This document shows, piece after piece, positions 1 through 64,000 of a DNA stretch of 64,000 nt. The stretch is from the NCBI RefSeq assembly GCF_003325455.1, contig NZ_CP025198.1:620001-684000 (forward strand), written 5' to 3'. The stretch's first letter is position 1. Each line of letters begins with the position of its first letter. This DNA comes from Acidipropionibacterium virtanenii (GTDB lineage Bacteria; Actinomycetota; Actinomycetes; Propionibacteriales; Propionibacteriaceae). A program made the position numbers and the translations under genes. A model generated the notes under the pieces. The model had not been told where the DNA came from, searched no databases, and worked only from the letters and a program-made list of their open reading frames with translations.

Positions 1-1108
1 CTGACTGCAGGCGGCCGACGGCGTGGCCCATCGGGATCCGCTCCTGCTCCAGGCGCAGGTGACCGCTCTCCAGCTCCCGGTAGGTGGCCTCCTCGGTCTC
101 GGTGAGCCCGGCGACGCCGTGTGCCTGGGTGGGTTCGGGAACTGCGAGGCTACGGAACCGGTGGAGGGTCTCGGCATCCATGAGGACCGAACGCGCTCCC
201 GGCAGCCGGCCGCGGGCCCGCGACAAGATGTTGAACCCGTGAGTGTCGAGATCCCCCCAGTAGAGCACGGGTGAATCCGCGATCCAGCCCACCTGATCGA
301 GCTGGACGACGGCGTGCCCACGGCCATGCACCGCCACCACCCCGGGCAGCGGCGGCAGCCCCGCCAAGGTGGTGAGGTTCTCGACGATCAGCACCGCGGC
401 CGGGGCCAGCGCCAACCTGTCGAGCTCGGCGACGCCGGTGGTGAGGTCATGGAGCCGGGACCCCTCCAGCGCGTCGTCGAGAATCCGGATCCGGAAACGC
501 TGCGGCTCCTCGGCCAGTCCCGTGCCCACCTGCCCGGTGACCGCTGTGAGGAGGCGTTCGACCAGTCCGCGATGGCGCTCCAGCCATTTGGTGTCGACGC
601 CGGGGACGGCGACCATCCGCGGCATGAGACCGGAGTCGGGGTGGTCGGTCAGCCATGCCGTCATCGCCAGCAGCCGCTGAAGGTCGGTGTGGTCGAGGGC
701 AGCGGCATCGTCGATCAGGCCCGGCAGCCCGTCTGCCAGATAGCTGGACTCCGGCCAACGGCTCCGGATGGCTCCGGCCGTCTGCCGGCACCTTCGCCAG
801 CCGGCTGCCTGACCTGCGAGCTCCGCGAGCGCCTCGGCGGAGGTGACGCGCACTCGGGCCGGCAGCTTCTGGCGTCCCCAGCTGGGCCAGTTGCGGGTCG
901 CCCATTCCAGCTCGGCACCATCTGGGCCCCGCCATCGGCGCCACGACGTCGCCCATCCGGCGAATGCGTCGGGATCGGCCAGGGCCTGGGTCTCGGTGGG
1001 AATGCCCAGGGAGAAGGTGACGTCGAGGCGGGGCTCGGTGATCCATGCGCGGTGATTGCGGCGGTACTTCGTCACAGCCCAGCGGCGCAGCTCGGCCTGA
1101 TTCTTCAC
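1..1108 (-). CDS. jetD: Wadjet protein JetD, TOPRIM-like nuclease subunit (partial)
   Basis: This is the nuclease subunit of a type I Wadjet system, which in the known family cuts circular plasmid DNA after loop extrusion by JetABC. About 369 residues are visible; the 3' end lies beyond the left window edge. The start is a GTG whose last two bases are shared with the jetC TGA stop (GTGA overlap), so translation is probably coupled. Near residue 290 the motif YWGDLDTHGFNIL matches the acidic TOPRIM-like DUF2220 signature (DxD). The N-terminal half corresponds to the DUF3322 region. It is the last gene of jetABCD. The function follows from the family and the operon; no activity can be inferred beyond that. 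Confidence 0.93.
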   Translation of the reverse strand, partial: MKNQAELRRWAVTKYRRNHRAWITEPRLDVTFSLGIPTETQALADPDAFAGWATSWRRWRGPDGAELEWATRNWPSWGRQKLPARVRVTSAEALAELAGQAAGWRRCRQTAGAIRSRWPESSYLADGLPGLIDDAAALDHTDLQRLLAMTAWLTDHPDSGLMPRMVAVPGVDTKWLERHRGLVERLLTAVTGQVGTGLAEEPQRFRIRILDDALEGSRLHDLTTGVAELDRLALAPAAVLIVENLTTLAGLPPLPGVVAVHGRGHAVVQLDQVGWIADSPVLYWGDLDTHGFNILSRARGRLPGARSVLMDAETLHRFRSLAVPEPTQAHGVAGLTETEEATYRELESGHLRLEQERIPMGHAVGRLQS

Positions 1109-4100
1109 AGCAGGGAGTCCTGGGACTCGGAAGGATCCGGGGCAGTGGTCCCGGGCTCTCCGGTCGTTCCGGGCCTGTCGGTCGTTCCGGGCCCGTCGGT
1201 CCTGCCGGGCTCCTCGGTGGTGCCCGAGGCTGCGGCCTCCACCGGCTGCTCAGGGCTCCCGGTCCCTCCGGCGTCCCCGGAGCCCTCGCCGGCATCGTCG
1301 GTGCCGGCCTCGTCGAAGCTGCGGGCCAGCACCCGGCTCTCGTGGCCGGGCTCGTTCTGGAACAGGATCACTCCGCCGACGTAGTCCTCGAGGGTCTGGA
1401 GCATCTTCATCGGGGTGGCCAGCAGCAACTGGAACCCGAAACTGCGGAACACCTCCAGCCCGGCCCGGGTGAACTCCGGGTCGGTCTTGTCGAAGGCCTC
1501 GTCCAGGGCCACCAGCCCGTACTGGGGTACGGCGGCGCCGTCGCGGGCCAGCTGATAGCGCAGCGCGGCCGCCAGACAGAAGGTCACGAACTTCTGCCGT
1601 TCCCCGCCGGACCGTCCCCCGGCGTCCTCGTAGAAATCGATCGGTCGCGCATCGGCGTCGATCACCTCGGCACGGAACTCGACGTGCTGCCGGGTGTCCA
1701 GGCACAGATCGCGCCACTTGCGGTCCGCCAGTTCCTGGGAGCGGAATCGGGCCATCAGACGCTGAATGCGCAGGAATCGCTCCTCGGCTCCGCGACGCGC
1801 CTCGGGATCGTCGCCGGCCTCCATCACATCGGAGACGGAGTTGGCGGTGATGTCCTGGAGCTCGGCGAGGAAGTCGCGGACCTCGGGGAGGTGGCGCACC
1901 GAGACCTTCACCTGGAGGTGAGCGCCGGGGGAGTACTCGGTGCGCATGAGGGACTCGTTGATCGGGTCGATCCGGTTGCGCACCTCGCGGCGGGAGGTGC
2001 GGATTCTGCTGGACAGGCCGGTGATGTTGTTGCGCGACTGGCTCTGGAGCAGGTCGAAGAACCGGGTCTCGAACTCGGGCAGTCGGTCGCCGCGCAGCTG
2101 GTCGAGGAGTCTGAGGTACTCGGGGAGGTAGTCGACGCCGATCTGCAGGTCGGCGGCGCGCTGCGGCCAGCGCTCCTTGAACCTCCGGGTGTGGTTCTCG
2201 GCGAGTCTGACCTGGCTGTTGAGAGACGCCTGTGTGGCGCTCCGGTCCTTGCCGATGGAGTCCGATGCCGCATGGTGGAGGTGATCGATGTCTTCCAGAT
2301 CGAGGCTCTCCTCGGACCTGCCTCGTCGCTGGGTGGGAGTGACGGTTCTCGCCTCGAGTGCCTTTAGTGCCTGCTCGGGGATCTCCTCGGCCCTGCGCAG
2401 CGCGGCCTGCCACTTGTCGCGCCGGTCGGTGAGGGTGGTGATCTCGCGTTCCTGCTGACCGGCGTCGAGCTGCAGCCGCAGGGTCTCGTCCTTGGCCGCC
2501 CGCTCGGTCTCCTCGCGTTCCTTGAGTTCCGCCTCCGCCCGTGCCAGCTCCAGGTTCCCCGCTCTGAGCTGATCCAGTTCCGCGGTGACGGAGGAGACCT
2601 CCGCCTCGGCGGCCGCGACATCGACATCGTCGGGTCCCAGACGCCGCAGATCGGAGAGGTCGTGACGTCGCTCCTGACGTTCCTTGGCCTCGGCGGCCAG
2701 ACGATCGGCCTCGACTCTGGCCTTGTCGTTCTGGGCGGAGGCGTCGTCGAGCGCGGAACGCAGGGCTTCCCGCTTGGCCTCTGTGGAGGAGCCCAGCAGC
2801 CAGCGGGTGCGGTCGGAGACCGGCCAGCGATCATCCTTCTCGTGTCTGGTGGACGAGTGCTTGATCTGGCCGGCGCGGGTCAGAGCCCGGTCGACGCGGC
2901 CGAATTCGGCGACGTCGTCGACGCATCGGTAGTCGTAGCGGCGCGCGATGGTTGCCGTCAGCCATCCGGCGAACGGCGACGACACGGCGACGGAGACCTT
3001 CCCGGGGAGGGTGTCGCGCGCCGGGGCGCGGGTGGAAGCCGGGGCATCGGGTCTCACCCGCTCCCAGACGAGTCTGGTGCCCCAGTTCCGTCGGTCGATC
3101 GCAGCGGCCGCCCGGGAGTACAGGGCGTCGGGCACCAGGAGGGTACGGGCCAGGGGCCGCAGGACTCGCTCGATGGCGCCCTGCCAGCCGGACTGGCCGG
3201 AGTCGACGTCGATGAGCTCCCCGGCGAAGGGCAGCGTGGACGCCTCGACGCCCAGCCCGTCGGCGAGTTCGGCGCGGGCCCGCAGCAGGGCGGGCTCCAT
3301 GTTGGAATGCTGGGACTCCAGGGTCCTCAGCTCGTCGGTGAGCCGTTGCACCTCGTCGTGAGCACCGAAGCTGACGTGCTGGGCCTGGTAGGTGATCTCG
3401 GCACGCTCCGCGTCCTGCCTGTCGAGGCTCTCGATTCTCGAGTCGAGCAGTGATGCCCAGTCGGACCACTCGCGCGCCGATCCGGGCACAGTCACATCGC
3501 AGCGTCCGGCCTTCTGCTCGGCCTCGGACCGTGCGGTGCGTCGCCGCGACACGGTCGCCTCATGCTCGCCGAGGAGGCGTTCCAGGACGGGAATCCGATC
3601 GCCTCCCAACCCGGAGATCCGGTCGCGGCAGGCCAGGGTGGCAGCGGTGGCGTCGTGCTCCCGGCGCTCGGCGGCGGTGATCTCGGTGCGCAGCCCGTCC
3701 AAGGTGGCCTGGTGGCGGGCGATGAGGGCGGCGGCGGTCTCGATGCGGCGCCGGGTGAAGAAGGTCTCGGCATGGTGCTGCTCGGCGTCGAGCAGGGCCA
3801 ACGTCTCCCTCGCCTGGCGGTGGGCCTTCTCGATCCCCTCCAGGGGCGCCAGCGCCGCCACCTGGTCCCGGGCCTCCACAACCGCACGGTGAGCGGCCGA
3901 CAGCTCCTCGAACTGGTCGACGGCCTGATCGGCCAGGGCGAAGGTGTCGGGTTCGTCGAGCATGAAGTCGCGTAGCAGGGCGTTGAGGTTGCCCAGGTTC
4001 TTGGCGGACTGGGTCTTGTGCAGCAGGCGCTGGGCCTGGTCGGAGGCCAGGCCGAGCTTGCGCTGCAGACGGTTGGCGAAACCGGAGTAGTTCTTGGTGG

Positions 4101-4641
4101 CGGCCCATCCGGGATGGGCGGCCTTGATGCCGCGCGAGTCGATGCCGTTGGCGACCAGCGGCTCGAGAGGCACCAGCTCGACGGTCTCGTCCGCGTCCAG
4201 ATACAACGTCCTGACGTCGCCGGGGCCGGTGGCCTGCTGGGGTGCGTGGAACAGTCTCACCAGGGAGACGACGCGGCCGGCGGCGTCGTCGAAGGTGAGC
4301 GCGATGCCGCTCCAGGTGGCTCCGGTGCGCAGATAGGCCGTGGTCACCTGGCCGGTGGACTCGTCGACGTCGCGGCGGTGGGCGCCGCGCACATAGCTGA
4401 GGACCGACCGCGAGCGGTCCCCCTGGCCGCCCTGCTGGGCGGCGGCGTTGAAGGCCAGCCAGCGGGGCTGGACCATCACCGCGGCGATGGCGTCGAGCAG
4501 CGAGGACTTCCCCGATCCGGAGGCGCCGGTGACCAGGACCCCTCTGCGGGGCACAGCGATGTCGGTGGCGCCGTTGAAGGTGCCCCAGTTCACCAGCTGG
4601 ATGCGCGACAGCCGGAACTGGCCGGGGAACTCGGGGGTCAT
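1105..4641 (-). CDS. jetC: Wadjet protein JetC, SMC-like ATPase
   Basis: This 1178-residue SMC/MukB-like ATPase is the motor of the Wadjet anti-plasmid complex. Walker A GASGSGKSS is at residues 39-47, followed by long coiled-coil arms rich in Glu, Arg and Leu. The ABC signature SGGERQ and a Walker B region (YGLVALDEAFDKTDPEF) are near the C-terminus. The frame stays open upstream to 5139, but the true start is the ATG at 4641, which gives MTPEFPGQFRLS and overlaps the jetB stop as ATGA. A low-complexity Pro/Gly/Thr/Glu tail of about 40 residues with PGTT repeats follows the ATPase head, which is unusual for the family. The family function, plasmid loop extrusion with JetA and JetB, is established elsewhere. 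Confidence 0.95.
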   Translation of the reverse strand: MTPEFPGQFRLSRIQLVNWGTFNGATDIAVPRRGVLVTGASGSGKSSLLDAIAAVMVQPRWLAFNAAAQQGGQGDRSRSVLSYVRGAHRRDVDESTGQVTTAYLRTGATWSGIALTFDDAAGRVVSLVRLFHAPQQATGPGDVRTLYLDADETVELVPLEPLVANGIDSRGIKAAHPGWAATKNYSGFANRLQRKLGLASDQAQRLLHKTQSAKNLGNLNALLRDFMLDEPDTFALADQAVDQFEELSAAHRAVVEARDQVAALAPLEGIEKAHRQARETLALLDAEQHHAETFFTRRRIETAAALIARHQATLDGLRTEITAAERREHDATAATLACRDRISGLGGDRIPVLERLLGEHEATVSRRRTARSEAEQKAGRCDVTVPGSAREWSDWASLLDSRIESLDRQDAERAEITYQAQHVSFGAHDEVQRLTDELRTLESQHSNMEPALLRARAELADGLGVEASTLPFAGELIDVDSGQSGWQGAIERVLRPLARTLLVPDALYSRAAAAIDRRNWGTRLVWERVRPDAPASTRAPARDTLPGKVSVAVSSPFAGWLTATIARRYDYRCVDDVAEFGRVDRALTRAGQIKHSSTRHEKDDRWPVSDRTRWLLGSSTEAKREALRSALDDASAQNDKARVEADRLAAEAKERQERRHDLSDLRRLGPDDVDVAAAEAEVSSVTAELDQLRAGNLELARAEAELKEREETERAAKDETLRLQLDAGQQEREITTLTDRRDKWQAALRRAEEIPEQALKALEARTVTPTQRRGRSEESLDLEDIDHLHHAASDSIGKDRSATQASLNSQVRLAENHTRRFKERWPQRAADLQIGVDYLPEYLRLLDQLRGDRLPEFETRFFDLLQSQSRNNITGLSSRIRTSRREVRNRIDPINESLMRTEYSPGAHLQVKVSVRHLPEVRDFLAELQDITANSVSDVMEAGDDPEARRGAEERFLRIQRLMARFRSQELADRKWRDLCLDTRQHVEFRAEVIDADARPIDFYEDAGGRSGGERQKFVTFCLAAALRYQLARDGAAVPQYGLVALDEAFDKTDPEFTRAGLEVFRSFGFQLLLATPMKMLQTLEDYVGGVILFQNEPGHESRVLARSFDEAGTDDAGEGSGDAGGTGSPEQPVEAAASGTTEEPGRTDGPGTTDRPGTTGEPGTTAPDPSESQDSLL

Positions 4642-5339
4642 CGGGCCTCCGCTCTGGTGTCGTCGGTCTCGTCCAGCAGCCGCTCGATGGCGTCGCGGAC
4701 GGTGGCGACCTCGTCGGCGTCGAAGATGAGGGCCAGCACGGGGGAGATCTCGAAGCGGTCCTCCTCGGCGGTGGGCAGCAGCACCGAGTTCGACTTGAAC
4801 CGTTCCACCGAGGAGTTGACGCGGCGCTCGAATCCGGCCCTGTCGGTGCTGGTTGCCGGGCGGTACACCGACAGCGCGTCGTCGATTTCCGCCCGGTCGA
4901 TGAAGGCGCGGGTGTCCTGGGTCTCGGTGCGCAGCAGGGCGTCGCGCAGCAGTAGCACCAGGCCGGTGTCGATGAGGCTCAGCGGGGTGGAGCGGGTCAC
5001 CTTGGGGATCTCGTCGGCCTGGGCCGGTTCGGCGTTGCGGATGAACGCGACGCCGCGCTCCGTGTCGACGACCAGGGCCAGGAAGAGATCGGCCAGCCGC
5101 GAGCGCAGCATCTCCTCGTCGCGGATCACCACGGGCCACAGCTTGGGATGGCGGTCCCGGTGGATGTAGGGGCCGCGCAGCAACTGCAGCAGGACCCGAC
5201 GGGTCGCCTCGGTCAGAGTGCCGGTGTCGCCGGGGAACAGGCCCGGTGCGGCGGCCTCCGCCTCAGTCCCTCCTTCGATGGCGTGCGGCTCGCCGTCGAT
5301 GTGCGGACCGGACGCGGCGGTCTCAGGCGATCGGGGCAC
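4638..5339 (-). CDS. jetB: Wadjet protein JetB, kleisin-associated subunit (DUF4194)
   Basis: This 233-residue protein has the size and position of JetB (DUF4194), the MukE/KITE-like subunit that sits between JetA and JetC. The central region (RRVLLQLLRGPYIHRDRHPK and ALIFDADEVATVRDAIERLL) is helical and looks like winged-helix packing. It overlaps jetA by 17 bases upstream and jetC by the four bases ATGA downstream, so the subunits are probably made in fixed ratio. Its short N-terminus is acidic and poorly conserved in appearance. Identification rests on size, gene order and the neighbouring diagnostic JetC and JetD. Confidence 0.9.
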   Translation of the reverse strand: MPRSPETAASGPHIDGEPHAIEGGTEAEAAAPGLFPGDTGTLTEATRRVLLQLLRGPYIHRDRHPKLWPVVIRDEEMLRSRLADLFLALVVDTERGVAFIRNAEPAQADEIPKVTRSTPLSLIDTGLVLLLRDALLRTETQDTRAFIDRAEIDDALSVYRPATSTDRAGFERRVNSSVERFKSNSVLLPTAEEDRFEISPVLALIFDADEVATVRDAIERLLDETDDTRAEAR

Positions 5340-6822
5340 GGCGGCTCCACTCCTTCGGGATCTCGGAGATGATGTAGCGCGGCAGGCTCATCGAGCGCCG
5401 GCCGCCACGCGACGTCTGCCAGCCGAGGTTCTCCACCGCGGTGCTGCGGGTGCAGCGTCCGGGCCCGCGGACCAGGCCCTCCGCCAGCACCAGCAGGCCG
5501 ACGATACTGGCCAGCCCCTGATCGGCGGGGAACCGTTCGAGCACCTCGGCCAGGCTGAACACCGGCTTGTCGGCCGCCGTGAGGGAGATGGCCCGGCGCA
5601 GCGCGTCGAAGTCGATCTCGGAGGCCCGCACCTGTTCGCGCAGCGCCTCGAGATCCAGCTCGCCTGGGGCGATCTCGACGACCGGGGTCATGGTGCGGTT
5701 GTCGTCGGGATTGTGGAGCTTCCAGGAGGCGATGGTCGAGATCGGCAGTGACGTCGCGGGCAGCTCGTAGCCGGTGGGCGCGGTGGCCCGGTGCTCGGCG
5801 GCGACCGTTGAGAGGCGCGACCGGGTGGTGGTCAGCTCTGCGGCCAGGCGACGGTGCTCGCGGTACTCGTGGGTCTCGACGAAACGGTGGAGGCTGCGGG
5901 AGAACCCCGTCATCACCTGACGCACCTCCTGGGAGTCGTCCTGGAGGACGCCCAGCAGACCGCGCAGGAACTCCCGGTCGCGGTGGAGGACCGTGTGCGA
6001 CCAGGGGCGGTCGAGGATCTGGTCGACCGACTCGTCAAGTGCCTCGGACCGCTGGACGTCGGTGAGCAGCTGGTGGAATGCGGTGAAGGTGCGGCCGGCC
6101 TCGGAGGACTCGATGACGTCGACGCCGGCGAAGACGTCGTCCAGGACGTCGCCCCGGGATCCGGATCCGGAGACGATCTGGGTACGAAGATCGTGATTGA
6201 GCCGTTCGAGATCCGCCGAGATCTTCGTGAAATCGGCGGGGATCTGGCCGGCCAGGCGCAGCACCTCCGCCAGTCTCTCGGCCGCGGTGACGTCATCCAG
6301 CACGCTGATCCGACCCGCCTCCACCGCGGCGATCTCGGCGTCGATGGCGTCGCGGCGGGCGTGCAGATCGGCCAGCCGGGTCCGGCGGGAGGGATCGGTG
6401 TCGCGGGCCAGGGAGCGCAGCAGCCCGGTGACCGTCGCCAACCGGGAGGAGGTCACCGTCGACTGCGGATGCTCCAGACGTCGCAGGAAGTCCATGGCGT
6501 CCAGGGCGGCCGGTGACAGGCGGACGGTCTCGGTGCGACCGGGGCCGGGGGAGCGCACCACCAGACCCTGGTGAATCCAGCCGATGAGGTACTCCTGGCC
6601 GCCCTGTGGCGCATCGACCCCCAGATCGCGGATCTGGTCGAGGGCATCCTCAGCGCGTTCCAGGAACTCCGAGGTGTCCATGGTGACCGGAGGTTCGTCG
6701 AGGATGGTGCCCAGTACGGCGGCGGAGACCGGAAGCAGGTCGGCGCGCAGCAGCGCCAACGCCGGGCTGTCGGCGACCAGGCGGCGCAGCGCCTCGGCGC
6801 GCGCGGACGGCGATCCGGCCAT
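5323..6822 (-). CDS. jetA: Wadjet protein JetA, kleisin-like subunit (DUF3375)
   Basis: This 499-residue protein matches the DUF3375 (JetA) kleisin-like subunit that bridges the JetC heads. The frame is open 97 codons further upstream. The ATG at 6822 is chosen because GGGGAGGTG precedes it at good spacing and the protein then begins MAGSPSARAEALRR, followed by a typical N-terminal helical domain (residues 1-150). The middle is coiled-coil (ARRDAIDAEIAAVEAG; ISADLERLNHDLRTQI) and the C-terminal third contains a winged-helix-like segment (EVLERFPADQGLASIVGLL). It is the first gene of the operon. A possible promoter and a 5'-UTR hairpin lie in the 106 bases before it. Confidence 0.92.
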   Translation of the reverse strand: MAGSPSARAEALRRLVADSPALALLRADLLPVSAAVLGTILDEPPVTMDTSEFLERAEDALDQIRDLGVDAPQGGQEYLIGWIHQGLVVRSPGPGRTETVRLSPAALDAMDFLRRLEHPQSTVTSSRLATVTGLLRSLARDTDPSRRTRLADLHARRDAIDAEIAAVEAGRISVLDDVTAAERLAEVLRLAGQIPADFTKISADLERLNHDLRTQIVSGSGSRGDVLDDVFAGVDVIESSEAGRTFTAFHQLLTDVQRSEALDESVDQILDRPWSHTVLHRDREFLRGLLGVLQDDSQEVRQVMTGFSRSLHRFVETHEYREHRRLAAELTTTRSRLSTVAAEHRATAPTGYELPATSLPISTIASWKLHNPDDNRTMTPVVEIAPGELDLEALREQVRASEIDFDALRRAISLTAADKPVFSLAEVLERFPADQGLASIVGLLVLAEGLVRGPGRCTRSTAVENLGWQTSRGGRRSMSLPRYIISEIPKEWSRRAPIA

Positions 6823-6846
6823 GATCACCTCCCCTGGCGTGCGACC

Positions 6847-6905
6847 GGGGAGGTCAACTCCCCATGTCCCGACCACGATAGAGGAGGGCGGCGACAGTCC
6901 GTCAA
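6847..6905 (-). promoter_or_regulatory. Possible jetABCD promoter and leader hairpin
   Basis: On the minus strand, TTGACG (6900-6905) is separated by 17 bases from TCTATC (6877-6882), an acceptable -35/-10 pair. Downstream, in the predicted leader, GGGGAG and CTCCCC (6847-6863) form a 6-bp stem with a 5-base loop. The hairpin sits about 25 bases before the jetA start codon, so it could affect translation. Both calls are by eye only. Confidence 0.4.
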
Positions 6906-6928
6906 CGGCCAGTGGTCGCGGCGGCGCC

Positions 6929-8218
6929 TCAACGTGGGCGGGCCGGAACCTGCCGGTTCGGTGAGCTGGCGCGGGTATCGAACCGAGTGCTGGCCAGCCG
7001 TCGTTCCGTTGCGGTGATGAGATCGAGGACGTCGGGGGCCCAGTACGCGCGGCGGCGCCGTCCCGCCGATCCCGACTTGAGGATTCCGGCCTCCTCGAGT
7101 TCGCCCAGCGCACGTCCAGCAGCCATGGCCGAGACGCCGTGGATCCGCTCGACCGTGGCCGCCGTCAGCACCGGTGTGCCCGGAAGATCCTCGAGCACAC
7201 GCGCAGTGGCGGAGTCGGCGCGGAGGCGACGCTGGCCTTGCGACGATCGGAAGGTGCTGAGGCGATGCTCCCAGTCCTCCCGGACGGCTGTGACATCCTC
7301 GCGGAGTGTCTCCGCCTGCTCGGTCGCTTTCAGTACTGCCCCGGCGAATTCGACCAGCCAGATCTGCCTGCCCGTGATACCGGCCGTGGACCCGGCGTCG
7401 CCCACATAGCGGTACCCGGACAGCCCTCGAACGTACTCGTCGCTGAACGTCGCCAGAACGAGGCTGACAGGCAGCACTGAGGCTGAGGTGAGGCCCCGAC
7501 GGGTGAGGGTGGTGTGGATGAGGGCTCGGCCGACACGACCGTTGCCGTCGGTGAACGGGTGAATCGTCTCGAACTGGGCGTGGACCAGTCCGGCCTGGAC
7601 AACCGGTGCATGCGCGGCACCGTTGAGGTACTGGACGAGATCTGTCATGAGGTCCCCGACGAGGTCGGGCGCCGGCGGGACGAAGTCGGCGTCGATCGGA
7701 TGCTGGTAGGAGCCTCCGATCCAGTTCTGGAGAGTTCGCAGTCCGAGGTGATGCCGATCGTCGGCGAGCAGGGCGTCATGGACGGCCACGACGTCCTCGA
7801 CTGAGATCCGATCGGCTGCGGCGAGCCGAGTGGTGGCGTCTCGCACCAGAGTCATGTTCCTGGCCACCAGCTCGGCCTGTGCCGAGAAGCCTTCCAGGTC
7901 TTCCTCCTGGGCCAGCTCGGCCAGTGCGACCTGGCGGGCCGACGGGGCGATGCCCTCGATTCTGGAGGAGGCGATCGCCTCTGACCGGATCAGGAACCGG
8001 GACAGATGTGCAAGATCGTTGGCGCCAGGCCCGCTGTTGAGGCTGACCACGGCGCGTTCGGCCCGGCTGAGAAGTTCGTCGAGATCCGGACCAGTGGTGA
8101 GTGGCGATCCCGTCAGCCGGTCCGGGACGTAGTACTGGTACGGCCCCGAACGCCTGTCGCGCCGTGGGACACCGGAGGCGACGTCGGAGTGCCAGTAGGC
8201 GCCTTCCCAGTGGGCCAT
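6929..8218 (-). CDS. Fic-family protein (probable AMPylase) with N-terminal inhibitory helix and C-terminal wHTH
   Basis: This 429-residue Fic/DOC protein has the full active-site motif HPFTDGNGRVGR at residues 220-231, so it should be able to transfer AMP or another nucleotide to a protein target. The motif SSRIEG at residues 84-89 matches the S/TxxxE(G/N) inhibitory helix of class II Fic proteins, which means it is probably kept inactive until released. The region after residue 330 (ATVERIHGVSAMAAGRALGELEEAG) reads as a winged helix-turn-helix, suggesting autoregulation through the palindrome just upstream. An AAGGGG ribosome site precedes the ATG. It lies directly upstream of jetA with a 106-base gap. 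Whether it is part of the defence locus or merely adjacent is not shown by the sequence. Confidence 0.9.
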   Translation of the reverse strand: MAHWEGAYWHSDVASGVPRRDRRSGPYQYYVPDRLTGSPLTTGPDLDELLSRAERAVVSLNSGPGANDLAHLSRFLIRSEAIASSRIEGIAPSARQVALAELAQEEDLEGFSAQAELVARNMTLVRDATTRLAAADRISVEDVVAVHDALLADDRHHLGLRTLQNWIGGSYQHPIDADFVPPAPDLVGDLMTDLVQYLNGAAHAPVVQAGLVHAQFETIHPFTDGNGRVGRALIHTTLTRRGLTSASVLPVSLVLATFSDEYVRGLSGYRYVGDAGSTAGITGRQIWLVEFAGAVLKATEQAETLREDVTAVREDWEHRLSTFRSSQGQRRLRADSATARVLEDLPGTPVLTAATVERIHGVSAMAAGRALGELEEAGILKSGSAGRRRRAYWAPDVLDLITATERRLASTRFDTRASSPNRQVPARPR

Positions 8219-8254
8219 GGTCGCCCCTTAAGTGGTGGTGAAGCAGTGGTTGCT

Positions 8255-8278
8255 TAAACTTTAAGTGCTTAAAGTTTA
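8255..8278. promoter_or_regulatory. 24-bp palindrome upstream of fic, probable operator
   Basis: TAAACTTTAAG, TG, CTTAAAGTTTA form a perfect 11-bp inverted repeat with a 2-base centre in an AT-rich island, 37 bases upstream of the fic start. A third CTTAAG half-site occurs at about 8227-8232. The arrangement is that of a dimer-bound operator, with the Fic wHTH domain as the obvious candidate binder (inference). Confidence 0.65.
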
Positions 8279-8294
8279 GCCAACTGCCCGTTCC

Positions 8295-8873
8295 TCACCG
8301 GACAGCGGCTTTCCGTGCCGGCAGAGCCATGGCGTCGACCAGCCAGTCGAGGGTGACGCCGGCGTCGGCGATCTCGGCGACCAGGATCCGTGCGCAGGCC
8401 AGGGCGTCGGCGTCCGCCCGGTGGTGGGAGAAGGTCTCACCGGGGAAGTAGTGGCGGAAGACCTGGTCGAGCTTCATCGTTCCGCGTTGCCAGCCCAGCA
8501 GCCGCTGTGCGGTGCGATAGGTACACAGCCGCGGGCCGTCGAGGGTGGGGGTGCCGAGGGTGGCGGCCAGCGCGTTCCAGACACTGAAGTCGAAGGCCAT
8601 GTTGTGGGCCACCACCGGGCCGTCGCCGATCATCTCCAGATACTCGTCGACGACGTCCTCCCAGCCCGGGGCGTCGGCCACCTCGACAGGGAGGATGCCG
8701 TGGATGGAGATGTTCATCGGGTGGAAGGAGTCCTTGCCGGCCGGCGGATGGAGGAGATGGGCCTTCTCCTCGATGACCCGGCCCTCCTCGTCCATCGTCA
8801 CCGCCGCTATCGAACAGGCCGAGGCGCGCTCACGGTTGGCGGTCTCGAAGTCGATGGCGGTGAATGTGGTCAT
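8295..8873 (-). CDS. DEDDh 3'-5' exonuclease, DnaQ/epsilon-like
   Basis: This 192-residue protein belongs to the DnaQ-like (DNA polymerase III epsilon-like) exonuclease family. The DEDDh residues are visible: D and E in AIDFETAN (residues 7-14), D in HNMAFDFSVW, and H and D in SHHRADADA near residue 160. It has no polymerase or BRCT domain, so it is a stand-alone exonuclease rather than the replicative proofreader. The start at 8873 is supported by AAGGAGG 5-6 bases upstream, although the frame is open further. An IS30 element is inserted about 100 bases upstream of its start and may have altered its promoter. The substrate, DNA or RNA ends, cannot be decided from sequence. Confidence 0.88.
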   Translation of the reverse strand: MTTFTAIDFETANRERASACSIAAVTMDEEGRVIEEKAHLLHPPAGKDSFHPMNISIHGILPVEVADAPGWEDVVDEYLEMIGDGPVVAHNMAFDFSVWNALAATLGTPTLDGPRLCTYRTAQRLLGWQRGTMKLDQVFRHYFPGETFSHHRADADALACARILVAEIADAGVTLDWLVDAMALPARKAAVR

Positions 8874-8970
8874 GGGGCCTCCTTGCGCCCAAGTCTGCCC
8901 TGACGGCCCGACATCCGTCGCATCGGGGGACGGCGGCGACAGGTTCGGGCCGGTCTGGGCGAGACGAGAA

Positions 8971-10308
8971 TCCCGCTCAACGGCCCTTCTCAGCGGCAGG
9001 TTCAGGGGTTCAGTGCAACACCCGGGAGTGAGAGGTGTTGTGATGAGTCGTTGGCCACAGTTGGGTGAGTGGGTGCGGTTGCAGGTCCTGGACCTGGTGG
9101 GCCAGGGCATGTCGGCAATCGCCGCCTGTCGGCGTGCCGGGGTGTCCCAGGATCTGGGCGGTCGATGGATCCGTGAGGCCGGTATCAGTCTGGCTCGGGG
9201 CCACAATGGCGGGATGACAGGTGCCTATGTCGCCCAGGCTGTCGAGTTCCCCCAGGTCCGTCCCTCTCATGGGGCCCGGCTGGACCTGGCCGACCGGACC
9301 CTGATCCATGTCTACTGGTCCCAGGGACGGTCAATGCGCCAGATCGCCGCCGAGCTCGGGGTCGCGCCCTCCACGATCTGTCGGGAGATCGCCCGGGGAT
9401 CGACGGCGGTGGGTTACCGGGCCCCGACCGCCCAGGAGCGGGCCGACCGGATGCGGGCCCGGCCCAAGCCCCGGAAACTGGATGCCGATCCGCTGCTGCG
9501 CGCCCGGGTCATCGAGGGCCTGAACGCCGGCTGGTCACCCGAGCAGGTCTCCGGACGCCTGGAACGCTGGTGGGGTAAAGAGGCTGCGGTGAGCCACGAG
9601 ACGATCTATCAGGCCCTCTACGTCCAGGGCGCCGGGTCACTGCGTCACGAACTGGAGGTGGCCTCCGCCCTGCGCAGTGGGCGGAAGGGCCGTAAACCCC
9701 GTTCCAAGCTGCCCGCCCGCGGCAACCGGCCCTGGGTCACCGGCCACGAGATCACCACCCGTCCCCCACAAGCCGATGACCGGGCGGTGCCCGGCCACTG
9801 GGAGGGGGACCTGATCATCGGGGCCGGCGGGGCCAACGCGGTCATCACCCTGGTCGAACGCCGGTCCAGGACCCTGTTGATGTCCCGGCTGCCGACAGAC
9901 CACGACTCGGCGACCGTCGCCGAGGCGCTGGCCGGCCTGATCGCCGGGCTGCCCGACCAGGTCCAGATCACGACACTGACCTGGGACCAGGGCACCGAGA
10001 TGGCCCAGAGTCCCGGGTTCGCCATGGCCAGCCATATCGACGTGTTCTTCTGCGATCCGCACTCGCCCTGGCAGCGACCCACCAATGAGAACACCAACGG
10101 TCTGATCCGTCAGTACTTCCCCAAGGGCACCGACTTCTCCCAGATCACCGACGAGCAGATCGCCCAGGTCCAGGACCTCCTCAACGACCGACCCCGCAAA
10201 GTCCTGGGATACGCCACTCCCCGCGAGATACTCTTCGAACAGTTCACTGTTGCACTCACCGATTGAATCCGCCAGCCCGATCGGGACGAGAACCCCGGTT
10301 GAGCGGGA
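8971..10308. mobile_element. IS30-family insertion sequence, complete
   Basis: The element is about 1.34 kb. The left end reads TCCCGCTCAACGGCCCTTCTC; the reverse complement of the right end reads TCCCGCTCAACCGGGGTTCTC. These are imperfect terminal inverted repeats with identical first 11 bases. The sequence GTGCAACA recurs subterminally at both ends in inverted orientation. An AA dinucleotide flanks each side (8969-8970 and 10309-10310) and could be a short target duplication, as IS30 elements make 2-4 bp. It carries one intact transposase and no passenger gene. Exact ends are by eye. Confidence 0.75.
9043..10266 (+). CDS. IS30-family transposase
   Basis: This 407-residue DDE transposase has an N-terminal pair of helix-turn-helix segments (AIAACRRAGVSQDLGGRWI and MRQIAAELGVAPSTICREI) that would bind the terminal repeats. 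The RNase H-like integrase core follows, with first catalytic D in GHWEGDLIIG, second in TWDQGTEM and E in PTNENTNGL, the last being the typical IS30 motif followed by RQYFPKGTDF. The start is the ATG at 9043; the longer open frame upstream belongs to the exonuclease shadow. A GTG three bases earlier is an alternative. The gene is intact, so the element may be mobile. Confidence 0.95.
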   Translation: MSRWPQLGEWVRLQVLDLVGQGMSAIAACRRAGVSQDLGGRWIREAGISLARGHNGGMTGAYVAQAVEFPQVRPSHGARLDLADRTLIHVYWSQGRSMRQIAAELGVAPSTICREIARGSTAVGYRAPTAQERADRMRARPKPRKLDADPLLRARVIEGLNAGWSPEQVSGRLERWWGKEAAVSHETIYQALYVQGAGSLRHELEVASALRSGRKGRKPRSKLPARGNRPWVTGHEITTRPPQADDRAVPGHWEGDLIIGAGGANAVITLVERRSRTLLMSRLPTDHDSATVAEALAGLIAGLPDQVQITTLTWDQGTEMAQSPGFAMASHIDVFFCDPHSPWQRPTNENTNGLIRQYFPKGTDFSQITDEQIAQVQDLLNDRPRKVLGYATPREILFEQFTVALTD

Positions 10309-10330
10309 AATCCGGGACGTGAATGCCGGT

Positions 10331-10741
10331 TCAGTCGCGCTCCATCTGCAGGATCTTTCCCGTGGCCATGTCCACCTTCACCTCGATGCGGCCTTGATCG
10401 CTGCCCTCGATCTCGACCTCCCAGGCCTCGGTGCCGCGGTAGTGGTCACGTTCGACGCTGATCACCCGGCCGCCGTATTTGTCGGTGGCGATGCGCCCGG
10501 CCTCGTCGGTGCCGATCCTCGCCGACGGAGTGCTGGTGGCGATCGTGGAACCCGACGGCTGGGCGGATGCGGAGGGCTGGGCCGTGCCGGTCGACGGCGC
10601 CGAGGATTCGGCCGGGGCCCCGGAGGCCGATGCAGACGAGGGCTGGGAGGGGGTCGACGGGGACTCTCCCTCCGACGAACATCCCGCGACTGCGAGCAGG
10701 GCTGCGATGGCCAGCGTGCAGGAGATGCGTGTCGTATTCAT
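10331..10741 (-). CDS. PepSY-domain lipoprotein
   Basis: This 136-residue secreted lipoprotein has a signal peptide ending in the lipobox LAVAGC, with the cysteine at about residue 21. A Ser/Pro/Ala-rich linker of about 50 residues follows. The C-terminal PepSY domain (residues 75-136) contains GTEAWEVEIEGSDQGRIEVK and ends DMATGKILQMERD, the usual strand-Gly-Lys-Ile ending. PepSY domains are often modulators of peptidases or signal proteins outside the membrane, but no partner gene is next to it. It lies between the IS30 right end and the divergent sirtuin gene. Confidence 0.85.
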   Translation of the reverse strand: MNTTRISCTLAIAALLAVAGCSSEGESPSTPSQPSSASASGAPAESSAPSTGTAQPSASAQPSGSTIATSTPSARIGTDEAGRIATDKYGGRVISVERDHYRGTEAWEVEIEGSDQGRIEVKVDMATGKILQMERD

Positions 10742-10818
10742 ACCCCGACCATAGGTACGGATCGCGGCGCCGGCCAGAGGTCGACGAGATGGCAGGACGG
10801 GTGTGGGAGGATCTGGCC

Positions 10819-11544
10819 ATGGATGATCTCGCGTCCGTGCTGGCCGGGGCCCGCAGGGCGGTCTTCTTCGGCGGTGCCGGGGTCTCGACCGAATCGGGAA
10901 TCCCCGATTTCCGGTCGGCGGGAGGGCTCTACACCACGGCTCACGACCTTCCCCACCCGGCCGAGTACATGCTCAGCCACGAGTGCTTCGTCGAGGAGCC
11001 GGAGACCTTCATGGACTTCTACCGGCACTATCTCGTACATCCTGATGCCCGGCCCAACCGTGCCCACCGGGGGCTGGCGGCGATGGAGGAGCAGGGCCGG
11101 CTGGCGGCCGTCGTCACGCAGAATATCGACGGCCTGCACCAGGACGCCGGCTCCTCCAGAGTGATCGAGCTGCACGGCTCGGTGCACCGCAACTACTGCC
11201 TGGGGTGTGGCCGCCATTACGGCCTGGAGGCCATCATGCGGGGCACGGGGATCACCCGCTGCCAGGCCTGCGGGCAGATGATCCGCCCCGACGTCGTGCT
11301 TTACGACGAGATTCTGGACCGGGCCGTCATCGACGACGCCCTGGCCACCATCCAGGCCGCTGACGTGCTGGTTGTCGGTGGGACCTCGCTCAATGTGTAC
11401 CCGGCCGCCGGCATGATCCGCTTCTTCAACGGCACATGCTTGGTGCTCATCAACCTTGAGGCGACGCCCTTCGACGACGAGGCTGACATCGTCATCCACG
11501 AACCGATCGGCGAGTCGCTCGGACGGGCCCTCGGCGTCGAGTAG
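10819..11544 (+). CDS. Sir2-family NAD-dependent protein deacylase
   Basis: This sirtuin of about 241 residues removes acyl groups from lysine using NAD. The NAD-binding motif GGAGVSTESGIPDFRS, the catalytic TQNIDGLHQ and HGS, and four zinc cysteines in CLGC and CQAC are all present. A typical sirtuin-core length and lack of fused domains argue for a housekeeping deacylase and against a Thoeris/DSR-type defence SIR2. The ATG at 10819 is chosen because GGGAGG lies 8 bases upstream; an in-frame ATG at 10789 would add ten residues but has a poorer ribosome site. Transcription ends at a hairpin shared with the convergent NERD-helicase gene. Confidence 0.93.
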   Translation: MDDLASVLAGARRAVFFGGAGVSTESGIPDFRSAGGLYTTAHDLPHPAEYMLSHECFVEEPETFMDFYRHYLVHPDARPNRAHRGLAAMEEQGRLAAVVTQNIDGLHQDAGSSRVIELHGSVHRNYCLGCGRHYGLEAIMRGTGITRCQACGQMIRPDVVLYDEILDRAVIDDALATIQAADVLVVGGTSLNVYPAAGMIRFFNGTCLVLINLEATPFDDEADIVIHEPIGESLGRALGVE

Positions 11545-11576
11545 CCACGGGGCCCGCGCCAGCGGACCCGGCAGAG

Positions 11577-11618
11577 ATTGTGACGTTGTGGGGCGAACTC
11601 GCCTCACACAATCACAAT
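11577..11618. terminator. Bidirectional hairpin between sirtuin and NERD-helicase genes
   Basis: ATTGTGA...TCACAAT and TTGTG...CACAA pair in an imperfect stem of roughly 18 bp around GGCGAACTCGCC. It sits between two convergent stop codons and has the position of a shared terminator, although no long T-run follows. Confidence 0.6.
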
Positions 11619-11637
11619 GATCAGGACCTGTGACGGC

Positions 11638-13290
11638 TCAGACCCCGATGCCGAGCCGCTCGGCCACCTCGGCCCCGCCCGCGGAGGCGATGAGACGCGG
11701 ATCGCCCACCACCACGAGCAGATCCGTGGCCCTCGACATGCCCACGTAGAGGCGCTCGGCCGCACGTTCGCTCACCGACGACTCGTTGACGCACAGCACC
11801 ACCACGCGCCGCTCCAGGCCCTTGAACCCCAGCACGTGGCCGTAGAAGACGTCGTCCTCGTCCAAGGTCTCCCAGTAGTCGCGCGCTCCCAGCTCGTCCT
11901 GCCGCTCCTTCTGGACGGGGTGGCGCCGCCCGGTGGTGAGCAGCGCGATGTCCCCGGCCTGCCAGCCGTCGGCGAACAGGGCCTCGACGGCGTCGTCGGC
12001 TGATCCGATGGCGTCGTCGCCGGCTGCCGGGATGAACTCGACCTCCGGCCCCTCACCGCCGCGCGCCGACAGCCCGGTGGGGGCCAGAGGCTCGAAACAG
12101 CGGGCGATCTGCCGGGTGTTGCGCAGATTGTGGTCCAGCACCAGCGGCACCAGGCGAACAGGCGGGCGGCCGTAACGGGGGAAGACGCGCTGCTGCTCGT
12201 CGGAGTAGACGTAGAGGCCGCCTGCCTCCTCGTCGCGCAGGGCCCGCAGTATCGGCGTCCACCAGTTCTCGGCGAAGTCCTGGGCCTCGTCGACGATCAC
12301 GGCGTCGAACTTCTTCCCGTCGGTCAGCCCGAGGGCCGCCTCCGCCATCTCCTCGGGAAGACGGCGCTCCCAGAAGTCGGAGTCGTCGCGTCCGGCGGCC
12401 TCGATCCCCCAGGACCGCCCGAGGTCCTCGAAGGTACCGACGAAGGCCGGCTGCTTCTTGCGCGGTCCGGTGAGCAGGCTCTTGCGCAGATGGGCGGCCA
12501 GACCGTAGGAGTAGCACAGCACGGCGATGCGTTCCGCCTTGCCATAGCGGCCGGAGGCGAGATCGCGGGCCTGGCGGACGGCCATCACGGTCTTGCCGGA
12601 TCCGGCTCCGCCGCGCACCTCGACGCGGGGGATGAGCCGGGTCACCGACAACAGCGTCGCCTGCTCCTCGGTGAGATGGTCGGAGAGTCGCCGGCGGTCT
12701 CCGGCCAGGGCGCGGACGTCTCTGTCCGGGAGGTTGCGGCCGCACAGGATCGCCTCGATGGTGGCGACGTCGTGCGCGTCGGGGATTGCGGCGTCGGCGG
12801 CGTGAAGGCTCGTGGTGTCCCAGATCCGCTCGCCGACATCGGGCAGGTCGGCGCGTCCGGAGATCTGCCAGCGTGGGCATTCGGGCAGGCTGAAGTCGGC
12901 CTTGACGTCGGTGTAGGGCAGGACGACGTGGTGGGAGAACCGCAGTCGGCGTCCAGGTCGGCGAGGGTCGGCGGACAGGTAGCGGCGCAGGGCGTGGTCG
13001 GCGAGCATCGCCTGGTTGACGGGGTCGATGGCGGCGGTGGTGCCGCCGCGGTTGATGAGCCACGACTCGCCGTCGTGCCAGACGTGTGAGCCCTTGACCT
13101 CGATGGTGACGACGCCGGAGCCCGGCATCAGCGCGATCAGATCGGCCTCGTGATCCTTGTGCTCATCGGAGATGCGCTGGTTGGTGAGCAGCACGCAGTC
13201 GTCGGGCAGCTGGCGGGCCAACCGTTGCCAGACGTCCCGCTCCGAATCGGTGACGAAGGTGGGCCGGTCCGGGACTGTGCGCGCCGTCAT
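11638..13290 (-). CDS. NERD-domain / SF1 (UvrD-like) helicase protein
   Basis: This 550-residue protein combines an N-terminal NERD nuclease-related domain (residues 10-110, with E and D in DHEADLIALMPG and EVK in VVTIEVKGS) with an SF1 helicase core. Walker A GGAGSGKT is at residues 227-234. Walker B AVIVDEAQDF, motif III-like LYVYSDEQQRVF, motif IV-like DHNLRNTRQIA and motif VI LYVGMSRATDLLVVVG all follow in order. NERD-helicases are known in DNA processing and in some phage-defence contexts. This one sits in an accessory stretch with Wadjet and the helicase-sigma gene, but it is a single gene and its exact role is unknown. The ribosome site upstream of the ATG (GGTGACCCC) is weak. Confidence 0.88.
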   Translation of the reverse strand: MTARTVPDRPTFVTDSERDVWQRLARQLPDDCVLLTNQRISDEHKDHEADLIALMPGSGVVTIEVKGSHVWHDGESWLINRGGTTAAIDPVNQAMLADHALRRYLSADPRRPGRRLRFSHHVVLPYTDVKADFSLPECPRWQISGRADLPDVGERIWDTTSLHAADAAIPDAHDVATIEAILCGRNLPDRDVRALAGDRRRLSDHLTEEQATLLSVTRLIPRVEVRGGAGSGKTVMAVRQARDLASGRYGKAERIAVLCYSYGLAAHLRKSLLTGPRKKQPAFVGTFEDLGRSWGIEAAGRDDSDFWERRLPEEMAEAALGLTDGKKFDAVIVDEAQDFAENWWTPILRALRDEEAGGLYVYSDEQQRVFPRYGRPPVRLVPLVLDHNLRNTRQIARCFEPLAPTGLSARGGEGPEVEFIPAAGDDAIGSADDAVEALFADGWQAGDIALLTTGRRHPVQKERQDELGARDYWETLDEDDVFYGHVLGFKGLERRVVVLCVNESSVSERAAERLYVGMSRATDLLVVVGDPRLIASAGGAEVAERLGIGV

Positions 13291-13488
13291 GGGGTCACCG
13301 TAGCGGGTCGATGCTGGCAGTATGAGCGGATTTCCGAGCCGGGCATGCGTCCACGGGTGGCTGGGGCACGGGTGAATAAGGCGATGACAACGCTATATGG
13401 ATGCTGAGGAAGAACTGTCAGAGGCCCTCTCTAGAGTGAGGGCCGTCGACGATGCAGGTCGACGCCGCGAGGAAGCAGGAGGACGGCG

Positions 13489-16437
13489 ATGAGACGCCCG
13501 GCATTGGGGACGATCGGGGGTCTGGGTTCGCACCCGCTCAACAAGTTGCCGTGCCGCGAGCCGATGCTGCCGTTCGAGGCGGGTGGAGTTGTTGAAACGG
13601 GTTCCGCCGAGACCGATGACGCGGTCACCGATGGCCCCGGGGCCCCAGAGGCGAGGGAAAACACCGATCCTCCCGCGCTCGAGGAACTCGAGTACGAACC
13701 CGAGACGGAACCGGACGGCGACGACCAGATGGGGTACGTCGGCGGTACCGCGTCGCGGGCCTTGCCGGTCGATGACGATGATGTTGATGATGTCGATCTT
13801 CCCGAGCTGACCGACGATCCCTGGACGATGAAGCCCGGTACGAGACTGTGGGCCTGGCAGCGCGACGCAGTCGATGCCTGGAACACCGGCGACCACGTTG
13901 GCATCGTGCAGGCCGTCACCGGAACCGGCAAGACCATGGTCGGCGTCGTGGCCATTGCACAGGCCTTGAGGACCGGCCGGAGATGCGTGGTCCTGGTGCC
14001 GAGCGATCACCTGGTCAAGCAGTGGGTCCGTGCCCTGAGGCTGCTCCTTCCGAACGCGATTCTGGCCGAGAAGGCTGAGGAGAAGCCGATCTGGGATGTC
14101 CGCGTCTCCACCGTCCAGACGGCCATGAGCCACACCTTCCTGATGCGCCGCGAGGCGGGCATGGTGGTTGCCGATGAGTGCCACCGCTACGGCGCACCGG
14201 CCTACTCGGTGGCGCTGCGGCCCGGATACGACTGGCGGCTCGGGTTGAGCGCCACGGTCGAAAGGGAGGATGACGGGGACGAGATCCTGAAGGCCTACTT
14301 CCGTCGCGTCTCCTTCGATCTCGGGTATCAGAGAGCGGTGGAGGACAACCTCATCGCCCCCTACGACATCGCCCTGGTGGGGGTTCCGCTGGAGGCCTCC
14401 GAGAACGCCGAGTACCGACGGCTCACCGATGAGATGAGTGCGAAGGCGACGCAACTCAAGGACATCGCCGGCGTCCCGTCCGAACCCGTCTCCGTGTTCA
14501 TGGCGCAGGTGAGTGAACTGGCGAGGGACCATTCCTCGATGTGGCACGGGCTGGCGAGCGCCTATCTCGCCCGATTCGCTGGGCGCAAGGACCTGCTCGC
14601 CGGTACACGGATGAAGCAGAAGGTACTGCGAATCCTGGCTCCGGTTGTCAGCAGGTCGCACGGTTCGCTGGTGTTCACCCAGACCAAGGAGTCCGCGCGG
14701 TCGGCGGCCGAACTTCTGGGGAGAGAGGGCATCTCGTCGGGGGCAGTCCATTCGGGGCAGGGCGCCGACGAGCGCGAGGAGAGCATATTCGAGTTCGCGG
14801 CGGGAGTGACGCAGGCGCTCGCCGCGCCCCGGGTGCTCGATGAGGGAGTCGACGTGCCCGGCGCCGACCTCGGAGTGGTCGTCGCATCGAACAGGTCACG
14901 ACGACAGATGATCCAGCGGATGGGCCGCGTGCTGCGCCGCAAGAACGGCGATCGCCCTGCCCGGTTCGTCGTCATGTACGCCATTGACACCGTCGAGGAT
15001 CCGCATCACTTCGGTGAGATGCCGGCCTTCTTCAAGGAGTCGTTGCCCTGGGCCAGACAGTGGGAGGAGTTCGACCTCGGCGTCGCAGGGGAGTCGGTGC
15101 GACTGCTGGAGTTCCTCGGTGTCACCCAGGAGCAGCCCGAATGGGAGTCGGAGCGGGAGGGGCTCATCGGTCGCGGTCCTGGCATCGAGGGCGGACCGGA
15201 GCCGGGCGGGCCGGTCGGGACGACGCCGGTCGAGGTCACAACGACCCGTCCCGGAACGGGCCGGAATCGTGACACGGACGATCAGTCGCCGCAGCCGGTG
15301 GGGGAGAACGACGAGCCGACTGTCACCATCGCGGCTCCGGCCACAGATGACGCCGCCGGTTGGGAGGATGCGGACTGGGATGACGACGAGGAGCTTCTGG
15401 GCGGGATCCGGATCAGCGACGACATCGTCCGCGACTATCTGCGTCAGATCGGCCGGTACCGGCTTCTCCGCGGGGGCAAGGAGGAGGCCGCCCTCGCGCG
15501 TCGGATCGAGTGTGGTGTGTACGCCTCACATCTGCTCGACATCGGAGCCTGGGATGCCGCCGCGACTCGTGCCGATTTGGAACTCCTGGCCGGTCAAGGC
15601 ACGGTTGCGTTCGAGCAGATGGTGACGGCGAATCTGCGTCTGGTGGTGTCGGTCGTGAAGAGGACGGTGGGCACCGGATTGGAATTCATCGACCGTATCC
15701 AGGAAGGGAATGTCGGTCTGATCCATGCGGTGCAGAAATTCGACTACAGCAAGGGATACAAATTCTCCACCTATGCCACCTGGTGGATCAAGCAGGCCGT
15801 GACCAGGGCGACAGCGGCTCAGGGGTCGACTATCCGCATCCCCGTGCACTTCGGCGAGCGGATCAACAAGGCCAGGAACTGGCTGAGGGATCACGATCTC
15901 GAGTGGGGGGACTGTTCAAAATCCTGCACCGATGGAATACCGGAACTCGAGATCTCCTACGACGAACTGGTGCGCATGAGCCGGATGGCGCGCCCGCTGG
16001 TGAGCATCGAGTCCCTGTACGAACTCGTATCCGATTCGGTGGAGATGACGCCGATCCACGGTGACGGCCCTGTGGTGCCGGGTCTCCATGGTGACCCGAA
16101 CACGCCTTTCGTGTGGAAGGCGATGGAGATCCTCCAGTTCGAGGATCCGCGAGAGGCGCGGATCCTCATGCTGCGGTGGGGATTCGAGACCGGGGAGCCG
16201 GAGACGCTGGATGCGATCGGAGGAGTCTTCGGGGTGACCCGTGAGCGGATCCGGCAGCTGGAGAAGCTGGGGATCGAAAGGGTTCGGGACATCGTTCGGG
16301 AGAATGCTGCAGGCCAGATACCGGAGAACCGCCCCACCTCTGCAATTCCAGTGCACGATAAGAGGCAGGGTCTCCATTCACGAATCAAGGCGCACGGTAA
16401 GAGTCAACGTCGAAAATCGGCAAAGGTGGGTTCCTGA
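13489..16437 (+). CDS. SF2 helicase fused to a complete sigma-70 factor
   Basis: This intact 982-residue ORF has two halves. Residues 1-110 are an acidic, disordered leader. Residues 115-515 are an SF2 helicase of the XPB/Res (COG1061) type: Walker A VTGTGKT (143-149), DECH box (229-232), SAT (254-256), LDEGVDVP (450-457) and QRMGRVLRR (476-484). An acidic linker (545-635) leads to a sigma-70 factor: region 1.2 DDIVRDYLRQIGRYRLL (644-660), region 2 with NLRLVVSVVK and KFSTYATWWIKQAVTRA (715-774), region 3 IRIPVHFGERI (782-792), and region 4 with GVTRERIRQLEKLGIERVR (915-933). The region 2.4 and 4.2 helices resemble those of primary or group 2 sigmas, so binding of -10/-35 DNA is plausible. 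AGGAGGA precedes the ATG. The fusion itself is directly visible. The role is unknown; ATP-driven promoter opening or stress-triggered transcription are only hypotheses. Confidence 0.93.
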   Translation: MRRPALGTIGGLGSHPLNKLPCREPMLPFEAGGVVETGSAETDDAVTDGPGAPEARENTDPPALEELEYEPETEPDGDDQMGYVGGTASRALPVDDDDVDDVDLPELTDDPWTMKPGTRLWAWQRDAVDAWNTGDHVGIVQAVTGTGKTMVGVVAIAQALRTGRRCVVLVPSDHLVKQWVRALRLLLPNAILAEKAEEKPIWDVRVSTVQTAMSHTFLMRREAGMVVADECHRYGAPAYSVALRPGYDWRLGLSATVEREDDGDEILKAYFRRVSFDLGYQRAVEDNLIAPYDIALVGVPLEASENAEYRRLTDEMSAKATQLKDIAGVPSEPVSVFMAQVSELARDHSSMWHGLASAYLARFAGRKDLLAGTRMKQKVLRILAPVVSRSHGSLVFTQTKESARSAAELLGREGISSGAVHSGQGADEREESIFEFAAGVTQALAAPRVLDEGVDVPGADLGVVVASNRSRRQMIQRMGRVLRRKNGDRPARFVVMYAIDTVEDPHHFGEMPAFFKESLPWARQWEEFDLGVAGESVRLLEFLGVTQEQPEWESEREGLIGRGPGIEGGPEPGGPVGTTPVEVTTTRPGTGRNRDTDDQSPQPVGENDEPTVTIAAPATDDAAGWEDADWDDDEELLGGIRISDDIVRDYLRQIGRYRLLRGGKEEAALARRIECGVYASHLLDIGAWDAAATRADLELLAGQGTVAFEQMVTANLRLVVSVVKRTVGTGLEFIDRIQEGNVGLIHAVQKFDYSKGYKFSTYATWWIKQAVTRATAAQGSTIRIPVHFGERINKARNWLRDHDLEWGDCSKSCTDGIPELEISYDELVRMSRMARPLVSIESLYELVSDSVEMTPIHGDGPVVPGLHGDPNTPFVWKAMEILQFEDPREARILMLRWGFETGEPETLDAIGGVFGVTRERIRQLEKLGIERVRDIVRENAAGQIPENRPTSAIPVHDKRQGLHSRIKAHGKSQRRKSAKVGS

Positions 16438-16506
16438 TTCGTCTGATGAATTCTGCCGCTGGCCAGCGTCGCCGCCCAAGCAGGCCCGTAGCTGATAGGC
16501 ACCGGA

Positions 16507-17154
16507 TCACACCCTCACCACGGCGTCCGCCCTGGATCTGGTGGAGCGGATCAGGGTGGCATTGCGCTCGTCCGGGCCACCGGCCCAGGCGACCGCGGCG
16601 TCATGGGGTTTGCCGAACTGCTCGTGGCGGGACACCAGACGCTGCATCCGCACGTCCTCGTCCACATCGATGAACCATGTCTCGGTCAGCAGTCCGGGAA
16701 GCAGATTCCACGGCTCCTCGTCAACGAGCAGGTAATTCCCCTCGACGATCACCAGCGGCACATCCCGCGGCACCGCGATCGCCCCGGCGACCCCGTTGTG
16801 GAGATCCCGCCGGTACTCCGGGGCATAGGTGATCGGCTCGGCGGCCTCGGCCAGGCGTCTCGCCAGGGCCACGAAACCCCACGCGTCGAAGGTGTCGGGG
16901 GCTCCCTTTCGGTCCGCCCTGCCCAACTCCTCCAGCCGGGTCTGCGCCAGGTGGAACCCGTCCATCGGCACAACCGCAGCCCGATCACCGAGGACGCCGC
17001 GGATCCGCGCGGACAGCGTCGACTTCCCGGCCCCCGGCTCCCCGGTGATCCCCACAAGATGCCGCGTTCCGGAAGCGGCGAGCGATACCGCTCGGGCGAT
17101 CGCCTGGTCGGTGGTCAACTTCACGAAGCTCAACTCCACGAATCCCGACTCCAC
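16507..17154 (-). CDS. P-loop nucleoside/sugar kinase (uridine kinase/FrcK-like)
   Basis: This 215-residue P-loop kinase has Walker A GITGEPGAGKST and a MDGFH motif typical of the uridine kinase/pantothenate kinase-like family. A Walker B-like IVEGNYLL precedes the lid region DVRMQRLVSRHEQFGKP. The GTG at 17154 is preferred over an upstream in-frame ATG because GAGGAGG lies a few bases before it. It is divergent from an FGGY sugar kinase with 192 bases between, so the two may serve the same carbohydrate pathway. Members of this family phosphorylate nucleosides, fructose or other small molecules; the substrate is not apparent here. Confidence 0.8.
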   Translation of the reverse strand: MESGFVELSFVKLTTDQAIARAVSLAASGTRHLVGITGEPGAGKSTLSARIRGVLGDRAAVVPMDGFHLAQTRLEELGRADRKGAPDTFDAWGFVALARRLAEAAEPITYAPEYRRDLHNGVAGAIAVPRDVPLVIVEGNYLLVDEEPWNLLPGLLTETWFIDVDEDVRMQRLVSRHEQFGKPHDAAVAWAGGPDERNATLIRSTRSRADAVVRV

Positions 17155-17346
17155 GGTGCCTCCTCGTCGATGATGCACGAGTCAGCCTTGCACACCGGCC
17201 TCTCCCGCTCGACCCCTCCGAATCCCCGATGCCCCCGAGCGCCGGGCTAGTACTGTGTCTCCAACGTGTCAGCCGACTTCCCACAGCTGCGAAGCCAAAT
17301 CCGTGATCGGGGCCCTGAACCGATCGCCCCTCGAAGGAGAGACGCC

Positions 17347-18909
17347 ATGATCGACGACGGACCATACCTGCTGGGCATCGACTACGGCACCGAGTCGTGC
17401 CGGGTCGCGATCTTCGATCTTCAGGGACACCCGTTGGCGTTCGCGGCGACGCCCTACCAGACGAGGTTCCCGCACCCGGCCTGGGCCGAGCAGGACCCCG
17501 ACGAGTGGTGGCTCGCCCTCCAGGCCTCCGCCCACCGGGCCATCGCGGCCGCCGGCATCTCGCCGGCGGCGATCGCGGGCATCTCCTACGACGCCACCAC
17601 CTTCACCCTGGTCTCGATGGACGCCAAGGGCGAATCCATCCGTCCGGCCATCATGTGGATGGACAACCGCGCCACCGCCCAGGCCGCCCGCGCAGAGCAG
17701 TCCGACTCTGCGGCCCGCCTGGTCAACAATGGCGGCAAGGGCGCGGCCCCCGCCGAGGCCTTCCCCTTCAAGGCCGCCTGGCTGCGTGAGAACGAGCCCG
17801 ACAACTACGTCCGCGCCGCCCACCTCGTCGACGCCGCGGACTGGCTGACCTACAAACTCACCGGCGAGTGGACCACCAACATCCACTCCAACTCGCTGCG
17901 GGGCTACTACGACCGGGCCCGCGGCGGCTGGCCCGCCGACTTCTTCGCCGCGGTGGGCGCCGACGACCTGCTCGACAAGGTCCCCGAGCGCGTCCTCAAC
18001 GTCGGCGACCAGGTCGGCACGCTGGCCTCGATCCCCGCCCAGCTGCTGGGTCTTCGCCCCGGCATCCCGGTCGCCCAGGGACTGTGCGACGCCGGTGCGG
18101 GCCAGATCGGCCTGGGCGTCGTGGCGCCCGGCGACATGGCGCTGATCACCGGCTCCTCCCACGTCCTCTACGGCCAGATGACCTCCGAGATCCACGGCGA
18201 GGGCTTCTGGGGCTCCTACACCGACGCCGTGGTGCCCGGCCAGTACACCGTGGAGGGTTCGGGGGTCTCCACCGGATCGGTGCTCAAGTGGTTCAAGGAC
18301 AACTTCGCCTCCGACATCGCCTCGGCCGCCGAGAAGGTCGGACTCAACCCCTACGACGTCCTCAACACCCAGTCCGCCGACATCCCGATCGGCTCCGACG
18401 GGCTGATCGTCAACGAGTACTTCCAGGGCAACCGCACCCCCTACACCGACTCCAAGGCCCGCGGCATCATGTGGGGACTGTCGCTGGCCCACACCCCGGC
18501 CCACGTCTACCACGCCATCCAGGAGGCCATCGCCTTCGGCACCGCCAACAGCCTGATCGCCATGACCGACGCCGGCTTCGGCCCCACCAAGATGGTGGCC
18601 TGCGGCGGTGCGACCAAGAGCCGGGCCTGGATGCAGATGCACTCCGACGTCACCGGGGTGCCGATCGCACTGACCGAGGTCGGCGACGCCGTCGTGCTGG
18701 GTACCTGCATGGTCGCCGCCGTGGGCGCGGGCCTGTACACAGATCTCGGCGAGGCCGCCGCCAACATGGTCCACCAGATCGACATCCTCGAGCCCGACGC
18801 CGACCGTCACCAGGAGTACGGCTTCTACCTCGACCGGTACCGCCGCTCCTTCCCACTCATGCAGAGGCTCATCCACGAGGTCGTCGACCACGAGGCCGCC
18901 AAACACTGA
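17347..18909 (+). CDS. FGGY-family carbohydrate kinase
   Basis: This 520-residue FGGY kinase has the N-terminal ATPase phosphate motif LLGIDYGTESCRVAIF, the segment NEYFQGNRTPYTD and the C-terminal adenosine motif KMVACGGATKSRAWMQM. The family phosphorylates sugars such as xylulose, ribulose, glycerol or erythritol. The QGNRTP and CGGATKS features suggest the ribulokinase/YgcE-like branch rather than glycerol kinase, but the substrate is not resolved. AAGGAGA precedes the ATG at 17347. No sugar transporter or isomerase is adjacent; the only plausible functional neighbour is the divergent P-loop kinase. Confidence 0.87.
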   Translation: MIDDGPYLLGIDYGTESCRVAIFDLQGHPLAFAATPYQTRFPHPAWAEQDPDEWWLALQASAHRAIAAAGISPAAIAGISYDATTFTLVSMDAKGESIRPAIMWMDNRATAQAARAEQSDSAARLVNNGGKGAAPAEAFPFKAAWLRENEPDNYVRAAHLVDAADWLTYKLTGEWTTNIHSNSLRGYYDRARGGWPADFFAAVGADDLLDKVPERVLNVGDQVGTLASIPAQLLGLRPGIPVAQGLCDAGAGQIGLGVVAPGDMALITGSSHVLYGQMTSEIHGEGFWGSYTDAVVPGQYTVEGSGVSTGSVLKWFKDNFASDIASAAEKVGLNPYDVLNTQSADIPIGSDGLIVNEYFQGNRTPYTDSKARGIMWGLSLAHTPAHVYHAIQEAIAFGTANSLIAMTDAGFGPTKMVACGGATKSRAWMQMHSDVTGVPIALTEVGDAVVLGTCMVAAVGAGLYTDLGEAAANMVHQIDILEPDADRHQEYGFYLDRYRRSFPLMQRLIHEVVDHEAAKH

Positions 18910-18912
18910 GAT

Positions 18913-18972
18913 CCGGTATCACGTGTCGGTGCGATCGGCTGAGGGCTGCGGATCTCCCGAACGTGATACCGG
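18913..18972. repeat. 12-bp perfect inverted repeat after the FGGY kinase
   Basis: CCGGTATCACGT (18913-18924) and ACGTGATACCGG (18961-18972) are exact reverse complements separated by 36 bases, immediately after the kinase stop. The arms could pair in RNA or act as a split operator. Confidence 0.6.
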
Positions 18973-18994
18973 GCGGTGACAGGGGGGGGCACCG

Positions 18995-19061
18995 GCTCTG
19001 TCGAGTTGATGCGCAATGACGGACATCAACTCGACAGAGCTTCGAGGGCCCTTCCCTCGAA
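18995..19061. terminator. Tandem terminator hairpins between convergent genes
   Basis: A perfect 17-bp stem (18995-19011 with 19024-19040, core TCTGTCGAGTTGATG) with a 12-base loop is followed at once by a second 8-bp stem (TTCGAGGG / CCCTCGAA, 19041-19061). They separate the FGGY kinase from the convergent FKBP gene and probably stop transcription from both sides. Confidence 0.75.
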
Positions 19062-19088
19062 TCGCGTTGGCCCTGGACCGCGCCGGCC

Positions 19089-19454
19089 CTAGATCACGCT
19101 GACCAGGTCGCAGACGAAGACGAGCGTCTCCTTGGGGGCGATGACGCCGGGGATGCCCTGGGCTCCGTACGCCTGGTCGAAGGGGATGACGAGCCTGCGG
19201 CGTCCACCCACCTTCATGCCCTGAACCCCCTTGTCCCAGCCGGGAATCACCTGGCCGACGCCGAGCTGGAAGGTGAGCGGCTCGCCACGGTTGTAGGAGG
19301 CGTCGAACTCGCGCCCGTTGCTCAGCGCGACGCCGACGTAGTGCACCTCGACGAGATTTCCGGCCGCCGCCTCGTCGCCGTCGCCGACGGTGATGTCCTC
19401 GATCACCAGGTCGGCAGGAGCGGAATCGGGCAGGGTCACTTCAGGCTTCTGCAT
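19089..19454 (-). CDS. FKBP-type peptidyl-prolyl cis-trans isomerase
   Basis: This 121-residue single-domain FKBP catalyses proline cis-trans isomerisation in the cytoplasm; no signal peptide is present. The FKBP landmarks are VEVHYVGVALSNGREFDAS, FQLGVGQVIPGWDKGVQGM, GGRRRLVIPFDQAYG and the closing strand ETLVFVCDLVSV. The ATG at 19454 gives the usual short N-terminal lead (MQKPEVTLPD). It is divergent from the ribosomal L31 gene and convergent with the FGGY kinase. Confidence 0.93.
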   Translation of the reverse strand: MQKPEVTLPDSAPADLVIEDITVGDGDEAAAGNLVEVHYVGVALSNGREFDASYNRGEPLTFQLGVGQVIPGWDKGVQGMKVGGRRRLVIPFDQAYGAQGIPGVIAPKETLVFVCDLVSVI

Positions 19455-19635
19455 GGCGCCCAGACTACGGGGTCGCCCCGACCCGGGAAGATGCCGTCCG
19501 AGCCGGCGCACAGCTGGTCGCATAGTGGTCGCCCGTTGAAGATTGCGGACGGGGCGTCCCCCGGGAATAGATATTGATGAGAGGCGTTCTCAATACCGTG
19601 GGTGGCGGAGATCGTCACCGGAGAAGGAGACGAAC

Positions 19636-19890
19636 ATGAAGAGCACGATCCATCCCGAGTACCGCCCGGTGGTCTTCCGCGATGTCTCGACGGGCGACAG
19701 CATGCTGACCCGCTCCACCGCGGCCACCGACCGGACCATGACGTGGCGCGACGGCAACACCTATCCGCTGGTGGAGACCGAGACCTCGTCGGCCAGCCAC
19801 CCCTTCTACACGGGGCGCGCCACTATCGTCGACACCGCCGGACGGGTGGAGAAGTTCAACCGGCGTTACGGTCGCAGCTCGGCCCGGTGA
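19636..19890 (+). CDS. rpmE2: Ribosomal protein L31 type B
   Basis: This 84-residue protein is L31 of the type B form, lacking the zinc-binding cysteines of type A. Typical segments are MKSTIHPEYRPVVFRD, HPFYTG and a basic end KFNRRYGR. In many bacteria type B L31 replaces the zinc form when zinc is scarce under Zur control. An imperfect inverted repeat TTGATGAGA/TCTCAA lies about 50 bases upstream (19574-19593), but it is a poor match to Zur boxes. An AAGGAGA ribosome site precedes the ATG. Confidence 0.93.
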   Translation: MKSTIHPEYRPVVFRDVSTGDSMLTRSTAATDRTMTWRDGNTYPLVETETSSASHPFYTGRATIVDTAGRVEKFNRRYGRSSAR

Positions 19891-19928
19891 GGCGCTGATC
19901 GGCCCCGTCCGACGACGGGCACCGACGG

Positions 19929-20747
19929 TCAGCCGAGATTGCGGAAGACCGGCACCGCACCGGTCGACGCCTCGGGGGCGTACCGGTAACCGCCCAGATC
20001 GAATCGCGTGACCGCCCGCGCAGAGCGCGCCCGCTCGCGCACCAGCCAGCCGGCCATCAGCCCCCGGGCGCGCTTGGCCGAGAAGGAGATCACCTTCCAC
20101 CGCCCGGACTGGTCGCGGTCCTCGAAACGGGGCGAGATCACCTTGGCGCCCAACTCCGGGACGCTACGGTTGCCCTCCTCGAAGAGGCGCGACAGGCCGT
20201 CCAGATCCACTGCGGCCGAGTACTCGGCGGAAGCGAGGTTGACGATCACCTTCGCGCCGGGGGAGTCCGCCAGATCCTCGGCGACAGACCTCGTCAGACG
20301 CGGTTTCCAGAATGAGTAGAGATCGGTGCCGCGGTTGTTGGCGACTTTCACGCCCATCTCCAGGCGGTAGGGCTGGATGAGGTCCAGCGGCCGCAGGATC
20401 CCGTAGAGACCCGAGAGGATCCGCAACGTCTTGCCGGCCTCCGTCCAGTCCCGGGCGTCGAAGGTGCGCGGTTCCATGCCCTGGTAGACCGCGCCGTTGA
20501 AGGTGAGCGCAGCCGGACGGGCGTTTCGAGGGGTGAACGGCGTCGAGAAGTCGCGGTAGCGCTCGGCGTTGAGCACCGCCAGCTCCTCGGAGATCCCCAT
20601 CAGTCCCCGCAGCTCGGCGATGGACTTGCCGCGCATCACCTCGATGAGCCTCTCCGACTGGTCCAGATAGCGGGGCAGGGTGGACCGGCGAGTGGTCGGG
20701 CGCGAGTCCAGGTCGAGTGATTTGGCAGGGGAGACGAGGGTCAGCAC
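19929..20747 (-). CDS. yaaA: Peroxide stress protein YaaA (DUF328)
   Basis: This 272-residue member of the YaaA/UPF0246 family has the diagnostic start LTLVSPAKSLD, then FNGAVYQGM, LSGLYGILRPLDLIQPYRLEMG and VISFSAKRARGLMAGW. In Escherichia coli YaaA binds DNA and limits intracellular iron during peroxide stress. The GTG at 20747 is chosen because it places the conserved LTLVSPAKSL at the N-terminus, as in the family; the open frame extends much further upstream but only as a shadow of the divergent DUF2330 gene. The gap to that divergent start is 57 bases. Confidence 0.92.
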   Translation of the reverse strand: MLTLVSPAKSLDLDSRPTTRRSTLPRYLDQSERLIEVMRGKSIAELRGLMGISEELAVLNAERYRDFSTPFTPRNARPAALTFNGAVYQGMEPRTFDARDWTEAGKTLRILSGLYGILRPLDLIQPYRLEMGVKVANNRGTDLYSFWKPRLTRSVAEDLADSPGAKVIVNLASAEYSAAVDLDGLSRLFEEGNRSVPELGAKVISPRFEDRDQSGRWKVISFSAKRARGLMAGWLVRERARSARAVTRFDLGGYRYAPEASTGAVPVFRNLG

Positions 20748-20804
20748 GCACCGAACCTTAGCCAACACCGCATGGCTGGCACCGGATGGCTCTACCGTCG
20801 AGGC

Positions 20805-21872
20805 ATGCCTCGTCTCGTCGCCAAGCCGTTGCGGCTTCTGCTCGCCATGATGCTGGTCGCCACCGGGCTGGGGCTGGCTCCGGCATCGACGGCGGTGGCC
20901 TGCGCCTGCGGCGGCATCGCCACCGACCCCGCCTCGAACGCCAAGGTGGACGACGAGGCCGCGGTGATCTGGAGCGACGGTCGCACGGAGCGCATCGACA
21001 TGACGCTGTCGATGACCGGGGACGCAAAGTCCGCCGCATGGTTGATGCCTGCCCCTGACGGCACGAAGCTGTCGCTGGGCGCCACCGGCGTGATGGCGCG
21101 GCTGGACGCCGCCGCGGCGCCGAAGGTCGTGACGCGCAAGAAGTACCGGCTCGCCGTCGGGTTCGGGGAGTCGAGCGGCAAGCCGGACGGCGTCCCCGCG
21201 GGTGCCGCCACCGTGGAGTCCCACGTCAGGATCGGGCCCTTCGATGTGACAACCCTGTCCGGCACGAAGGCCACCGCCATCAACGACTGGTTGAGGGCCA
21301 ATGGCTTCGGCTCCCGCAATGAGCTGCTGCCGATGTTCCAGAGCTATCTGGACCAGGGTTGGAGGATCAACGCCGTCAAGCTCGTCCCCGAAGGAGCCAC
21401 GAGCCTCGGCCGCACGCTTCCACCACTACGGATGACCTTCCCCGCCGAGAGGGTCGTCTACCCGATGAAGCTCTCGGGGGCAGCCACCGTCTCCCAGCGG
21501 GTGCGCATCCACCTGCTGGCGACCCGGCGGATGGAGATCGCCACCCAGGCCGCCCCGAGCAACCCTCTGAGCCTCGATTTCTCCGGCCCGATCCCGGCGG
21601 CGACGGCCGGCCTGGAGCGCGGCCTGATGGACGGCCGTGACGACCGGGTCTGGTTGACCTCCTGGTCGGGTGTGCTGGCTCCGCGCACGATCACCGACGA
21701 TTACGACTTCAAGGTGGCGGCGTCCAACACCGGGTATCAGCGCCAGATCACGCAGACGCGGTATGTCGACATATCCATTCTCGAGATCATGCTGGGACTG
21801 GTCCCGGTCGGGATTCTTGTGGCCGTCGGCCTGACCCTCCTCTACTTCCGACAGAAGAAGAGGCTGGGGTGA
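20805..21872 (+). CDS. DUF2330 membrane-anchored extracellular protein
   Basis: This 355-residue protein has a signal peptide (residues 1-33, LLLAMMLVATGLGLAPAS) immediately followed by the CACGG cysteine motif that marks DUF2330. A large extracellular domain follows, and a C-terminal transmembrane helix (LEIMLGLVPVGILVAVGLTLLYF) ends in a basic stop-transfer tail. Such proteins sit on the outer face of the membrane and their function is unknown. An upstream in-frame ATG at 20772 would add eleven residues. The gene converges on dppF with a 13-base gap. Confidence 0.85.
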   Translation: MPRLVAKPLRLLLAMMLVATGLGLAPASTAVACACGGIATDPASNAKVDDEAAVIWSDGRTERIDMTLSMTGDAKSAAWLMPAPDGTKLSLGATGVMARLDAAAAPKVVTRKKYRLAVGFGESSGKPDGVPAGAATVESHVRIGPFDVTTLSGTKATAINDWLRANGFGSRNELLPMFQSYLDQGWRINAVKLVPEGATSLGRTLPPLRMTFPAERVVYPMKLSGAATVSQRVRIHLLATRRMEIATQAAPSNPLSLDFSGPIPAATAGLERGLMDGRDDRVWLTSWSGVLAPRTITDDYDFKVAASNTGYQRQITQTRYVDISILEIMLGLVPVGILVAVGLTLLYFRQKKRLG

Positions 21873-21885
21873 GTCCGGGGCCGGA

Positions 21886-23019
21886 TCAGCCGTGCTGGTC
21901 GGCCCCGGTGATCTCCTCGGCCGCCTGCGAGAAGAGCTCGGCGAAGATGCATGCCGAGTCGTGGCCGCCGGCGCCGTCATCACGGCGGATCAGCTCCGGA
22001 TCGGTGGTGGCGCACTCGGGCTGAGCCCGCCAGCACCGGGTGTGGAAGCGGCACCCCGACGGCGGATTCGCCGGGGAGGGCACATCGCCCTGCAGGACGA
22101 TGAGTTCCCGCGTCTCGCGGGCCTGCGGGTCGGGCACCGGCACCGCCGACATGAGCGCCTGGGTGTAGGGGTGTGTCGACCGGTCGTAGATCTGTTCCTC
22201 GTCTCCCATCTCCATGAACCTGCCCAGGTACATCACACCCACCCGGTCGGAGATGTGGCGCACCACCGACAGGTCGTGGGCGATGAACACATAGGCCAGA
22301 TCGAGCTCATGCTGCAGCTTGACCAGCAGGTTCACCACCTGCGCCTGCACCGAGACGTCCAGCGCCGAGACGGGCTCGTCGCACACCAGCACCTTCGGGT
22401 TCAGGGCGATGCCACGGGCGATGCCGATGCGCTGGCGCTGACCACCGGAGAACTCGTGGGGGTACCGGTTGATGTGCTCGGGGTTGAGGCCCACCAGGTC
22501 GAGCAGCTCCTTGACCCGGTCCCGGCGCCGACCGGCCGGCACGACCTCCGGATGGATCTTGAACGGTTCGGCGATGATGTCGCCGACCGTCTTGCGGGGA
22601 TCCAGGGAGGTGTACGGATCCTGGAAGACGATCTGGATGTCACGACGGAGCTTGCGCATGGCCGAGCCCTTGAGATTGGTGATCTCCTGGCCCTGGAACC
22701 TGATCGACCCGGTGGTCGGCGCCTCCAGGCTCACCAGCAGGCGCCCCAGGGTCGACTTGCCGCATCCGGACTCGCCGACGATCCCCAGCGTCTCACCGGG
22801 GAAGAGGTCGAAGGAGACCCCGTCGACTGCCTTGACATGGCCCACCGTGTGACGGATGACGCCACTGGTCAGCGGGTAGTACCTGGTGACGTCGCGCACC
22901 GACAGGATGGGCTCGACGCCCTGGTGACGGGCCGCGCGGCTCGGGGCACCGGTCAGGGTCATGGCCGGCTGCGGGGTCTCGGCCACACCCGCCTGCGGGC
23001 CGTGTTCAGACACGCTCAC
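21886..23019 (-). CDS. dppF: Oligopeptide ABC transporter ATPase DppF/OppF
   Basis: This 377-residue ATPase is the second nucleotide-binding subunit of a peptide/nickel-type importer. Walker A GESGCGKST, signature FSGGQRQRIGIARG, Walker B VLVCDEPVSALD and the C-terminal oligopeptide-transporter domain with Cys-rich GCRFHTRCWRAQPEC are present; cysteines in this tail are thought to hold an iron-sulfur centre in the family. The GTG at 23019 follows AGGAGG by nine bases and overlaps the dppD stop by 14 bases. It is the last gene of dppABCDF. Confidence 0.93.
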   Translation of the reverse strand: MSVSEHGPQAGVAETPQPAMTLTGAPSRAARHQGVEPILSVRDVTRYYPLTSGVIRHTVGHVKAVDGVSFDLFPGETLGIVGESGCGKSTLGRLLVSLEAPTTGSIRFQGQEITNLKGSAMRKLRRDIQIVFQDPYTSLDPRKTVGDIIAEPFKIHPEVVPAGRRRDRVKELLDLVGLNPEHINRYPHEFSGGQRQRIGIARGIALNPKVLVCDEPVSALDVSVQAQVVNLLVKLQHELDLAYVFIAHDLSVVRHISDRVGVMYLGRFMEMGDEEQIYDRSTHPYTQALMSAVPVPDPQARETRELIVLQGDVPSPANPPSGCRFHTRCWRAQPECATTDPELIRRDDGAGGHDSACIFAELFSQAAEEITGADQHG

Positions 23020-24037
23020 GATTGAGTACCTCCTGTGCGTGGTAGCAGGCCGCATAGCGGCCTGCCTCCACCTCGGTGAACGGGGGAGCGCCGTTGACCA
23101 GGCACTCGTCGGTGGCGAACCGGCAGCGAGGGTTGAACGAGCACCCCTCGGGCAGGTGCGTCAGGGAGGGCGGCAGACCGCCGATGGCGAAGAGCTGCTC
23201 GCCCTTCTGGTCGAGCCGGGGGATCGAATCGATGAGACCCACGGTGTAGGGGTGCGCCGGGTTGGCGTAGAGCCGGTGGACGTCGCAGTGCTCGACGAAG
23301 CGGCCGCAGTACATCACCGCGATGTCGTCGGCGACGTCGGCCACCACCCCCAGGTCGTGGGTGATGAGGATCAACCCCATCCCCGACTCCTCCTGGAGTT
23401 CCTTGAGCAGAGTCATGATCTGCGCCTGGACGGTGACGTCCAGAGCCGTGGTGGGCTCGTCGGCGATCAGCACCCACGGGTTCAGGGCGATCGCCATGGC
23501 GATCATGATGCGCTGGCGCATACCGCCGGAGAACTGGTGCGGATAGTTGCCCGCACGTTCCCTGGCGGCCGGTATGCGCACCCTCTCCATCAGTCTGACG
23601 GCCTGGTCCTGGGCGTCCGACCGGTTCATGCCCCGGTGCTGGCGGAACATCTCGGCGATCTGCCAGCCGACCGGGAAGACCGGGTTCAGCGAGCTGAGGG
23701 CGTCCTGGAAGATCATCGCGATGTGATCTCCGCGGACTTTCCTCATATCCTTCTCGGGCATCTTGAGCAGATCGACGCCGCAGTACTTCACCTGGCCGCC
23801 GGTGACATAGGCCGGCGGGGTGTCGAGGATGCCCATGATCGCCTGGGCGGTCACCGACTTCCCCGATCCCGACTCGCCGAGGATCGCGAGGGTCTCGCGT
23901 TCGGACAGTGAGAAATTGACGCCGTTGATGGCCTTGGCGATGCCGTCGCGGGTGCGGAACTCGACGTGGAGGTCGTCGACCTCCAGCAGCTTGCCGTCGA
24001 TCGGCTTGAGGTCGAGACGTCTCGACTTTTGTGACAT
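23006..24037 (-). CDS. dppD: Oligopeptide ABC transporter ATPase DppD/OppD
   Basis: This 343-residue ATPase pairs with DppF to power peptide import. It has Walker A GESGSGKS, signature [14 protein letters not shown], Walker [13 protein letters not shown] and the tail [21 protein letters not shown] precedes the ATG at 24037. The gene begins 17 bases after dppC and its end overlaps dppF. Confidence 0.94.
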
Positions 24038-24054
24038 TCGCGCGCTCCTTCCGA

Positions 24055-25056
24055 TCAGTGGCGCTTGGGGTCGAAGGCGCCCTGCGCGGCCTCACCCAGG
24101 AATATGAAGGCCAGCACCGCCAGCGACAGGAACATGGACGGGAACAACAGCATGAACGGCGCAGACATCACATACCCCAGCCCGGAGGCGTCCGAGATGG
24201 ACACCCCCCAGGAGATGGCAGGTTCCTGCAGCCCGATGCCCAGGTAGCTCAGCGTCGCCTCGATGGCGATATAGGTGCCCAGGTTGATGGTGGCGACCAC
24301 CAGCACCGGGGCCATCGCATTGGGCAGCACGTGATTGACGATGATCCGTCCCGGCTTCGCGCCCAGGGCCCTGGCGGCCTGGATGTAGTCGTGGGGCATC
24401 ACCTGCAGCACCGAGGAGCGCATCAACCGGGCGATCGAGGGCCAGCCGAGCAGCGCCAGAGCACCCACCACCTTGAGCACGATCACGATGTAGGGAGTGT
24501 TCGTGTCGTTGGGGAAGGTGTAGAGGATGATGATGCCGCCGAGCAGCAGCGGGATGGCGTAGAAGACGTCGCCGATCCGGCTGAGCAGGGCGTCGAGCCA
24601 GCCGCCGCGGAAGCCTGCCACGAGGCCGACGATCGACCCGATGACGGTCGTGGCGAGGGTGGCCAGCAGGCCGACCAGGATGGACGACCGGGCGCCGTAG
24701 ATGGTGCGGGAGTAGACGTCGCAGCCCTGGATGTCGGTGCCGAACCAGTGCACATTCGAGGGAATGTGACGGGCCGATCCCAGATCGCAGCTGCCGGGAT
24801 CTTTGCTCGTGAACAGGCCTGGGGCGACGGCCATCGCGATGAAGAGGACGATGAGCACCCCGGAGATCCAGAACAGCGGGTTGCGCCGCAGGTCGTACCA
24901 GGCGTCGGTCCACAGGGAGCGCGGCCTGGTGCCGACCACCGGGCCGCCGGTGGTGGCGTCGATACCGGTGAGATCCTCGGCGACGGCCGATCCGGCCAGT
25001 TCTGCTCCGGAGGCGCCGATGGTGGCCTGTTCGGCCTGGTTCTTGGTGTCAGTCAT
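24055..25056 (-). CDS. dppC: Oligopeptide ABC transporter permease DppC
   Basis: This 333-residue permease has an N-terminal cytoplasmic segment, a first transmembrane helix (LFWISGVLIVLFIAMAVAPG), an extracellular loop containing HWFGTDIQGCDVYSR as in DppC/OppC, and a further five helices. The EAA-like cytoplasmic loop is YIQAARALGAKPGRIIVNHV. Its start overlaps the dppB stop by 8 bases. Confidence 0.94.
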   Translation of the reverse strand: MTDTKNQAEQATIGASGAELAGSAVAEDLTGIDATTGGPVVGTRPRSLWTDAWYDLRRNPLFWISGVLIVLFIAMAVAPGLFTSKDPGSCDLGSARHIPSNVHWFGTDIQGCDVYSRTIYGARSSILVGLLATLATTVIGSIVGLVAGFRGGWLDALLSRIGDVFYAIPLLLGGIIILYTFPNDTNTPYIVIVLKVVGALALLGWPSIARLMRSSVLQVMPHDYIQAARALGAKPGRIIVNHVLPNAMAPVLVVATINLGTYIAIEATLSYLGIGLQEPAISWGVSISDASGLGYVMSAPFMLLFPSMFLSLAVLAFIFLGEAAQGAFDPKRH

Positions 25057-25972
25057 GGCTGATCCTCGGGTCGAGCACCCCGTACAGCAGGTCGACGAGG
25101 AGGTTGGCGAGCAGATACACCAGCACCAGGCAGGTCACCGCGCCGACCACCGAGACGCCGTCTCGCTGATTGATGGAGCGGAAGATGAAGTTGCCGACGC
25201 CGTTGATGTTGAAGATGCGCTCGGTGACGATCGCGCCGCCCATCAGCGATCCGAAGTCGTACCCGATGTAGGTGATCACCGGGATCAGGGAATTGCGCAG
25301 GGTGTGCACCGTCACTGTCCGGAAGCTCGACAGGCCCTTCGCCTTGGCGGTGCGGACGTAGTCGGCGCGCTGGTTCTCGATGAGGTTCGCGCGGGTCAGC
25401 CGTGCGACGTAGGCCACCGACAACGAGCCCAGGACGAACCCTGGTAACAGGAGCTGGCTCCACGACCCGTCGCCGGAGGTGACCGGGAACCAGTGGAGCT
25501 TGAGCCCGAATGTCAACTGTGCCAAGGATCCGATGACGAAGGTCGGGATAGAGATGATGACCAGTGACGAGACCAGGATGAGGTAGTCGAGGAAGCGGCC
25601 GTGGGTGACGCCGGCGATGACCCCGGCGATGATGCCGACGATGATCTCGACGAGCAGCGCGATGACGGCGAGCTTGACGGTGGTCGGGTAGCGCGCAGCG
25701 AGTTCGCTGACGACGGTGTTGTCGTAGAAATTGGTGCCCAGGTCGCCGTGCAGCAGTTTGCCAAGGTAGAGGGCGTACTGCACGAGCAGCGGCTCGTCGA
25801 GGTGGTACTCGGCCCGGAAGGCCGCGACATAGGCCGGGGGGCAGGGCCGCTCACCGCAGCGGCCGGCGGTGGCGTCGCCCGGCAGGGCGAAGACGAGATA
25901 GAAGATGATGAAGGTCGCACCCAGGACGACCGGGATCATCTGCAGCAGGCGTCTGATGATGTATTTCAGCAA
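25049..25972 (-). CDS. dppB: Oligopeptide ABC transporter permease DppB
   Basis: This 307-residue permease begins with a membrane helix in the usual family form (YIIRRLLQMIPVVLGATFII) and has the EAA loop YVRTAKAKGLSSFRTVTVH. The predicted start is TTG at 25972 with GAGGAG seven bases upstream. A GC-rich stem-loop stands between this gene and dppA, so the permease and ATPase genes may be expressed less than the binding protein. Confidence 0.93.
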   Translation of the reverse strand: MLKYIIRRLLQMIPVVLGATFIIFYLVFALPGDATAGRCGERPCPPAYVAAFRAEYHLDEPLLVQYALYLGKLLHGDLGTNFYDNTVVSELAARYPTTVKLAVIALLVEIIVGIIAGVIAGVTHGRFLDYLILVSSLVIISIPTFVIGSLAQLTFGLKLHWFPVTSGDGSWSQLLLPGFVLGSLSVAYVARLTRANLIENQRADYVRTAKAKGLSSFRTVTVHTLRNSLIPVITYIGYDFGSLMGGAIVTERIFNINGVGNFIFRSINQRDGVSVVGAVTCLVLVYLLANLLVDLLYGVLDPRISHD

Positions 25973-25991
25973 TGGAGGCTCCTCACAACCG

Positions 25992-26027
25992 CGGACGGTC
26001 CGCCGGACATGAGTCCGGCGGACCGTC
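25992..26027 (-). terminator. Stem-loop between dppA and dppB
   Basis: A perfect 16-bp stem (GGACGGTCCGCCGGAC with GTCCGGCGGACCGTCC) and a 4-base loop lie in the 86-base dppA-dppB gap, all genes reading the same way. No long T-run follows, so partial termination or mRNA 3'-end protection favouring dppA is likely. Confidence 0.7.
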
Positions 26028-26058
26028 CCAGGTCACGCCAGGCGGCGCTGATGCGAAA

Positions 26059-27717
26059 TCACTTGACGCTGACCGAGGTCAGGTCGTAGGCGCCGAAGGG
26101 GGTGAGCTTGACGTTCGCCACCTTGTCCGACCACCCGAACGGGGTCGAAGCGGCCCACAACGGGATGACCGGCAGGTCGGTGGCGAGCACCTTCTCCGCT
26201 GCCTGGTACTCCTTGTTCGCCTCGTCCTCGGAGGTGGCCGCGGCGGCGGACTTCAGCTTGGCGTCGAAGTCCTTGCTGGAGTAGTCGCCGTCATTGGAGG
26301 AGGCCCCTGTGGCGTACAGCGGGGTGAGGAAGTTCTCGATCGAGGGGTAGTCCATCTGCCATCCGGTACGGAAGAATCCGGACAGCTCGCGCTTGGTCAC
26401 CTGATCGCGCAGGGTCTTGAAGTCGGGGGTCACCTTGAGCTGGCACTTGAGGCCGAGGTCCTTCTTCCAGCCGTTGCACACGGCCTGCGACCAGCCCTTG
26501 TGGTCGCCGTCGCCGTTCACCGCGATGGTGAGGGTGCCCTTGTAACCGCCGGCCTTGTCGTAGAGGGCCTTGGCCTTGGACTTGTCGTAGCTGCACCACT
26601 GGCCGCACTGGTTCTTCTTGTACCCGTCGACGACGGGGGAGACCCAGCCGTCGGAGGGGGTGCGGGAGCCCGCGAAGATCTGCTTGGTGATGGTGGCGCG
26701 GTCGATGTCCATCGACAGGGCCTTGCGCAGATCCAGATTCTTGAGCTGGGTGTCCTTGGTGCCCGGGGTGATCGTCTGGGTGATGCCGGACTCGCGGATG
26801 CCCCAGCGGTTCGACAGCGACTGCTTCCACTGATCATTGGTGAGCTGATCGGTGGGGATCAGATCGGTGATGTCCAGGTTGTTGGCGACCGTGTCGTTGA
26901 AGGCCGGGGCGGCGTCGTTGTAGATCTTGAAAGTGACCTTGTCGACGTGGGGCTTGTTCTTGCCCCCGTAGTACTTGTTCTTCTCGAGGGTGATCGCGGT
27001 GGCCGTGTTCCCGGTGACGGCGAACGGGCCGGCGCCGATCGGCATCTTCTTCCACTTGGCGTTCGTCGGATCCTTGAGGAAGGCGTCCGGCAGCGGGGAG
27101 AAGGCCGTGTATCCCAGGCGCACCTTGAGGTTGGAGACCTTCTCGGTGGTCTTGATGGTGAAGGTGGTGTCGTCGACCACCTTGAGACCGCTCATCTTGT
27201 CGGTCTTCGGCTTGGACTTGCACTCCTCGTCGGCGCACTGCAGGTCGGTGTAGCCGGCGATGGGCTCGAAGAAGTAGGCGTTCTGCTGGGCGTTGGGGCC
27301 GTAGGCGTCCCAGTTCCAGGCGTCGACGAAGTTGCCGGCCTTGACCTCGGTGCCGTCGGAGAACTTGTAGCCGGGGTTGAGCTTGATGGTGAAGTTCTGG
27401 TTGTCGGTGGTCTCGATCGACTTGGCGATGTCCAGCTCGGGGGCGGCCGTGTCGGAGTTGTAGTGGACCAGCTTGGCGGTCACGGCGTCGAGGACGTTGC
27501 CTCCGCAGGTCTCATTGGTGTTGGCCGGAATGAGCGGGTTCTGCGGGGTGCAACCACGCACGGTGATCGAGCCGCCGTCCTTGGCGGGCTCGGACGACGT
27601 GCTGGAGTTGCCGGTGCTTCCGGTCGAGGGGTTGTCGGCCGCGACGTCCTGTCCACAGGCCGAGAGCAGCAGCACCCCCGACAAGGACAGCGCCACGAGT
27701 GGCGTGATTCGACGCAT
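26059..27717 (-). CDS. dppA: Peptide-binding lipoprotein DppA/OppA (SBP family 5)
   Basis: This 552-residue extracellular solute-binding lipoprotein has a signal peptide with lipobox LLLSACGQD. SBP family 5 features include KLNPGYKFSDGTEVKAGNFV near residue 110, a KALSMDIDRATI segment near residue 320, and a C-terminal VIPLWAASTPFGWSDKV. It would capture peptides outside the membrane for DppBCDF. The ATG at 27717 is chosen because GAGGAG lies six bases upstream; a TTG directly before it is the alternative. The peptide preference cannot be read from the sequence. Confidence 0.94.
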   Translation of the reverse strand: MRRITPLVALSLSGVLLLSACGQDVAADNPSTGSTGNSSTSSEPAKDGGSITVRGCTPQNPLIPANTNETCGGNVLDAVTAKLVHYNSDTAAPELDIAKSIETTDNQNFTIKLNPGYKFSDGTEVKAGNFVDAWNWDAYGPNAQQNAYFFEPIAGYTDLQCADEECKSKPKTDKMSGLKVVDDTTFTIKTTEKVSNLKVRLGYTAFSPLPDAFLKDPTNAKWKKMPIGAGPFAVTGNTATAITLEKNKYYGGKNKPHVDKVTFKIYNDAAPAFNDTVANNLDITDLIPTDQLTNDQWKQSLSNRWGIRESGITQTITPGTKDTQLKNLDLRKALSMDIDRATITKQIFAGSRTPSDGWVSPVVDGYKKNQCGQWCSYDKSKAKALYDKAGGYKGTLTIAVNGDGDHKGWSQAVCNGWKKDLGLKCQLKVTPDFKTLRDQVTKRELSGFFRTGWQMDYPSIENFLTPLYATGASSNDGDYSSKDFDAKLKSAAAATSEDEANKEYQAAEKVLATDLPVIPLWAASTPFGWSDKVANVKLTPFGAYDLTSVSVK

Positions 27718-28037
27718 CAATGTCTCCTCAGAGCTGTGGGACCACGCTGAGGGTGGGTCCGCGAAAAAACGTCACCCGCGTGATCTCGGTCTGGACGGCG
27801 CCCATGTGACGTCGTCGACCGCCCGGGGCCAGGGCAGCCGGGCCCGGGGCAGTTGGCAGGAGTCTGCACCGTGAACCGCGGAATGTGCAGCTCGTTAGCG
27901 TCGATGAAACAGCATCGTTAGCATTTCGCAACCAAATTGCGGCAGCCATCGAATTGCGGAACTCTGGCGTTGTGAAAATCGGGACGGCTGTGACGTCGCT
28001 AAATGTGACGAATATCACAATGCAACGTACTGTGCGC
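27718..28037. other. dpp promoter-bearing intergenic region
   Basis: About 320 bases without a gene. It holds the dppA ribosome site and, at 27870-28030, a markedly AT-richer stretch with short direct repeats (CGTTAGC at about 27892 and 27916; AATTGCGG at about 27954 and 27971). It probably contains the dpp promoter and regulator sites on the minus strand, but no convincing -35/-10 pair could be chosen. Confidence 0.45.
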
Positions 28038-28625
28038 TCAGAAGAAGTCGGTCAGGTCGGGTCTGGTGTCGATCTTGTCGGCCTTGAGATTCCTGATGAT
28101 CACCGAGCCGATGACGACGGCTCGCAGCCGGACGGGCAGGTCCGGGGCCAGGTCGAGCCGCTGACGTGTCGGAGCAACGGAGATCCTGGTGGTCAGACGC
28201 GCGGCGACCCGTCCGTCCTGGGCCCAGGTCACCGTCTGTGTTGGGGCCTCGCCTCTGCCGCTGATGGCGTTGAGAGCAGTGCGGGCACTGAGGCCTTCGG
28301 TGGTCTGCGAGGTCGTCAGCACCTCGCCGTTCACCTTGACGATCTGGTCGCGGGACCGGTATTTGACGGCGACGACGGCCGCCCTGGCGCCCGAGGGGTC
28401 GAGAACCTCGAAACGGTCGCGACCCGGATTGCGAGGATCGGTGACGGTGAGGACGAGGGTGTCGGCCACAACGACGCGCCAGTTGCGCTGTGCCAGGAGG
28501 CGGTGTTGTCTGGCGGGCCGGATGTCGGCGACCGGGCGGCCGGTGGGGTCGTAGATCCGCCCCCCGGCAGAATGCCGGTCCTTGATCTCATCGATGTACA
28601 GGGCGTCGGCGCCGAGCAGACCCAT
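28038..28625 (-). CDS. LURP-one/Tubby-C-like (scramblase-like) protein, paralogue 1
   Basis: This 195-residue protein belongs to the LURP-one-related/phospholipid scramblase-like beta-barrel fold group. It is paralogous to the next two genes: LAPDLPVRLRAVVIGSVII here aligns with the DPSLPPSCRGATIGTVIA and APSLPPLYRGAILGTAVIA endings there. The ATG at 28625 is chosen because MGLLGADALYIDEI then matches the MSLFDHDALQIDRL start of paralogue 3; ATGs at 28634 and 28637 are alternatives. There is no signal peptide, so a cytoplasmic or membrane-face location is likely. The function is unknown. Confidence 0.72.
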   Translation of the reverse strand: MGLLGADALYIDEIKDRHSAGGRIYDPTGRPVADIRPARQHRLLAQRNWRVVVADTLVLTVTDPRNPGRDRFEVLDPSGARAAVVAVKYRSRDQIVKVNGEVLTTSQTTEGLSARTALNAISGRGEAPTQTVTWAQDGRVAARLTTRISVAPTRQRLDLAPDLPVRLRAVVIGSVIIRNLKADKIDTRPDLTDFF

Positions 28626-28640
28626 GGCGTCCATCATCGC

Positions 28641-29210
28641 TCAGGAACCACTGCTGGAGGCGGCCGCAGCCTCCTTGGCGCGGATGAGGTCGATGGCGAT
28701 GACGGTGCCGATGGTCGCCCCACGGCATGACGGCGGGAGACTGGGATCCATCGAGAGCGCGTAGCGGTCGTGGCCCATGAGAGCCTCGGCAACGCCGGAC
28801 AGCCGGCGTTCGATCCGCGCGGCGACCGCATCGCCGCGGCTGATGGTGAAGCTCCGGGCGAACAGGGAGCCGGTACACAGAAGCACGGTTCCGTCATTGA
28901 GGTCGGCCTGGATCTTCTTGGTGGCGAAGGTGAAGAGCTTGGTGAGGGTCGCCAGCGTCGCCCCGGAGCCGTCGGCCACGGTGTAGGAGTCCCGGGAGAA
29001 GACGTTCACCTCATCGGTGATCCGCAGCACCGGTCGGCCGTTCTCCAGGACCGCCAGTTCGCGATTGCCCCGGAACATCCGTGACAGGGCGGAGCCCTCG
29101 GTGTGGATGGTGGCCACCGGGGAGCCCCCGGCGTCGAGGATGTCGAAGTCGTTGGCGAGGAAGGACTTCACCTGCTGCAGGACGAGGAGATTCTGGTCGA
29201 CGAGAGACAT
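28641..29210 (-). CDS. LURP-one/Tubby-C-like protein, paralogue 2
   Basis: This 189-residue protein is of the same family as its two neighbours. It starts MSLVDQNLLVLQQVKSFLA, continues with beta-strand-rich repeats such as LAVLENGRPVLRITDEVNVF, and ends in the conserved LPPSCRGATIGTVI segment followed by a short Ala/Ser tail. The gap to paralogue 1 is only 15 bases, so the two are co-transcribed. Alternative in-frame start at 29228 would add six residues. Function unknown. Confidence 0.7.
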   Translation of the reverse strand: MSLVDQNLLVLQQVKSFLANDFDILDAGGSPVATIHTEGSALSRMFRGNRELAVLENGRPVLRITDEVNVFSRDSYTVADGSGATLATLTKLFTFATKKIQADLNDGTVLLCTGSLFARSFTISRGDAVAARIERRLSGVAEALMGHDRYALSMDPSLPPSCRGATIGTVIAIDLIRAKEAAAASSSGS

Positions 29211-29289
29211 GGTTCCATCGTGGTCCATCCAGGAGCGGTCGCAAAGGCGCTACCGGGCTCTCCGGGGGAACCGGCTCGGGGAGAACCGG

Positions 29290-29829
29290 TCAGGACAGCA
29301 GGTCCGACAGGTGGCTCTTGTGCTGGAGCATCTGCGCGATGACGGCTGTTCCAAGGATGGCGCCGCGATACAGCGGCGGAAGGCTGGGGGCGAAACGGAT
29401 CACCTGCCGCTCCGGCTCGGCGTCCTCGCCGGGGTTGATCACCTCCGCCGCCTTGCGATCGTCGTGAAAGAACAGGGTCGCAGCTCCGAAGCCGGCCGCC
29501 GTTGAAGTCTTGAGGCGGAATCCGTCGGCCACCTCCACGATGAGCGCGTAGGTCCCGATGGTCAGCGTGACCTTGGCGAGGCGGTGGCCTGATGCGTCCT
29601 CGATGACGAATTTGTCGCGGCCGAGGTGCCGCGGATCCCTGATGGTCATCACGGTCCGCCCGTTCTCGACGAGGCGCCAGGCCTTCGGCCCCCAGTTGAT
29701 GATGTTCCTCCGGCTGGCCGCCTCGGCGACGGCGACCGGTCGCCCCGATGGCGTCCAGATGGTCAGTGGATCCCGGCTGAACGATTCCAGGCGATCGATC
29801 TGGAGAGCGTCGTGGTCGAAGAGGCTCAT
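29290..29829 (-). CDS. LURP-one/Tubby-C-like protein, paralogue 3
   Basis: This 179-residue protein is the first of the three paralogues in transcription order. It contains DALQIDRLESFSRDPLTIW, VENGRTVMTIRDPRHLGRDK (a close counterpart of TVTDPRNPGRDR in paralogue 1) and LPPLYRGAILGTAVI. It begins four bases after the stop of the upstream membrane-protein gene and has GAGAGAAAG as a possible ribosome site. The tandem set implies local duplication. Function unknown. Confidence 0.7.
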   Translation of the reverse strand: MSLFDHDALQIDRLESFSRDPLTIWTPSGRPVAVAEAASRRNIINWGPKAWRLVENGRTVMTIRDPRHLGRDKFVIEDASGHRLAKVTLTIGTYALIVEVADGFRLKTSTAAGFGAATLFFHDDRKAAEVINPGEDAEPERQVIRFAPSLPPLYRGAILGTAVIAQMLQHKSHLSDLLS

Positions 29830-29833
29830 GCGG

Positions 29834-30466
29834 TCACGCTTTCTCTCGGGTGCGGGTCCGGCGCCAGTGCTGGATGACGAGATAACCGGCCGTCAGGCCG
29901 AAGGTGAGCAGCAGGATCCCGCAGATCCCGCTGGACAGGCGGTAGGGCCATGGAAGGTGGTCGGGAAGAGGCAGCATCCGCAGGACGAAGGGCTCCAGGA
30001 TCGCTCCGGCCGGGATGAGGAGCCGGGCGATGAGTCCGGGGACGTCGCGGCGTCTGGCCATCGAACCGAGCATGCCCAGCGGTGCGCCGAGGATGACGGC
30101 TCCGATGAACCAGCTCTTGTTCTCCCACCAGATGGAGGAGCCCATCTGGCCGACGGCGATGCCAAGGCTGTAGTGGACCGCCAGGGCCAGCTCGCAGCTG
30201 AGGACCGCTGCAACGGCTGACCGGAGCGGCCGACGCAGACACCACCCAGCGGCGATCGCCAGGCCCGCCCAGGCGGTGCCGGAGTTGAAGACGTTGCTCA
30301 CCGTCAACCGGATCGCCAGGACGGCATTCGACCGGCCGTCGATCTGGGCCCGGGTCGTGAGGTTGCTCAGCAGGGAGCAGATCGCCAGCAGGAGGCCGAG
30401 CCCCAGGGCCCTGGTCCACGCGGAGGCCAGGACCGCTCTGAGGGTCCGTGGCCTGGTGCGCTCCAT
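29834..30466 (-). CDS. Hypothetical multi-spanning membrane protein
   Basis: This protein of about 210 residues has some five hydrophobic segments, for example ALGLGLLLAICSLLSNL, WAGLAIAAGWCL, FIGAVILGAPLGMLGSMA and ICGILLLTFGLTAGYLVI, and ends in a basic tail RRTRTREKA. No family was recognised. It is the first gene of the unit with the three LURP-one paralogues and is divergent from the MarR gene, starting 58 bases from the nearer operator, so it may be under the same regulator. The ATG at 30466 is chosen because the open frame upstream has no membrane character. Confidence 0.6.
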   Translation of the reverse strand: MERTRPRTLRAVLASAWTRALGLGLLLAICSLLSNLTTRAQIDGRSNAVLAIRLTVSNVFNSGTAWAGLAIAAGWCLRRPLRSAVAAVLSCELALAVHYSLGIAVGQMGSSIWWENKSWFIGAVILGAPLGMLGSMARRRDVPGLIARLLIPAGAILEPFVLRMLPLPDHLPWPYRLSSGICGILLLTFGLTAGYLVIQHWRRTRTREKA

Positions 30467-30523
30467 GGCCCTGAATCTAGCCGACCTCCGGGCGCGCGGA
30501 TGTGGCTGCCTCAAGGAGTCTGA

Positions 30524-30583
30524 GTCAGGTACTTGACAATTCTGAATCCGAGACGCACTCTGGGTATACGTCAGGTACCTGAC
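30524..30583. promoter_or_regulatory. Two MarR operators in a divergent promoter region
   Basis: GTCAGGTACCTGAC (30570-30583) is a perfect 14-bp palindrome. GTCAGGTACTTGAC (30524-30537) is the same with one mismatch. Their centres are 46 bp apart. TATACG (30565-30570) overlaps the second site and may be the marR -10 element. The two sites lie between divergent genes, so the MarR protein probably controls both directions. Confidence 0.75.
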
Positions 30584-30622
30584 AGTACATGGGAACGGAA
30601 CATCACCTGGAAGGAACGAATG

Positions 30623-31489
30623 ATGAGCGAGTACAACGAGAACGAGAATGTTGAGGACGTCGATGACGGCGAGGACGTTGAAGGCGTCGATGATGGCGAG
30701 AGCGATGAGAACGACGCCCGCCGGCTGGCTGCGGAGCGGCTGGCCTATCTGGCAGTGCTGCAGTTCCAGCACCGGCGTCGTGGCGGTCGCGGCGAGCCCT
30801 GGCGCGACCCGCGACACGGTCAGGGCAGGGTGCTGGCCCTGCTGAAGCTCAAGCCCGAGATGGCCCAGCGCGAACTCACCTACCTGATGGGGATGTCGCG
30901 CCAGTCGATCGCCGAGCTGCTGGGCAAGCTGGAGAAGCAGGGCCTCGTCGAGCGCGAGCCCTCACCCGAGAACCGGCGCAGCGTCATCGTGAGGCTCACC
31001 GAGAAGGGGCAGGCCGCATCCCAGGAGGACGCGCCTGGGCCCCCCGGGATCTCGGGTGTCCTGGAGTGCCTCAGCGACGACGAGGTGGCCGCTCTGGCCG
31101 ACTATCTCGGCCGTATCATCGAGCGCCTCGAGGAGGAGTCCGGTGCGGAGATGGGTCCCCGACGCGAGATGATCGAGCGATTCTGGCGCGAACGGAGCGA
31201 GGATCCCCGCTGGCGGGGAGGACCGGGCTTCGGCCCCGGGTTCGGAGGATTCGCTCCCGGTTTCGGGCCCGGGCCCGGATTCGGGCCGGACTTCGGGCCC
31301 GGACCGGATGAGCCCGGGCGGGAGGGGCCGCACGGTCCCCATGGGCACGGACCGCACGGTCCCGGCCATCATGGCCCGGGGCCCCATGGGCCGGGACACC
31401 ACGGTCCTCACGGGCCGGGCGGCCCGCACGGCGGCCCCGTGCCCCCGGTGCCGCCCACCCCTCCCGGCCCGCCGGCCGGACAGGAGTGA
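30623..31489 (+). CDS. MarR-family regulator with acidic head and Gly/Pro/His tail
   Basis: This protein of about 288 residues has a central MarR winged helix (residues 45-165; QRELTYLMGMSRQSIAELLG as recognition helices and LVEREPSPENRRSVIVRLTE as wing). Before it is a 30-residue Asp/Glu-rich segment. After it comes a long low-complexity tail: GPGFGPGF-type repeats, then some 60 residues of Gly, Pro and His (GPHGPHGHGPHGPGHH). The histidine-rich tail could bind metal or interact with partners (inference). The second of two adjacent ATGs fits the AAGGAA ribosome site best. Twin palindromes upstream suggest autoregulation. Confidence 0.82.
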   Translation: MSEYNENENVEDVDDGEDVEGVDDGESDENDARRLAAERLAYLAVLQFQHRRRGGRGEPWRDPRHGQGRVLALLKLKPEMAQRELTYLMGMSRQSIAELLGKLEKQGLVEREPSPENRRSVIVRLTEKGQAASQEDAPGPPGISGVLECLSDDEVAALADYLGRIIERLEEESGAEMGPRREMIERFWRERSEDPRWRGGPGFGPGFGGFAPGFGPGPGFGPDFGPGPDEPGREGPHGPHGHGPHGPGHHGPGPHGPGHHGPHGPGGPHGGPVPPVPPTPPGPPAGQE

Positions 31490-31508
31490 GGCCTCCAGCC
31501 ACGAAGGC

Positions 31509-31548
31509 GTGTAGGAAGTGCGGGCGTCATTTCCCGCACTTCCTACAC
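31509..31548 (+). terminator. Terminator hairpin after the MarR gene
   Basis: GTGTAGGAAGTGCGGG and CCCGCACTTCCTACAC form a perfect 16-bp stem with an 8-base loop, 20 bases after the MarR stop codon and before mmuM. Confidence 0.75.
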
Positions 31549-31638
31549 AACTGAACGGGCTCGGGTCCGATCTGCACGGGCCCGGACCGAGAATGGACGC
31601 CGCCGGCCCGCATCCGGTGCCACCGTAGGCTGTCCGCC

Positions 31639-32586
31639 ATGAATCCACCCACCGATCTGTTCGCCGCCGCGAAGCAGAGCGTCGTCGTCCTCGACGGCGG
31701 GCTCGGCACCCTTCTGGAGGCCCGGGGCAACGACATCACCGGGCAGCTGTGGTCGGCGCAGATTCTGCGTGACCGGCCCGAGGAGGTGCTCGCGGCCCAT
31801 CTGGACTTCTTCGCCGCCGGGGCCCGGATCGCCACCACGGCGTCCTACGAGGTGACCTACGAGGGGCTCGCGGCGATCGGCGGCGGGCGGGACGAGGCCG
31901 ACGAGCTGCTGAGGCGCAGCGTCGAGGTGGCCCGGCGAGCCGTTGACGAGGCTGCCGCCCAGGATGGCGAGGATGACGTCGACCGCTGGGTCGCCGCCTC
32001 CATCGGCCCTTACGGCGCAGGCCCGGGCAGAGGCACCGAGTACGACGGGGACTACGGACTGACCGTCGCGGAGCTCGCCGCCTGGCATCGTCCGCGGATC
32101 GAGGTGCTCGCATCCACCGACGCCGACGTCCTGCTCGCCGAGACCACCCCCAGCATCCTGGAGGTCGAGGCCCTGGCGGAGGGCCTGGCGGACGCCGCGC
32201 TCCCGGCCATGCTCAGCGTCACCGTCGCCGACGGGAAACTGCGGGACGGCACCGACTTGTCAGAGGTCACGCGAGTCCTGGCCGGAGTGCGCAACATCGG
32301 CGCGCTCGGCGTCAACTGCTGCCAGGCCGAGGACGCCCTGGCCGCCGTGCGGATTCTCGCCGAGGGCACCGACCTGCCGCTGATGGCCTACCCCAACAGC
32401 GGGGAGCGGTGGGACCATATCGCCCGTACCTGGGAGCCACGCGAGAAGGGCGAACTCACACCGCTCGGTGCCGTGCCAGACCTGCTCGAGGCGGGGGTGC
32501 GGTTCATCGGCGGATGCTGCCGGGTCACTCCGCGCGAGATCGAGGCGATGACCGGACTGGTCGGAAAGCAGGAGAGCAATGGCTGA
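31639..32586 (+). CDS. mmuM: Homocysteine S-methyltransferase (S-methylmethionine-dependent)
   Basis: This 315-residue zinc-dependent methyltransferase moves a methyl group from S-methylmethionine to homocysteine, giving methionine. The zinc cysteines are in GVNCCQ and the C-terminal GGCCRVTP. The N-terminal LDGGLGTLLEARG is the family barrel start. The following gene, which overlaps by 8 bases, is an amino-acid permease, reproducing the known mmuM-mmuP pairing and supporting S-methylmethionine as substrate. There is no ribosome site of note, and a short 5' region holds no visible SAM riboswitch. Confidence 0.9.
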   Translation: MNPPTDLFAAAKQSVVVLDGGLGTLLEARGNDITGQLWSAQILRDRPEEVLAAHLDFFAAGARIATTASYEVTYEGLAAIGGGRDEADELLRRSVEVARRAVDEAAAQDGEDDVDRWVAASIGPYGAGPGRGTEYDGDYGLTVAELAAWHRPRIEVLASTDADVLLAETTPSILEVEALAEGLADAALPAMLSVTVADGKLRDGTDLSEVTRVLAGVRNIGALGVNCCQAEDALAAVRILAEGTDLPLMAYPNSGERWDHIARTWEPREKGELTPLGAVPDLLEAGVRFIGGCCRVTPREIEAMTGLVGKQESNG

Positions 32587-34069
32587 ACAGGTCGTCGTGG
32601 AGCCGCCGCAGGCCGCCGTCGAGCCGCAGAACTCCTCGCTGCAGCGGTCCATGAGATCGCGCCACCTGGTGATGATCGCCCTGGGCGGGGTGATCGGTTC
32701 CGGACTGTTCGTCTCCTCGGGCTACACCATCTCCCAGGCCGGGCCGCTGGGCGCCGTGCTGTCCTACGGCATCGGCGCCGTCGTCGCCTACCTGGTGATG
32801 GCCTGCCTGGGGGAGCTGGCCGTCGTCTACCCCGTCTCCGGCGGATTCCACGTCTACGCGACCCGCAATCTCGGCGCGGCCTGGGGATTCACCACCGCCT
32901 GGCTGTACTGGATGTGCTGGGCGGTGGCCTTGGGCAGCGAGTTGACGGCGTCGGGGATCCTCATGAAGCGCTGGTTCCCCGGGGTGCCCGTATGGGTGTG
33001 GTGCCTGGTGTTCGGGGCACTGCTGTTCACGATCAACGCGATCTCCTCCCGGGTCTTCGGGGAGACCGAGTTCTGGCTGTCGCTGATCAAGGTGGTCGCC
33101 GTGCTGGCGGTCATCGTCGTGGGTGCTGCCACCATCATCGGGGTCAACCCGGCCGCCGGCGTCCCGGCCGCCGGGCTGGGCAATTTCGTCACCGATCAGG
33201 GGCTTTTCCCGAAGGGCCTCACCGGCGTGCTCATCACCGTCCTCGCCGTGTTCTACGCCTTCAGCGGCACGGAATTGATCGGGGTGGCTGCGGGCGAGGC
33301 CGAAGATCCGCAACACACCATCCCCAGGGCGATCCACACCGCGGTGATCAGGCTCACGGTGTTCTTCATCGGTGCCATCGCGGTGATCGCCGCCATCGTG
33401 CCGTTCAAGAGCGCCGGCCTGGACGAGAGCCCCTTCGTCACGGTCTTCGACCGGGCGGGGCTGCCTGCGGCCGCCGACATCATGAACTTCGTCGTCATCT
33501 CCGCGCTGCTGTCGGCGGGCAACTCCGGGCTCTTCTCCTGCGCCCGGATGCTGCACTCCCTGGCGGCCGAGGGACAGGGGCCGAGGATCTTCGCCCGCAC
33601 CACCCGCAGGGGCATTCCGCTGGTGGCGCTCAGCGTCTCCATGATCGGTGGGGTGGCTTCTCTGCTGTCGAGTGTGGTCGCGCCGGGAAGCCTCTTCCTG
33701 GCGATGGTCTCGATCGCCGGCTTCGCGGTGGTGGCGGTCTGGATCTCGATCGTCGCCTCGCAGCTCTCCTTCCGGATCCGGCTGGTGCGGGGAGGGGGAG
33801 ACGCCGGGGCGCTGGCCTACCACGCCCCGGCCTTCCCGGTGGTGCCGGTGGTCGCCCTGGTGCTGCTGGTGGCCTCGCTGATCGGGGTGGCTCTCGACCC
33901 GGAGCAGCAGGCCTCGCTGTGGTTCGGGATCCCGTTCACGGTGGCCTGCCTGGCGTACTACAGGATCAGGCACGGGGCTGGGGTGTTCAGCCCGCACAAC
34001 GACCCCGTCCAGGACGCCGCGCAGGGGGCGGCGGAGGCTGGCCCGGGCGACGCCGACGTCAGGAACTGA
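32579..34069 (+). CDS. mmuP: Amino-acid permease, probable S-methylmethionine transporter
   Basis: This 496-residue APC-superfamily permease has about twelve membrane helices. The first helix carries the APC hallmark IALGGVIGSGLFVSSGYTIS, and helices around EAEDPQHTIPRAIH and SVMIGGVASLLSSVV are typical of the LysP/GabP/MmuP group. The overlap with mmuM and the pairing of functions suggest it imports S-methylmethionine; from sequence alone other amino acids are possible. It converges on the hydrolase gene with a 23-base gap. Confidence 0.87.
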   Translation: MAEQVVVEPPQAAVEPQNSSLQRSMRSRHLVMIALGGVIGSGLFVSSGYTISQAGPLGAVLSYGIGAVVAYLVMACLGELAVVYPVSGGFHVYATRNLGAAWGFTTAWLYWMCWAVALGSELTASGILMKRWFPGVPVWVWCLVFGALLFTINAISSRVFGETEFWLSLIKVVAVLAVIVVGAATIIGVNPAAGVPAAGLGNFVTDQGLFPKGLTGVLITVLAVFYAFSGTELIGVAAGEAEDPQHTIPRAIHTAVIRLTVFFIGAIAVIAAIVPFKSAGLDESPFVTVFDRAGLPAAADIMNFVVISALLSAGNSGLFSCARMLHSLAAEGQGPRIFARTTRRGIPLVALSVSMIGGVASLLSSVVAPGSLFLAMVSIAGFAVVAVWISIVASQLSFRIRLVRGGGDAGALAYHAPAFPVVPVVALVLLVASLIGVALDPEQQASLWFGIPFTVACLAYYRIRHGAGVFSPHNDPVQDAAQGAAEAGPGDADVRN

Positions 34070-34092
34070 AGGCCGTCTGGGCCAGTACAGGT

Positions 34093-36072
34093 TCATTCGA
34101 CCGGAGTATGGCCGTCGCCGTCCTCCGGGGTGACCTCCTGTTCTCTGCGGACAAGCGAGCCGAACGCCCCCTTGATCGCCGACCCGGCCTCTTCGGCCCT
34201 GACGCGGGCCCGAGGCCTGTCCGGGATACCGTCCCCATCGATGTCAACTGATCGGAATGCGTCGAAGAGCGGTGTCGCGGGTTTCTTGCCAGATTCGGGA
34301 AGAGGTGCGGGGGCGAGCCCTTCCTTCTCCAGATGGGTCAGTGCGCGGTCCACCGTGTCCAGTTTGCGCTCCAGCTCTTTCAACCCCGGGGCGGAGTCGT
34401 CCGAGAAGACTGAGAGTCGGGTGTGCTCGCGCTGGAGTTCGATCCGCGTCTCGGTGAAACTGCTCCATGTCGAAGGGTCCTGCTCGAGGCCTTGAAGGCG
34501 CCTCAGAAGAGCGGCGGCCAGCTGGGACGAGACGACGGCTTCGACGGTCTCAGCGGCGGTCGCCGGACTGGTGAGACCGATGGCGACACCACCGCCCCCG
34601 GCGCTGACGAGCGCTCCCGCCGTGAGCAGGCCGCCGACCATCCCGCCCGGACCGAAGGTCGCCAGTGCGCTGGTGAGGACCGCCGCACCCGCCACCCCGG
34701 GGGCCGCAGCCAGGGCGAGGCCGCCCGTGGCGGCGACAAGAGCGGCGGCGCCGACGCCGAGAGCGGCCCATTTGATCCAATTGGCCCTGCTTCCCAGAAG
34801 TTCCTTTCGGGCGGAGTCGACGGCGGCGATGACGTCTCGGCCGAACTGTCGTCCCAGTCCCAACTCGATGCTCAGGTCCTCGAGAGCCTCCTGCAGGGTA
34901 TCCGGACTCACGCTGATCTCGAAGGGCCGAATAGTGTTGGTGGTGGCGAGGCTCACCAGCACGACGACGGCGTCCTCGTGCGAGATGGTCGCAAGGCGCT
35001 CCGGCTCAGCTGCGACCGAGTCCGGGTCCGACAGGTCGACCGCGAGGTCGGCGATCGCGGCCGGGAGCGGCCGTCCCTCCTGGTGACTCCGCTCGCTGAC
35101 CCGACTGAAGGTCTCCGCCTGCACGTGTCGGAGCGCCCCGGAGAAGCGGTCCTGCATGTCGCCCTCGAGTTTCGCCGCGATGAGGTGCCCGTAGCGCAGA
35201 GCCATGAGCACCCAGTTCTCCAACGAATTGAGTGGGATGTCAACACCTTTGTCGATGCGGGCCAAGTCTCTCCCCAGCGATCCGTGCAGTCCGTACCCGA
35301 TGGCTCTGGCTACGGCTTCGCTACTGAGGTAGCGCGTCGCATCGTGGACGTGAACATCCACCCGTGAGTCGACGCGGACGTCGATCATCCAGGGGAAGAC
35401 CGAGGAGATGCCGCGGCCGGCCGCCACCGGATCGGCGGGATTCCAGAAGTTCACCCACCAGCCCAGGTTCGTCGGTGGGCTCTTGAGGACTCCACCGAGG
35501 CCGTCGACCTGGAACTCTTCATTGCCCAGCGGGCTGCCGATCGTCACCATGCCCACGACGTCGAGCCTCGCCGGAAGTCGACGTACAAGATCTGCGGCGA
35601 TCACCGATCCCAGGCTGTGCCCGACCAGAACCAGCTTCCCGGAGGTCGGTACGACTTCGAGGATTCTGGTCAGGACATGTGCGCGGATGCGGGGCTCTCG
35701 AAGGTAGTTCGTCGCCTGGATGAACTGGGGAAGGTTCAGAGCGCCGTCCACGACGGCGTCTCCTGAGAATCGGCTCTTTCCGCGGTCGGTCCGGCCGAGC
35801 ACGGCTTCGAGCGCAGCCTCCCGGCGTTCGAAAGCTCGACGATTCCTGCTGGCCGCCCCGCCGGTCGGTGCCTGGACGGTCAGTTCGGGGAGCGGGATGT
35901 CGTCATCGACACCGCGCAGGCTGTGCGGATACTTCGGTGCGATGATCGGTATCCCGTCCAGGCCAGGATGACCGAGCCCGGTGAGTGTCTCGGTCAGGGG
36001 CGCCTTCCAGCCGTTCTCCCGGTCTCCAGACCCGATGCCGTGAAGGAACAGCAGCGTGGGGGATTCGGACAT
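34093..36072 (-). CDS. Large alpha/beta hydrolase with membrane segment and EF-hand-like tail
   Basis: This protein of about 659 residues starts with an alpha/beta hydrolase fold: LLFLHGIGSGD at the start, the nucleophile elbow GHSLGS near residue 160 and VDVHVHDATRYL as a possible late catalytic histidine. A Gly/Ala-rich hydrophobic stretch around residues 440-520 (AALVAATGGLALAAAPGVAGA) may be one or two membrane segments. A charged coiled region follows, and the tail has DIDGDGIPDRPRA, which resembles a calcium-binding loop. It is the last gene of a unit with a PH/zinc-ribbon and an SPFH-SHOCT protein. Lipid or ester substrates are possible but unproven. The second of two adjacent ATGs best fits GAGGAG. 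Confidence 0.72.
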   Translation of the reverse strand: MSESPTLLFLHGIGSGDRENGWKAPLTETLTGLGHPGLDGIPIIAPKYPHSLRGVDDDIPLPELTVQAPTGGAASRNRRAFERREAALEAVLGRTDRGKSRFSGDAVVDGALNLPQFIQATNYLREPRIRAHVLTRILEVVPTSGKLVLVGHSLGSVIAADLVRRLPARLDVVGMVTIGSPLGNEEFQVDGLGGVLKSPPTNLGWWVNFWNPADPVAAGRGISSVFPWMIDVRVDSRVDVHVHDATRYLSSEAVARAIGYGLHGSLGRDLARIDKGVDIPLNSLENWVLMALRYGHLIAAKLEGDMQDRFSGALRHVQAETFSRVSERSHQEGRPLPAAIADLAVDLSDPDSVAAEPERLATISHEDAVVVLVSLATTNTIRPFEISVSPDTLQEALEDLSIELGLGRQFGRDVIAAVDSARKELLGSRANWIKWAALGVGAAALVAATGGLALAAAPGVAGAAVLTSALATFGPGGMVGGLLTAGALVSAGGGGVAIGLTSPATAAETVEAVVSSQLAAALLRRLQGLEQDPSTWSSFTETRIELQREHTRLSVFSDDSAPGLKELERKLDTVDRALTHLEKEGLAPAPLPESGKKPATPLFDAFRSVDIDGDGIPDRPRARVRAEEAGSAIKGAFGSLVRREQEVTPEDGDGHTPVE

Positions 36073-36144
36073 CATCGGCTCCTCGGTGTCAGTGCTTCCG
36101 GAACGATGGTCCGTGTCCTCGGACTGTCGTTTCCGCGGGGGGCT

Positions 36145-37272
36145 TCAGAGCCCCAGGATCTTGCTCTTCTTCGAATCGAACTCGTCCTGCGTGAGGATCC
36201 CGGCGTCGAGCAGCTCCTTCAACTTCTTGACCGCATCGACCTGCTCGTTGAGCGATGGTGAAGCCGTGGAGGCCGCCTCAAGAGCACCGATCTGAGGTCG
36301 ATGCGACCGGCCTGGATCGATCCCTGGAACAGGGTCATCGTCACTATCGACACGGTGATTCCTCATGTTCTGGGCGATTCGGTGCTGAGAAGCGATACTC
36401 GACACTCGACGAGAAATTCCTTCGAGAAGTGCGAGGTTCATGCTCTTCTTCGAGTACCTCTTCACTATCTCCCGAGACTCCGGCGAGAACTCGATGCTCT
36501 CGATGGCTACCTGGACGACGTCGAGGCCGAACCGCTCGATCCATGCGCCGAGGGCTGCGCTGTCGTCTGCGATCGCTCGGGAGATCTCTTCAGAATGCGA
36601 GGGCAGCTCCGAGATTCGATAGACTGATGACAGTGAGTTGATGGCACTGACGAACGCCTGTATGAATTCTGCCGAGATCTGCCGACGGGCTTCTGGGCTG
36701 GCAAATGTGTAGTGGCGGCAGTTCGGGGGAAGGAATTTCTGAACGAATGCGACGGGATTGACGACCTGAAGTGAGAAAGTTCCATGGGAGAGGATCTCGA
36801 GGTCGGCATCGTAGAACTGATCGTGGTAAAGCATCGGTGCCGGCGTCCCGAACTTGATGCCACGAATCTCCCGAAGATTGATGAACTCCACGTACCTCTG
36901 CTCCGGTGCCTGACCGCGGTAGCGGAGTCGTTGGGTCGTCTGACTCGTCATGGATCGCCAGACGTCATCGCCATTGAAGACGCTCGGCATCCCGTTCTGG
37001 TACACATACCCTCCGGGGGTCCAGATCACATCCTCGATGCCCGACTGGCCGAAGATGAACGCAGCCGTGCCTTCGGGGATGAAGATCCTCGATCCGTCCG
37101 AGATGATGTCGGCGGAGCCTCGGACACTGGATCCGCGACCGTTGGTTGCCTGCTGGAGGACTCCGGGTCCGACCACGGTGTGCTCATCGAATCGGCCGGC
37201 GGTGATGATCTCCTGCCACTGATCGGCGAACGTCCCGCCCAGCGCTCCGGCGAATGCTTGGACAACACCCAT
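36145..37272 (-). CDS. SPFH/Band-7-like protein with C-terminal SHOCT domain
   Basis: This 375-residue protein is of the YdjI-like SPFH family, proteins that build scaffolds on membranes. Its core includes AAFIFGQSGIEDVIWTPGGY, FGTPAPMLYHDQFYDADLEI and SRRVSSIASQHRIAQ. The last 32 residues (LNEQVDAVKKLKELLDAG and ILTQDEFDSKKSKIL) are a SHOCT module. In Bacillus subtilis a related SPFH protein is encoded beside a zinc-ribbon partner and pspA and acts in membrane stress; here the zinc-ribbon partner is directly upstream. AAGGAG precedes the ATG at 37272. Base composition is somewhat lower in GC than flanking core genes. Confidence 0.82.
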   Translation of the reverse strand: MGVVQAFAGALGGTFADQWQEIITAGRFDEHTVVGPGVLQQATNGRGSSVRGSADIISDGSRIFIPEGTAAFIFGQSGIEDVIWTPGGYVYQNGMPSVFNGDDVWRSMTSQTTQRLRYRGQAPEQRYVEFINLREIRGIKFGTPAPMLYHDQFYDADLEILSHGTFSLQVVNPVAFVQKFLPPNCRHYTFASPEARRQISAEFIQAFVSAINSLSSVYRISELPSHSEEISRAIADDSAALGAWIERFGLDVVQVAIESIEFSPESREIVKRYSKKSMNLALLEGISRRVSSIASQHRIAQNMRNHRVDSDDDPVPGIDPGRSHRPQIGALEAASTASPSLNEQVDAVKKLKELLDAGILTQDEFDSKKSKILGL

Positions 37273-37293
37273 GATGAACTCCTTCCGTGCGGC

Positions 37294-37857
37294 TCAGAGC
37301 TGCTGCGTCGAACCGCAGTACTCGCAAGCGACTGACGTTCCTCGGGCACCCGATACCGGAGCGCCGCAGGACGAGCATTTGACTGAGATCTGGACATGGG
37401 AGGCGAACTTGGACTTGAAGACGTCGAATGTGTCCTTGAGTGCTCCGGCGACGAGTTCAGCGCCTGGAAGCGCATTATTGGTCTTCTGGCTGCTGAGATT
37501 CTCCGGATGTGTAACGGCATCGTTGATCGCGACAACCCATTTCTTTAGCTTCTTCTTGCCGCCGGCCTGGAATATGAACCTTTCCTGTCCGTTCAGGAGG
37601 TACACGTCGAGCGTCGTCGATCCGTTGCTCGCCTCCCCGATTATCGCCTGCGCCCGACCCTGGTAGACCTTGATCTGATCGAGGGGAAGGATGAGGAAGC
37701 CTTTGGGTTTGCCAAATGTGCCCCTCTTGAGCAGGACTAAGTTGTGGTTCGTCAGGGTCAATTCGTCCGCGTAGGCTGGCCAGATTCCGTCGTGCATCAC
37801 GTGCTCATCCTTGAGCAGCACCACCTCATTCGGCTGCAGGCTGTAACTCGCCGTCAT
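37294..37857 (-). CDS. PH-like domain protein with C-terminal zinc ribbon
   Basis: This 187-residue protein has a beta-rich PH-like domain (LTLTNHNLVLLKRGTFGKPK and LILPLDQIKVYQGRAQAII, residues 30-110), a helical linker and a C-terminal zinc ribbon with KCSSCGAP and CEYCGS. PH-like domains bind lipids or peptides and the ribbon may bridge to the SPFH scaffold of the next gene, 21 bases downstream. GAGGGGA precedes the ATG. It is the promoter-proximal gene of the three-gene unit. Confidence 0.75.
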   Translation of the reverse strand: MTASYSLQPNEVVLLKDEHVMHDGIWPAYADELTLTNHNLVLLKRGTFGKPKGFLILPLDQIKVYQGRAQAIIGEASNGSTTLDVYLLNGQERFIFQAGGKKKLKKWVVAINDAVTHPENLSSQKTNNALPGAELVAGALKDTFDVFKSKFASHVQISVKCSSCGAPVSGARGTSVACEYCGSTQQL

Positions 37858-38301
37858 CAGCGGTCCCCTCTCCTCTGGTCCTCGGGATTGACAGCGCCAA
37901 CGAGTCTATCAATCCATGCCCTCCGGTAGCATGCACCGGGTTTTCTGTCCTGGCCCTCTCTCTGTGGGGGGCCGTGAACCGGCCGCGCACCGGGTTGCCT
38001 CCGTTCCCGCGGTCGGGTGCGCCGGCGAACCGTCCCACGAGACGGCATCGGACGGTGGTGCGCACGGGAAGATCGGGCCTCACCGAGCTGGTGGGTCTGC
38101 TTGGCGGCCCTGCTCGTCCTGTCAGAGCCTGGTCCCGGCAACCGGGCCGGGAAGGGCCGCCTGGTCGACCTGAACCCGGGCAAAGTGCTCACCGATGTCT
38201 TCCGGTGTGCCGGACTGCGGCCGATCCTGGGCGGCATGGCTCTGATCGTAAGAATATATAATTCCAGTTATATTAACTGGAGTTATATATCATGAGCAGA
38301 C
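37858..38301. other. Intergenic region with AT-rich palindrome
   Basis: No convincing gene in about 440 bases. Most of it is GC-rich and shows no conserved protein in any frame. Its right end is AT-rich and holds an inverted repeat (38254-38270 and 38274-38290) of 17-base arms, 16 of 17 matching, with a TAT centre: arm ATATATAATTCCAGTTA. This palindrome ends 11 bases before the ATPase ATG and overlaps its probable promoter, so it is probably an operator. Confidence 0.6.
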
Positions 38302-39815
38302 ATGAGGCCAGCAGACTTGTTCGACCGTGACGCGGAGTGGTCCGACCTGGAGGGATTCGCCGCGATGTCCTCGCCCGGCGTGCATCTGGGCATCCTCTAT
38401 GGACGCCGCCGCACGGGGAAGAGCTTCATGCTGCGCAGACTCGCCGCGCAGCGCAACGGCATCTACCACATGGCCCTCGAGGAGGAACCGGGCCCGGCCC
38501 TGCAGCGATTCACGGACCTGCTGGGATCACGTCGAGGACTCTCACGCGGCCAGTTACGCGTCGCGGACTGGAACGAGGCCCTGCGCCTGGCGCTCAGCAG
38601 CCCCGAGGACCTGCTCATCATCGACGAGCTGCCGTATCTCATGGCCGGTGCTCCAGGAAGAGCGATCCCCTCGGTGCTGCAGTCCCTCATCGATGCGAGC
38701 CACGATCAGGCGACTGCGGGCGACTCACTCGGGGGCGACGACCCGCGGGGGACATGCCTCGATCACGGCACGTCATCGTCTGCGGATCCTCCCTGTCGGT
38801 GATGGCCGAGCTGCTCTCCGGCACGAAGGCGCTACGTGGGCGGGCCGAACTGGACCTCCGGCTGGGGCCCTTCGACTACCGGCAGACCGCGGGCTACTAC
38901 GGCATCGAGGACCCTCTGGTTGCACTGCACCTGTACGCCATCCTGGGCGGAACCCCGGGATACCGTGATCTCATCGGGACCGCCTCGCCGCAGTCGTCCG
39001 GAGATCTGCGGGAGCTGCTCCTGCAGACGGTGGCGAATCCGAGCCACGCCCTGTTCTCGGAGGCCGAGTACTTGCTCCGAGAGGATCCGCGGATCGTGGA
39101 GCGCTCGCTCTACCACTCGATACTCGGCGCGGTCGCCGACGGTGCCCACACCCCCACCGCGATCGCGGCGCGCGTCGGGCGGCAGGTCACCGCTCTCTCC
39201 CATGCTCTCAGTGTTCTCCGGACGGCAGGATTCCTGCGACGTCGCGAGGATGTGTTGCGGCGGCGCAGACCCGTCCTGGAGGTCGCCGACCCGATCGTCC
39301 GGTTCACCGACCTGGTGATCGACCCGTACCGTGCCGTCTACGAGGACCGCCGAGGTCGACGAGCACTCGAGCAGGCCGAGCCGACCCTGCGCAGCCAGAT
39401 CTACGGCCCCGCCTTCGAACAAGTCGCCCGCGAGTGGGTGGCGCGGTATGCCGCGACCGAGACTCTCGGCGGCCCGGCCGGGCAGGTCGGGACCACTGTC
39501 GTCAACGACGCCAGGGGCAGGTCCCAGTACGAGGTCGACGTCGTGGCGCTGCCCGTCGATCAGGCTCTGCACGACCCCCACGCCCGAATCCTGGCCCTCG
39601 GGGAGGCCAAGGACTCCGACTCGCCGCGCAAGGTCGTCGATCTGCACAGGCTGGAGAGGATCCGCGATCTGCTGATCGGACGCGGTTACAGGGCTGGTGA
39701 CGCCCGGCTCCTGGTCTTCGGGCGTTCGGGCTTCGACGCCGAACTCGCCGATGCGGCGCGGCGACGCTCCGACGTCGAGCTGGTCGACCTGGAACGGCTC
39801 GGATCAGGGCAGTGA
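38302..39815 (+). pseudogene. AAA ATPase with DUF234 C-terminal domain, frameshifted
   Basis: Two frames together encode a typical archaeal-ATPase/DUF234 protein. The first frame (38302-38802) gives Walker A LYGRRRTGKSFMLRRL and Walker B DLLIIDELPYL. The second, open from well before 38750 to 39815, gives HVIVCGSSLSVMAELLSG, LYAILGGTPGYRDL, a winged-helix segment and the DUF234 end with LALGEAKDS. The shift is explained by one missing G in the G5 run at 38747-38751; adding it restores DPRGDMPRSRHVIVCGSS. The family is common in actinobacteria and archaea and its function is unknown. It could be a recent inactivation or a homopolymer sequencing error. The gene is solitary. Confidence 0.85.
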
Positions 39816-39862
39816 CCTGATCGGGATCGACGGAGGAGCGGTGAACGACCGGGGGCGAAACC

Positions 39863-39888
39863 AAGGGCCCGCACAGCGGCGGGCCCTT
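39863..39888 (-). terminator. Terminator of the tRNA-Pro gene
   Basis: AAGGGCCCGC (39863-39872) pairs with GCGGGCCCTT (39879-39888) over a 6-base loop. On the minus strand the stem is followed by a T-rich stretch (TTGGTTT), just after the tRNA 3' end. Confidence 0.75.
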
Positions 39889-39896
39889 GACCATCT

Positions 39897-39971
<75 letters not shown>

Positions 39972-40010
39972 ATGGACTCCAGAGCTGCTTGCAGCCCTCA
40001 AGACCGAGAG

Positions 40011-40982
40011 TCAGCTTAGACCAGTTGACCCCTCAGGCACCAATCGCGGGACCAGCGTCACCAGGCTCGCCTCGGGCCGGCAGAACGTCCGGTAAGGGGC
40101 GAAGGGAGAGGTGCCCAGCCCCGCAGAAACGTGCAGCCACGCCGACCTGCCGCCGGCCTCGTGGGCCGACAGGCCCTTGACCCGCGCCGGATCGATGTCG
40201 CAGTTGGTGATGATGGCCCCCTTGAACGGCAGGCACACCTGACCGCCGTGGGTGTGGCCGGCGAAGATCATGTCCATCCCGTCGGCGGTCATCGCGTCGA
40301 GCAGCCGCAGATAGGGCGCATGGGTGACGCCGATGTTCAGATCGGCGTCCTCGGCCGGCCCGGCCACCTTCTCGTAGTGGTCGCGGTGATGGTGGGCGTC
40401 GTCGGTGCCGCGGAACGCGATGGTGCGCCCCGCCACCTCCAGGCGTCCCCGCCGGTCGTTGAGATCCAGCCAACCGGCCGCCGTGAGGGCCCCGCGCAGC
40501 CCCTCGTGGTCGAGCTCGGGGGGCGAGTCCTCCTCGGAGTGCACCGAGCGGCCGTGCACCAGGTAGCCGAGCGGGTTCCTGAAGTACGGCTTGAGATAGT
40601 CGTTCGACCCGAAGATGAAGGCCCCTGGCCTCTCCAGAAGCCCGCCCAGGGAGTCGAGCAGAGGTGCGAGGGCGTCGTCGGAGCAGAAATTGTCGCCGGT
40701 GTTGATCACCAGGTCGGGATCCAGATCCGCCAGTCGCGACACCCACTCCTGCTTGCGGCGCTGCCTGGACAGCAGGTGGATGTCGGAGATGTGCAGCACC
40801 CGGATCGGGTCGGCCCCGGCCGGAAGCACCGGAACCTCGACCCGTCTCAGGGTGAACAGGTGGGCCTCCGTCACCCCCCAGGCCAACCCCGCCGCAGCCA
40901 CCGCGGCGCCCGCCAGTGCCGTCCGGCCGAGCACGGAGCCGAGTCTGCGCGACGGTCCCGCCGCGGCGTCAACGCCCCTCAC
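40011..40982 (-). CDS. Metallophosphoesterase (Rv3683/YkuE-like)
   Basis: This protein of about 323 residues is a calcineurin-like phosphoesterase with an N-terminal membrane helix ([15 protein letters not shown]). The metal ligands are visible in ISDIHL, NTGDNF, FGSNDY (the usual GNH/GND) and AGHTHGGQ. It follows the penicillin-binding protein gene by a few bases, as Rv3683 follows ponA2 in Mycobacterium, so it may act on a cell-envelope phospho-compound. Start is uncertain: GTG at 40982 (4 bases after the ponA stop) or GTG at 41018. Confidence 0.9.
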
Positions 40983-40986
40983 GGCG

Positions 40987-43361
40987 TCAGCGCCCGCCGG
41001 TGGAGCCGCCGCTGCCACCCCGCTGGCTCGGCTTCTTGGTCGCCGACGGCTTCTTGGTCGCCGTGGGCTTCGGCTCCGGCGCGGGTCCGGCCGAGATCCG
41101 CAGTTCGATCGTCGTGCCCATGCTCACCGTGCCGCTGCTCGGGTAGGCCCCGAGGAAGGTGCCTTCCGGGTAGTCCGAGTACACGCGGGAGGTGGACGTC
41201 CCGAAGCCCGCCTTCGTGAGAGCCGCCTTCGCCTCGTCGAAGGACATGCCGCTGGTGTCGGGAACACTCACCTGCTTGCCGTTGACGATGGTGTTGCTCG
41301 GATCCGTGAAAGAGGTCTTCGGTTTGTTGCGCAGCACCGATGCCATCGCCGTCCGGTAGATCTGACCGGCGTCGCCGCCTCCGGAGCCCTGCAGATACTG
41401 GCCGGTGCTCAGGTACAGCCCCTTGATCGACTTGTACTCGCGTCCCCGGTACCGGGAGTTCGTCTTGTCCGCCGCGATGACGGCGACCCCGGCGGCCTGA
41501 GGCGTGTACCCGGCGAACCAGACGGCCTCGTTGGAGTCCGTGGTGCCGGTCTTGCCGGCCTGCGGGTATCCGCCCGGGATGGTCGCGGGGGCGCCGGTGC
41601 CGTTCATGACTCCCTGCAGCACCGAGTTGACGCCGTCGGCCACCGACTGGGAGACGACCCGCTTGCAGCCGGCACTGGGCACCGTCAGCGACTTGCCATC
41701 ACGGTTGACGACCGACTTCAGGATCACCGGGTCGCAGTGGTTGCCGCGAGCGGCGAAGGTGGCGTAGGCGGTTGCCATCGACAGCGGGGTGACCTCGGCG
41801 GTGCCCAGGGTGAAGGAGGGGATGTACTGGTACTCCTTGACGATGTCCTTGCCGTTGGCGAGCTGGACGCCGGCCTTCTTGGCCATGTTGGTCACATTGC
41901 ACAGCCCGGTGTCGCGCTCCAGCTGCACGAAGTAGGTGTTCACCGAGTAGGCGGCGGCCTCGTACAGATCGATATTCGTGGAGTGCCCGACCGAGTTGCT
42001 CACTTCGAAGTCACCCGCCTTGAACCCCCCGAGCAGCTCGTGAAGGTGTCGCCGGTGAAGTCCATGGGAGAGGACGCCGTGTACCGGGTGCGGATCGGGA
42101 AGCCCTTCTGCAGTGCAGCGGCCATGGTGAACGTCTTGAAGGTCGAACCCGCCTGGTAGCCCTCGGCCCCGCCCATGCCGGTGGAGGCCATGTAGTTGTA
42201 GTAGGTCTCGCCGGCTCCGGTGCCCATCTCGGGGCGGGACTGGGCCATGGCCATGATGAGGCCGGTTCCCGGCTGGACGATCGCGGTGCCTCCGATCACC
42301 GGGTCGGTGGGCCCCACCATGTTGGCCACCGCTCGTTCCGCGGAGGCCTGCGCCTTGGGATCGATGAGGGTGCGGATCGTCAGCCCGCCGCGGTTGAGCA
42401 GCGTCTGCCGCTCCTCCCTCGTCTTCCCGAGGGCGGGCATGTTGAGCAGGGCGTGCTTGGCGTAATCGCAGACGAAGGGGTATTTCGAGGCGATGCAGTC
42501 CTTCTTGGCGCGGACCACCTTGGACTTGTCGAAGGCCACCTTCTTGGCCTGCTCGGCCTCGTCGGTGGTGATGATCTTGAGCTGGGCCATCCGGCTGAGC
42601 ACCGTGTTGCGGCGGGTGATCGCCGCCTCGGGATTGTTCACCGGATCGGTGGCGGTCGGGTTCTGGACCAGCCCGGCCAGCAGGGCCGCCTGAGGCAGTG
42701 TGAGCTTGGCCGCGGTGGTGTTGAAGTAGTGTTTGGCGGCCGCCTCGACGCCGTAGGCCCCGTCGCCGTAGTAGGCGATGTTGAGGTACTTCTCCAGGAT
42801 CTGCTTCTTGGAGTACTTCTTCTCCACGGCCACGGCGTACCGCAGCTCCTGGATCTTGCGGGAGAGGGTCTGCTCCTGGGCGTCCTGGACGCCGGCCTTG
42901 TCGCCCTTGGCCTCGGCCGCCTCGATGCGGACCTGTTTGACGAACTGCTGGGTGAGGGTCGAGCCGCCCTGGGTGGAGCCTCCGGCGACATTCGACATCA
43001 GCGCCCTCGAGGTGCCGCGGAAGTCGATGGGGCCGTGCTCGAAGAACCGGTTGTCCTCGATGGCCACCTGTGCCTTCTGCATGATCGGAGCCACCTGCCC
43101 CAGCGACACATCCACCCGGTTCTCGGCGTAGAAGGTCGCCAGCACGGTCCCGTCGGCCATCAGGAGTTGGGAGCGCTGCGCCTGTTGGCCGATGTCCATA
43201 TCGGTGGGGAGATCCTCCAGTGCGTCGGCGCCCGCCCGTGCCACGGCGCCGGTCATCGCCGCGCCGGGGACCACGAAGCCGGCCATCAACAGACCCGCCA
43301 GGACACTGACGACTCCGAACATGGCCAACGAGTAGAGCGTGCCTGACTTCGGGGAACCCAT
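40987..43361 (-). pseudogene. ponA: Class A penicillin-binding protein (ponA2-type) with one-base frameshift
   Basis: A bifunctional peptidoglycan synthase in two frames. The first part (43361 to 42000) has a membrane helix, the GT51 glycosyltransferase motifs EDNRFFEHGPIDFRG and GGSTLTQQFVKQ, and the transpeptidase SxxK motif in AGSTFKTF. The second part (42003 to 40987) has SxN in AAYSVNTYF, KTG in AGKTGTTD and a C-terminal PASTA domain (VPDTSGMSFDEAKAALTKAG), then a Lys/Pro/Ser tail. The join lies at a run of six C (42025-42030). Seven would restore SCSGGFKAGDFEVSNS. The break separates catalytic motifs, so neither half would be a working transpeptidase. Its genomic position matches ponA2. 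A sequencing error is a real possibility. Confidence 0.88.
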
Positions 43362-43573
43362 GGGCCCAAGGGTACGCGAGGATACTGGGAACATCGCTCA
43401 GCGGTGGTGCCGGGTCCCGAATCCGCTTGTCACCCGGGGAAGGGACGCGTCGAGGAAAGGCGTGGTCGCACCGGGTCCGCGGCTCCCCGACTTCCTACTG
43501 ATCCGACAGTGCTTCCACAGTGTCTGGCAATGAGCCTTGTCATTGGGAGGGCGTTCAGCGTAGCGTGTGTCAC

Positions 43574-43885
43574 GTGACAGGCGACGATGATGACGACTGG
43601 ACGTTACTCGCGAACTGTCGCGGAATGGCGGATGCTCTTTTCCCCGACGGCAAGGAGCAACGCAGGGCGCGACGGATCTGCGTGGACTGCCGTGTGCGTG
43701 CCCGCTGCCTCGCTGAGGCCCTGGACAACAGGATCGAGTGGGGCGTGTGGGGCGGTATGACCGAGCGGGAGAGACGCCGCCTGCTGCGCGAGCGGCCGGG
43801 CGTGACCTGCTGGCGCGACGTCCTCGAGTCGGAGTTCCCCGACGGTGAGGACTCGGTCTCCAGACAGCAGGCCGTCGCGGAGTGA
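43574..43885 (+). CDS. WhiB-family iron-sulfur regulator (whiB4 position)
   Basis: This protein of about 103 residues has the WhiB features: four cysteines (ANC, then ICVDC and ARC) that hold an iron-sulfur cluster, the turn GVWGG and a basic C-terminal segment TERERRRLLRERP for DNA or sigma-factor binding. It is divergent from a ponA2-type gene, the position of whiB4 in Mycobacterium, which acts in redox response. The start is uncertain: GTGs at 43520, 43565 and 43574 are in frame. The palindromes TGTCACGTGACA (43568-43579) and CAATGAGCCTTGTCATTG (43528-43545) lie across the start region and favour a later start. Confidence 0.88.
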   Translation: MTGDDDDDWTLLANCRGMADALFPDGKEQRRARRICVDCRVRARCLAEALDNRIEWGVWGGMTERERRRLLRERPGVTCWRDVLESEFPDGEDSVSRQQAVAE

Positions 43886-43961
43886 GCGATCCGGACTGAG
43901 GGGCGGTCATGGCGCAGCGAGGCCCTCGCCATCGGCGTGCCCCGCTCGCTACTGTGACGTC

Positions 43962-44138
43962 ATGACTCGATGGGAATACTTCACCGCGCCGATCCTGGTG
44001 CACATGTCGCAGCAGATCCTCAACAACTTCGGGGCCGACGGCTGGGAGCTCGTCCAGGTGGTGCCGGGCCCGAATCCCGAGTCCCTGGTGGGTTACTTCA
44101 AGCGCCCGGTGCCCCCGGCCGGCCAGGATCAGCGATGA
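43962..44138 (+). CDS. Small DUF4177 protein
   Basis: This 58-residue protein has the DUF4177 pattern: RWEYFTAPIL, then a helix (SQQILNNFGADGWELVQVV) and a final strand GYFKRPV. The WELV motif is diagnostic for the family. Its stop overlaps the ridA ATG (ATGA), so the two are coupled, an arrangement common in actinobacteria. Function unknown. Confidence 0.82.
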   Translation: MTRWEYFTAPILVHMSQQILNNFGADGWELVQVVPGPNPESLVGYFKRPVPPAGQDQR

Positions 44139-44590
44139 GCGCCTCCGAGACACTCGCCGGGCTCGGCATCGAGCTGCCGCAGGTGGCCGCACCGGTCGCC
44201 GATTACGTCCCCGCCATCCGCAGCGGCCATCAGATCGTGACCGCGGGACAGCTGCCCTTCGTCAACGGCGAACTGTCGGCCACCGGGCATGTCGGGGCCG
44301 AGGTGAGCGCCGGGGACGCGACCGCCCAGGCGCGCCTCGCGGCCCTCAACGCGGTGGCCGCGGCCGCCTCAGTGGCCGGTGGCGTCGACGCCATCACGAG
44401 AGTCGTCAAGCTGATCGTCTTCGTCAGCAGCGCACCCGGCTTCACCGGCCAGGCCGGCGTCGCCAACGGGGCGTCGGCCCTGCTGGGCGAGATCTTCGGG
44501 GATGCGGGCAGACATGCCCGTAGCGCAGTCGGCGTGGCCGTGCTGCCCCTGGGGTCCCCGGTGGAGGTGGAGCTGACCGTCGAGGTCTGA
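44135..44590 (+). CDS. RidA-family reactive imine deaminase-like protein
   Basis: This 151-residue protein of the RidA/YjgF/UK114 family, second (longer) subgroup, probably hydrolyses reactive enamine/imine intermediates. The segments SGHQIVTAGQLPFVNGE, VVKLIVFVSSAPGF and GRHARSAVGVAVLPLGSPVE align with the family core, and an arginine in the last segment (ARSAVG) is at the usual active-site position. The corresponding gene in Mycobacterium is Rv3678c, in the same gene order before crp. Confidence 0.9.
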   Translation: MSASETLAGLGIELPQVAAPVADYVPAIRSGHQIVTAGQLPFVNGELSATGHVGAEVSAGDATAQARLAALNAVAAAASVAGGVDAITRVVKLIVFVSSAPGFTGQAGVANGASALLGEIFGDAGRHARSAVGVAVLPLGSPVEVELTVEV

Positions 44591-44604
44591 GCCGCGACCC
44601 GCCC

Positions 44605-45306
44605 TCAGCTGGTGCGCAGCCTCAGACCTTCCAGATCCAGGATCGTCACGGTCCGGGGTCTGGCCGTGATCCAGCCGTGCTGGGTGAAGTCGGTGAGCGC
44701 CTTGTTGACGGTCTCCCGGGAGGAGCCGACCGCCTGCGCCAGTTCCTGCTGGGTGAGATCGTGGCGCACGACGATATGACCGGTCGACGGATCGTGCCTG
44801 CCGAACCGCTCGGCCAGGTCGGTGAGGATGTAGGCGAGCCTGCTGGGGACGTCGCCCACCACGAAGTGGGCGGTGGTGTTGTCGGAGCGGCGCAGTCGTT
44901 CGCTCATCCTGCCCAGCAGCGCCAGGGCGACGTCGTGGCGCGACTCCACGAGGTCTTCCAGATCCCGGCCGGGAACCCGGAGCAGGCTGGCCCGGGTGAG
45001 CGTGGTCGCGGTCGTGGAGCGGGTCCCGCCGTCGACCAGGGAGAGTTCCCCGAACATGTCGCCCGGCCCCATCAGCCACAGCAGCGACTCGCGATGCGGG
45101 CTGGCGATGCCGCTCGTGGGCCGGGTGAGCTTCACCTTGCCCTCGACGACCAGGTAGAGATCTGCGGCCGGATCGCCGGCCTCGAAGAGCACCGAGCCAC
45201 GGGAGCACACGATCACCTCGGACAGCGAGATGATCCGGGCGGTCGAGTTCGCATCGAGCATCGACAAGAAGGGCTGCGTCGCAGCCGTGGCCACTACGTT
45301 CGTCAT
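44605..45306 (-). CDS. Crp/Fnr-family regulator, GlxR-like
   Basis: This 233-residue regulator has an N-terminal cyclic-nucleotide-binding domain (residues 25-140; FEAGDPAADLYLVVEGKVKL and GDMFGELSLVDGGTRSTTA, the latter including the phosphate-binding arginine) and a C-terminal winged helix whose recognition helix QQELAQAVGSSRETVNKAL is close to GlxR/Rv3676. cAMP is the likely effector. AAGGAC precedes the ATG. A 16-bp Crp-type site in the divergent promoter region suggests autoregulation or control of the nth operon. Confidence 0.92.
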   Translation of the reverse strand: MTNVVATAATQPFLSMLDANSTARIISLSEVIVCSRGSVLFEAGDPAADLYLVVEGKVKLTRPTSGIASPHRESLLWLMGPGDMFGELSLVDGGTRSTTATTLTRASLLRVPGRDLEDLVESRHDVALALLGRMSERLRRSDNTTAHFVVGDVPSRLAYILTDLAERFGRHDPSTGHIVVRHDLTQQELAQAVGSSRETVNKALTDFTQHGWITARPRTVTILDLEGLRLRTS

Positions 45307-45365
45307 GCATGTCCTTCCGGCATCGGGGGCACAGTCCGGAATCGCTCCGGTGAACCGCCCCCTAT

Positions 45366-45381
45366 TGTGGCAGTTGTCACA
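45366..45381. promoter_or_regulatory. GlxR/Crp binding site
   Basis: TGTGGCAGTTGTCACA fits the Crp/GlxR consensus TGTGA-N6-TCACA with one mismatch. It lies 60 bases upstream of the crp start and 137 bases before nth, between the divergent genes. Confidence 0.7.
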
Positions 45382-45517
45382 ATTCTTGCCGTCATCGGCC
45401 CACTCACTGCATCGTGTCCGGGGTTCCGCCGCCTCATCCGCGGACGCCGGACCGTGCGGGTTGCCCGCACCGGGCGACGAAGGCATCGCGTTGGCGCGAT
45501 CTCCTAGTCTTGGCGGC

Positions 45518-46222
45518 ATGGCAGCACCCACCTCGACCGGCACGATCACCCGCCGGCGGGCCCATCAGATGTACCAGAAGCTGAGCGTCTGCTACCCCGA
45601 CGCCCGATGCGAGCTGGACTTCGACGGCCCCTTCCAGCTGCTGGTCGCCACGGTGCTCTCGGCGCAGACCACCGACCGCCGGGTCAACCAGGTGACGCCG
45701 GTGCTCTTCGGACTCTGGCCCGATCCGGCCGCGCTGGCCCGGGCGGCTGTCGCCGACGTCGAGCAGGTGATCCGGCCGCTCGGCTTCTTCCACACCAAGG
45801 CGGCCGCGATCGTCGGGCTGTCGGCCGATCTGGTGGAGCGCTTCGACGCCCGGGTGCCGGGAGATCTCGGCAGCCTCGTGACGCTGCCCGGGGTGGGTCG
45901 CAAGACGGCCAATGTGGTGCTGGGCAATGCCTTCGGGGTGCCGGGGATCACCCCCGACACCCACCTCATGCGCGTCTCCCGGCGGATGGGGTGGACGACG
46001 TCGACGACCCCCGGCGGGGTGGAGACCGATGTCGGCGCCCTCTTCGATCCGGACGACTGGGTGATGGTGTGCCATCGGGTCATCTGGCACGGACGGCGTC
46101 GCTGTCACGCCCGACGCCCCGCATGCGGGGCCTGCCCGGTGGCGGCCCTGTGCCCCTCCTTCGGGGAGGGGCCCACCGATCCCGGGGCGGCGGCCCTGTT
46201 GGTGAGGGAGCCGCGCCGATGA
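45518..46222 (+). CDS. nth: Endonuclease III
   Basis: This 234-residue DNA glycosylase/AP lyase repairs oxidised pyrimidines. The helix-hairpin-helix with Gly/Pro loop LPGVGRKTANVVLG supplies the DNA-binding motif, TPDTHLMR carries the catalytic aspartate, the catalytic lysine is in SAQTTDRRVN-proximal helix region, and the 4Fe-4S cysteines are in CHARRPACGACPVAALC. It starts the nth-tlpA-nudix operon, with a 4-base ATGA overlap to the next gene, the same gene order as in Mycobacterium (Rv3674c-Rv3672c). Confidence 0.95.
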   Translation: MAAPTSTGTITRRRAHQMYQKLSVCYPDARCELDFDGPFQLLVATVLSAQTTDRRVNQVTPVLFGLWPDPAALARAAVADVEQVIRPLGFFHTKAAAIVGLSADLVERFDARVPGDLGSLVTLPGVGRKTANVVLGNAFGVPGITPDTHLMRVSRRMGWTTSTTPGGVETDVGALFDPDDWVMVCHRVIWHGRRRCHARRPACGACPVAALCPSFGEGPTDPGAAALLVREPRR

Positions 46223-46878
46223 GAAGCGGCCGGGCGATGGCGGCGGTGGTGGCCGGCTGCTGCCTGCTGAGCGGCTGCGTCGAGGCGGGGCAGACGCGAT
46301 CCGACGACAGGGGCGCGGGGGCCGGCGCCGCTGAGGCCAGTGCCGCCCGGGCCTCGGCCGGGCTGGCCTCCTGCGACGTCCCCGCCGGATCCTCCGCCAG
46401 CGCGTCGAGCAGTGCCGAGTCGAGCGGTGCCGCAAGGGGCCGGGCCGTCGCAGGATCCCGGCTGCCGGCGCTCACCCTGGCCTGTATCGGCGGCGCCCCG
46501 CAGGTCTCGGTGAGTGGAGAGCTGGACGGGCATCCGCACGTCATCACCATGTGGGCCAGCTGGTGCCGGCCCTGTCGCGCCGAGGCGCCCATGATGGCGA
46601 CGGTGAGCCGCGAACTCGACGGGAAGGTCGGCTTCCTCGGCATCGATTACGGGGAGCGGAGTTCGGATGACGGCATCGGGTTCGCCGCCGCGGCCGGCTG
46701 GACCTATCCCCAGCTGGAGGACCGGGACGCCGTCACGAAGTCCGCGTGGGGAATCACCGGGCTCCCCGTGACGCTACTGGTAAGGGCGGACGGCACGGTT
46801 GCCCGGCGGCTGGACGGCGCATGGACGTCCGCCGACCAGCTGAGGCGGGCCGTCCGCGAGGACCTGGAGGTGTCATGA
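46219..46878 (+). CDS. TlpA-like thioredoxin lipoprotein
   Basis: This 219-residue secreted protein has a lipobox (CCLLSGCVEA) and, after an Ala/Ser-rich linker, a thioredoxin-fold domain with redox motif WCRPC (in MWASWCRPCRAEAP) and the cis-proline ITGLPVTLLV. It should reduce or exchange disulfides outside the membrane, probably as a cytochrome c or oxidised-cysteine helper. Its start shares ATGA with the nth stop and its own stop shares ATGA with the nudix gene. Confidence 0.9.
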   Translation: MRSGRAMAAVVAGCCLLSGCVEAGQTRSDDRGAGAGAAEASAARASAGLASCDVPAGSSASASSSAESSGAARGRAVAGSRLPALTLACIGGAPQVSVSGELDGHPHVITMWASWCRPCRAEAPMMATVSRELDGKVGFLGIDYGERSSDDGIGFAAAAGWTYPQLEDRDAVTKSAWGITGLPVTLLVRADGTVARRLDGAWTSADQLRRAVREDLEVS

Positions 46879-47549
46879 GTGCAGAACCGGTCGGCGAGGT
46901 CGCCGGCTCCGATCTCGGATCCCTGCGCACTCTGGTGCGCTCGATCCGGACCACCGGCCACGACGCGGGGCCGATCCAGGGACGCCGCGCCGGAGGCGGA
47001 CGCCCCTCGGCGGTGTTGGCGCTGATCAGCGACTCCACCCGGCCCGACATCGTTCTCACCAGGAGGAATGCGACGCTCAGGTATCACGCCGGTCAGGTCT
47101 CGCTGCCCGGCGGGAGGGCCGAGACCGGAGACACCACACTCGTCGAGACGGCGCTGCGCGAGGCCCACGAGGAGGTCGGGGTGGACGTCGGGGGAGTCCG
47201 GGTGGTCGGCACCATGCCCACCTCGCACATCGCGGTGAGCTCCGCCGACGTCACCACCGTGGTGGCCAGCTGGGACGGGTCGGGGCCGCTCGGCGTCGTC
47301 GACCCGGCCGAGGTGGCGTCGGTCCGGCGCGTACCGATGGTCGATCTGGCCGATCCGGCGAACCGGGCGCGGGCGCGGCATCCCTCCGGGTTCACCGGGC
47401 CCGCCTTCCTCATCCCCGACCTGTTCGTCTGGGGATTCACCGCCCAGCTGCTCGACCGCCTGCTGGTCCGGGGAGGATGGTCGCGCCAGTGGAACCGCAG
47501 CCGGACAGTGGAGATCCCCGACGACTATCTCGGCGGTCTGCGCGGCTGA
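46875..47549 (+). CDS. NUDIX hydrolase, CoA pyrophosphatase-like
   Basis: This 224-residue NUDIX enzyme has the box GGRAETGDTTLVETALRE followed by AHEEVGVDVG, matching GX5EX7REUXEEXGU, and the preceding RYHAGQVSLPGG motif, which is the CoA-type (NudL/PCD1) signature. It probably cleaves CoA or related nucleotide diphosphates. GGAGG precedes the ATG. It is the last gene of the operon and ends before a terminator hairpin. In Mycobacterium the next gene would be marP, which is missing here. Confidence 0.9.
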   Translation: MSAEPVGEVAGSDLGSLRTLVRSIRTTGHDAGPIQGRRAGGGRPSAVLALISDSTRPDIVLTRRNATLRYHAGQVSLPGGRAETGDTTLVETALREAHEEVGVDVGGVRVVGTMPTSHIAVSSADVTTVVASWDGSGPLGVVDPAEVASVRRVPMVDLADPANRARARHPSGFTGPAFLIPDLFVWGFTAQLLDRLLVRGGWSRQWNRSRTVEIPDDYLGGLRG

Positions 47550-47591
47550 GTCCCGGCGGCGAGTCCGGCACCGGGGGCAGCACGGGACGGG

Positions 47592-47621
47592 AGCACCGCC
47601 CCTGCGAGCAGGGACGGTGCT
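47592..47621. terminator. Terminator hairpin between nudix and holin-like genes
   Basis: AGCACCG-CCCCTG pairs with CAGGG-CGGTGCT around a 4-base loop with one internal mismatch. It lies between convergent genes. Confidence 0.65.
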
Positions 47622-47643
47622 TCAGATCGAGGTCGGGCGGAAC

Positions 47644-48126
47644 TCAGGATCGGCTGTGGACCGCGTCCTTGTGCTCCTTCTCGGCCAGAGCCGCCGAGGT
47701 GGCGTTGTACTTGCCGTGCTGGAACGCCGACTTCAGCGAGGCGACGCTCTGCTTGGCCTCGAGGACGGTCTGGCGGGGCGGCTCGACCTTGGAGATCTGC
47801 GACTTGCCGACCAGGACGAGGATGCCGGCCAGCACCAGCAGGATGACGCCACCGGCGCCGAAGCCCGCCACCAGGCACAGCAGAAGATCCCATTCCCAGA
47901 GGTACTGCGCCCACAGGCTCAGGGCGAAGCTGCCGCACAGGTAGAGCAGCGTCGCGGCGTTGATCGCGAAGTATCCCGCGCCGCCGAACATTCCACCCCC
48001 GATCCCGGCATGGATCGCGGCGGGCTTGAGTTCAGCCTTCGCCAACGCGATGTTGTCCTGAATCAGCGACTGTCCGTCGCTCTTGAGCGTGGCGACGATT
48101 TCGCCGAGCTGGCGCGTTTCTGCCAT
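47644..48126 (-). CDS. Putative Actinobacterial holin-X/DUF1469 membrane protein
   Basis: This 160-residue protein has an N-terminal amphipathic region (SDGQSLIQDNIALAKAELKP), two membrane helices (GGGMFGGAGYFAINAATLLY and AGFGAGGVILLVLAGILVLV) and a basic, coil-forming tail. This is the layout of the phage holin-like/DUF1469 superfamily found on actinobacterial chromosomes. The chromosomal members are not phage proteins and have no established role. Confidence 0.75.
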   Translation of the reverse strand: MAETRQLGEIVATLKSDGQSLIQDNIALAKAELKPAAIHAGIGGGMFGGAGYFAINAATLLYLCGSFALSLWAQYLWEWDLLLCLVAGFGAGGVILLVLAGILVLVGKSQISKVEPPRQTVLEAKQSVASLKSAFQHGKYNATSAALAEKEHKDAVHSRS

Positions 48127-48186
48127 GGGTGCCTCCGGATCAGCGGTCTGGTGGGCCCAGCCTATTCCACTTCAATCCTCGACGAG

Positions 48187-48945
48187 TCACAGGGAGATGG
48201 TGAGTCCCGAGTCGTCGACGTCGATGGAGGCGGTGAGTTCGTCGTGGCTCACCCATGCCCGCCAGCACTCCAGCTGATAGGGCAGCCTCAGCCCACCGGG
48301 GCCCGCGGAGTCGTCATGGAGGGCCCCGACCTGGCTCAGCAGCTCCGCCCGATGCTCCCGGGGCAGGGCCTTGACCGCCGGCAGCGAGGCCGCCATGTCC
48401 ACCAGCCTCTGCCGGGTGGCCGGCACCCAGACGCGGTACTGGGTGCGCTCGGCGGTGGGGAAGTACTTGCTCGACAGCAGTGACTCCACCGCCTCGGTAC
48501 CGTACCCGCCCGACATCGCCCCGGGGTCGACGGCGCGCAGCAGGGCGGCCAGCCGGCGCACCCACGGCACCGTGTCGTCGCGGGTCATCCACGACACCCC
48601 GACGCAGCATCCCGGCGTGAGCACCCGCGCCATCTCCGAGAGCACCAGCCCGGGAGCCATGTGCTGGAAGGCCTGGTGGATCAGTACGGCGTCGAAGGTG
48701 CAGGGATCCAGCGGCAGCGACTCGGCCAGCGCGCAGATGCCCGTCGTGTGCTCCATCCGATGGCAGACGGCGGCGACCTTCGGCTCGCGGTGTACCGCGA
48801 ACAGGTCGACGCCGCGGCGCGACAGCATCCGGCAGAAGGAGGGCGCGCATCCCAGCGTGAGGACGCGATCCCCCTGGCCGGCGTGTCCCCCGGCCAGCCA
48901 GTCGAGAGCCTGCTGGGGGAACTCGGGGCTCGACGAGGACGGCAT
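48187..48945 (-). CDS. SAM-dependent methyltransferase (class I)
   Basis: This 252-residue protein has a class I methyltransferase N-terminal domain: motif I-like VLTLGCAPSFC near residue 28, an acidic residue in DLFAVHREP, and FDAVLIHQAFQHMAPGLVLS as motifs IV and V. The glycine-rich loop is atypical (GCAPSF in place of GxGxG), and no substrate is indicated. The ATG at 48945 is chosen; the upstream open frame overlaps the tad promoter. It is divergent from tadZ. Confidence 0.78.
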   Translation of the reverse strand: MPSSSSPEFPQQALDWLAGGHAGQGDRVLTLGCAPSFCRMLSRRGVDLFAVHREPKVAAVCHRMEHTTGICALAESLPLDPCTFDAVLIHQAFQHMAPGLVLSEMARVLTPGCCVGVSWMTRDDTVPWVRRLAALLRAVDPGAMSGGYGTEAVESLLSSKYFPTAERTQYRVWVPATRQRLVDMAASLPAVKALPREHRAELLSQVGALHDDSAGPGGLRLPYQLECWRAWVSHDELTASIDVDDSGLTISL

Positions 48946-49029
48946 GGGGCCAATTCTAGAAGGTTCAATGCGCACCATGGAGGCCGCCACCCGGCGGCCC
49001 GGAAGGGGCGCGTCCGCCGCGGTGCCGGG

Positions 49030-49111
49030 TTGTCCACAGGCGCGGGGAGACCGAGAAGTTGTCCACAGATGTGGTCGGCGTCGACAGATCGGCTGTCCCG
49101 GCACCTAGAAC
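49030..49111 (+). promoter_or_regulatory. tadZ promoter module with two DnaA boxes
   Basis: Two exact TTGTCCACA boxes (49030-49038, 49059-49067) are followed 24 bases after the second start by GACAGATCGG and then a -10-like TAGAAC (49106-49111). The expected start site is at or next to the tadZ ATG, so the tadZ mRNA may be leaderless. An ungapped counterpart lies at 53022-53104. Confidence 0.75.
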
Positions 49112-49117
49112 TGGGAC

Positions 49118-50176
49118 ATGAAGGACATTTCTCAACAACACGTCCGGGCCAGGCCCGGACCGTCCGCCGAACCCTCCGTCACTCTGGTCAGCGGCGACCC
49201 CCGGCTGGCGGAGGTGGTCGGATCGGTGGCGGCCAGCATCGGCGTGGCGCTGCATGCGGTGGGCACCAGGGAGGACGTCGTGGCGGCCTGGGACGCCCCA
49301 GGGCCGCTCCTGGTGGGGCAGGACCGCGCCTCCGCCGCGGTCGCCTGGCAGCTTCCCGTCCGCCAGGGGATCCATGTCGTCGGCGAGGACGCCGAGCAGG
49401 CGGCGCGATGGTCCGCCGCCCTGGGGGCCAGCGTCATCGTCATCCCCCAGGGCAATGCGACGCTGGCCGAGCTGCTGCGCGACGGCGTCCAGGAGGCCGG
49501 TCGGGGGACCGTGATGCTCATCGACCAGGCCGGAGGCGGGCTCGGCGCCAGCACGCTGGGTGCCGGAGTCGCCGCCGACGCCGCGGCCACCGGGCTGCGC
49601 ACGGCCCTGGTCGAACTGGATCCCGGCGGAGGAGGCATGGATCTGCTGCTGGGGGCCGAACGCGTCGAGGGCTGGCGCTGGCCCGAGCTCGCCTCGGCGC
49701 GAGGCACGGTGAGGGAGCTGGCCCAGCACCTGCCCGCCCTCGACGGCGTGATCCTGGTCTCGGCCGGGCGGGAGCCCTGCCAGGTGGGGCAGGCCGCCCG
49801 GGCCGCCGTCGTCGCATCGCTGGCCGCCGACCACGATCTCGTCATTCTCGACCGGGGCCATCTGCCCGCCGAGGCCGTCGCCGGCCTGAGCGTCGACCGT
49901 CGCGTCGAGATCGTCGGCGCCGACCTGCGCTCCCTCATGGCGGCCCGCGCCGTGGGGATGTCTGGGGCCACCCCGGTGCTGCGGCACGGCCCCGGGCGCC
50001 GGATGTCGATCCCGGACGCCGCCGCCCTGGTGGGCGTCGAGCCGTTGCTGGAGGTGCCCGACGATCGCAGGCTCCCGAAGGGCCAGGAGATCGGGGAGGC
50101 CCCATGGGTGATGGCGGGCCGGCGCTGGCGACGGGCCTGCCACGACCTGCGGGAGGCGGTGGTCCCCGATGAGTGA
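49118..50176 (+). CDS. tadZ: TadZ/CpaE-like P-loop protein (Rv3660c-like)
   Basis: This 352-residue protein is the CpaE/TadZ-type localisation factor of the Flp pilus cluster. The N-terminal receiver-like region is degenerate, and the MinD-like domain has IDQAGGGLGASTLGAGV as a degenerate P-loop and LVELDPGGGGMDLLLG as the following acidic segment. It is probably the protein that places the pilus machine. There is no clear ribosome site before ATG 49118, consistent with leaderless translation. It overlaps tadA by 8 bases. Confidence 0.85.
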   Translation: MKDISQQHVRARPGPSAEPSVTLVSGDPRLAEVVGSVAASIGVALHAVGTREDVVAAWDAPGPLLVGQDRASAAVAWQLPVRQGIHVVGEDAEQAARWSAALGASVIVIPQGNATLAELLRDGVQEAGRGTVMLIDQAGGGLGASTLGAGVAADAAATGLRTALVELDPGGGGMDLLLGAERVEGWRWPELASARGTVRELAQHLPALDGVILVSAGREPCQVGQAARAAVVASLAADHDLVILDRGHLPAEAVAGLSVDRRVEIVGADLRSLMAARAVGMSGATPVLRHGPGRRMSIPDAAALVGVEPLLEVPDDRRLPKGQEIGEAPWVMAGRRWRRACHDLREAVVPDE

Positions 50177-51476
50177 CGACAAGCTGGTGGAGGACGTCCG
50201 CTCCGCGGTCGCCGTCCTGGCCCATCCGTGGACGCCGATGGATGTCGCCGCAGCCCTGGTCGACCTGGGACAGGTGGCCTCCGACGCCTTGGTGCTGGCC
50301 GTCGTCGAGGAATTGCGGCGCACCAGCATGGGCGCCGGTCGCCTGGAACCGCTGCTGGGGATCGACGGCGTCACCGATGTGCTGGTCAACGGCCCCGACG
50401 CGGTGTACATCGATCGCGGCCGGGGCCTGGAGACCACCGACGTGCGGTTCACCGGGGAGGAGGAGCTGCGCTCCCTGGCGGTGCGGCTGGCGGCGGGGGT
50501 GGGGCGCCGGCTCGACGACGGCTGTCCTTGGGTGGACGCCCGGCTGCCCGACGGCACCCGCTTCCACGCCGTCCTGGACGTGCTGGCCCGACCGGGCACC
50601 TGCCTGTCGCTGCGGATCCCGGCCCGGCGGCGTCTCAGCCTCGACGACTGGGTGGCCGGGGGAGGGATGACGCCGGGCTGCGCCCGGATCCTCACCGAGG
50701 TGCTGGACCGCCGTCTGGCCTTCCTGGTGACCGGCGGCACCGGGACCGGGAAGACCACGCTGCTGTCCTCCCTGCTGTCCCGGCTGCCCGGCGATCAGCG
50801 GGTGGTGGTCGTGGAGGACTCCCGGGAGCTCACCCTGGACCATCCGCACTGGGTGTCGCTGGAGGCCCGGGCGGCCAATTCCGAGGGCCGCGGGGAGGTG
50901 AGCCTCACCCAGCTGGTGCGCCAGTCGCTGCGCATGAGACCCGACCGGGTGGTGCTCGGCGAGGTGCGCGGGGCCGAGCTGCGCGATCTGCTGATGGCGC
51001 TGAACACCGGTCACGAGGGAGGCTGCGGCACCGTGCACGCCAACGGCGTCGCCGAGGTGACCGCACGCCTGGAGGCCCTGGCGGCGCTCGGCGGCCTGTC
51101 CCGTGACGCCGCCCGGGCCCAGATCGCCGCAGCCCTCGACGTCGTCGTCCACCTTCGACGCACCGCCGTGGGGAGGATGGTGAGCCAGATCGGCGTGCTG
51201 ACCGGGGACGCCGAAAGGCTCGAGGTCGAGGTGGCTCTGGCCTGGGGTGAGGACGGCCAGGAGCAGAGGGGGCCGGGGTATCGGCGGCTCGCCGGGCTCA
51301 TCGGTCCCGAGGCTGTGGCGGATGCCGGCTCCGAGGCTGCGGCGGGCGGTCTCGAGGCTTCCGTCGCGGAGCCCCGCCGGACATGGGACGACGAGCCGGA
51401 GCGCCCGGCCGTCGAGGACCTGCTCGTTGACCTGCCCGGCCCGGCTGCGGACGCGGTGGTGAGGAGACTGTCATGA
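50169..51476 (+). CDS. tadA: Flp pilus assembly ATPase TadA/CpaF
   Basis: This 435-residue secretion ATPase has an N-terminal domain (ITDVLVNG-type GVTDVLVNGPDAVYIDRG), Walker A VTGGTGTGKTTLL, Walker B-like RPDRVVLGEVRG and the HANG arm in GTVHANGVAEV. It powers pilin assembly with TadB and TadC. It overlaps tadZ and tadB, so the set is one operon. Confidence 0.95.
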   Translation: MSDDKLVEDVRSAVAVLAHPWTPMDVAAALVDLGQVASDALVLAVVEELRRTSMGAGRLEPLLGIDGVTDVLVNGPDAVYIDRGRGLETTDVRFTGEEELRSLAVRLAAGVGRRLDDGCPWVDARLPDGTRFHAVLDVLARPGTCLSLRIPARRRLSLDDWVAGGGMTPGCARILTEVLDRRLAFLVTGGTGTGKTTLLSSLLSRLPGDQRVVVVEDSRELTLDHPHWVSLEARAANSEGRGEVSLTQLVRQSLRMRPDRVVLGEVRGAELRDLLMALNTGHEGGCGTVHANGVAEVTARLEALAALGGLSRDAARAQIAAALDVVVHLRRTAVGRMVSQIGVLTGDAERLEVEVALAWGEDGQEQRGPGYRRLAGLIGPEAVADAGSEAAAGGLEASVAEPRRTWDDEPERPAVEDLLVDLPGPAADAVVRRLS

Positions 51477-52261
51477 TCACCGCGCTGACGGCGGCTCTGA
51501 CAGCTGCTGCTGCCTGGGTAGCAGTTCCTGGGCGCCGCGGCCTGACCGAACCCACCCGGCGCCGAATTCCCGCCCGGATGCTGGAAGGCGTGGCCGCCCT
51601 GCTGGCGATCGTGATCGCCGCCCTGGCGGCGGGCCCGAGCGGCGCGGTCTGGGCGGTGGGCGCCACGATCATCGCGGCCACCGTCGTCCGGGTCGGTGGA
51701 GAGCACCGCCGCCGGTCGCTGCGGCGCACACGGGGACGCCAGGTGGCCGAGGCCGCCCGCGCCCTGGCCGGCAGACTGTCGATCGGCGACGTCCCCTCGG
51801 TGGCGTTGACGTCGGTGGCGCGGGAGCAGCCGGTGCTCGCCGCAGCCCTGCGGGCCCAGGTGGTCAGCGCAGACGTGCCCGCCGCCCTGATGACCGCCGC
51901 CGGGGTGCCCGGCCAGGAGTCCCTCGCGGGGCTGGCCAGGGCGTGGCGGATGGCCCAGCTCACCGGAGCCCCGCTGGCCGGGGCCACCAGCGCCGTCGCC
52001 GACGCCATGAGGCGGCGCACCCGCCTGGAGGCGACCCTTGAGGCCGAACTGGCCGGGCCCAGGGCATCCGGGCGGCTGATGGGGCTGCTCCCGGTGGCCG
52101 GCCTGCTCATGGCCCACACCGTGGGTGCCGGCCCGGCGGGCTTCCTGGTCGGCTCCTGGCCGGGACGGATCTGCGTGCTGGCGGCCGTGGGGCTGTCGTG
52201 TGCAGGGGTGCTGTGGAGCGAGTCGATCGCCGACCGCGTCTACCGGGAGGTGCTGCCATGA
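51473..52261 (+). CDS. tadB: Flp pilus inner-membrane protein TadB
   Basis: This 262-residue protein has N-terminal membrane helices (LEGVAALLAIVIAALAAG) and a T2SF-type helical domain (AEAARALAGRLSIGDVPS and LARAWRMAQLTGAPLAG), then C-terminal helices. It is the platform protein. The start shares ATGA with the tadA stop, and GAGGAGA precedes it. Confidence 0.87.
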   Translation: MITALTAALTAAAAWVAVPGRRGLTEPTRRRIPARMLEGVAALLAIVIAALAAGPSGAVWAVGATIIAATVVRVGGEHRRRSLRRTRGRQVAEAARALAGRLSIGDVPSVALTSVAREQPVLAAALRAQVVSADVPAALMTAAGVPGQESLAGLARAWRMAQLTGAPLAGATSAVADAMRRRTRLEATLEAELAGPRASGRLMGLLPVAGLLMAHTVGAGPAGFLVGSWPGRICVLAAVGLSCAGVLWSESIADRVYREVLP

Positions 52262-52989
52262 GCACGGGTGTTCTCGCAGGTCTGCTCGCCGGGTTGGCGG
52301 TGTGGCTGGCCGGTCGGCCCTCGGCGTCGGCCAGGATCCGGCCCGGGCCCAGAATCGTGCTGCCGGCCTGGGCTCGGCCCCGGTCCGGGGCGCCTCCGCT
52401 GCGGACCCGCCTGCTGGGCGGCGTGTTGGCGGGCGTGGTGCTGCTGGCGACTTTGCCCGGCGGGGCCGGGGCGGCCCTGGGGCCGCCGGTGGCGGTGGTC
52501 GTGGTGGTCGCCGCCGGGCGGTTGGAGTCGGCGGCCGCCCGGCGGGCCAGAACCCGGCGGGCCCTGGCGATGCCCGACACCCTCGCCCTGCTGGCCGGCG
52601 TGCTGGAGGCCGGGGTGCCGCTGCGCGCGGCCCTGGACCGGGTCACCGAGTTCGGTGACGACCCCTGCACCCAGGACCTGCGAACCGTGCGCTCCCGGCT
52701 GGCTGCCGGGGTGGGCGAGTCCGACGCCTGGCTGGGACTGGCCGAGGTGCCGGGCTGGCAGGACGCGGCGCGCGACGTCGCGCGTGCGGTGGGGTCGGGG
52801 GAGGGCGTCGCAGAGGTGCTGGGAAGTCACGCCGAGGAGATGCGGCGCGCGGCTGCCGAGGAGGCGGAGAAGCGCGCCAGGAAGGTCGGGGTGAGCTCCA
52901 CCATGCCGCTCGTCTGCTGCCACCTGCCGGCATTCCTGCTGGTGGGAGTGGTGCCGATCATCGCCGGGACCGTGCTGCGGGCCCTGTGA
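52258..52989 (+). CDS. tadC: Flp pilus inner-membrane protein TadC
   Basis: This 243-residue T2SF-type protein has ALAMPDTLALLAGVLEAGVP with the family P-x-x-L-x-L-L pattern, a helical domain (VARAVGSGEGVAEVLGSHAE) and a final membrane helix (HLPAFLLVGVVPIIAGTVL). It shares ATGA with tadB and is the last gene of the first tad transcription unit. Confidence 0.87.
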   Translation: MSTGVLAGLLAGLAVWLAGRPSASARIRPGPRIVLPAWARPRSGAPPLRTRLLGGVLAGVVLLATLPGGAGAALGPPVAVVVVVAAGRLESAAARRARTRRALAMPDTLALLAGVLEAGVPLRAALDRVTEFGDDPCTQDLRTVRSRLAAGVGESDAWLGLAEVPGWQDAARDVARAVGSGEGVAEVLGSHAEEMRRAAAEEAEKRARKVGVSSTMPLVCCHLPAFLLVGVVPIIAGTVLRAL

Positions 52990-53021
52990 GGGGTGCGGCG
53001 GCAAGGGGTGGGGACGGCGAG

Positions 53022-53104
53022 TTGTCCACAGGGCCGAGGGGCCGGAAGAAGTTGTCCACAGATTGCGGATCCGACGACAGATCGGGGGGTCCGACAGCGA
53101 TAAC
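53022..53104 (+). promoter_or_regulatory. Pilin-unit promoter module with two DnaA boxes
   Basis: Two exact TTGTCCACA boxes (53022-53030, 53052-53060), then GACAGATCGG (53076-53085) and a -10-like GATAAC (53099-53104). The distances box 2 to GACAGATCGG (24) and GACAGATCGG to -10 (23) are identical to those upstream of tadZ. A 50-base leader and AAAGGA site precede the first pilin gene. Confidence 0.75.
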
Positions 53105-53162
53105 TGAGGTGAGAAGTGAGATCCCGCATCCGGGAACACCCGGATCGACGAAAGGAACCGAG

Positions 53163-53429
53163 ATGACCTCCTCAATCGAAGTGCTGAACGCCGACCACCC
53201 GCTCACCGTCTCCTGGCGGGGCCGCAGATCCCGCCTGAGCCGCGGCGCCGACCGGCTCGGGACGACCGTCCAGCGGGGCATGGCCACCGCCGAGTACGCG
53301 GTGGGCATCCTGGCGGCGGTGGCGCTGGCCCTGGTGCTGCTCAAGATCTTCACCGGCGCCCAGTTCGCCTCCGAGATGCTGAAGCTGGTTCTCGGCATCC
53401 TGCAGAAGGCCGGAGCGCAGATCAAGTGA
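53163..53429 (+). CDS. Flp-type major pilin (DUF4244)
   Basis: This 88-residue DUF4244 protein has a basic leader (SRGADRLGTTVQRGM) ending in the processing context GMATAEYA, then a single hydrophobic stretch (VGILAAVALALVLLKIF). The MATAEYAVG motif corresponds to the Flp prepilin cleavage site. It would be the main shaft subunit. Stop overlaps the next gene as GTGA. Confidence 0.87.
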   Translation: MTSSIEVLNADHPLTVSWRGRRSRLSRGADRLGTTVQRGMATAEYAVGILAAVALALVLLKIFTGAQFASEMLKLVLGILQKAGAQIK

Positions 53430-53860
53430 CCGGATACCGGACCATGCGGGCTGCCGGGAGGGGGAACCCTCCCGGCAGCCCCGACCGGGCAGAACCGGGT
53501 ATCTGGAAGCCCGGTGCGGCGCGGTCGGTTGAGCGCGGCATGGTGACTGCGGAGCTGGCGGTGAGCCTGCTGTCGGCCGCCGTGCTGGTCTGCCTGGCCG
53601 CATGGGTGGTCGGACTGGTGTCGTTGCAGGGGAGCTGCCGCTCCAGCGCCTCGGAGATCGCCGACCAGCTGGCCCGTGGTGACAAGACAGTGGCGGCGAA
53701 GGCCCGGGGAAATGTGCCTCAGGGCGCCACGGTGTCCACGAGCACCTCGGCAGGTTGGGTGAGGGTCCGTGTGTCCGCGGAGCGGTCGATGGGCAGGGTG
53801 GGCCCGATCACGGTGGTCGGTACGGCGTCCGCGCCGTTGGAGCCGGGGCAGACGCCATGA
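53426..53860 (+). CDS. tadE: TadE-like pseudopilin
   Basis: This 144-residue protein has the same type of leader and cleavage region (ERGMVTAELAVSLLSAAVLV) followed by an extracellular domain with two cysteines. It starts at GTG, sharing GTGA with the DUF4244 stop. It is a minor pilin of the Tad system. Confidence 0.88.
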   Translation: MTGYRTMRAAGRGNPPGSPDRAEPGIWKPGAARSVERGMVTAELAVSLLSAAVLVCLAAWVVGLVSLQGSCRSSASEIADQLARGDKTVAAKARGNVPQGATVSTSTSAGWVRVRVSAERSMGRVGPITVVGTASAPLEPGQTP

Positions 53861-54261
53861 CCGGCCGGCGATGCCCGGGCCAGCGTGGCGATCGAGGACG
53901 CCGGGATGAACGAGGCTCGGGATCGATCCTGGTCGGCGGCCTGGGAGTCCTGGTGATCGCAGCGATGTGGATGGGCGTGTGCCTACTCGGATGGCTGGGC
54001 GGGGCGCGCCGCGCCTCCGAGGTCGCCGACCTGTCGGCCCTGGCGGGCGCCAGGGCGCAGATGGTCTCCGGCGACGCCTGTACTGCGGCCCGCAGGACGG
54101 CGGTCGCCAACGACGCCACCGTGGTCTCGTGTGCGGTGGACGCCACTGCGGTGGATTTCGTCGTCGAGGTGGGCGTGGCGGTCAAACTGATGCCGCGGGT
54201 CTCGCTGCCCGGAGCCCCGGACCGGGCGATCCGCACCGCGAGGGCCGGGCCGACGCGGTGA
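53857..54261 (+). CDS. TadE-like minor pilin of the Rv3654c type
   Basis: This 134-residue protein has the leader RDERGSGSILVGGLGVLVIA and then ASEVADLSALAGARAQ, the segment seen in the helicase/secretion-neighbourhood TadE-like family. It shares ATGA with the tadE stop. Two cysteines at TACTAARR-like and VVSCAVD positions may bond. The unit ends here; the following 160 bases up to the immunity gene show no gene. Confidence 0.8.
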   Translation: MTGRRCPGQRGDRGRRDERGSGSILVGGLGVLVIAAMWMGVCLLGWLGGARRASEVADLSALAGARAQMVSGDACTAARRTAVANDATVVSCAVDATAVDFVVEVGVAVKLMPRVSLPGAPDRAIRTARAGPTR

Positions 54262-54421
54262 TCGGGCCAGCCCTGCGGCCGGGCCAGCTCCCGCATGGAC
54301 GGGATCCTGGTGAGGGATTCAGGCGAAACTGAGGGACGGCGGGGTCGGTCTCCTTATCGGGGGAAAGGGGTATCCATCTTGGTGCCCACGGGTTGGAGGC
54401 GTCAGTTCTGGCCCGTCGGGG

Positions 54422-55039
54422 TCAGGTGACTTCCCGGATGAGGAAGTCCTTGGGACTGGCCGCGGTGATGGTCTCGGCGAGTTGGCGGCGGACCAGGATC
54501 TTCCGGAAGTAACTCAGACTGTCGCCGAACCATTCGGGGCTGGCGGCGATGTCGACATCTCCCAGGGGCGGAGTGATGTGCAGCGGAGGGAGGAGCTCGG
54601 AGGCCAGGGGCAGCCACTTCCATGTGCCGCAGACGGGGCACCTCGCCCCTGTGCGCCGGTGCCGGGCGAGGGTCTGGCGGCGGAGGTCCTCGGGGGCATA
54701 CCAAGACTGGCCGACGGTGGGTATGACAATCTGCCAGGCGTCCCCGGCAGGGGTAGCCGGCCAGGCCACGGGACGCAGGTCAAGTGAGAACCGGCCCCGG
54801 AGCGTCTCGGCCAGACCGTCATCCACGCAGATCAAGTCGTAGATCCAGTAGGGCACCCAGGCCCCGACCGGGGTGAGGTTGCGCCGCTGCAGTGTCAAGG
54901 ATCCGGTCTGCGGGCCCTGGGGAATCCCGCAGGAATGGCACCAGCCCCCGGCCCCGAACATCGGATCCATGCCGAACGACTTCTCGGGCCATGGCCAGCC
55001 ACGATTTCTCTTGGCCTCAAGTTCCACAAACTCTCTCAT
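54422..55039 (-). CDS. Double-CXXCG immunity protein candidate (SitI-like)
   Basis: This 205-residue protein has two CXXCG motifs (WCHSCGIPQG near residue 34; RCPVCGTWKW near residue 134), the diagnostic of the double-CXXCG family, whose characterised members include immunity proteins of Myxococcus SitA-type toxins. Its ATG overlaps the Rhs toxin stop as ATGA, so the two are coupled in translation. It should bind and neutralise the toxin tip of the upstream gene. This is an inference from family and position. Confidence 0.82.
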   Translation of the reverse strand: MREFVELEAKRNRGWPWPEKSFGMDPMFGAGGWCHSCGIPQGPQTGSLTLQRRNLTPVGAWVPYWIYDLICVDDGLAETLRGRFSLDLRPVAWPATPAGDAWQIVIPTVGQSWYAPEDLRRQTLARHRRTGARCPVCGTWKWLPLASELLPPLHITPPLGDVDIAASPEWFGDSLSYFRKILVRRQLAETITAASPKDFLIREVT

Positions 55040-58000
55040 TTCAGTCCCAACTTCTCGAGTATCTCCGGATAATCCGCGTAGATCTTCCTCGCAGCGTTCT
55101 CCACATCTTCTCTTGTGGCATTACTGGTGCCTGGACCGTAGGGTATCTCTTTGCGCCAAGCGTTCGTGAATTTCTGGTGCTCTGCCCGGGTGACCACGAT
55201 TGTGGGCCATTCATCCGTGTTCCCGCCTCCCATGGCTCGGACAAATCTCTTCTCGATGAGGTGGTGTGCTTGCAGATCGCCGCCGGTTCCCTTCGTGTGG
55301 CCCCGTTGCTCCTTGTACGGCTTGATCCGGTATTTCTCGGCGTACTGAAGATTCTTGAACTCGCTCTCGCTCCCCCGCAAGAATCGTCCGAGCCATCGGC
55401 CGATGAAGGGGGCGGCGGCTCCGAAGATCATGCCGATCCCGGCGGAGGTCAGGATGCCGTTGCCGGTGATGGGTTCCCCGAGGATGAGTTGAACAATGAG
55501 GTAGAAAGCGACTCCTTCGACCGCGCCGAGTGCCGCGCCCTGGGCGATGGCACCGAACGGAACGCATCCGAGGCACAGCAGGTAGGGGTTGGGTGGTGGG
55601 GGCAGGGGTGTGACGGCCGCGGGTCTGGCCGGAGCCTTGTATCGGGCTTTGGAGACGGCGTGGCGGGCCGGGGCCCGTCGGGGGGTGGTGTAGCGGTAGG
55701 CGCGGTGGCCCCCGCCGTTGTATCCCCCGCCGTGGTACCGGCTGCCCCCGCGCCCAGACCCGCCACCACCGCTACGGCTGCCGCCCCCGCCGCTGCTGCT
55801 GGTGGGGCGGTGGGTCTCGTGGAGGGACCCGCCGGTCTCGTTCATCGACCCGGTGGTGCCACCCCCGCAGACCGTCGAGGAACAGAACGCCAACCCCGAG
55901 GGGTCGGGACGATCCACCGGATTGCCGGCCCCGTAGCTGTACGGGTTCCACTGGGCGGGGTCGGTGACGTCGATGATCGGGTCGGGCTGGGTGAAGGCGC
56001 CGGTGACCGGGTCGTAGTCCCGCGCCCCCAGCCGCAGGGTCCCGGCCACGGTGTCGGTGATGCCGGCGGCCATGCCCCGGGCCCCGGACCAGCCGCCAGG
56101 CTGGGGGCCGCGCAGCCCCCCGAACGGATCGGCCCGCCGGATCAGGGGTGCGGGGGTGGTGGCGGCATCGACCTGCCAGTCGCTGCCCGCCCCGTCGGTC
56201 CATTGCCAGGCCAGCCGGTTCGCCCCGGTGGTGGCGGTGCGCCGGGCGATGGCCGCGCCCTGATAGGTGTAGATCCTGGTCGCGGTGACCTGCCCGCCGG
56301 ACACCGACAGTTCAGTGCCGCCGGGCAGGTAGACCGTCTGGGTCCCGCCGATACTGGTGGCGACCCGGTCCCCATCGGCATCGTAGGCGTAGGCCGACGA
56401 CCTGCCCCCGTTGGTGTTGGTGGCTGCTGCCAGGTGATTCTCGGCGTCGTACTGGTTCTCCACGGTCCCGGTGGCGGTGCCGGCCAGCACCGACCCGGAG
56501 ACCCGCCCGGTCGTGTTGCCCCCGGCGTCGTAGCCGAAACTCGTAGTCACCGGCGTGGCGCCGGGGGCGGCCACGGTCTGGGAGACCGGCGCGTGAGGCC
56601 GGACACCGGTGGCCGCCGGGTAGGTCCACGTCGTGACCGTCCCGGAGACCTGGTCGTCCTGGCGGGTCCGGTTCCCGGCCGCGTCATAGGCCCACGACAG
56701 CGAGTAGGGCGCCGGCCCCGACGGGGAGGCCGGCGCCGACGCCGGACACGTCGCCGAGGCCACCGAGTAGGCCGTGGCCAGGCGCCCGGCGAAATCATGA
56801 CCGAAGCACTGCGTGTCGGTCGCCGCCCCGGCCTCCGGCTGGGCGGCCGAGATGCTGCGGGTCAGCCCCGAATCCGTGTAGCGGTACGAGATATCGGCGT
56901 CCGCCTTCGCGGCGTTCTCCCGGTCCAGGCGCAGCCGGGCCAGCCGCCCGGTCGCCGGATCATGATCCATGGTCTGCCAGGTCAGATGGCCCGCCGAGGT
57001 TCCCGAGGCGATCTGGGCCAGCCGGTCATCGGCGTCCAGCACCGCATCGGCCACATACGCCGCGTTCCCCAGCAGCACCGTGTGCCGGTCCACCGCGTCA
57101 TAGCCGTACCGCAACTCCTCGGCGGCCAGCGGACCGGCCCCCGGCAGCACCGTGCGCCGCGGCATCCCGTTGGGATAGTAGACGAACGACTGGGCATAAG
57201 TACCCGCCAGACGGGCATCGATCAGACCCGCCACCGCCGGCACAGTGGTCGCGGTGGCCGTCGGCCGCCCCGCCGCATCGCGGGCCGTGGTGGCCTGGAC
57301 CCACCGGGCCCCACCGGCCAGCACCCGCGACGCCGAACCCAGATAGCCGACCATCGGGGTGTCCCAGTCCCACTGGGCCCGCAAGTTCCCCGCCGGCGTC
57401 GCGTCGCGCAGGCTCGTCGCCCGCCCCAACGCGTCATAGGTGTAGGCCAGGGTGCGGCCGCCCGCATCAGTGGCGGTGATCTTGCGCCCCGCCGCATCGA
57501 AGGTGGCCGTCGATGTCCCGGCATCAGGATCGACGGCCTTGACCTGGTTGCCGCGGGCGTCATAGGTGTAGCGCCACACCGATCCGGCGGGATCGGTCAT
57601 CGAGGCGATCTGGCCGGCCGGGGTCCGGGTCCACGCCGAGGTCTGGGCCGGCCCAGTGGTACTCGACGTCTTGTAGGCGATCTTCTGCACCGTTCGGCCA
57701 CGGATGTCGGTGACGGTGGTCGAGGGCATCGATCCGGCCGGTGGGGTGACGGTGACCCGGTCCCCGCCGTAGGACCAGGTCGTGGCCCACTTCTTCGTCT
57801 GTTTCGAGTACAGGGTCGCCGCGCTCTGGCGCCCGGCCCCGTCGAAGGTCGCCACGGTCTGGGAATCGACCTCGGAATCCAGCACCTGGACCCAGGAGGA
57901 GGTCGGAGCCCCGGACTTCAGCACGCCACTGCTCTCCACACTCGCCAGGCCGCGGCTGTCATAGCGGATGCCGGAGACGAGCCGGCCGACGGCCTCGATC

Positions 58001-61000
58001 GGGTTGCCGTCGGCGTCGATGTGCCGGTCGATGGTCTGACGCTGGGTCTGGCGGGAGCGCCCGAGCCCGTCGAACAGTTCGGTCGAGACCAGTCGTGATC
58101 CAGTCGTCGACAGCGTCGATGTCGTGGTCGCGGCCGGTGTCCCGACCCCGCCGGCCTGGTAGGTGTAGGACACCGAGGGGCTGGTGGGATAGGTGGCTTT
58201 CGATCTGCCCGGAAGCCAAGTCGTGGTGGTGCGCCCCAGCGCGTCGTAGGTGGTCTCGGTGGTCTCGCGGCCGGGTTCCACGGTCTTGGTGGGGGTCCCG
58301 AAGCGCGGATCCAGGGTGGTGGTGGTCACGTGGGGTTTCAGTGGCCCGGCGCCGTCGGGATCGGGACTGGTCGTGGTGGTGCCGGTCACCAGGCCGGTGG
58401 CGGCGTCTGTGGTGTAGGAGGTGGTGGTCACCGCGCCCAGCGGGTCGGTGAGGGTCAGTGGCCGGCCGAGCCCGTCGTATGTGGCCCGTGCTGCGACCTG
58501 GCGGGTGATCGCCCCGTCAGAGGCGACCGTTGCCAGGGATTCGGCGGCCGACAGATCACCTTTCACCGCTGTGCCCAGGGCCTGTGCGTCGTAGTAGTAG
58601 CGGGTGTCCTCGATCACCTGGGAGGCGCTGGCAGCCTCGAAACCGGCGCAGCTGGTGGCGCGGGTTCGTGTGGTCGCCGGAAGACTCAGCGGACCGGAGG
58701 CCGATGTGGCGTAGGTGGCGCGGGTACACAGCTCGTCCCCGGATTTCGCGACGTCACCGGCGTCGTCGACCGAGGTCAGGTTCCCGTACTGATCGGACGT
58801 TTCGACGGTCTTGTGGCTGCGCCGGCCCCCGGCGGCCAGCACGGTGTGGTCAATGGTCGTGGTGGTCGGGGCGTAGCCAGCCGCCCGTCCCGCGGGATTG
58901 GTGACGGTGGTGGTCAGGCCGCCGATGGTGGTGACCGTCTGATCGACCACGGGCCCGGAGATGCCGTTGTATGTGGTGGTCTGGCGGGGGGTTCCGGCCT
59001 TCCACCAGTCATCGGTGTCCGGCCTGTCCCAGGTCGAGGAGACCGACGCGCTCCTGGTGCCTCCGGTGGGCCCTGCCCGGTCGCCGTTCAGCCCTCGGTA
59101 GTACACCGTCTCCGACTTCAGGGAGTCGGCCTGGCCCGGTTTGCCGGTGATGGTCGCGACGCTGGCATAGCCGGCGAACTGGCTCCACGTGCGGTACTTG
59201 GCCGGTGTGAGCGCCGAGTCGTCGTAGCGCCATCCCGGTGCCCCGTAGGAGTAGTTGGTCTCCACGTCGGGGGTGGTGGCGTCGGTCGTGTCGTGCTCGG
59301 CGACCCTGGCCACGGGGTAGCGGTGGAACCATGTCAGCACCGGTGCTGTGGCCCCCGGCGGGGTCCACCACGTCGGGAAGCATCGCGATGTGTTCGACTC
59401 GGGCTTCAAGGAGGCCACCGAGGCCTGGGTGCACTGGGCGGTCTGGTAGTCGACCATGGTCTGGCCGCCCCCGGGCTCGGTGACCGCGACGATCCGGTAC
59501 TTGTAGAACGGGGCGGCCACTGCCCCGGTGGTGTCCTCGACCCCGTCCACCCGGTTCGGCAAGGCCTGACCGCCGAATGAGGTGCCCCCGTCGGGCAGCG
59601 CTCCGCCCGCCCCGGAGTGGTCGATGCGGGACAGCCACAGCGCCGGGGCAGTGCCGTCGCCGGGGTCGGGGAAGGAGTGGGTCAGGGTGTAGACGTCCAC
59701 ATCGGTGTACCCGGAGGAGGTCTTCATCTGCGAGGCGATTCGCGCCAGCCTCTTGGTGGTGAAGAATGTCGGGGCGAACAGTGTGGGGCACGAGGTGGCC
59801 GACGTGCAGATCTGGTCGACCGGCACGTCGGGCCAGTGAGAGGCGGTCGCCGTCGACGGGGCGCCGCACGCGGCCCCGTCCAGGCATCGGTCCGCGGTGG
59901 TGAACTCCACCCTGGCCGGGGCGCTGGTGGTCGCGGCGCCCTCGCGGTAGCCGTAGACGATCCGGGTCAGATAGCCGCCACGGATGTAGGCAGCCGATTT
60001 CGTGTTGAGGTTCTGGCCGTAGCGGTTGGATTCGGTGGCGTAGAAGGCGGCCATCGCGTTGCCGTGGGCATCGATCACCTGGTCCAGGTTCCAGCGCCAC
60101 GCCTGGCTGCAGGCCGATGCCGCGAACGAGGTGGCATGGCAGGGCTCGCCCGGCTGGTTTCCGAAGACCGGGGCCGTCCAGGTGGAGTTGGTGGCGGTCT
60201 TCTCCGACCCGGCGACCCCTTGGCCGAAGATGTAGCGGGTGCCGTCGGGGGCGGTGACCTTCCAGTACTCCCCGTCGTTGTCGCCGTTGGCGGCTCCGGT
60301 CAGCAGTTCGAAGCGGGTCCCGTCATCGTTGCGCAACCGCCACCGGGCCGATGTGCCGTCCTGGACGAGTTCCCCGGAATGGGTGCCGAATGAGGCGGTC
60401 GCATTCGCTTGGTCCCAGCACAGGTCGCCGGTCTTCGCCGCCGTGTTGGAGCCGGTCATGTCCTCGGCGCACGGCGTGTAGCGCCGTTCGATGAAGCCCT
60501 GGGACAGGTCCCAGCCCTCCCCGGCCCACGAGGCCTGATTGTTCGTCGCCACCGTGCGCCCGTCCACCGAGGCCGCCGAGTAGGCCAGCCCCACGCCCGA
60601 AGCCGTCCCTGCCGGAGCTGGAACCGTGCGCACCGGGTAGGACCAGGTGAAATCCCCCGACGACCCGCCCGCGCTCCACGCCGAGGCCGCGCCCAGCGAC
60701 GTCGCCGCGAAATCGCCACCGGTCCCCGACGCCCCAGTGGTCAGAGCCATCACCGTGGTCCCGGCCGCCAGGGGCACCACGCCGGTCACCTGTCCCCGCG
60801 ACACCGCAGCAGTGGGGACTTCGGTGCCGGTCTGGCAGGCCGGCCTGTCGGGTGTGGTCGCCGCGCAGGCCGGCAGGCGGACCAGGCGCGCCCGGGATGC
60901 CGCGGTGCCCAACCATGCCACATCCAGACTCAGCGCCACCGACCCCGGCGAGGCGGTGGCCAGGCTGACCCGCCACGACGGGGCTCCCGCAGTGGCAGGG

Positions 61001-61419
61001 GCCTGTGAGGTCACTGTCACACTGGCCGGGGCCGATGCCGCGGCCGCCGTCCGGCCGGCCCGGGCTCTCAGGCCCGCGGGGGCCGCGGCGAGGGTTCCGA
61101 TGCGGACCGGCAGCGAACCCGCTCGCCGCATCGTGGCCGCAGGGGCCACCGAGGCCGCTCCTGCCGCCGGCAGAGGGGCGGACGGGGCCTTCCACGCCGG
61201 TGCCGGCAGGCTCGCGGCACGATCGGTACCGGCCTTCACCTTCTTCGCCGCCGTCAGCGTCATGCCCGTGGTCGCCGGGCGCTTTCGCCGGACCTGGTCG
61301 GCGTGGGCCGGGGCGGCGGGCATGCAGGTGGCCGCGACCGTGGCGGCCACGATCCCGGCCAGCGTGACCATGATCCGGCGGGCGGGGGTCGACAGGGCGG
61401 GAAGCGGTGAGCGCGTCAT
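55036..61419 (-). CDS. Secreted YD-repeat (Rhs) polymorphic toxin with AHH/HNH-like tip
   Basis: This 2127-residue Rhs/YD-repeat toxin has a signal peptide (residues 1-42, ending PAAPAHA), an N-terminal wall-exposed region, and YD repeats between residues about 800 and 1780 (such as TYDALGRTTTTW and TYDARGNQVKAVDPD). The RHS core closes near residue 1838 with a DPSGL motif. After a Gly/Ser-rich linker comes a predicted membrane segment (VEGVAFYLIVQLILG) and the toxin tip, in which LQAHHLIEKRF (near residue 2050) resembles an AHH/HNH nuclease active site. The tip DNA is clearly lower in GC than the rest. The start is ATG 61419. The role is contact-dependent competition (family knowledge). Confidence 0.9.
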   Translation of the reverse strand: MTRSPLPALSTPARRIMVTLAGIVAATVAATCMPAAPAHADQVRRKRPATTGMTLTAAKKVKAGTDRAASLPAPAWKAPSAPLPAAGAASVAPAATMRRAGSLPVRIGTLAAAPAGLRARAGRTAAAASAPASVTVTSQAPATAGAPSWRVSLATASPGSVALSLDVAWLGTAASRARLVRLPACAATTPDRPACQTGTEVPTAAVSRGQVTGVVPLAAGTTVMALTTGASGTGGDFAATSLGAASAWSAGGSSGDFTWSYPVRTVPAPAGTASGVGLAYSAASVDGRTVATNNQASWAGEGWDLSQGFIERRYTPCAEDMTGSNTAAKTGDLCWDQANATASFGTHSGELVQDGTSARWRLRNDDGTRFELLTGAANGDNDGEYWKVTAPDGTRYIFGQGVAGSEKTATNSTWTAPVFGNQPGEPCHATSFAASACSQAWRWNLDQVIDAHGNAMAAFYATESNRYGQNLNTKSAAYIRGGYLTRIVYGYREGAATTSAPARVEFTTADRCLDGAACGAPSTATASHWPDVPVDQICTSATSCPTLFAPTFFTTKRLARIASQMKTSSGYTDVDVYTLTHSFPDPGDGTAPALWLSRIDHSGAGGALPDGGTSFGGQALPNRVDGVEDTTGAVAAPFYKYRIVAVTEPGGGQTMVDYQTAQCTQASVASLKPESNTSRCFPTWWTPPGATAPVLTWFHRYPVARVAEHDTTDATTPDVETNYSYGAPGWRYDDSALTPAKYRTWSQFAGYASVATITGKPGQADSLKSETVYYRGLNGDRAGPTGGTRSASVSSTWDRPDTDDWWKAGTPRQTTTYNGISGPVVDQTVTTIGGLTTTVTNPAGRAAGYAPTTTTIDHTVLAAGGRRSHKTVETSDQYGNLTSVDDAGDVAKSGDELCTRATYATSASGPLSLPATTRTRATSCAGFEAASASQVIEDTRYYYDAQALGTAVKGDLSAAESLATVASDGAITRQVAARATYDGLGRPLTLTDPLGAVTTTSYTTDAATGLVTGTTTTSPDPDGAGPLKPHVTTTTLDPRFGTPTKTVEPGRETTETTYDALGRTTTTWLPGRSKATYPTSPSVSYTYQAGGVGTPAATTTSTLSTTGSRLVSTELFDGLGRSRQTQRQTIDRHIDADGNPIEAVGRLVSGIRYDSRGLASVESSGVLKSGAPTSSWVQVLDSEVDSQTVATFDGAGRQSAATLYSKQTKKWATTWSYGGDRVTVTPPAGSMPSTTVTDIRGRTVQKIAYKTSSTTGPAQTSAWTRTPAGQIASMTDPAGSVWRYTYDARGNQVKAVDPDAGTSTATFDAAGRKITATDAGGRTLAYTYDALGRATSLRDATPAGNLRAQWDWDTPMVGYLGSASRVLAGGARWVQATTARDAAGRPTATATTVPAVAGLIDARLAGTYAQSFVYYPNGMPRRTVLPGAGPLAAEELRYGYDAVDRHTVLLGNAAYVADAVLDADDRLAQIASGTSAGHLTWQTMDHDPATGRLARLRLDRENAAKADADISYRYTDSGLTRSISAAQPEAGAATDTQCFGHDFAGRLATAYSVASATCPASAPASPSGPAPYSLSWAYDAAGNRTRQDDQVSGTVTTWTYPAATGVRPHAPVSQTVAAPGATPVTTSFGYDAGGNTTGRVSGSVLAGTATGTVENQYDAENHLAAATNTNGGRSSAYAYDADGDRVATSIGGTQTVYLPGGTELSVSGGQVTATRIYTYQGAAIARRTATTGANRLAWQWTDGAGSDWQVDAATTPAPLIRRADPFGGLRGPQPGGWSGARGMAAGITDTVAGTLRLGARDYDPVTGAFTQPDPIIDVTDPAQWNPYSYGAGNPVDRPDPSGLAFCSSTVCGGGTTGSMNETGGSLHETHRPTSSSGGGGSRSGGGGSGRGGSRYHGGGYNGGGHRAYRYTTPRRAPARHAVSKARYKAPARPAAVTPLPPPPNPYLLCLGCVPFGAIAQGAALGAVEGVAFYLIVQLILGEPITGNGILTSAGIGMIFGAAAPFIGRWLGRFLRGSESEFKNLQYAEKYRIKPYKEQRGHTKGTGGDLQAHHLIEKRFVRAMGGGNTDEWPTIVVTRAEHQKFTNAWRKEIPYGPGTSNATREDVENAARKIYADYPEILEKLGLK

Positions 61420-61571
61420 CGTGGGGACTCTCTTGTCGAGGGCGGTCACGGACCCCCAGGCCGCACATCGGCGTCCGGCCTGCCGTGATGGACAGAAGCA
61501 TGGACCAGATTCCGCGTACAGCGCAAGTAGACGGGCTGATCACACTCCATCCACTGTCGAAAATGGTTGTT

Positions 61572-61601
61572 TTGCCAGGTTCGTGTGCTAATGGCTAGGC
61601 T
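61572..61601 (+). promoter_or_regulatory. Possible promoter of the secreted partner gene
   Basis: TTGCCA (61572-61577) and TAGGCT (61596-61601) are separated by 18 bases. The GAGAGG ribosome site is at 61645. The intergenic region is otherwise without conserved signals. Confidence 0.4.
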
Positions 61602-61657
61602 CCGGTCGTCGGAGAACCCGGGCCGCGACGACGCGACCGTACTCGAGAGGCCCCCTT

Positions 61658-64000
61658 GTGATGACATCCCTGCTGCGCCGCCGCCTCACAGCGGTGGCCT
61701 GCCTGGCCGCGCTGATGTGCGCACCCACCTCCGCCGCGTGGGCCGGCCCGGAGCCTGACCCCAGTGTCTCGGCGACAGCCGAGCCACAGTCCGGTGACAA
61801 TGAGCCGACCGGGGTCCCGGCGACACCGGCTGAGGCCGAGGCGCTGGCCCAGGCGAAGGCCAGCGGGGCCACGGTGCCGGTGGCGGCCTCCACCACCCAG
61901 ACATCACTGGTGGCCGCCCGACCCGATGGCACGCTTGAGGCCACGATCACGCCGGCTCCCGCCCAGGTCAAGCAGAACGGGGCGTGGAGGCCGGTCGATC
62001 AGGACCTCACCCCAGCTGCGGGGCGACTGGCTCCCCGGGCCGGCGCGGTCGACGCGTCACTGGAGGCCGGTGGCGGGACCGTCCTGGCCCGCCTGGCCGA
62101 CGAGGCGGGGCGCTGGTTCCAGCTGTCCTGGCCCACAGTTCTACCCACACCTGTGGTCACCAGGGGACACCGCCGTATACCGCGACGTCGCACCAGGGGT
62201 GGATCTGGTGGCCCGGGCCACCGGGACCGGTGTGGCGACCTACCTCGTCATCACCAGCGCGGCAGCGGCCGACGCCGACGTGGTGGCGAACCTGGCCTAC
62301 ACGTGGGCTGCCTCGCCGGGCCTGTCACTGAACGCCTCACGTGAGGGATTGACAGTCACCGACGGTGAGGGCGGCCTGGTGTTCACCGCGCCCGGCCTGG
62401 CGATGTGGGACGCCTCCGACTTACCCGCCCCCGCCCGCTCCGATGCCGCCGCGGTGGCCACCACGGGCGGGGACGGCCACCGCCGACAGATCACCGCGGC
62501 CGTCGACGGGCACCGGCTGGCCCTCGGCGTGGACACCGCGATGCTGGACGACCCCGGCACCGTGTTCCCGGTCGTGGTGGATCCGGCCATGACCGTGGGG
62601 CAGGCCGCCTGGACGATGGTGTGGAACAACGGCCAGACCTTCTGGGGATCGACCGAGGAGGCCCGGGTGGGCTACGACGGCTGGAGTGACAACAAGGTCT
62701 CGCGGGTCTACTACCGCTTCAACCTCGCCTCCCTCAAAGGCCGGGTCATCGCCTCGGCGACCCTGGCCCACCGCAACACCCACTCGGCGAACTTCAACTG
62801 CAACCTGGCCACCTACGGCCCCGGCGTTCAGGCCTGGACCACCGACCCCATCTCCTCAGCCACAACGTGGAGCAAACAGCCCGCCGCCAAGATCCTGCAG
62901 TCCACCGCGACGGTGGCCCACGGCCATTCGAGTTCATGCCCCGGCTACTCGCGCACAGAATGGAACGTGACCCAGGGCGTCAAGGGCTACCAGACCACCG
63001 GCGCGATGACCCTCATGCTGCGCTCGGCCAACGAATCGAACAGGGACGGGTGGCGCCGCTACGCCACCATCGCGGGCCAGGCCCCCGCGCTGACCGTGGT
63101 CTACCACGTCACCCCCAACACCCCCGCCAGGGCGAACGTCGCCCCGCTGTACAACGGCACCCCCTACACCTCGGCGAAGACCCTGACGCTGTCAGCGGCC
63201 ATCGCCTCGGGCGACAAGACCGACTCGAAGCTGTTCGCGAAGTTCGGGGTCTCGCCCTACGGATCAGGAACCTGGACCACATTCAACTCCGGATACATCA
63301 CCGGGGCGGGCACGGTCAACGCCACCTGGAAACCGCCGAAAGAGGGCGCCTACTCCTACCGTGTCCAGGCCTGCTCCAATTCCGGCGGCGGATGCTCGGG
63401 CTGGTCGGGCTCCTACGCCGTGACCGCCGACTGGACCGCCCCGGTGGCCCCGGTGATCACCGGCGAACAGAATCCCGTCGCCAACCAGGCCACCGGCTAC
63501 GCACTCACCTCACCCACGTCCGACGTCACCGGCTACCGGTGGGGGATCACCAATCCGCCCGGCACCGCGGTGCCCGGCACCAGCGCCGGGGTGACGGTGA
63601 AGCTGAAACCCCCGCTCGGCCCCACCACGCTCTACGGGCTCGCTGTCGACCGGGCCGGCAACCAGTCCCCGACTGCCCACCTGGACCTGAAGGCCGCCGG
63701 CACCCAGACCCTGGCCCACAGATGGCTGCTGGACGGCGACGGCACCGATACCGGGGACCCCGCCGTGCTACTCAACCTGCCGCTGGACGGCCAGGGCACC
63801 GGACTGTGGACCGGCGGCGTCACACCCCCCGGCTGCCCCGCCGCCCAGGGACAGGCCTTCCACCCAGGCGGCCAGAACGTCCGCCTGCTGGACTCCACCG
63901 GAGCCGGACTGATCTCCACGCAGGCGTTCACCGCCGCCGCCTGGATCCGCCCCGAATCCGCCGACCTGGCCGCGGGAGAGCACTTCGCCCTCTGGTACAC
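61658..64000 (+). pseudogene. Secreted DNRLRE/LamG-domain partner of the Rhs toxin, frameshifted and partial
   Basis: The first frame (61658-62344) encodes a signal peptide (residues 1-30, RRLTAVACLAALMCAPTSAA) and an N-terminal domain. From about 62163 the coding moves to the next frame: after VVT the shifted frame reads GDTAVYRDVAPGVDLV and stays open to the window end, with a DNRLRE-like module (VYYRFNLASLKGRVIASATL), Fn3-like segments and a LamG-like start (AFTAAAWIRPESADL). One surplus base near 62162 explains it. Related proteins with these modules are encoded beside Rhs toxins in actinobacteria and are thought to form the extracellular shell. The 3' end lies beyond the window. Confidence 0.78.

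Follow-up and report, generated by a model that had tools for sequence, protein, structure and literature searches.

A predicted XPB-like helicase joined in frame to a sigma-70 factor in Acidipropionibacterium virtanenii and other actinobacteria

Results

The window, i.e. the whole 64,000-nucleotide stretch of Acidipropionibacterium virtanenii DNA that was analysed (contig NZ_CP025198.1, positions 620,001 to 684,000), carries at 13489..16437 of the plus strand one uninterrupted frame of 982 residues, in which an SF2 helicase is joined to a sigma-70 factor (P0001; translation, Pfam and NCBIfam). A single intact frame of 982 codons had been claimed in a preliminary description made from the letters alone, and the translation of 13489-16437 is indeed devoid of internal stops; all of the motif strings quoted there are also found in the translated protein. 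The sequence AGGAGG, a probable ribosome-binding site, is located 6 nt 5' of the ATG (13477..13482, plus strand). The GC content of the third codon position stays at 0.74-0.90 in each 50-codon bin to about codon 950, the junction included, and shuffling the window 20 times gives a longest stop-free run of 491 codons (three frames, one strand).

An intergenic region of 198 bp (13291..13488, no strand assigned) lies between the fusion gene and the divergent NERD-helicase gene. A promoter scan of 13200-13600, which covers the region upstream of the fusion, gave no match resembling the sigma-70 consensus promoter. When congeners are compared, a block near the start of the fusion, composed of TGTCAGA and then a TA-rich hexamer, looks common to four of them.

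The encoded protein begins with a region of aa 1-111 (13489..13821), predicted to be disordered over aa 1-108, which is followed by an XPB-like SF2 helicase/translocase (aa 112-559, 13822..15165), assigned from Pfam, profile and predicted fold, and by a linker (aa 560-644, 15166..15420) with predicted disorder over aa 562-620. The sigma half is composed of region 1.2 (aa 645-678, 15421..15522; Pfam), region 2 carrying the W-W dyad (aa 707-780, 15607..15828; Pfam and residue alignment), region 3 with the start of 3.2 (aa 781-845, 15829..16023; residue alignment and structure prediction) and region 4 (aa 872-943, 16102..16317; Pfam and structure prediction). A basic C-terminal tail, predicted to be disordered, completes the protein (aa 944-982, 16318..16434); all of these parts lie on the plus strand. 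Above the gathering cut-offs, Pfam places ResIII/DEAD/Helicase_C within aa 122-484, and Sigma70 r1.2, r2 and r4 at aa 645-678, 711-778 and 886-933, respectively; region 3 receives no Pfam call. The earlier claim that sigma regions 1.2, 2, 3 and 4 are all present therefore holds for 1.2, 2, 4 and 3.0, the last being conserved in the alignment, but not for 3.1 and 3.2, which have diverged.

Structure prediction from 27 aligned sequences, in which the window protein was accompanied by three other fusions and by sigma and helicase relatives that are separate proteins, yields two confident bodies at about aa 112-559 and aa 645-943, with a poor stretch at aa 837-868. Since the overall pTM is 0.53, the mutual placement of the helicase and sigma bodies is not defined by the model.

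Within the helicase half, motif I (VTGTGKT, aa 143-149, 13915..13935), motif II (DECH, aa 229-232, 14173..14184), motif III (SAT, aa 254-256, 14248..14256) and motif VI (QRMGRVLRR, aa 476-484, 14914..14940) are all identified on the plus strand from sequence and alignment. The D, E and H of motif II are invariant in the 20 helicase rows of the alignment, as are R259 and D261 of the R259-E260-D261 stretch following motif III, the middle residue of which varies. We take this stretch to resemble the RED motif of XPB. Both the profile search and the predicted fold bear out the earlier view of the N-terminal half as an XPB-type helicase, and the half is XPB-like as judged by these two measures. Its best structural matches include several repair proteins or complexes, by title, and Mfd and UvrB are weaker profile matches.

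The nearest solved relatives of the sigma half are mycobacterial SigA proteins. We compared 19 fusion-family sigmas (17 in frame with a helicase, one in an overlapping frame in G175, and one encoded by a separate gene in G658) with 77 SigA, 34 SigB and 13 remaining sigmas; the control groups are identity-based, and the duplicate of the separate G658 sigma was dropped. E. coli numbering is used for T440, R584, E585, R588 and Q589. The E. coli numbers W433/W434 and Y394 are given in PMC4593229, and Table 3 of the same source provides the Taq numbering for the residues from W256 to E281.

The Taq residues W256, W257, Q260, R264, R274, V277 and H278 are present in all 19 fusion-family sigmas, and the E281 position is occupied by Glu in 15 and by Asp in four. 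E585, R588 and Q589 are likewise found in 19/19, R584 in 18/19 and T440 in 15/19. The window protein has every promoter contact tested in regions 2.3, 2.4, 3.0 and 4.2, each of which is kept by 15 to 19 of the 19 family members. Because R584 is Arg in 77/77 SigA and in 0/34 SigB, the fused sigmas are SigA-like at this position; R220 and R288 are uninformative, since SigB also lacks them (0/34 each).

Y217 is kept in 10/19 fusion-family sigmas, as compared with 73/77 SigA, 33/34 SigB and 12/13 remaining sigmas, and the corresponding values for R291 are 12/19, 75/77, 32/34 and 11/13. At the sigma finger, in region 3.2, the G of the GD motif is found in 4/19 fusion-family, 75/77 SigA, 34/34 SigB and 7/13 remaining sigmas, and its D (D2) in 2/19, 74/77, 34/34 and 13/13. 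The groups are not clearly told apart by D1 (13/19 fused, 73/77 SigA, 30/34 SigB) or by S (9/19, 65/77 and 0/34). Identity between the window protein and SigA of the same genome amounts to 68% in regions 2.1/2.2, 78% in 2.3-2.4 and 73% in 3.0, and to 12% in 3.1 and 17% in 3.2. W256 and Y217 are reported, in the available text of PMC4593229, to speed opening rather than binding. Of these opening residues, W256 is always kept in the fusion family and Y217 is often lost. The residue patterns suggest a sigma half in which promoter recognition is retained and some of the initiation functions are lost.

A search with the helicase half finds matches at 1e-40 in 15 of 198 Propionibacteriaceae genomes. 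Among these are ten in-frame fusions, one (G136) ending at a contig edge. The helicase frame is broken in G002 and G004, at different points; the sigma carries deletions in G133 and lies in another frame in G175, and G020 has a helicase remnant only. Named fusion records belong to Aestuariimicrobium kwangyangense, Tessaracoccus rhinocerotis and a Propionibacterium MAG. Across the genome sets of the family, order, class and phylum, which overlap, the order yields matches in 23/391 genomes at 1e-20, with one additional fusion from another family (G350), and the class in 10/394 at 1e-25, with fusions from two further families (G416 and G618) and a split pair (G658). For the phylum, 62/396 genomes match at 1e-25, and no further fusion is seen among the 27 new loci listed, where the helicases occur without a sigma.

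Plasmids of Pseudarthrobacter and Paenarthrobacter (Micrococcaceae; 427 and 440 kb) also carry fusions, and the one plasmid fusion examined has an extra C-terminal helicase-associated (HA) domain. Both plasmid records label the fusions only as 'sigma-70 family RNA polymerase sigma factor', so the annotation hides the motor. A Rhodococcus plasmid carries the helicase without a sigma. Viral contigs contain no close relative but distant helicases only (19 loci), and the same is true of phage records, where identity is about 25% among the matches listed. The search of databases for both domains in one protein, proposed in the preliminary description, thus recovers in-frame fusions in further genera, families and plasmids. 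Since other genomes carry the fusion independently, we reject a sequencing or assembly artefact.

In a sigma tree with ten SigA, eight SigB, nine other actinobacterial and eleven outgroup sigmas for comparison, and with some long branches, the 19 fusion-family sigmas compose one side of a branch with a support of 94/83 (not starred). They make up a single lineage, distinct from SigA and SigB. The helicase tree, in which some branches are also long, has two fused groups, that of the window's order and that of the Micrococcaceae plasmids with G416 and G618, and requires two label changes. The two trees disagree on G618, whose sigma, on a long branch, falls with the first group and whose helicase falls with the second. 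Between the window protein and that of G001, dN/dS is 0.11 in the helicase (aa 113-545) and 0.16 in the sigma, and 0.34 in the linker (aa 546-640), 0.43 in the N-terminus and 0.72 in the tail (aa 941-982). The low values of the helicase and sigma imply that both halves are maintained by purifying selection.

Split and reduced forms of the protein are also found. In G658 the gene order is an SF1 helicase with an MTES_1575 nuclease domain, the XPB-like helicase and a separate full sigma gene, and the stop codon of the helicase directly abuts the ATG of the sigma. Both helicase copies of this genome carry a region 4 at the C-terminus (E 4e-11 and 6e-17), and a faint one is detected in the helicase of G544 (E 0.002). 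These region-4-only helicases sit behind SF1 nuclease-helicase genes (L136/L173 and L143/L177 in G658; L137/L176, the faint case, in G544). The split and reduced forms provide the best evidence that motor and sigma may work together, and the reduced ones suggest that the motor can profit from region 4 by itself.

Upstream of the fusion, the window contains the Wadjet genes JetA, JetB and JetC (1105..7113), a Fic protein (PADLOC SoFic, 6929..8218) and a NERD-UvrD nuclease-helicase (11638..13290), the divergent neighbour and a recurrent co-resident, all on the minus strand; the accessory setting with Wadjet and a NERD-helicase described earlier is thus confirmed. For the defence scans at other loci, neighbours were chosen by hand (mostly long proteins) from a set of loci excluding G618 and G136. 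Besides Wadjet in the window, the chosen neighbours comprise a JetA relative (G002, G004), BrxL and PglZ (G175), HmaA (G180), a type IIG enzyme (G113), type I restriction genes (G108), a Druantia-like helicase and a GmrSD-type HEC-05 (G039), and HerA/DndH-like and PD-T4-6-like proteins (G350). A NERD-helicase is the only recognised neighbour at the G001 locus, a second, distant PbeA-like helicase the only one in G041/G133, and a UvrD-like helicase with weak GajB matches the only one in G012; a UvrD-like helicase also lies beside the G039 fusion. G179 has one weak AlkZ-like neighbour match, and in neither plasmid annotation is a defence gene named near the fusion.

Without choice of neighbours, ten fusion loci were compared with ten random loci of the same genomes, two of the fusion loci (G041 and G133) being near-copies of each other. 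About 9 of 82 fusion-locus proteins and 3-4 of 119 control proteins (3 of 122 having been left out) reach a PADLOC family at 1e-40, as inferred from family tables that are without member names and do not include 9 of the 34 families. The one-sided Fisher p ranges from 0.015 to 0.06, depending on the count. The fusion loci are often rich in defence genes, but the excess over the control loci is modest, and the link between fusion and defence looks real but moderate.

In 5/14 family genomes (G000, G001, G108, G179 and G180), a NERD-helicase and the helicase-sigma gene are no more than about 25 kb apart. The NERD-helicase adjoins the fusion divergently in the window and in G001 and on the same strand in G416, and adjoins an unfused helicase in G367. 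Its presence alone means little because it occurs in 39/197 family genomes. A strict partnership is rejected, since it is absent from G002 and G004.

Discussion

In textbook accounts, sigma-70 factors need no ATP to open promoters, and Pol II uses the XPB motor. We propose, from sequence and predicted structure, that the fusion protein is an ATP motor directed to RNA polymerase and promoters, which in our leading version would assist promoter opening with ATP as part of the holoenzyme; we assign this reading a probability of 0.42. In general terms, the protein is best read as a promoter- and polymerase-directed XPB-type translocase that may be used in defence islands. The interpretation given in the preliminary description, of a covalent helicase-sigma as a new solution and perhaps a dedicated defence or stress transcription switch, is thus supported in part.

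According to the leading proposal, the sigma half would dock on core RNA polymerase at ordinary consensus promoters, and the motor would be placed near downstream DNA, where it would take the position of sigma region 1.1. In the holoenzyme, region 1.1 is close to downstream DNA, which is also where XPB acts in the Pol II complex. With its length of about 85 residues, the linker could presumably span the distance to this DNA, which the motor would pump or twist with ATP, like XPB in TFIIH. The motor could thereby make up for some of the spontaneous melting ability apparently lost from the sigma half at the sigma finger and Tyr217. Conservation of the W256 wedge favours such a model of opening force. 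The most likely use would be in defence islands, where the presence of a virus would set the protein to work on promoter complexes; either transcription would be kept going by ATP-driven opening, or the consensus promoters of the invader would be disturbed.

It is quite possible, although we hold it tentatively, that the sigma half serves as a homing device only, which takes the translocase and a partner nuclease to promoters or to RNA polymerase on invading DNA, and that the motor there blocks or strips, or feeds DNA to nucleases; the protein would then be a defence effector and not an initiation factor. Loss of the two finger residues, the region-4-only helicases directly behind SF1 helicase-nuclease genes, and the nuclease and other defence neighbours favour this possibility, and the patchy, often broken copies are consistent with it. 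Many phages use host-like promoters, for which unchanged housekeeping contacts would be suitable. However, a homing tag would need neither the opening wedge, which all 19 sigmas keep, nor the complete set of regions 1.2 to 4, and no nuclease is fused to the protein, the adjacent NERD protein being absent from two sister genomes.

A more specific form of the promoter-opening proposal seems rather doubtful to us. The fusion would be a phage-proof spare sigma with its own XPB motor, and would give bacteria their first example of ATP-driven, TFIIH-like opening at ordinary consensus promoters. Having the same DNA contacts and diverged protein surfaces, it would allow host and defence genes to stay transcribed after capture or silencing of SigA by a phage.

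We consider it improbable that the fusion is a transcription-linked repair or polymerase-rescue factor unconnected with viruses, whose XPB-like motor would repair or backtrack at polymerase bound to promoters. The repair titles among the structural matches, the weaker Mfd and UvrB profile matches and the UvrD-like helicases beside the G012 and G039 fusions point in this direction, but the defence-rich loci, patchy distribution and fast evolution are unlike those of core repair genes, and the scanned neighbours include no repair gene beyond these helicases and the weak AlkZ-like match of G179. The broken helicase frames of two sister genomes, the shifted and deleted sigmas and the helicase remnant might suggest that two unrelated genes were joined without function or merely by assembly, but this is very hard to reconcile with in-frame fusions in ten family genomes, further families and two plasmids and with purifying selection on both halves.

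A conserved, natural protein combining an XPB-type motor with a sigma-70 factor allows a direct test of whether bacterial initiation can have a motor built in, and to what end. If the protein is a weapon instead, promoter recognition would have been reused to find foreign DNA.

Comparison with known systems

Like SigA/HrdB and SigB (groups 1 and 2), the fused sigmas have regions 1.2, 2, 3.0 and 4 and the promoter contacts; unlike them, they belong to a separate lineage, have diverged in 3.1/3.2 and at two finger residues, and bear an XPB-like motor at the N-terminus. The fusion protein scores 85 bits against NCBIfam NF045503 for XPB/Rad25 (archaeal XPB-Bax1, XPB of TFIIH), for which the cut-off is 610, and differs from these proteins in its disordered N-terminus and in carrying a sigma factor. 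The PbeA/DndFGH-type helicases are the closest named bacterial families (PADLOC PbeA, E 4e-64, covering the helicase half only; TIGR04095, 149 bits, below the cut-off of 600). Membership in the PbeABCD/Dnd phosphorothioate systems is rejected because DndC is above cut-off in 0/18 helicase-family genomes, G136 having two sub-cut-off matches. Nor is the fusion a required part of Wadjet, since the Jet genes are not always with it and JetA has no match in the G001 locus or in the searched loci of other genera.

In sigma54 systems, the sigma and ATPase families are unrelated to those of the fusion, and the motor is a separate protein. ATP-driven promoter opening in bacteria, by sigma54 with AAA+ activators, is described in PMC9770992. 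MzaA is called a sigma factor of the validated anti-phage mzaABCDE system in the accessible text of PMC9523054, and the sigma half matches the corresponding profile, NCBIfam NF041931. Membership in MZA is rejected, since the fusion reaches 215 of 800 bits with its sigma part only and is outscored by the SigA of its own genome (350 bits); MzaB-E are absent among the neighbour proteins scanned.

Reuse of transcription-factor domains in defence is described in the consulted portions of PMC9523054, PMC12839542, PMC12458937, PMC7641849 and PMC8195603; these include a sigma-like HTH in BrxL (PMC12839542), TBP proteins in TALON and TOTE systems (PMC12458937) and ECF sigma genes near conflict systems (PMC8195603). 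We found no description of a helicase-sigma fusion in the open-access literature, a scope that takes in few subscription papers. Judging from its sequence, the combination is a novel architecture, each half of which comes from a known family.

Related loci and gene neighbourhood

The short block located 5' of the fusion start, at 13400-13470 in the window, is composed of TGTCAGA followed by a TA-rich hexamer, and looks common to four congeners. The block may serve as an atypical promoter or operator. Farther upstream, an IS30-type transposase-like ORF (8545-10266) sits between the Fic gene (6929-8218, minus strand) and a SIR2-like gene; the names of both the ORF and the SIR2-like gene come from reading the sequence.

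Broken and truncated helicase copies are also observed among the relatives. The sister genomes G002 and G004 carry a frameshift in the helicase half (loci L090 and L091, respectively) at different break points, and the remainder outside the frameshifts is still similar; these frameshifts may be errors of draft assembly. In G020, two truncated helicase remnants (L095 and L096) have identical translations and are adjoined by the same neighbouring genes. This suggests that the segment has been duplicated or is mobile, or else that the assembly contains it twice.

The locus L173 of G658, a genome in which helicase and sigma factor are encoded by two abutting genes, contains three closely packed genes (L173:4886-12462), for an SF1 helicase with an MTES_1575 nuclease, an XPB-like helicase with sigma region 4, and a full sigma factor. 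We regard this set as a candidate defence operon.

C-terminal tails of the fusion proteins

All ten checked Propionibacteriaceae fusions outside the window's genus (L100, L101, L102, L104, L105, L106, L107, L108, L110 and L117, two of which are near-copies) carry short P-[RK]-R-[AGT] motifs in the C-terminal tail, such as PRRAL and PRRAI, with between one and three per protein. The motif is missing from both congener fusion proteins checked, nor can one be seen in the window protein. It may be a binding motif.

Both fusions on Micrococcaceae plasmids, from Pseudarthrobacter and Paenarthrobacter (L125:8908-11877, which additionally contains an HA domain, and L126:8914-11886), have DEDPF-type acidic repeats at their C-terminal ends, which bring to mind the SSB tail tip.
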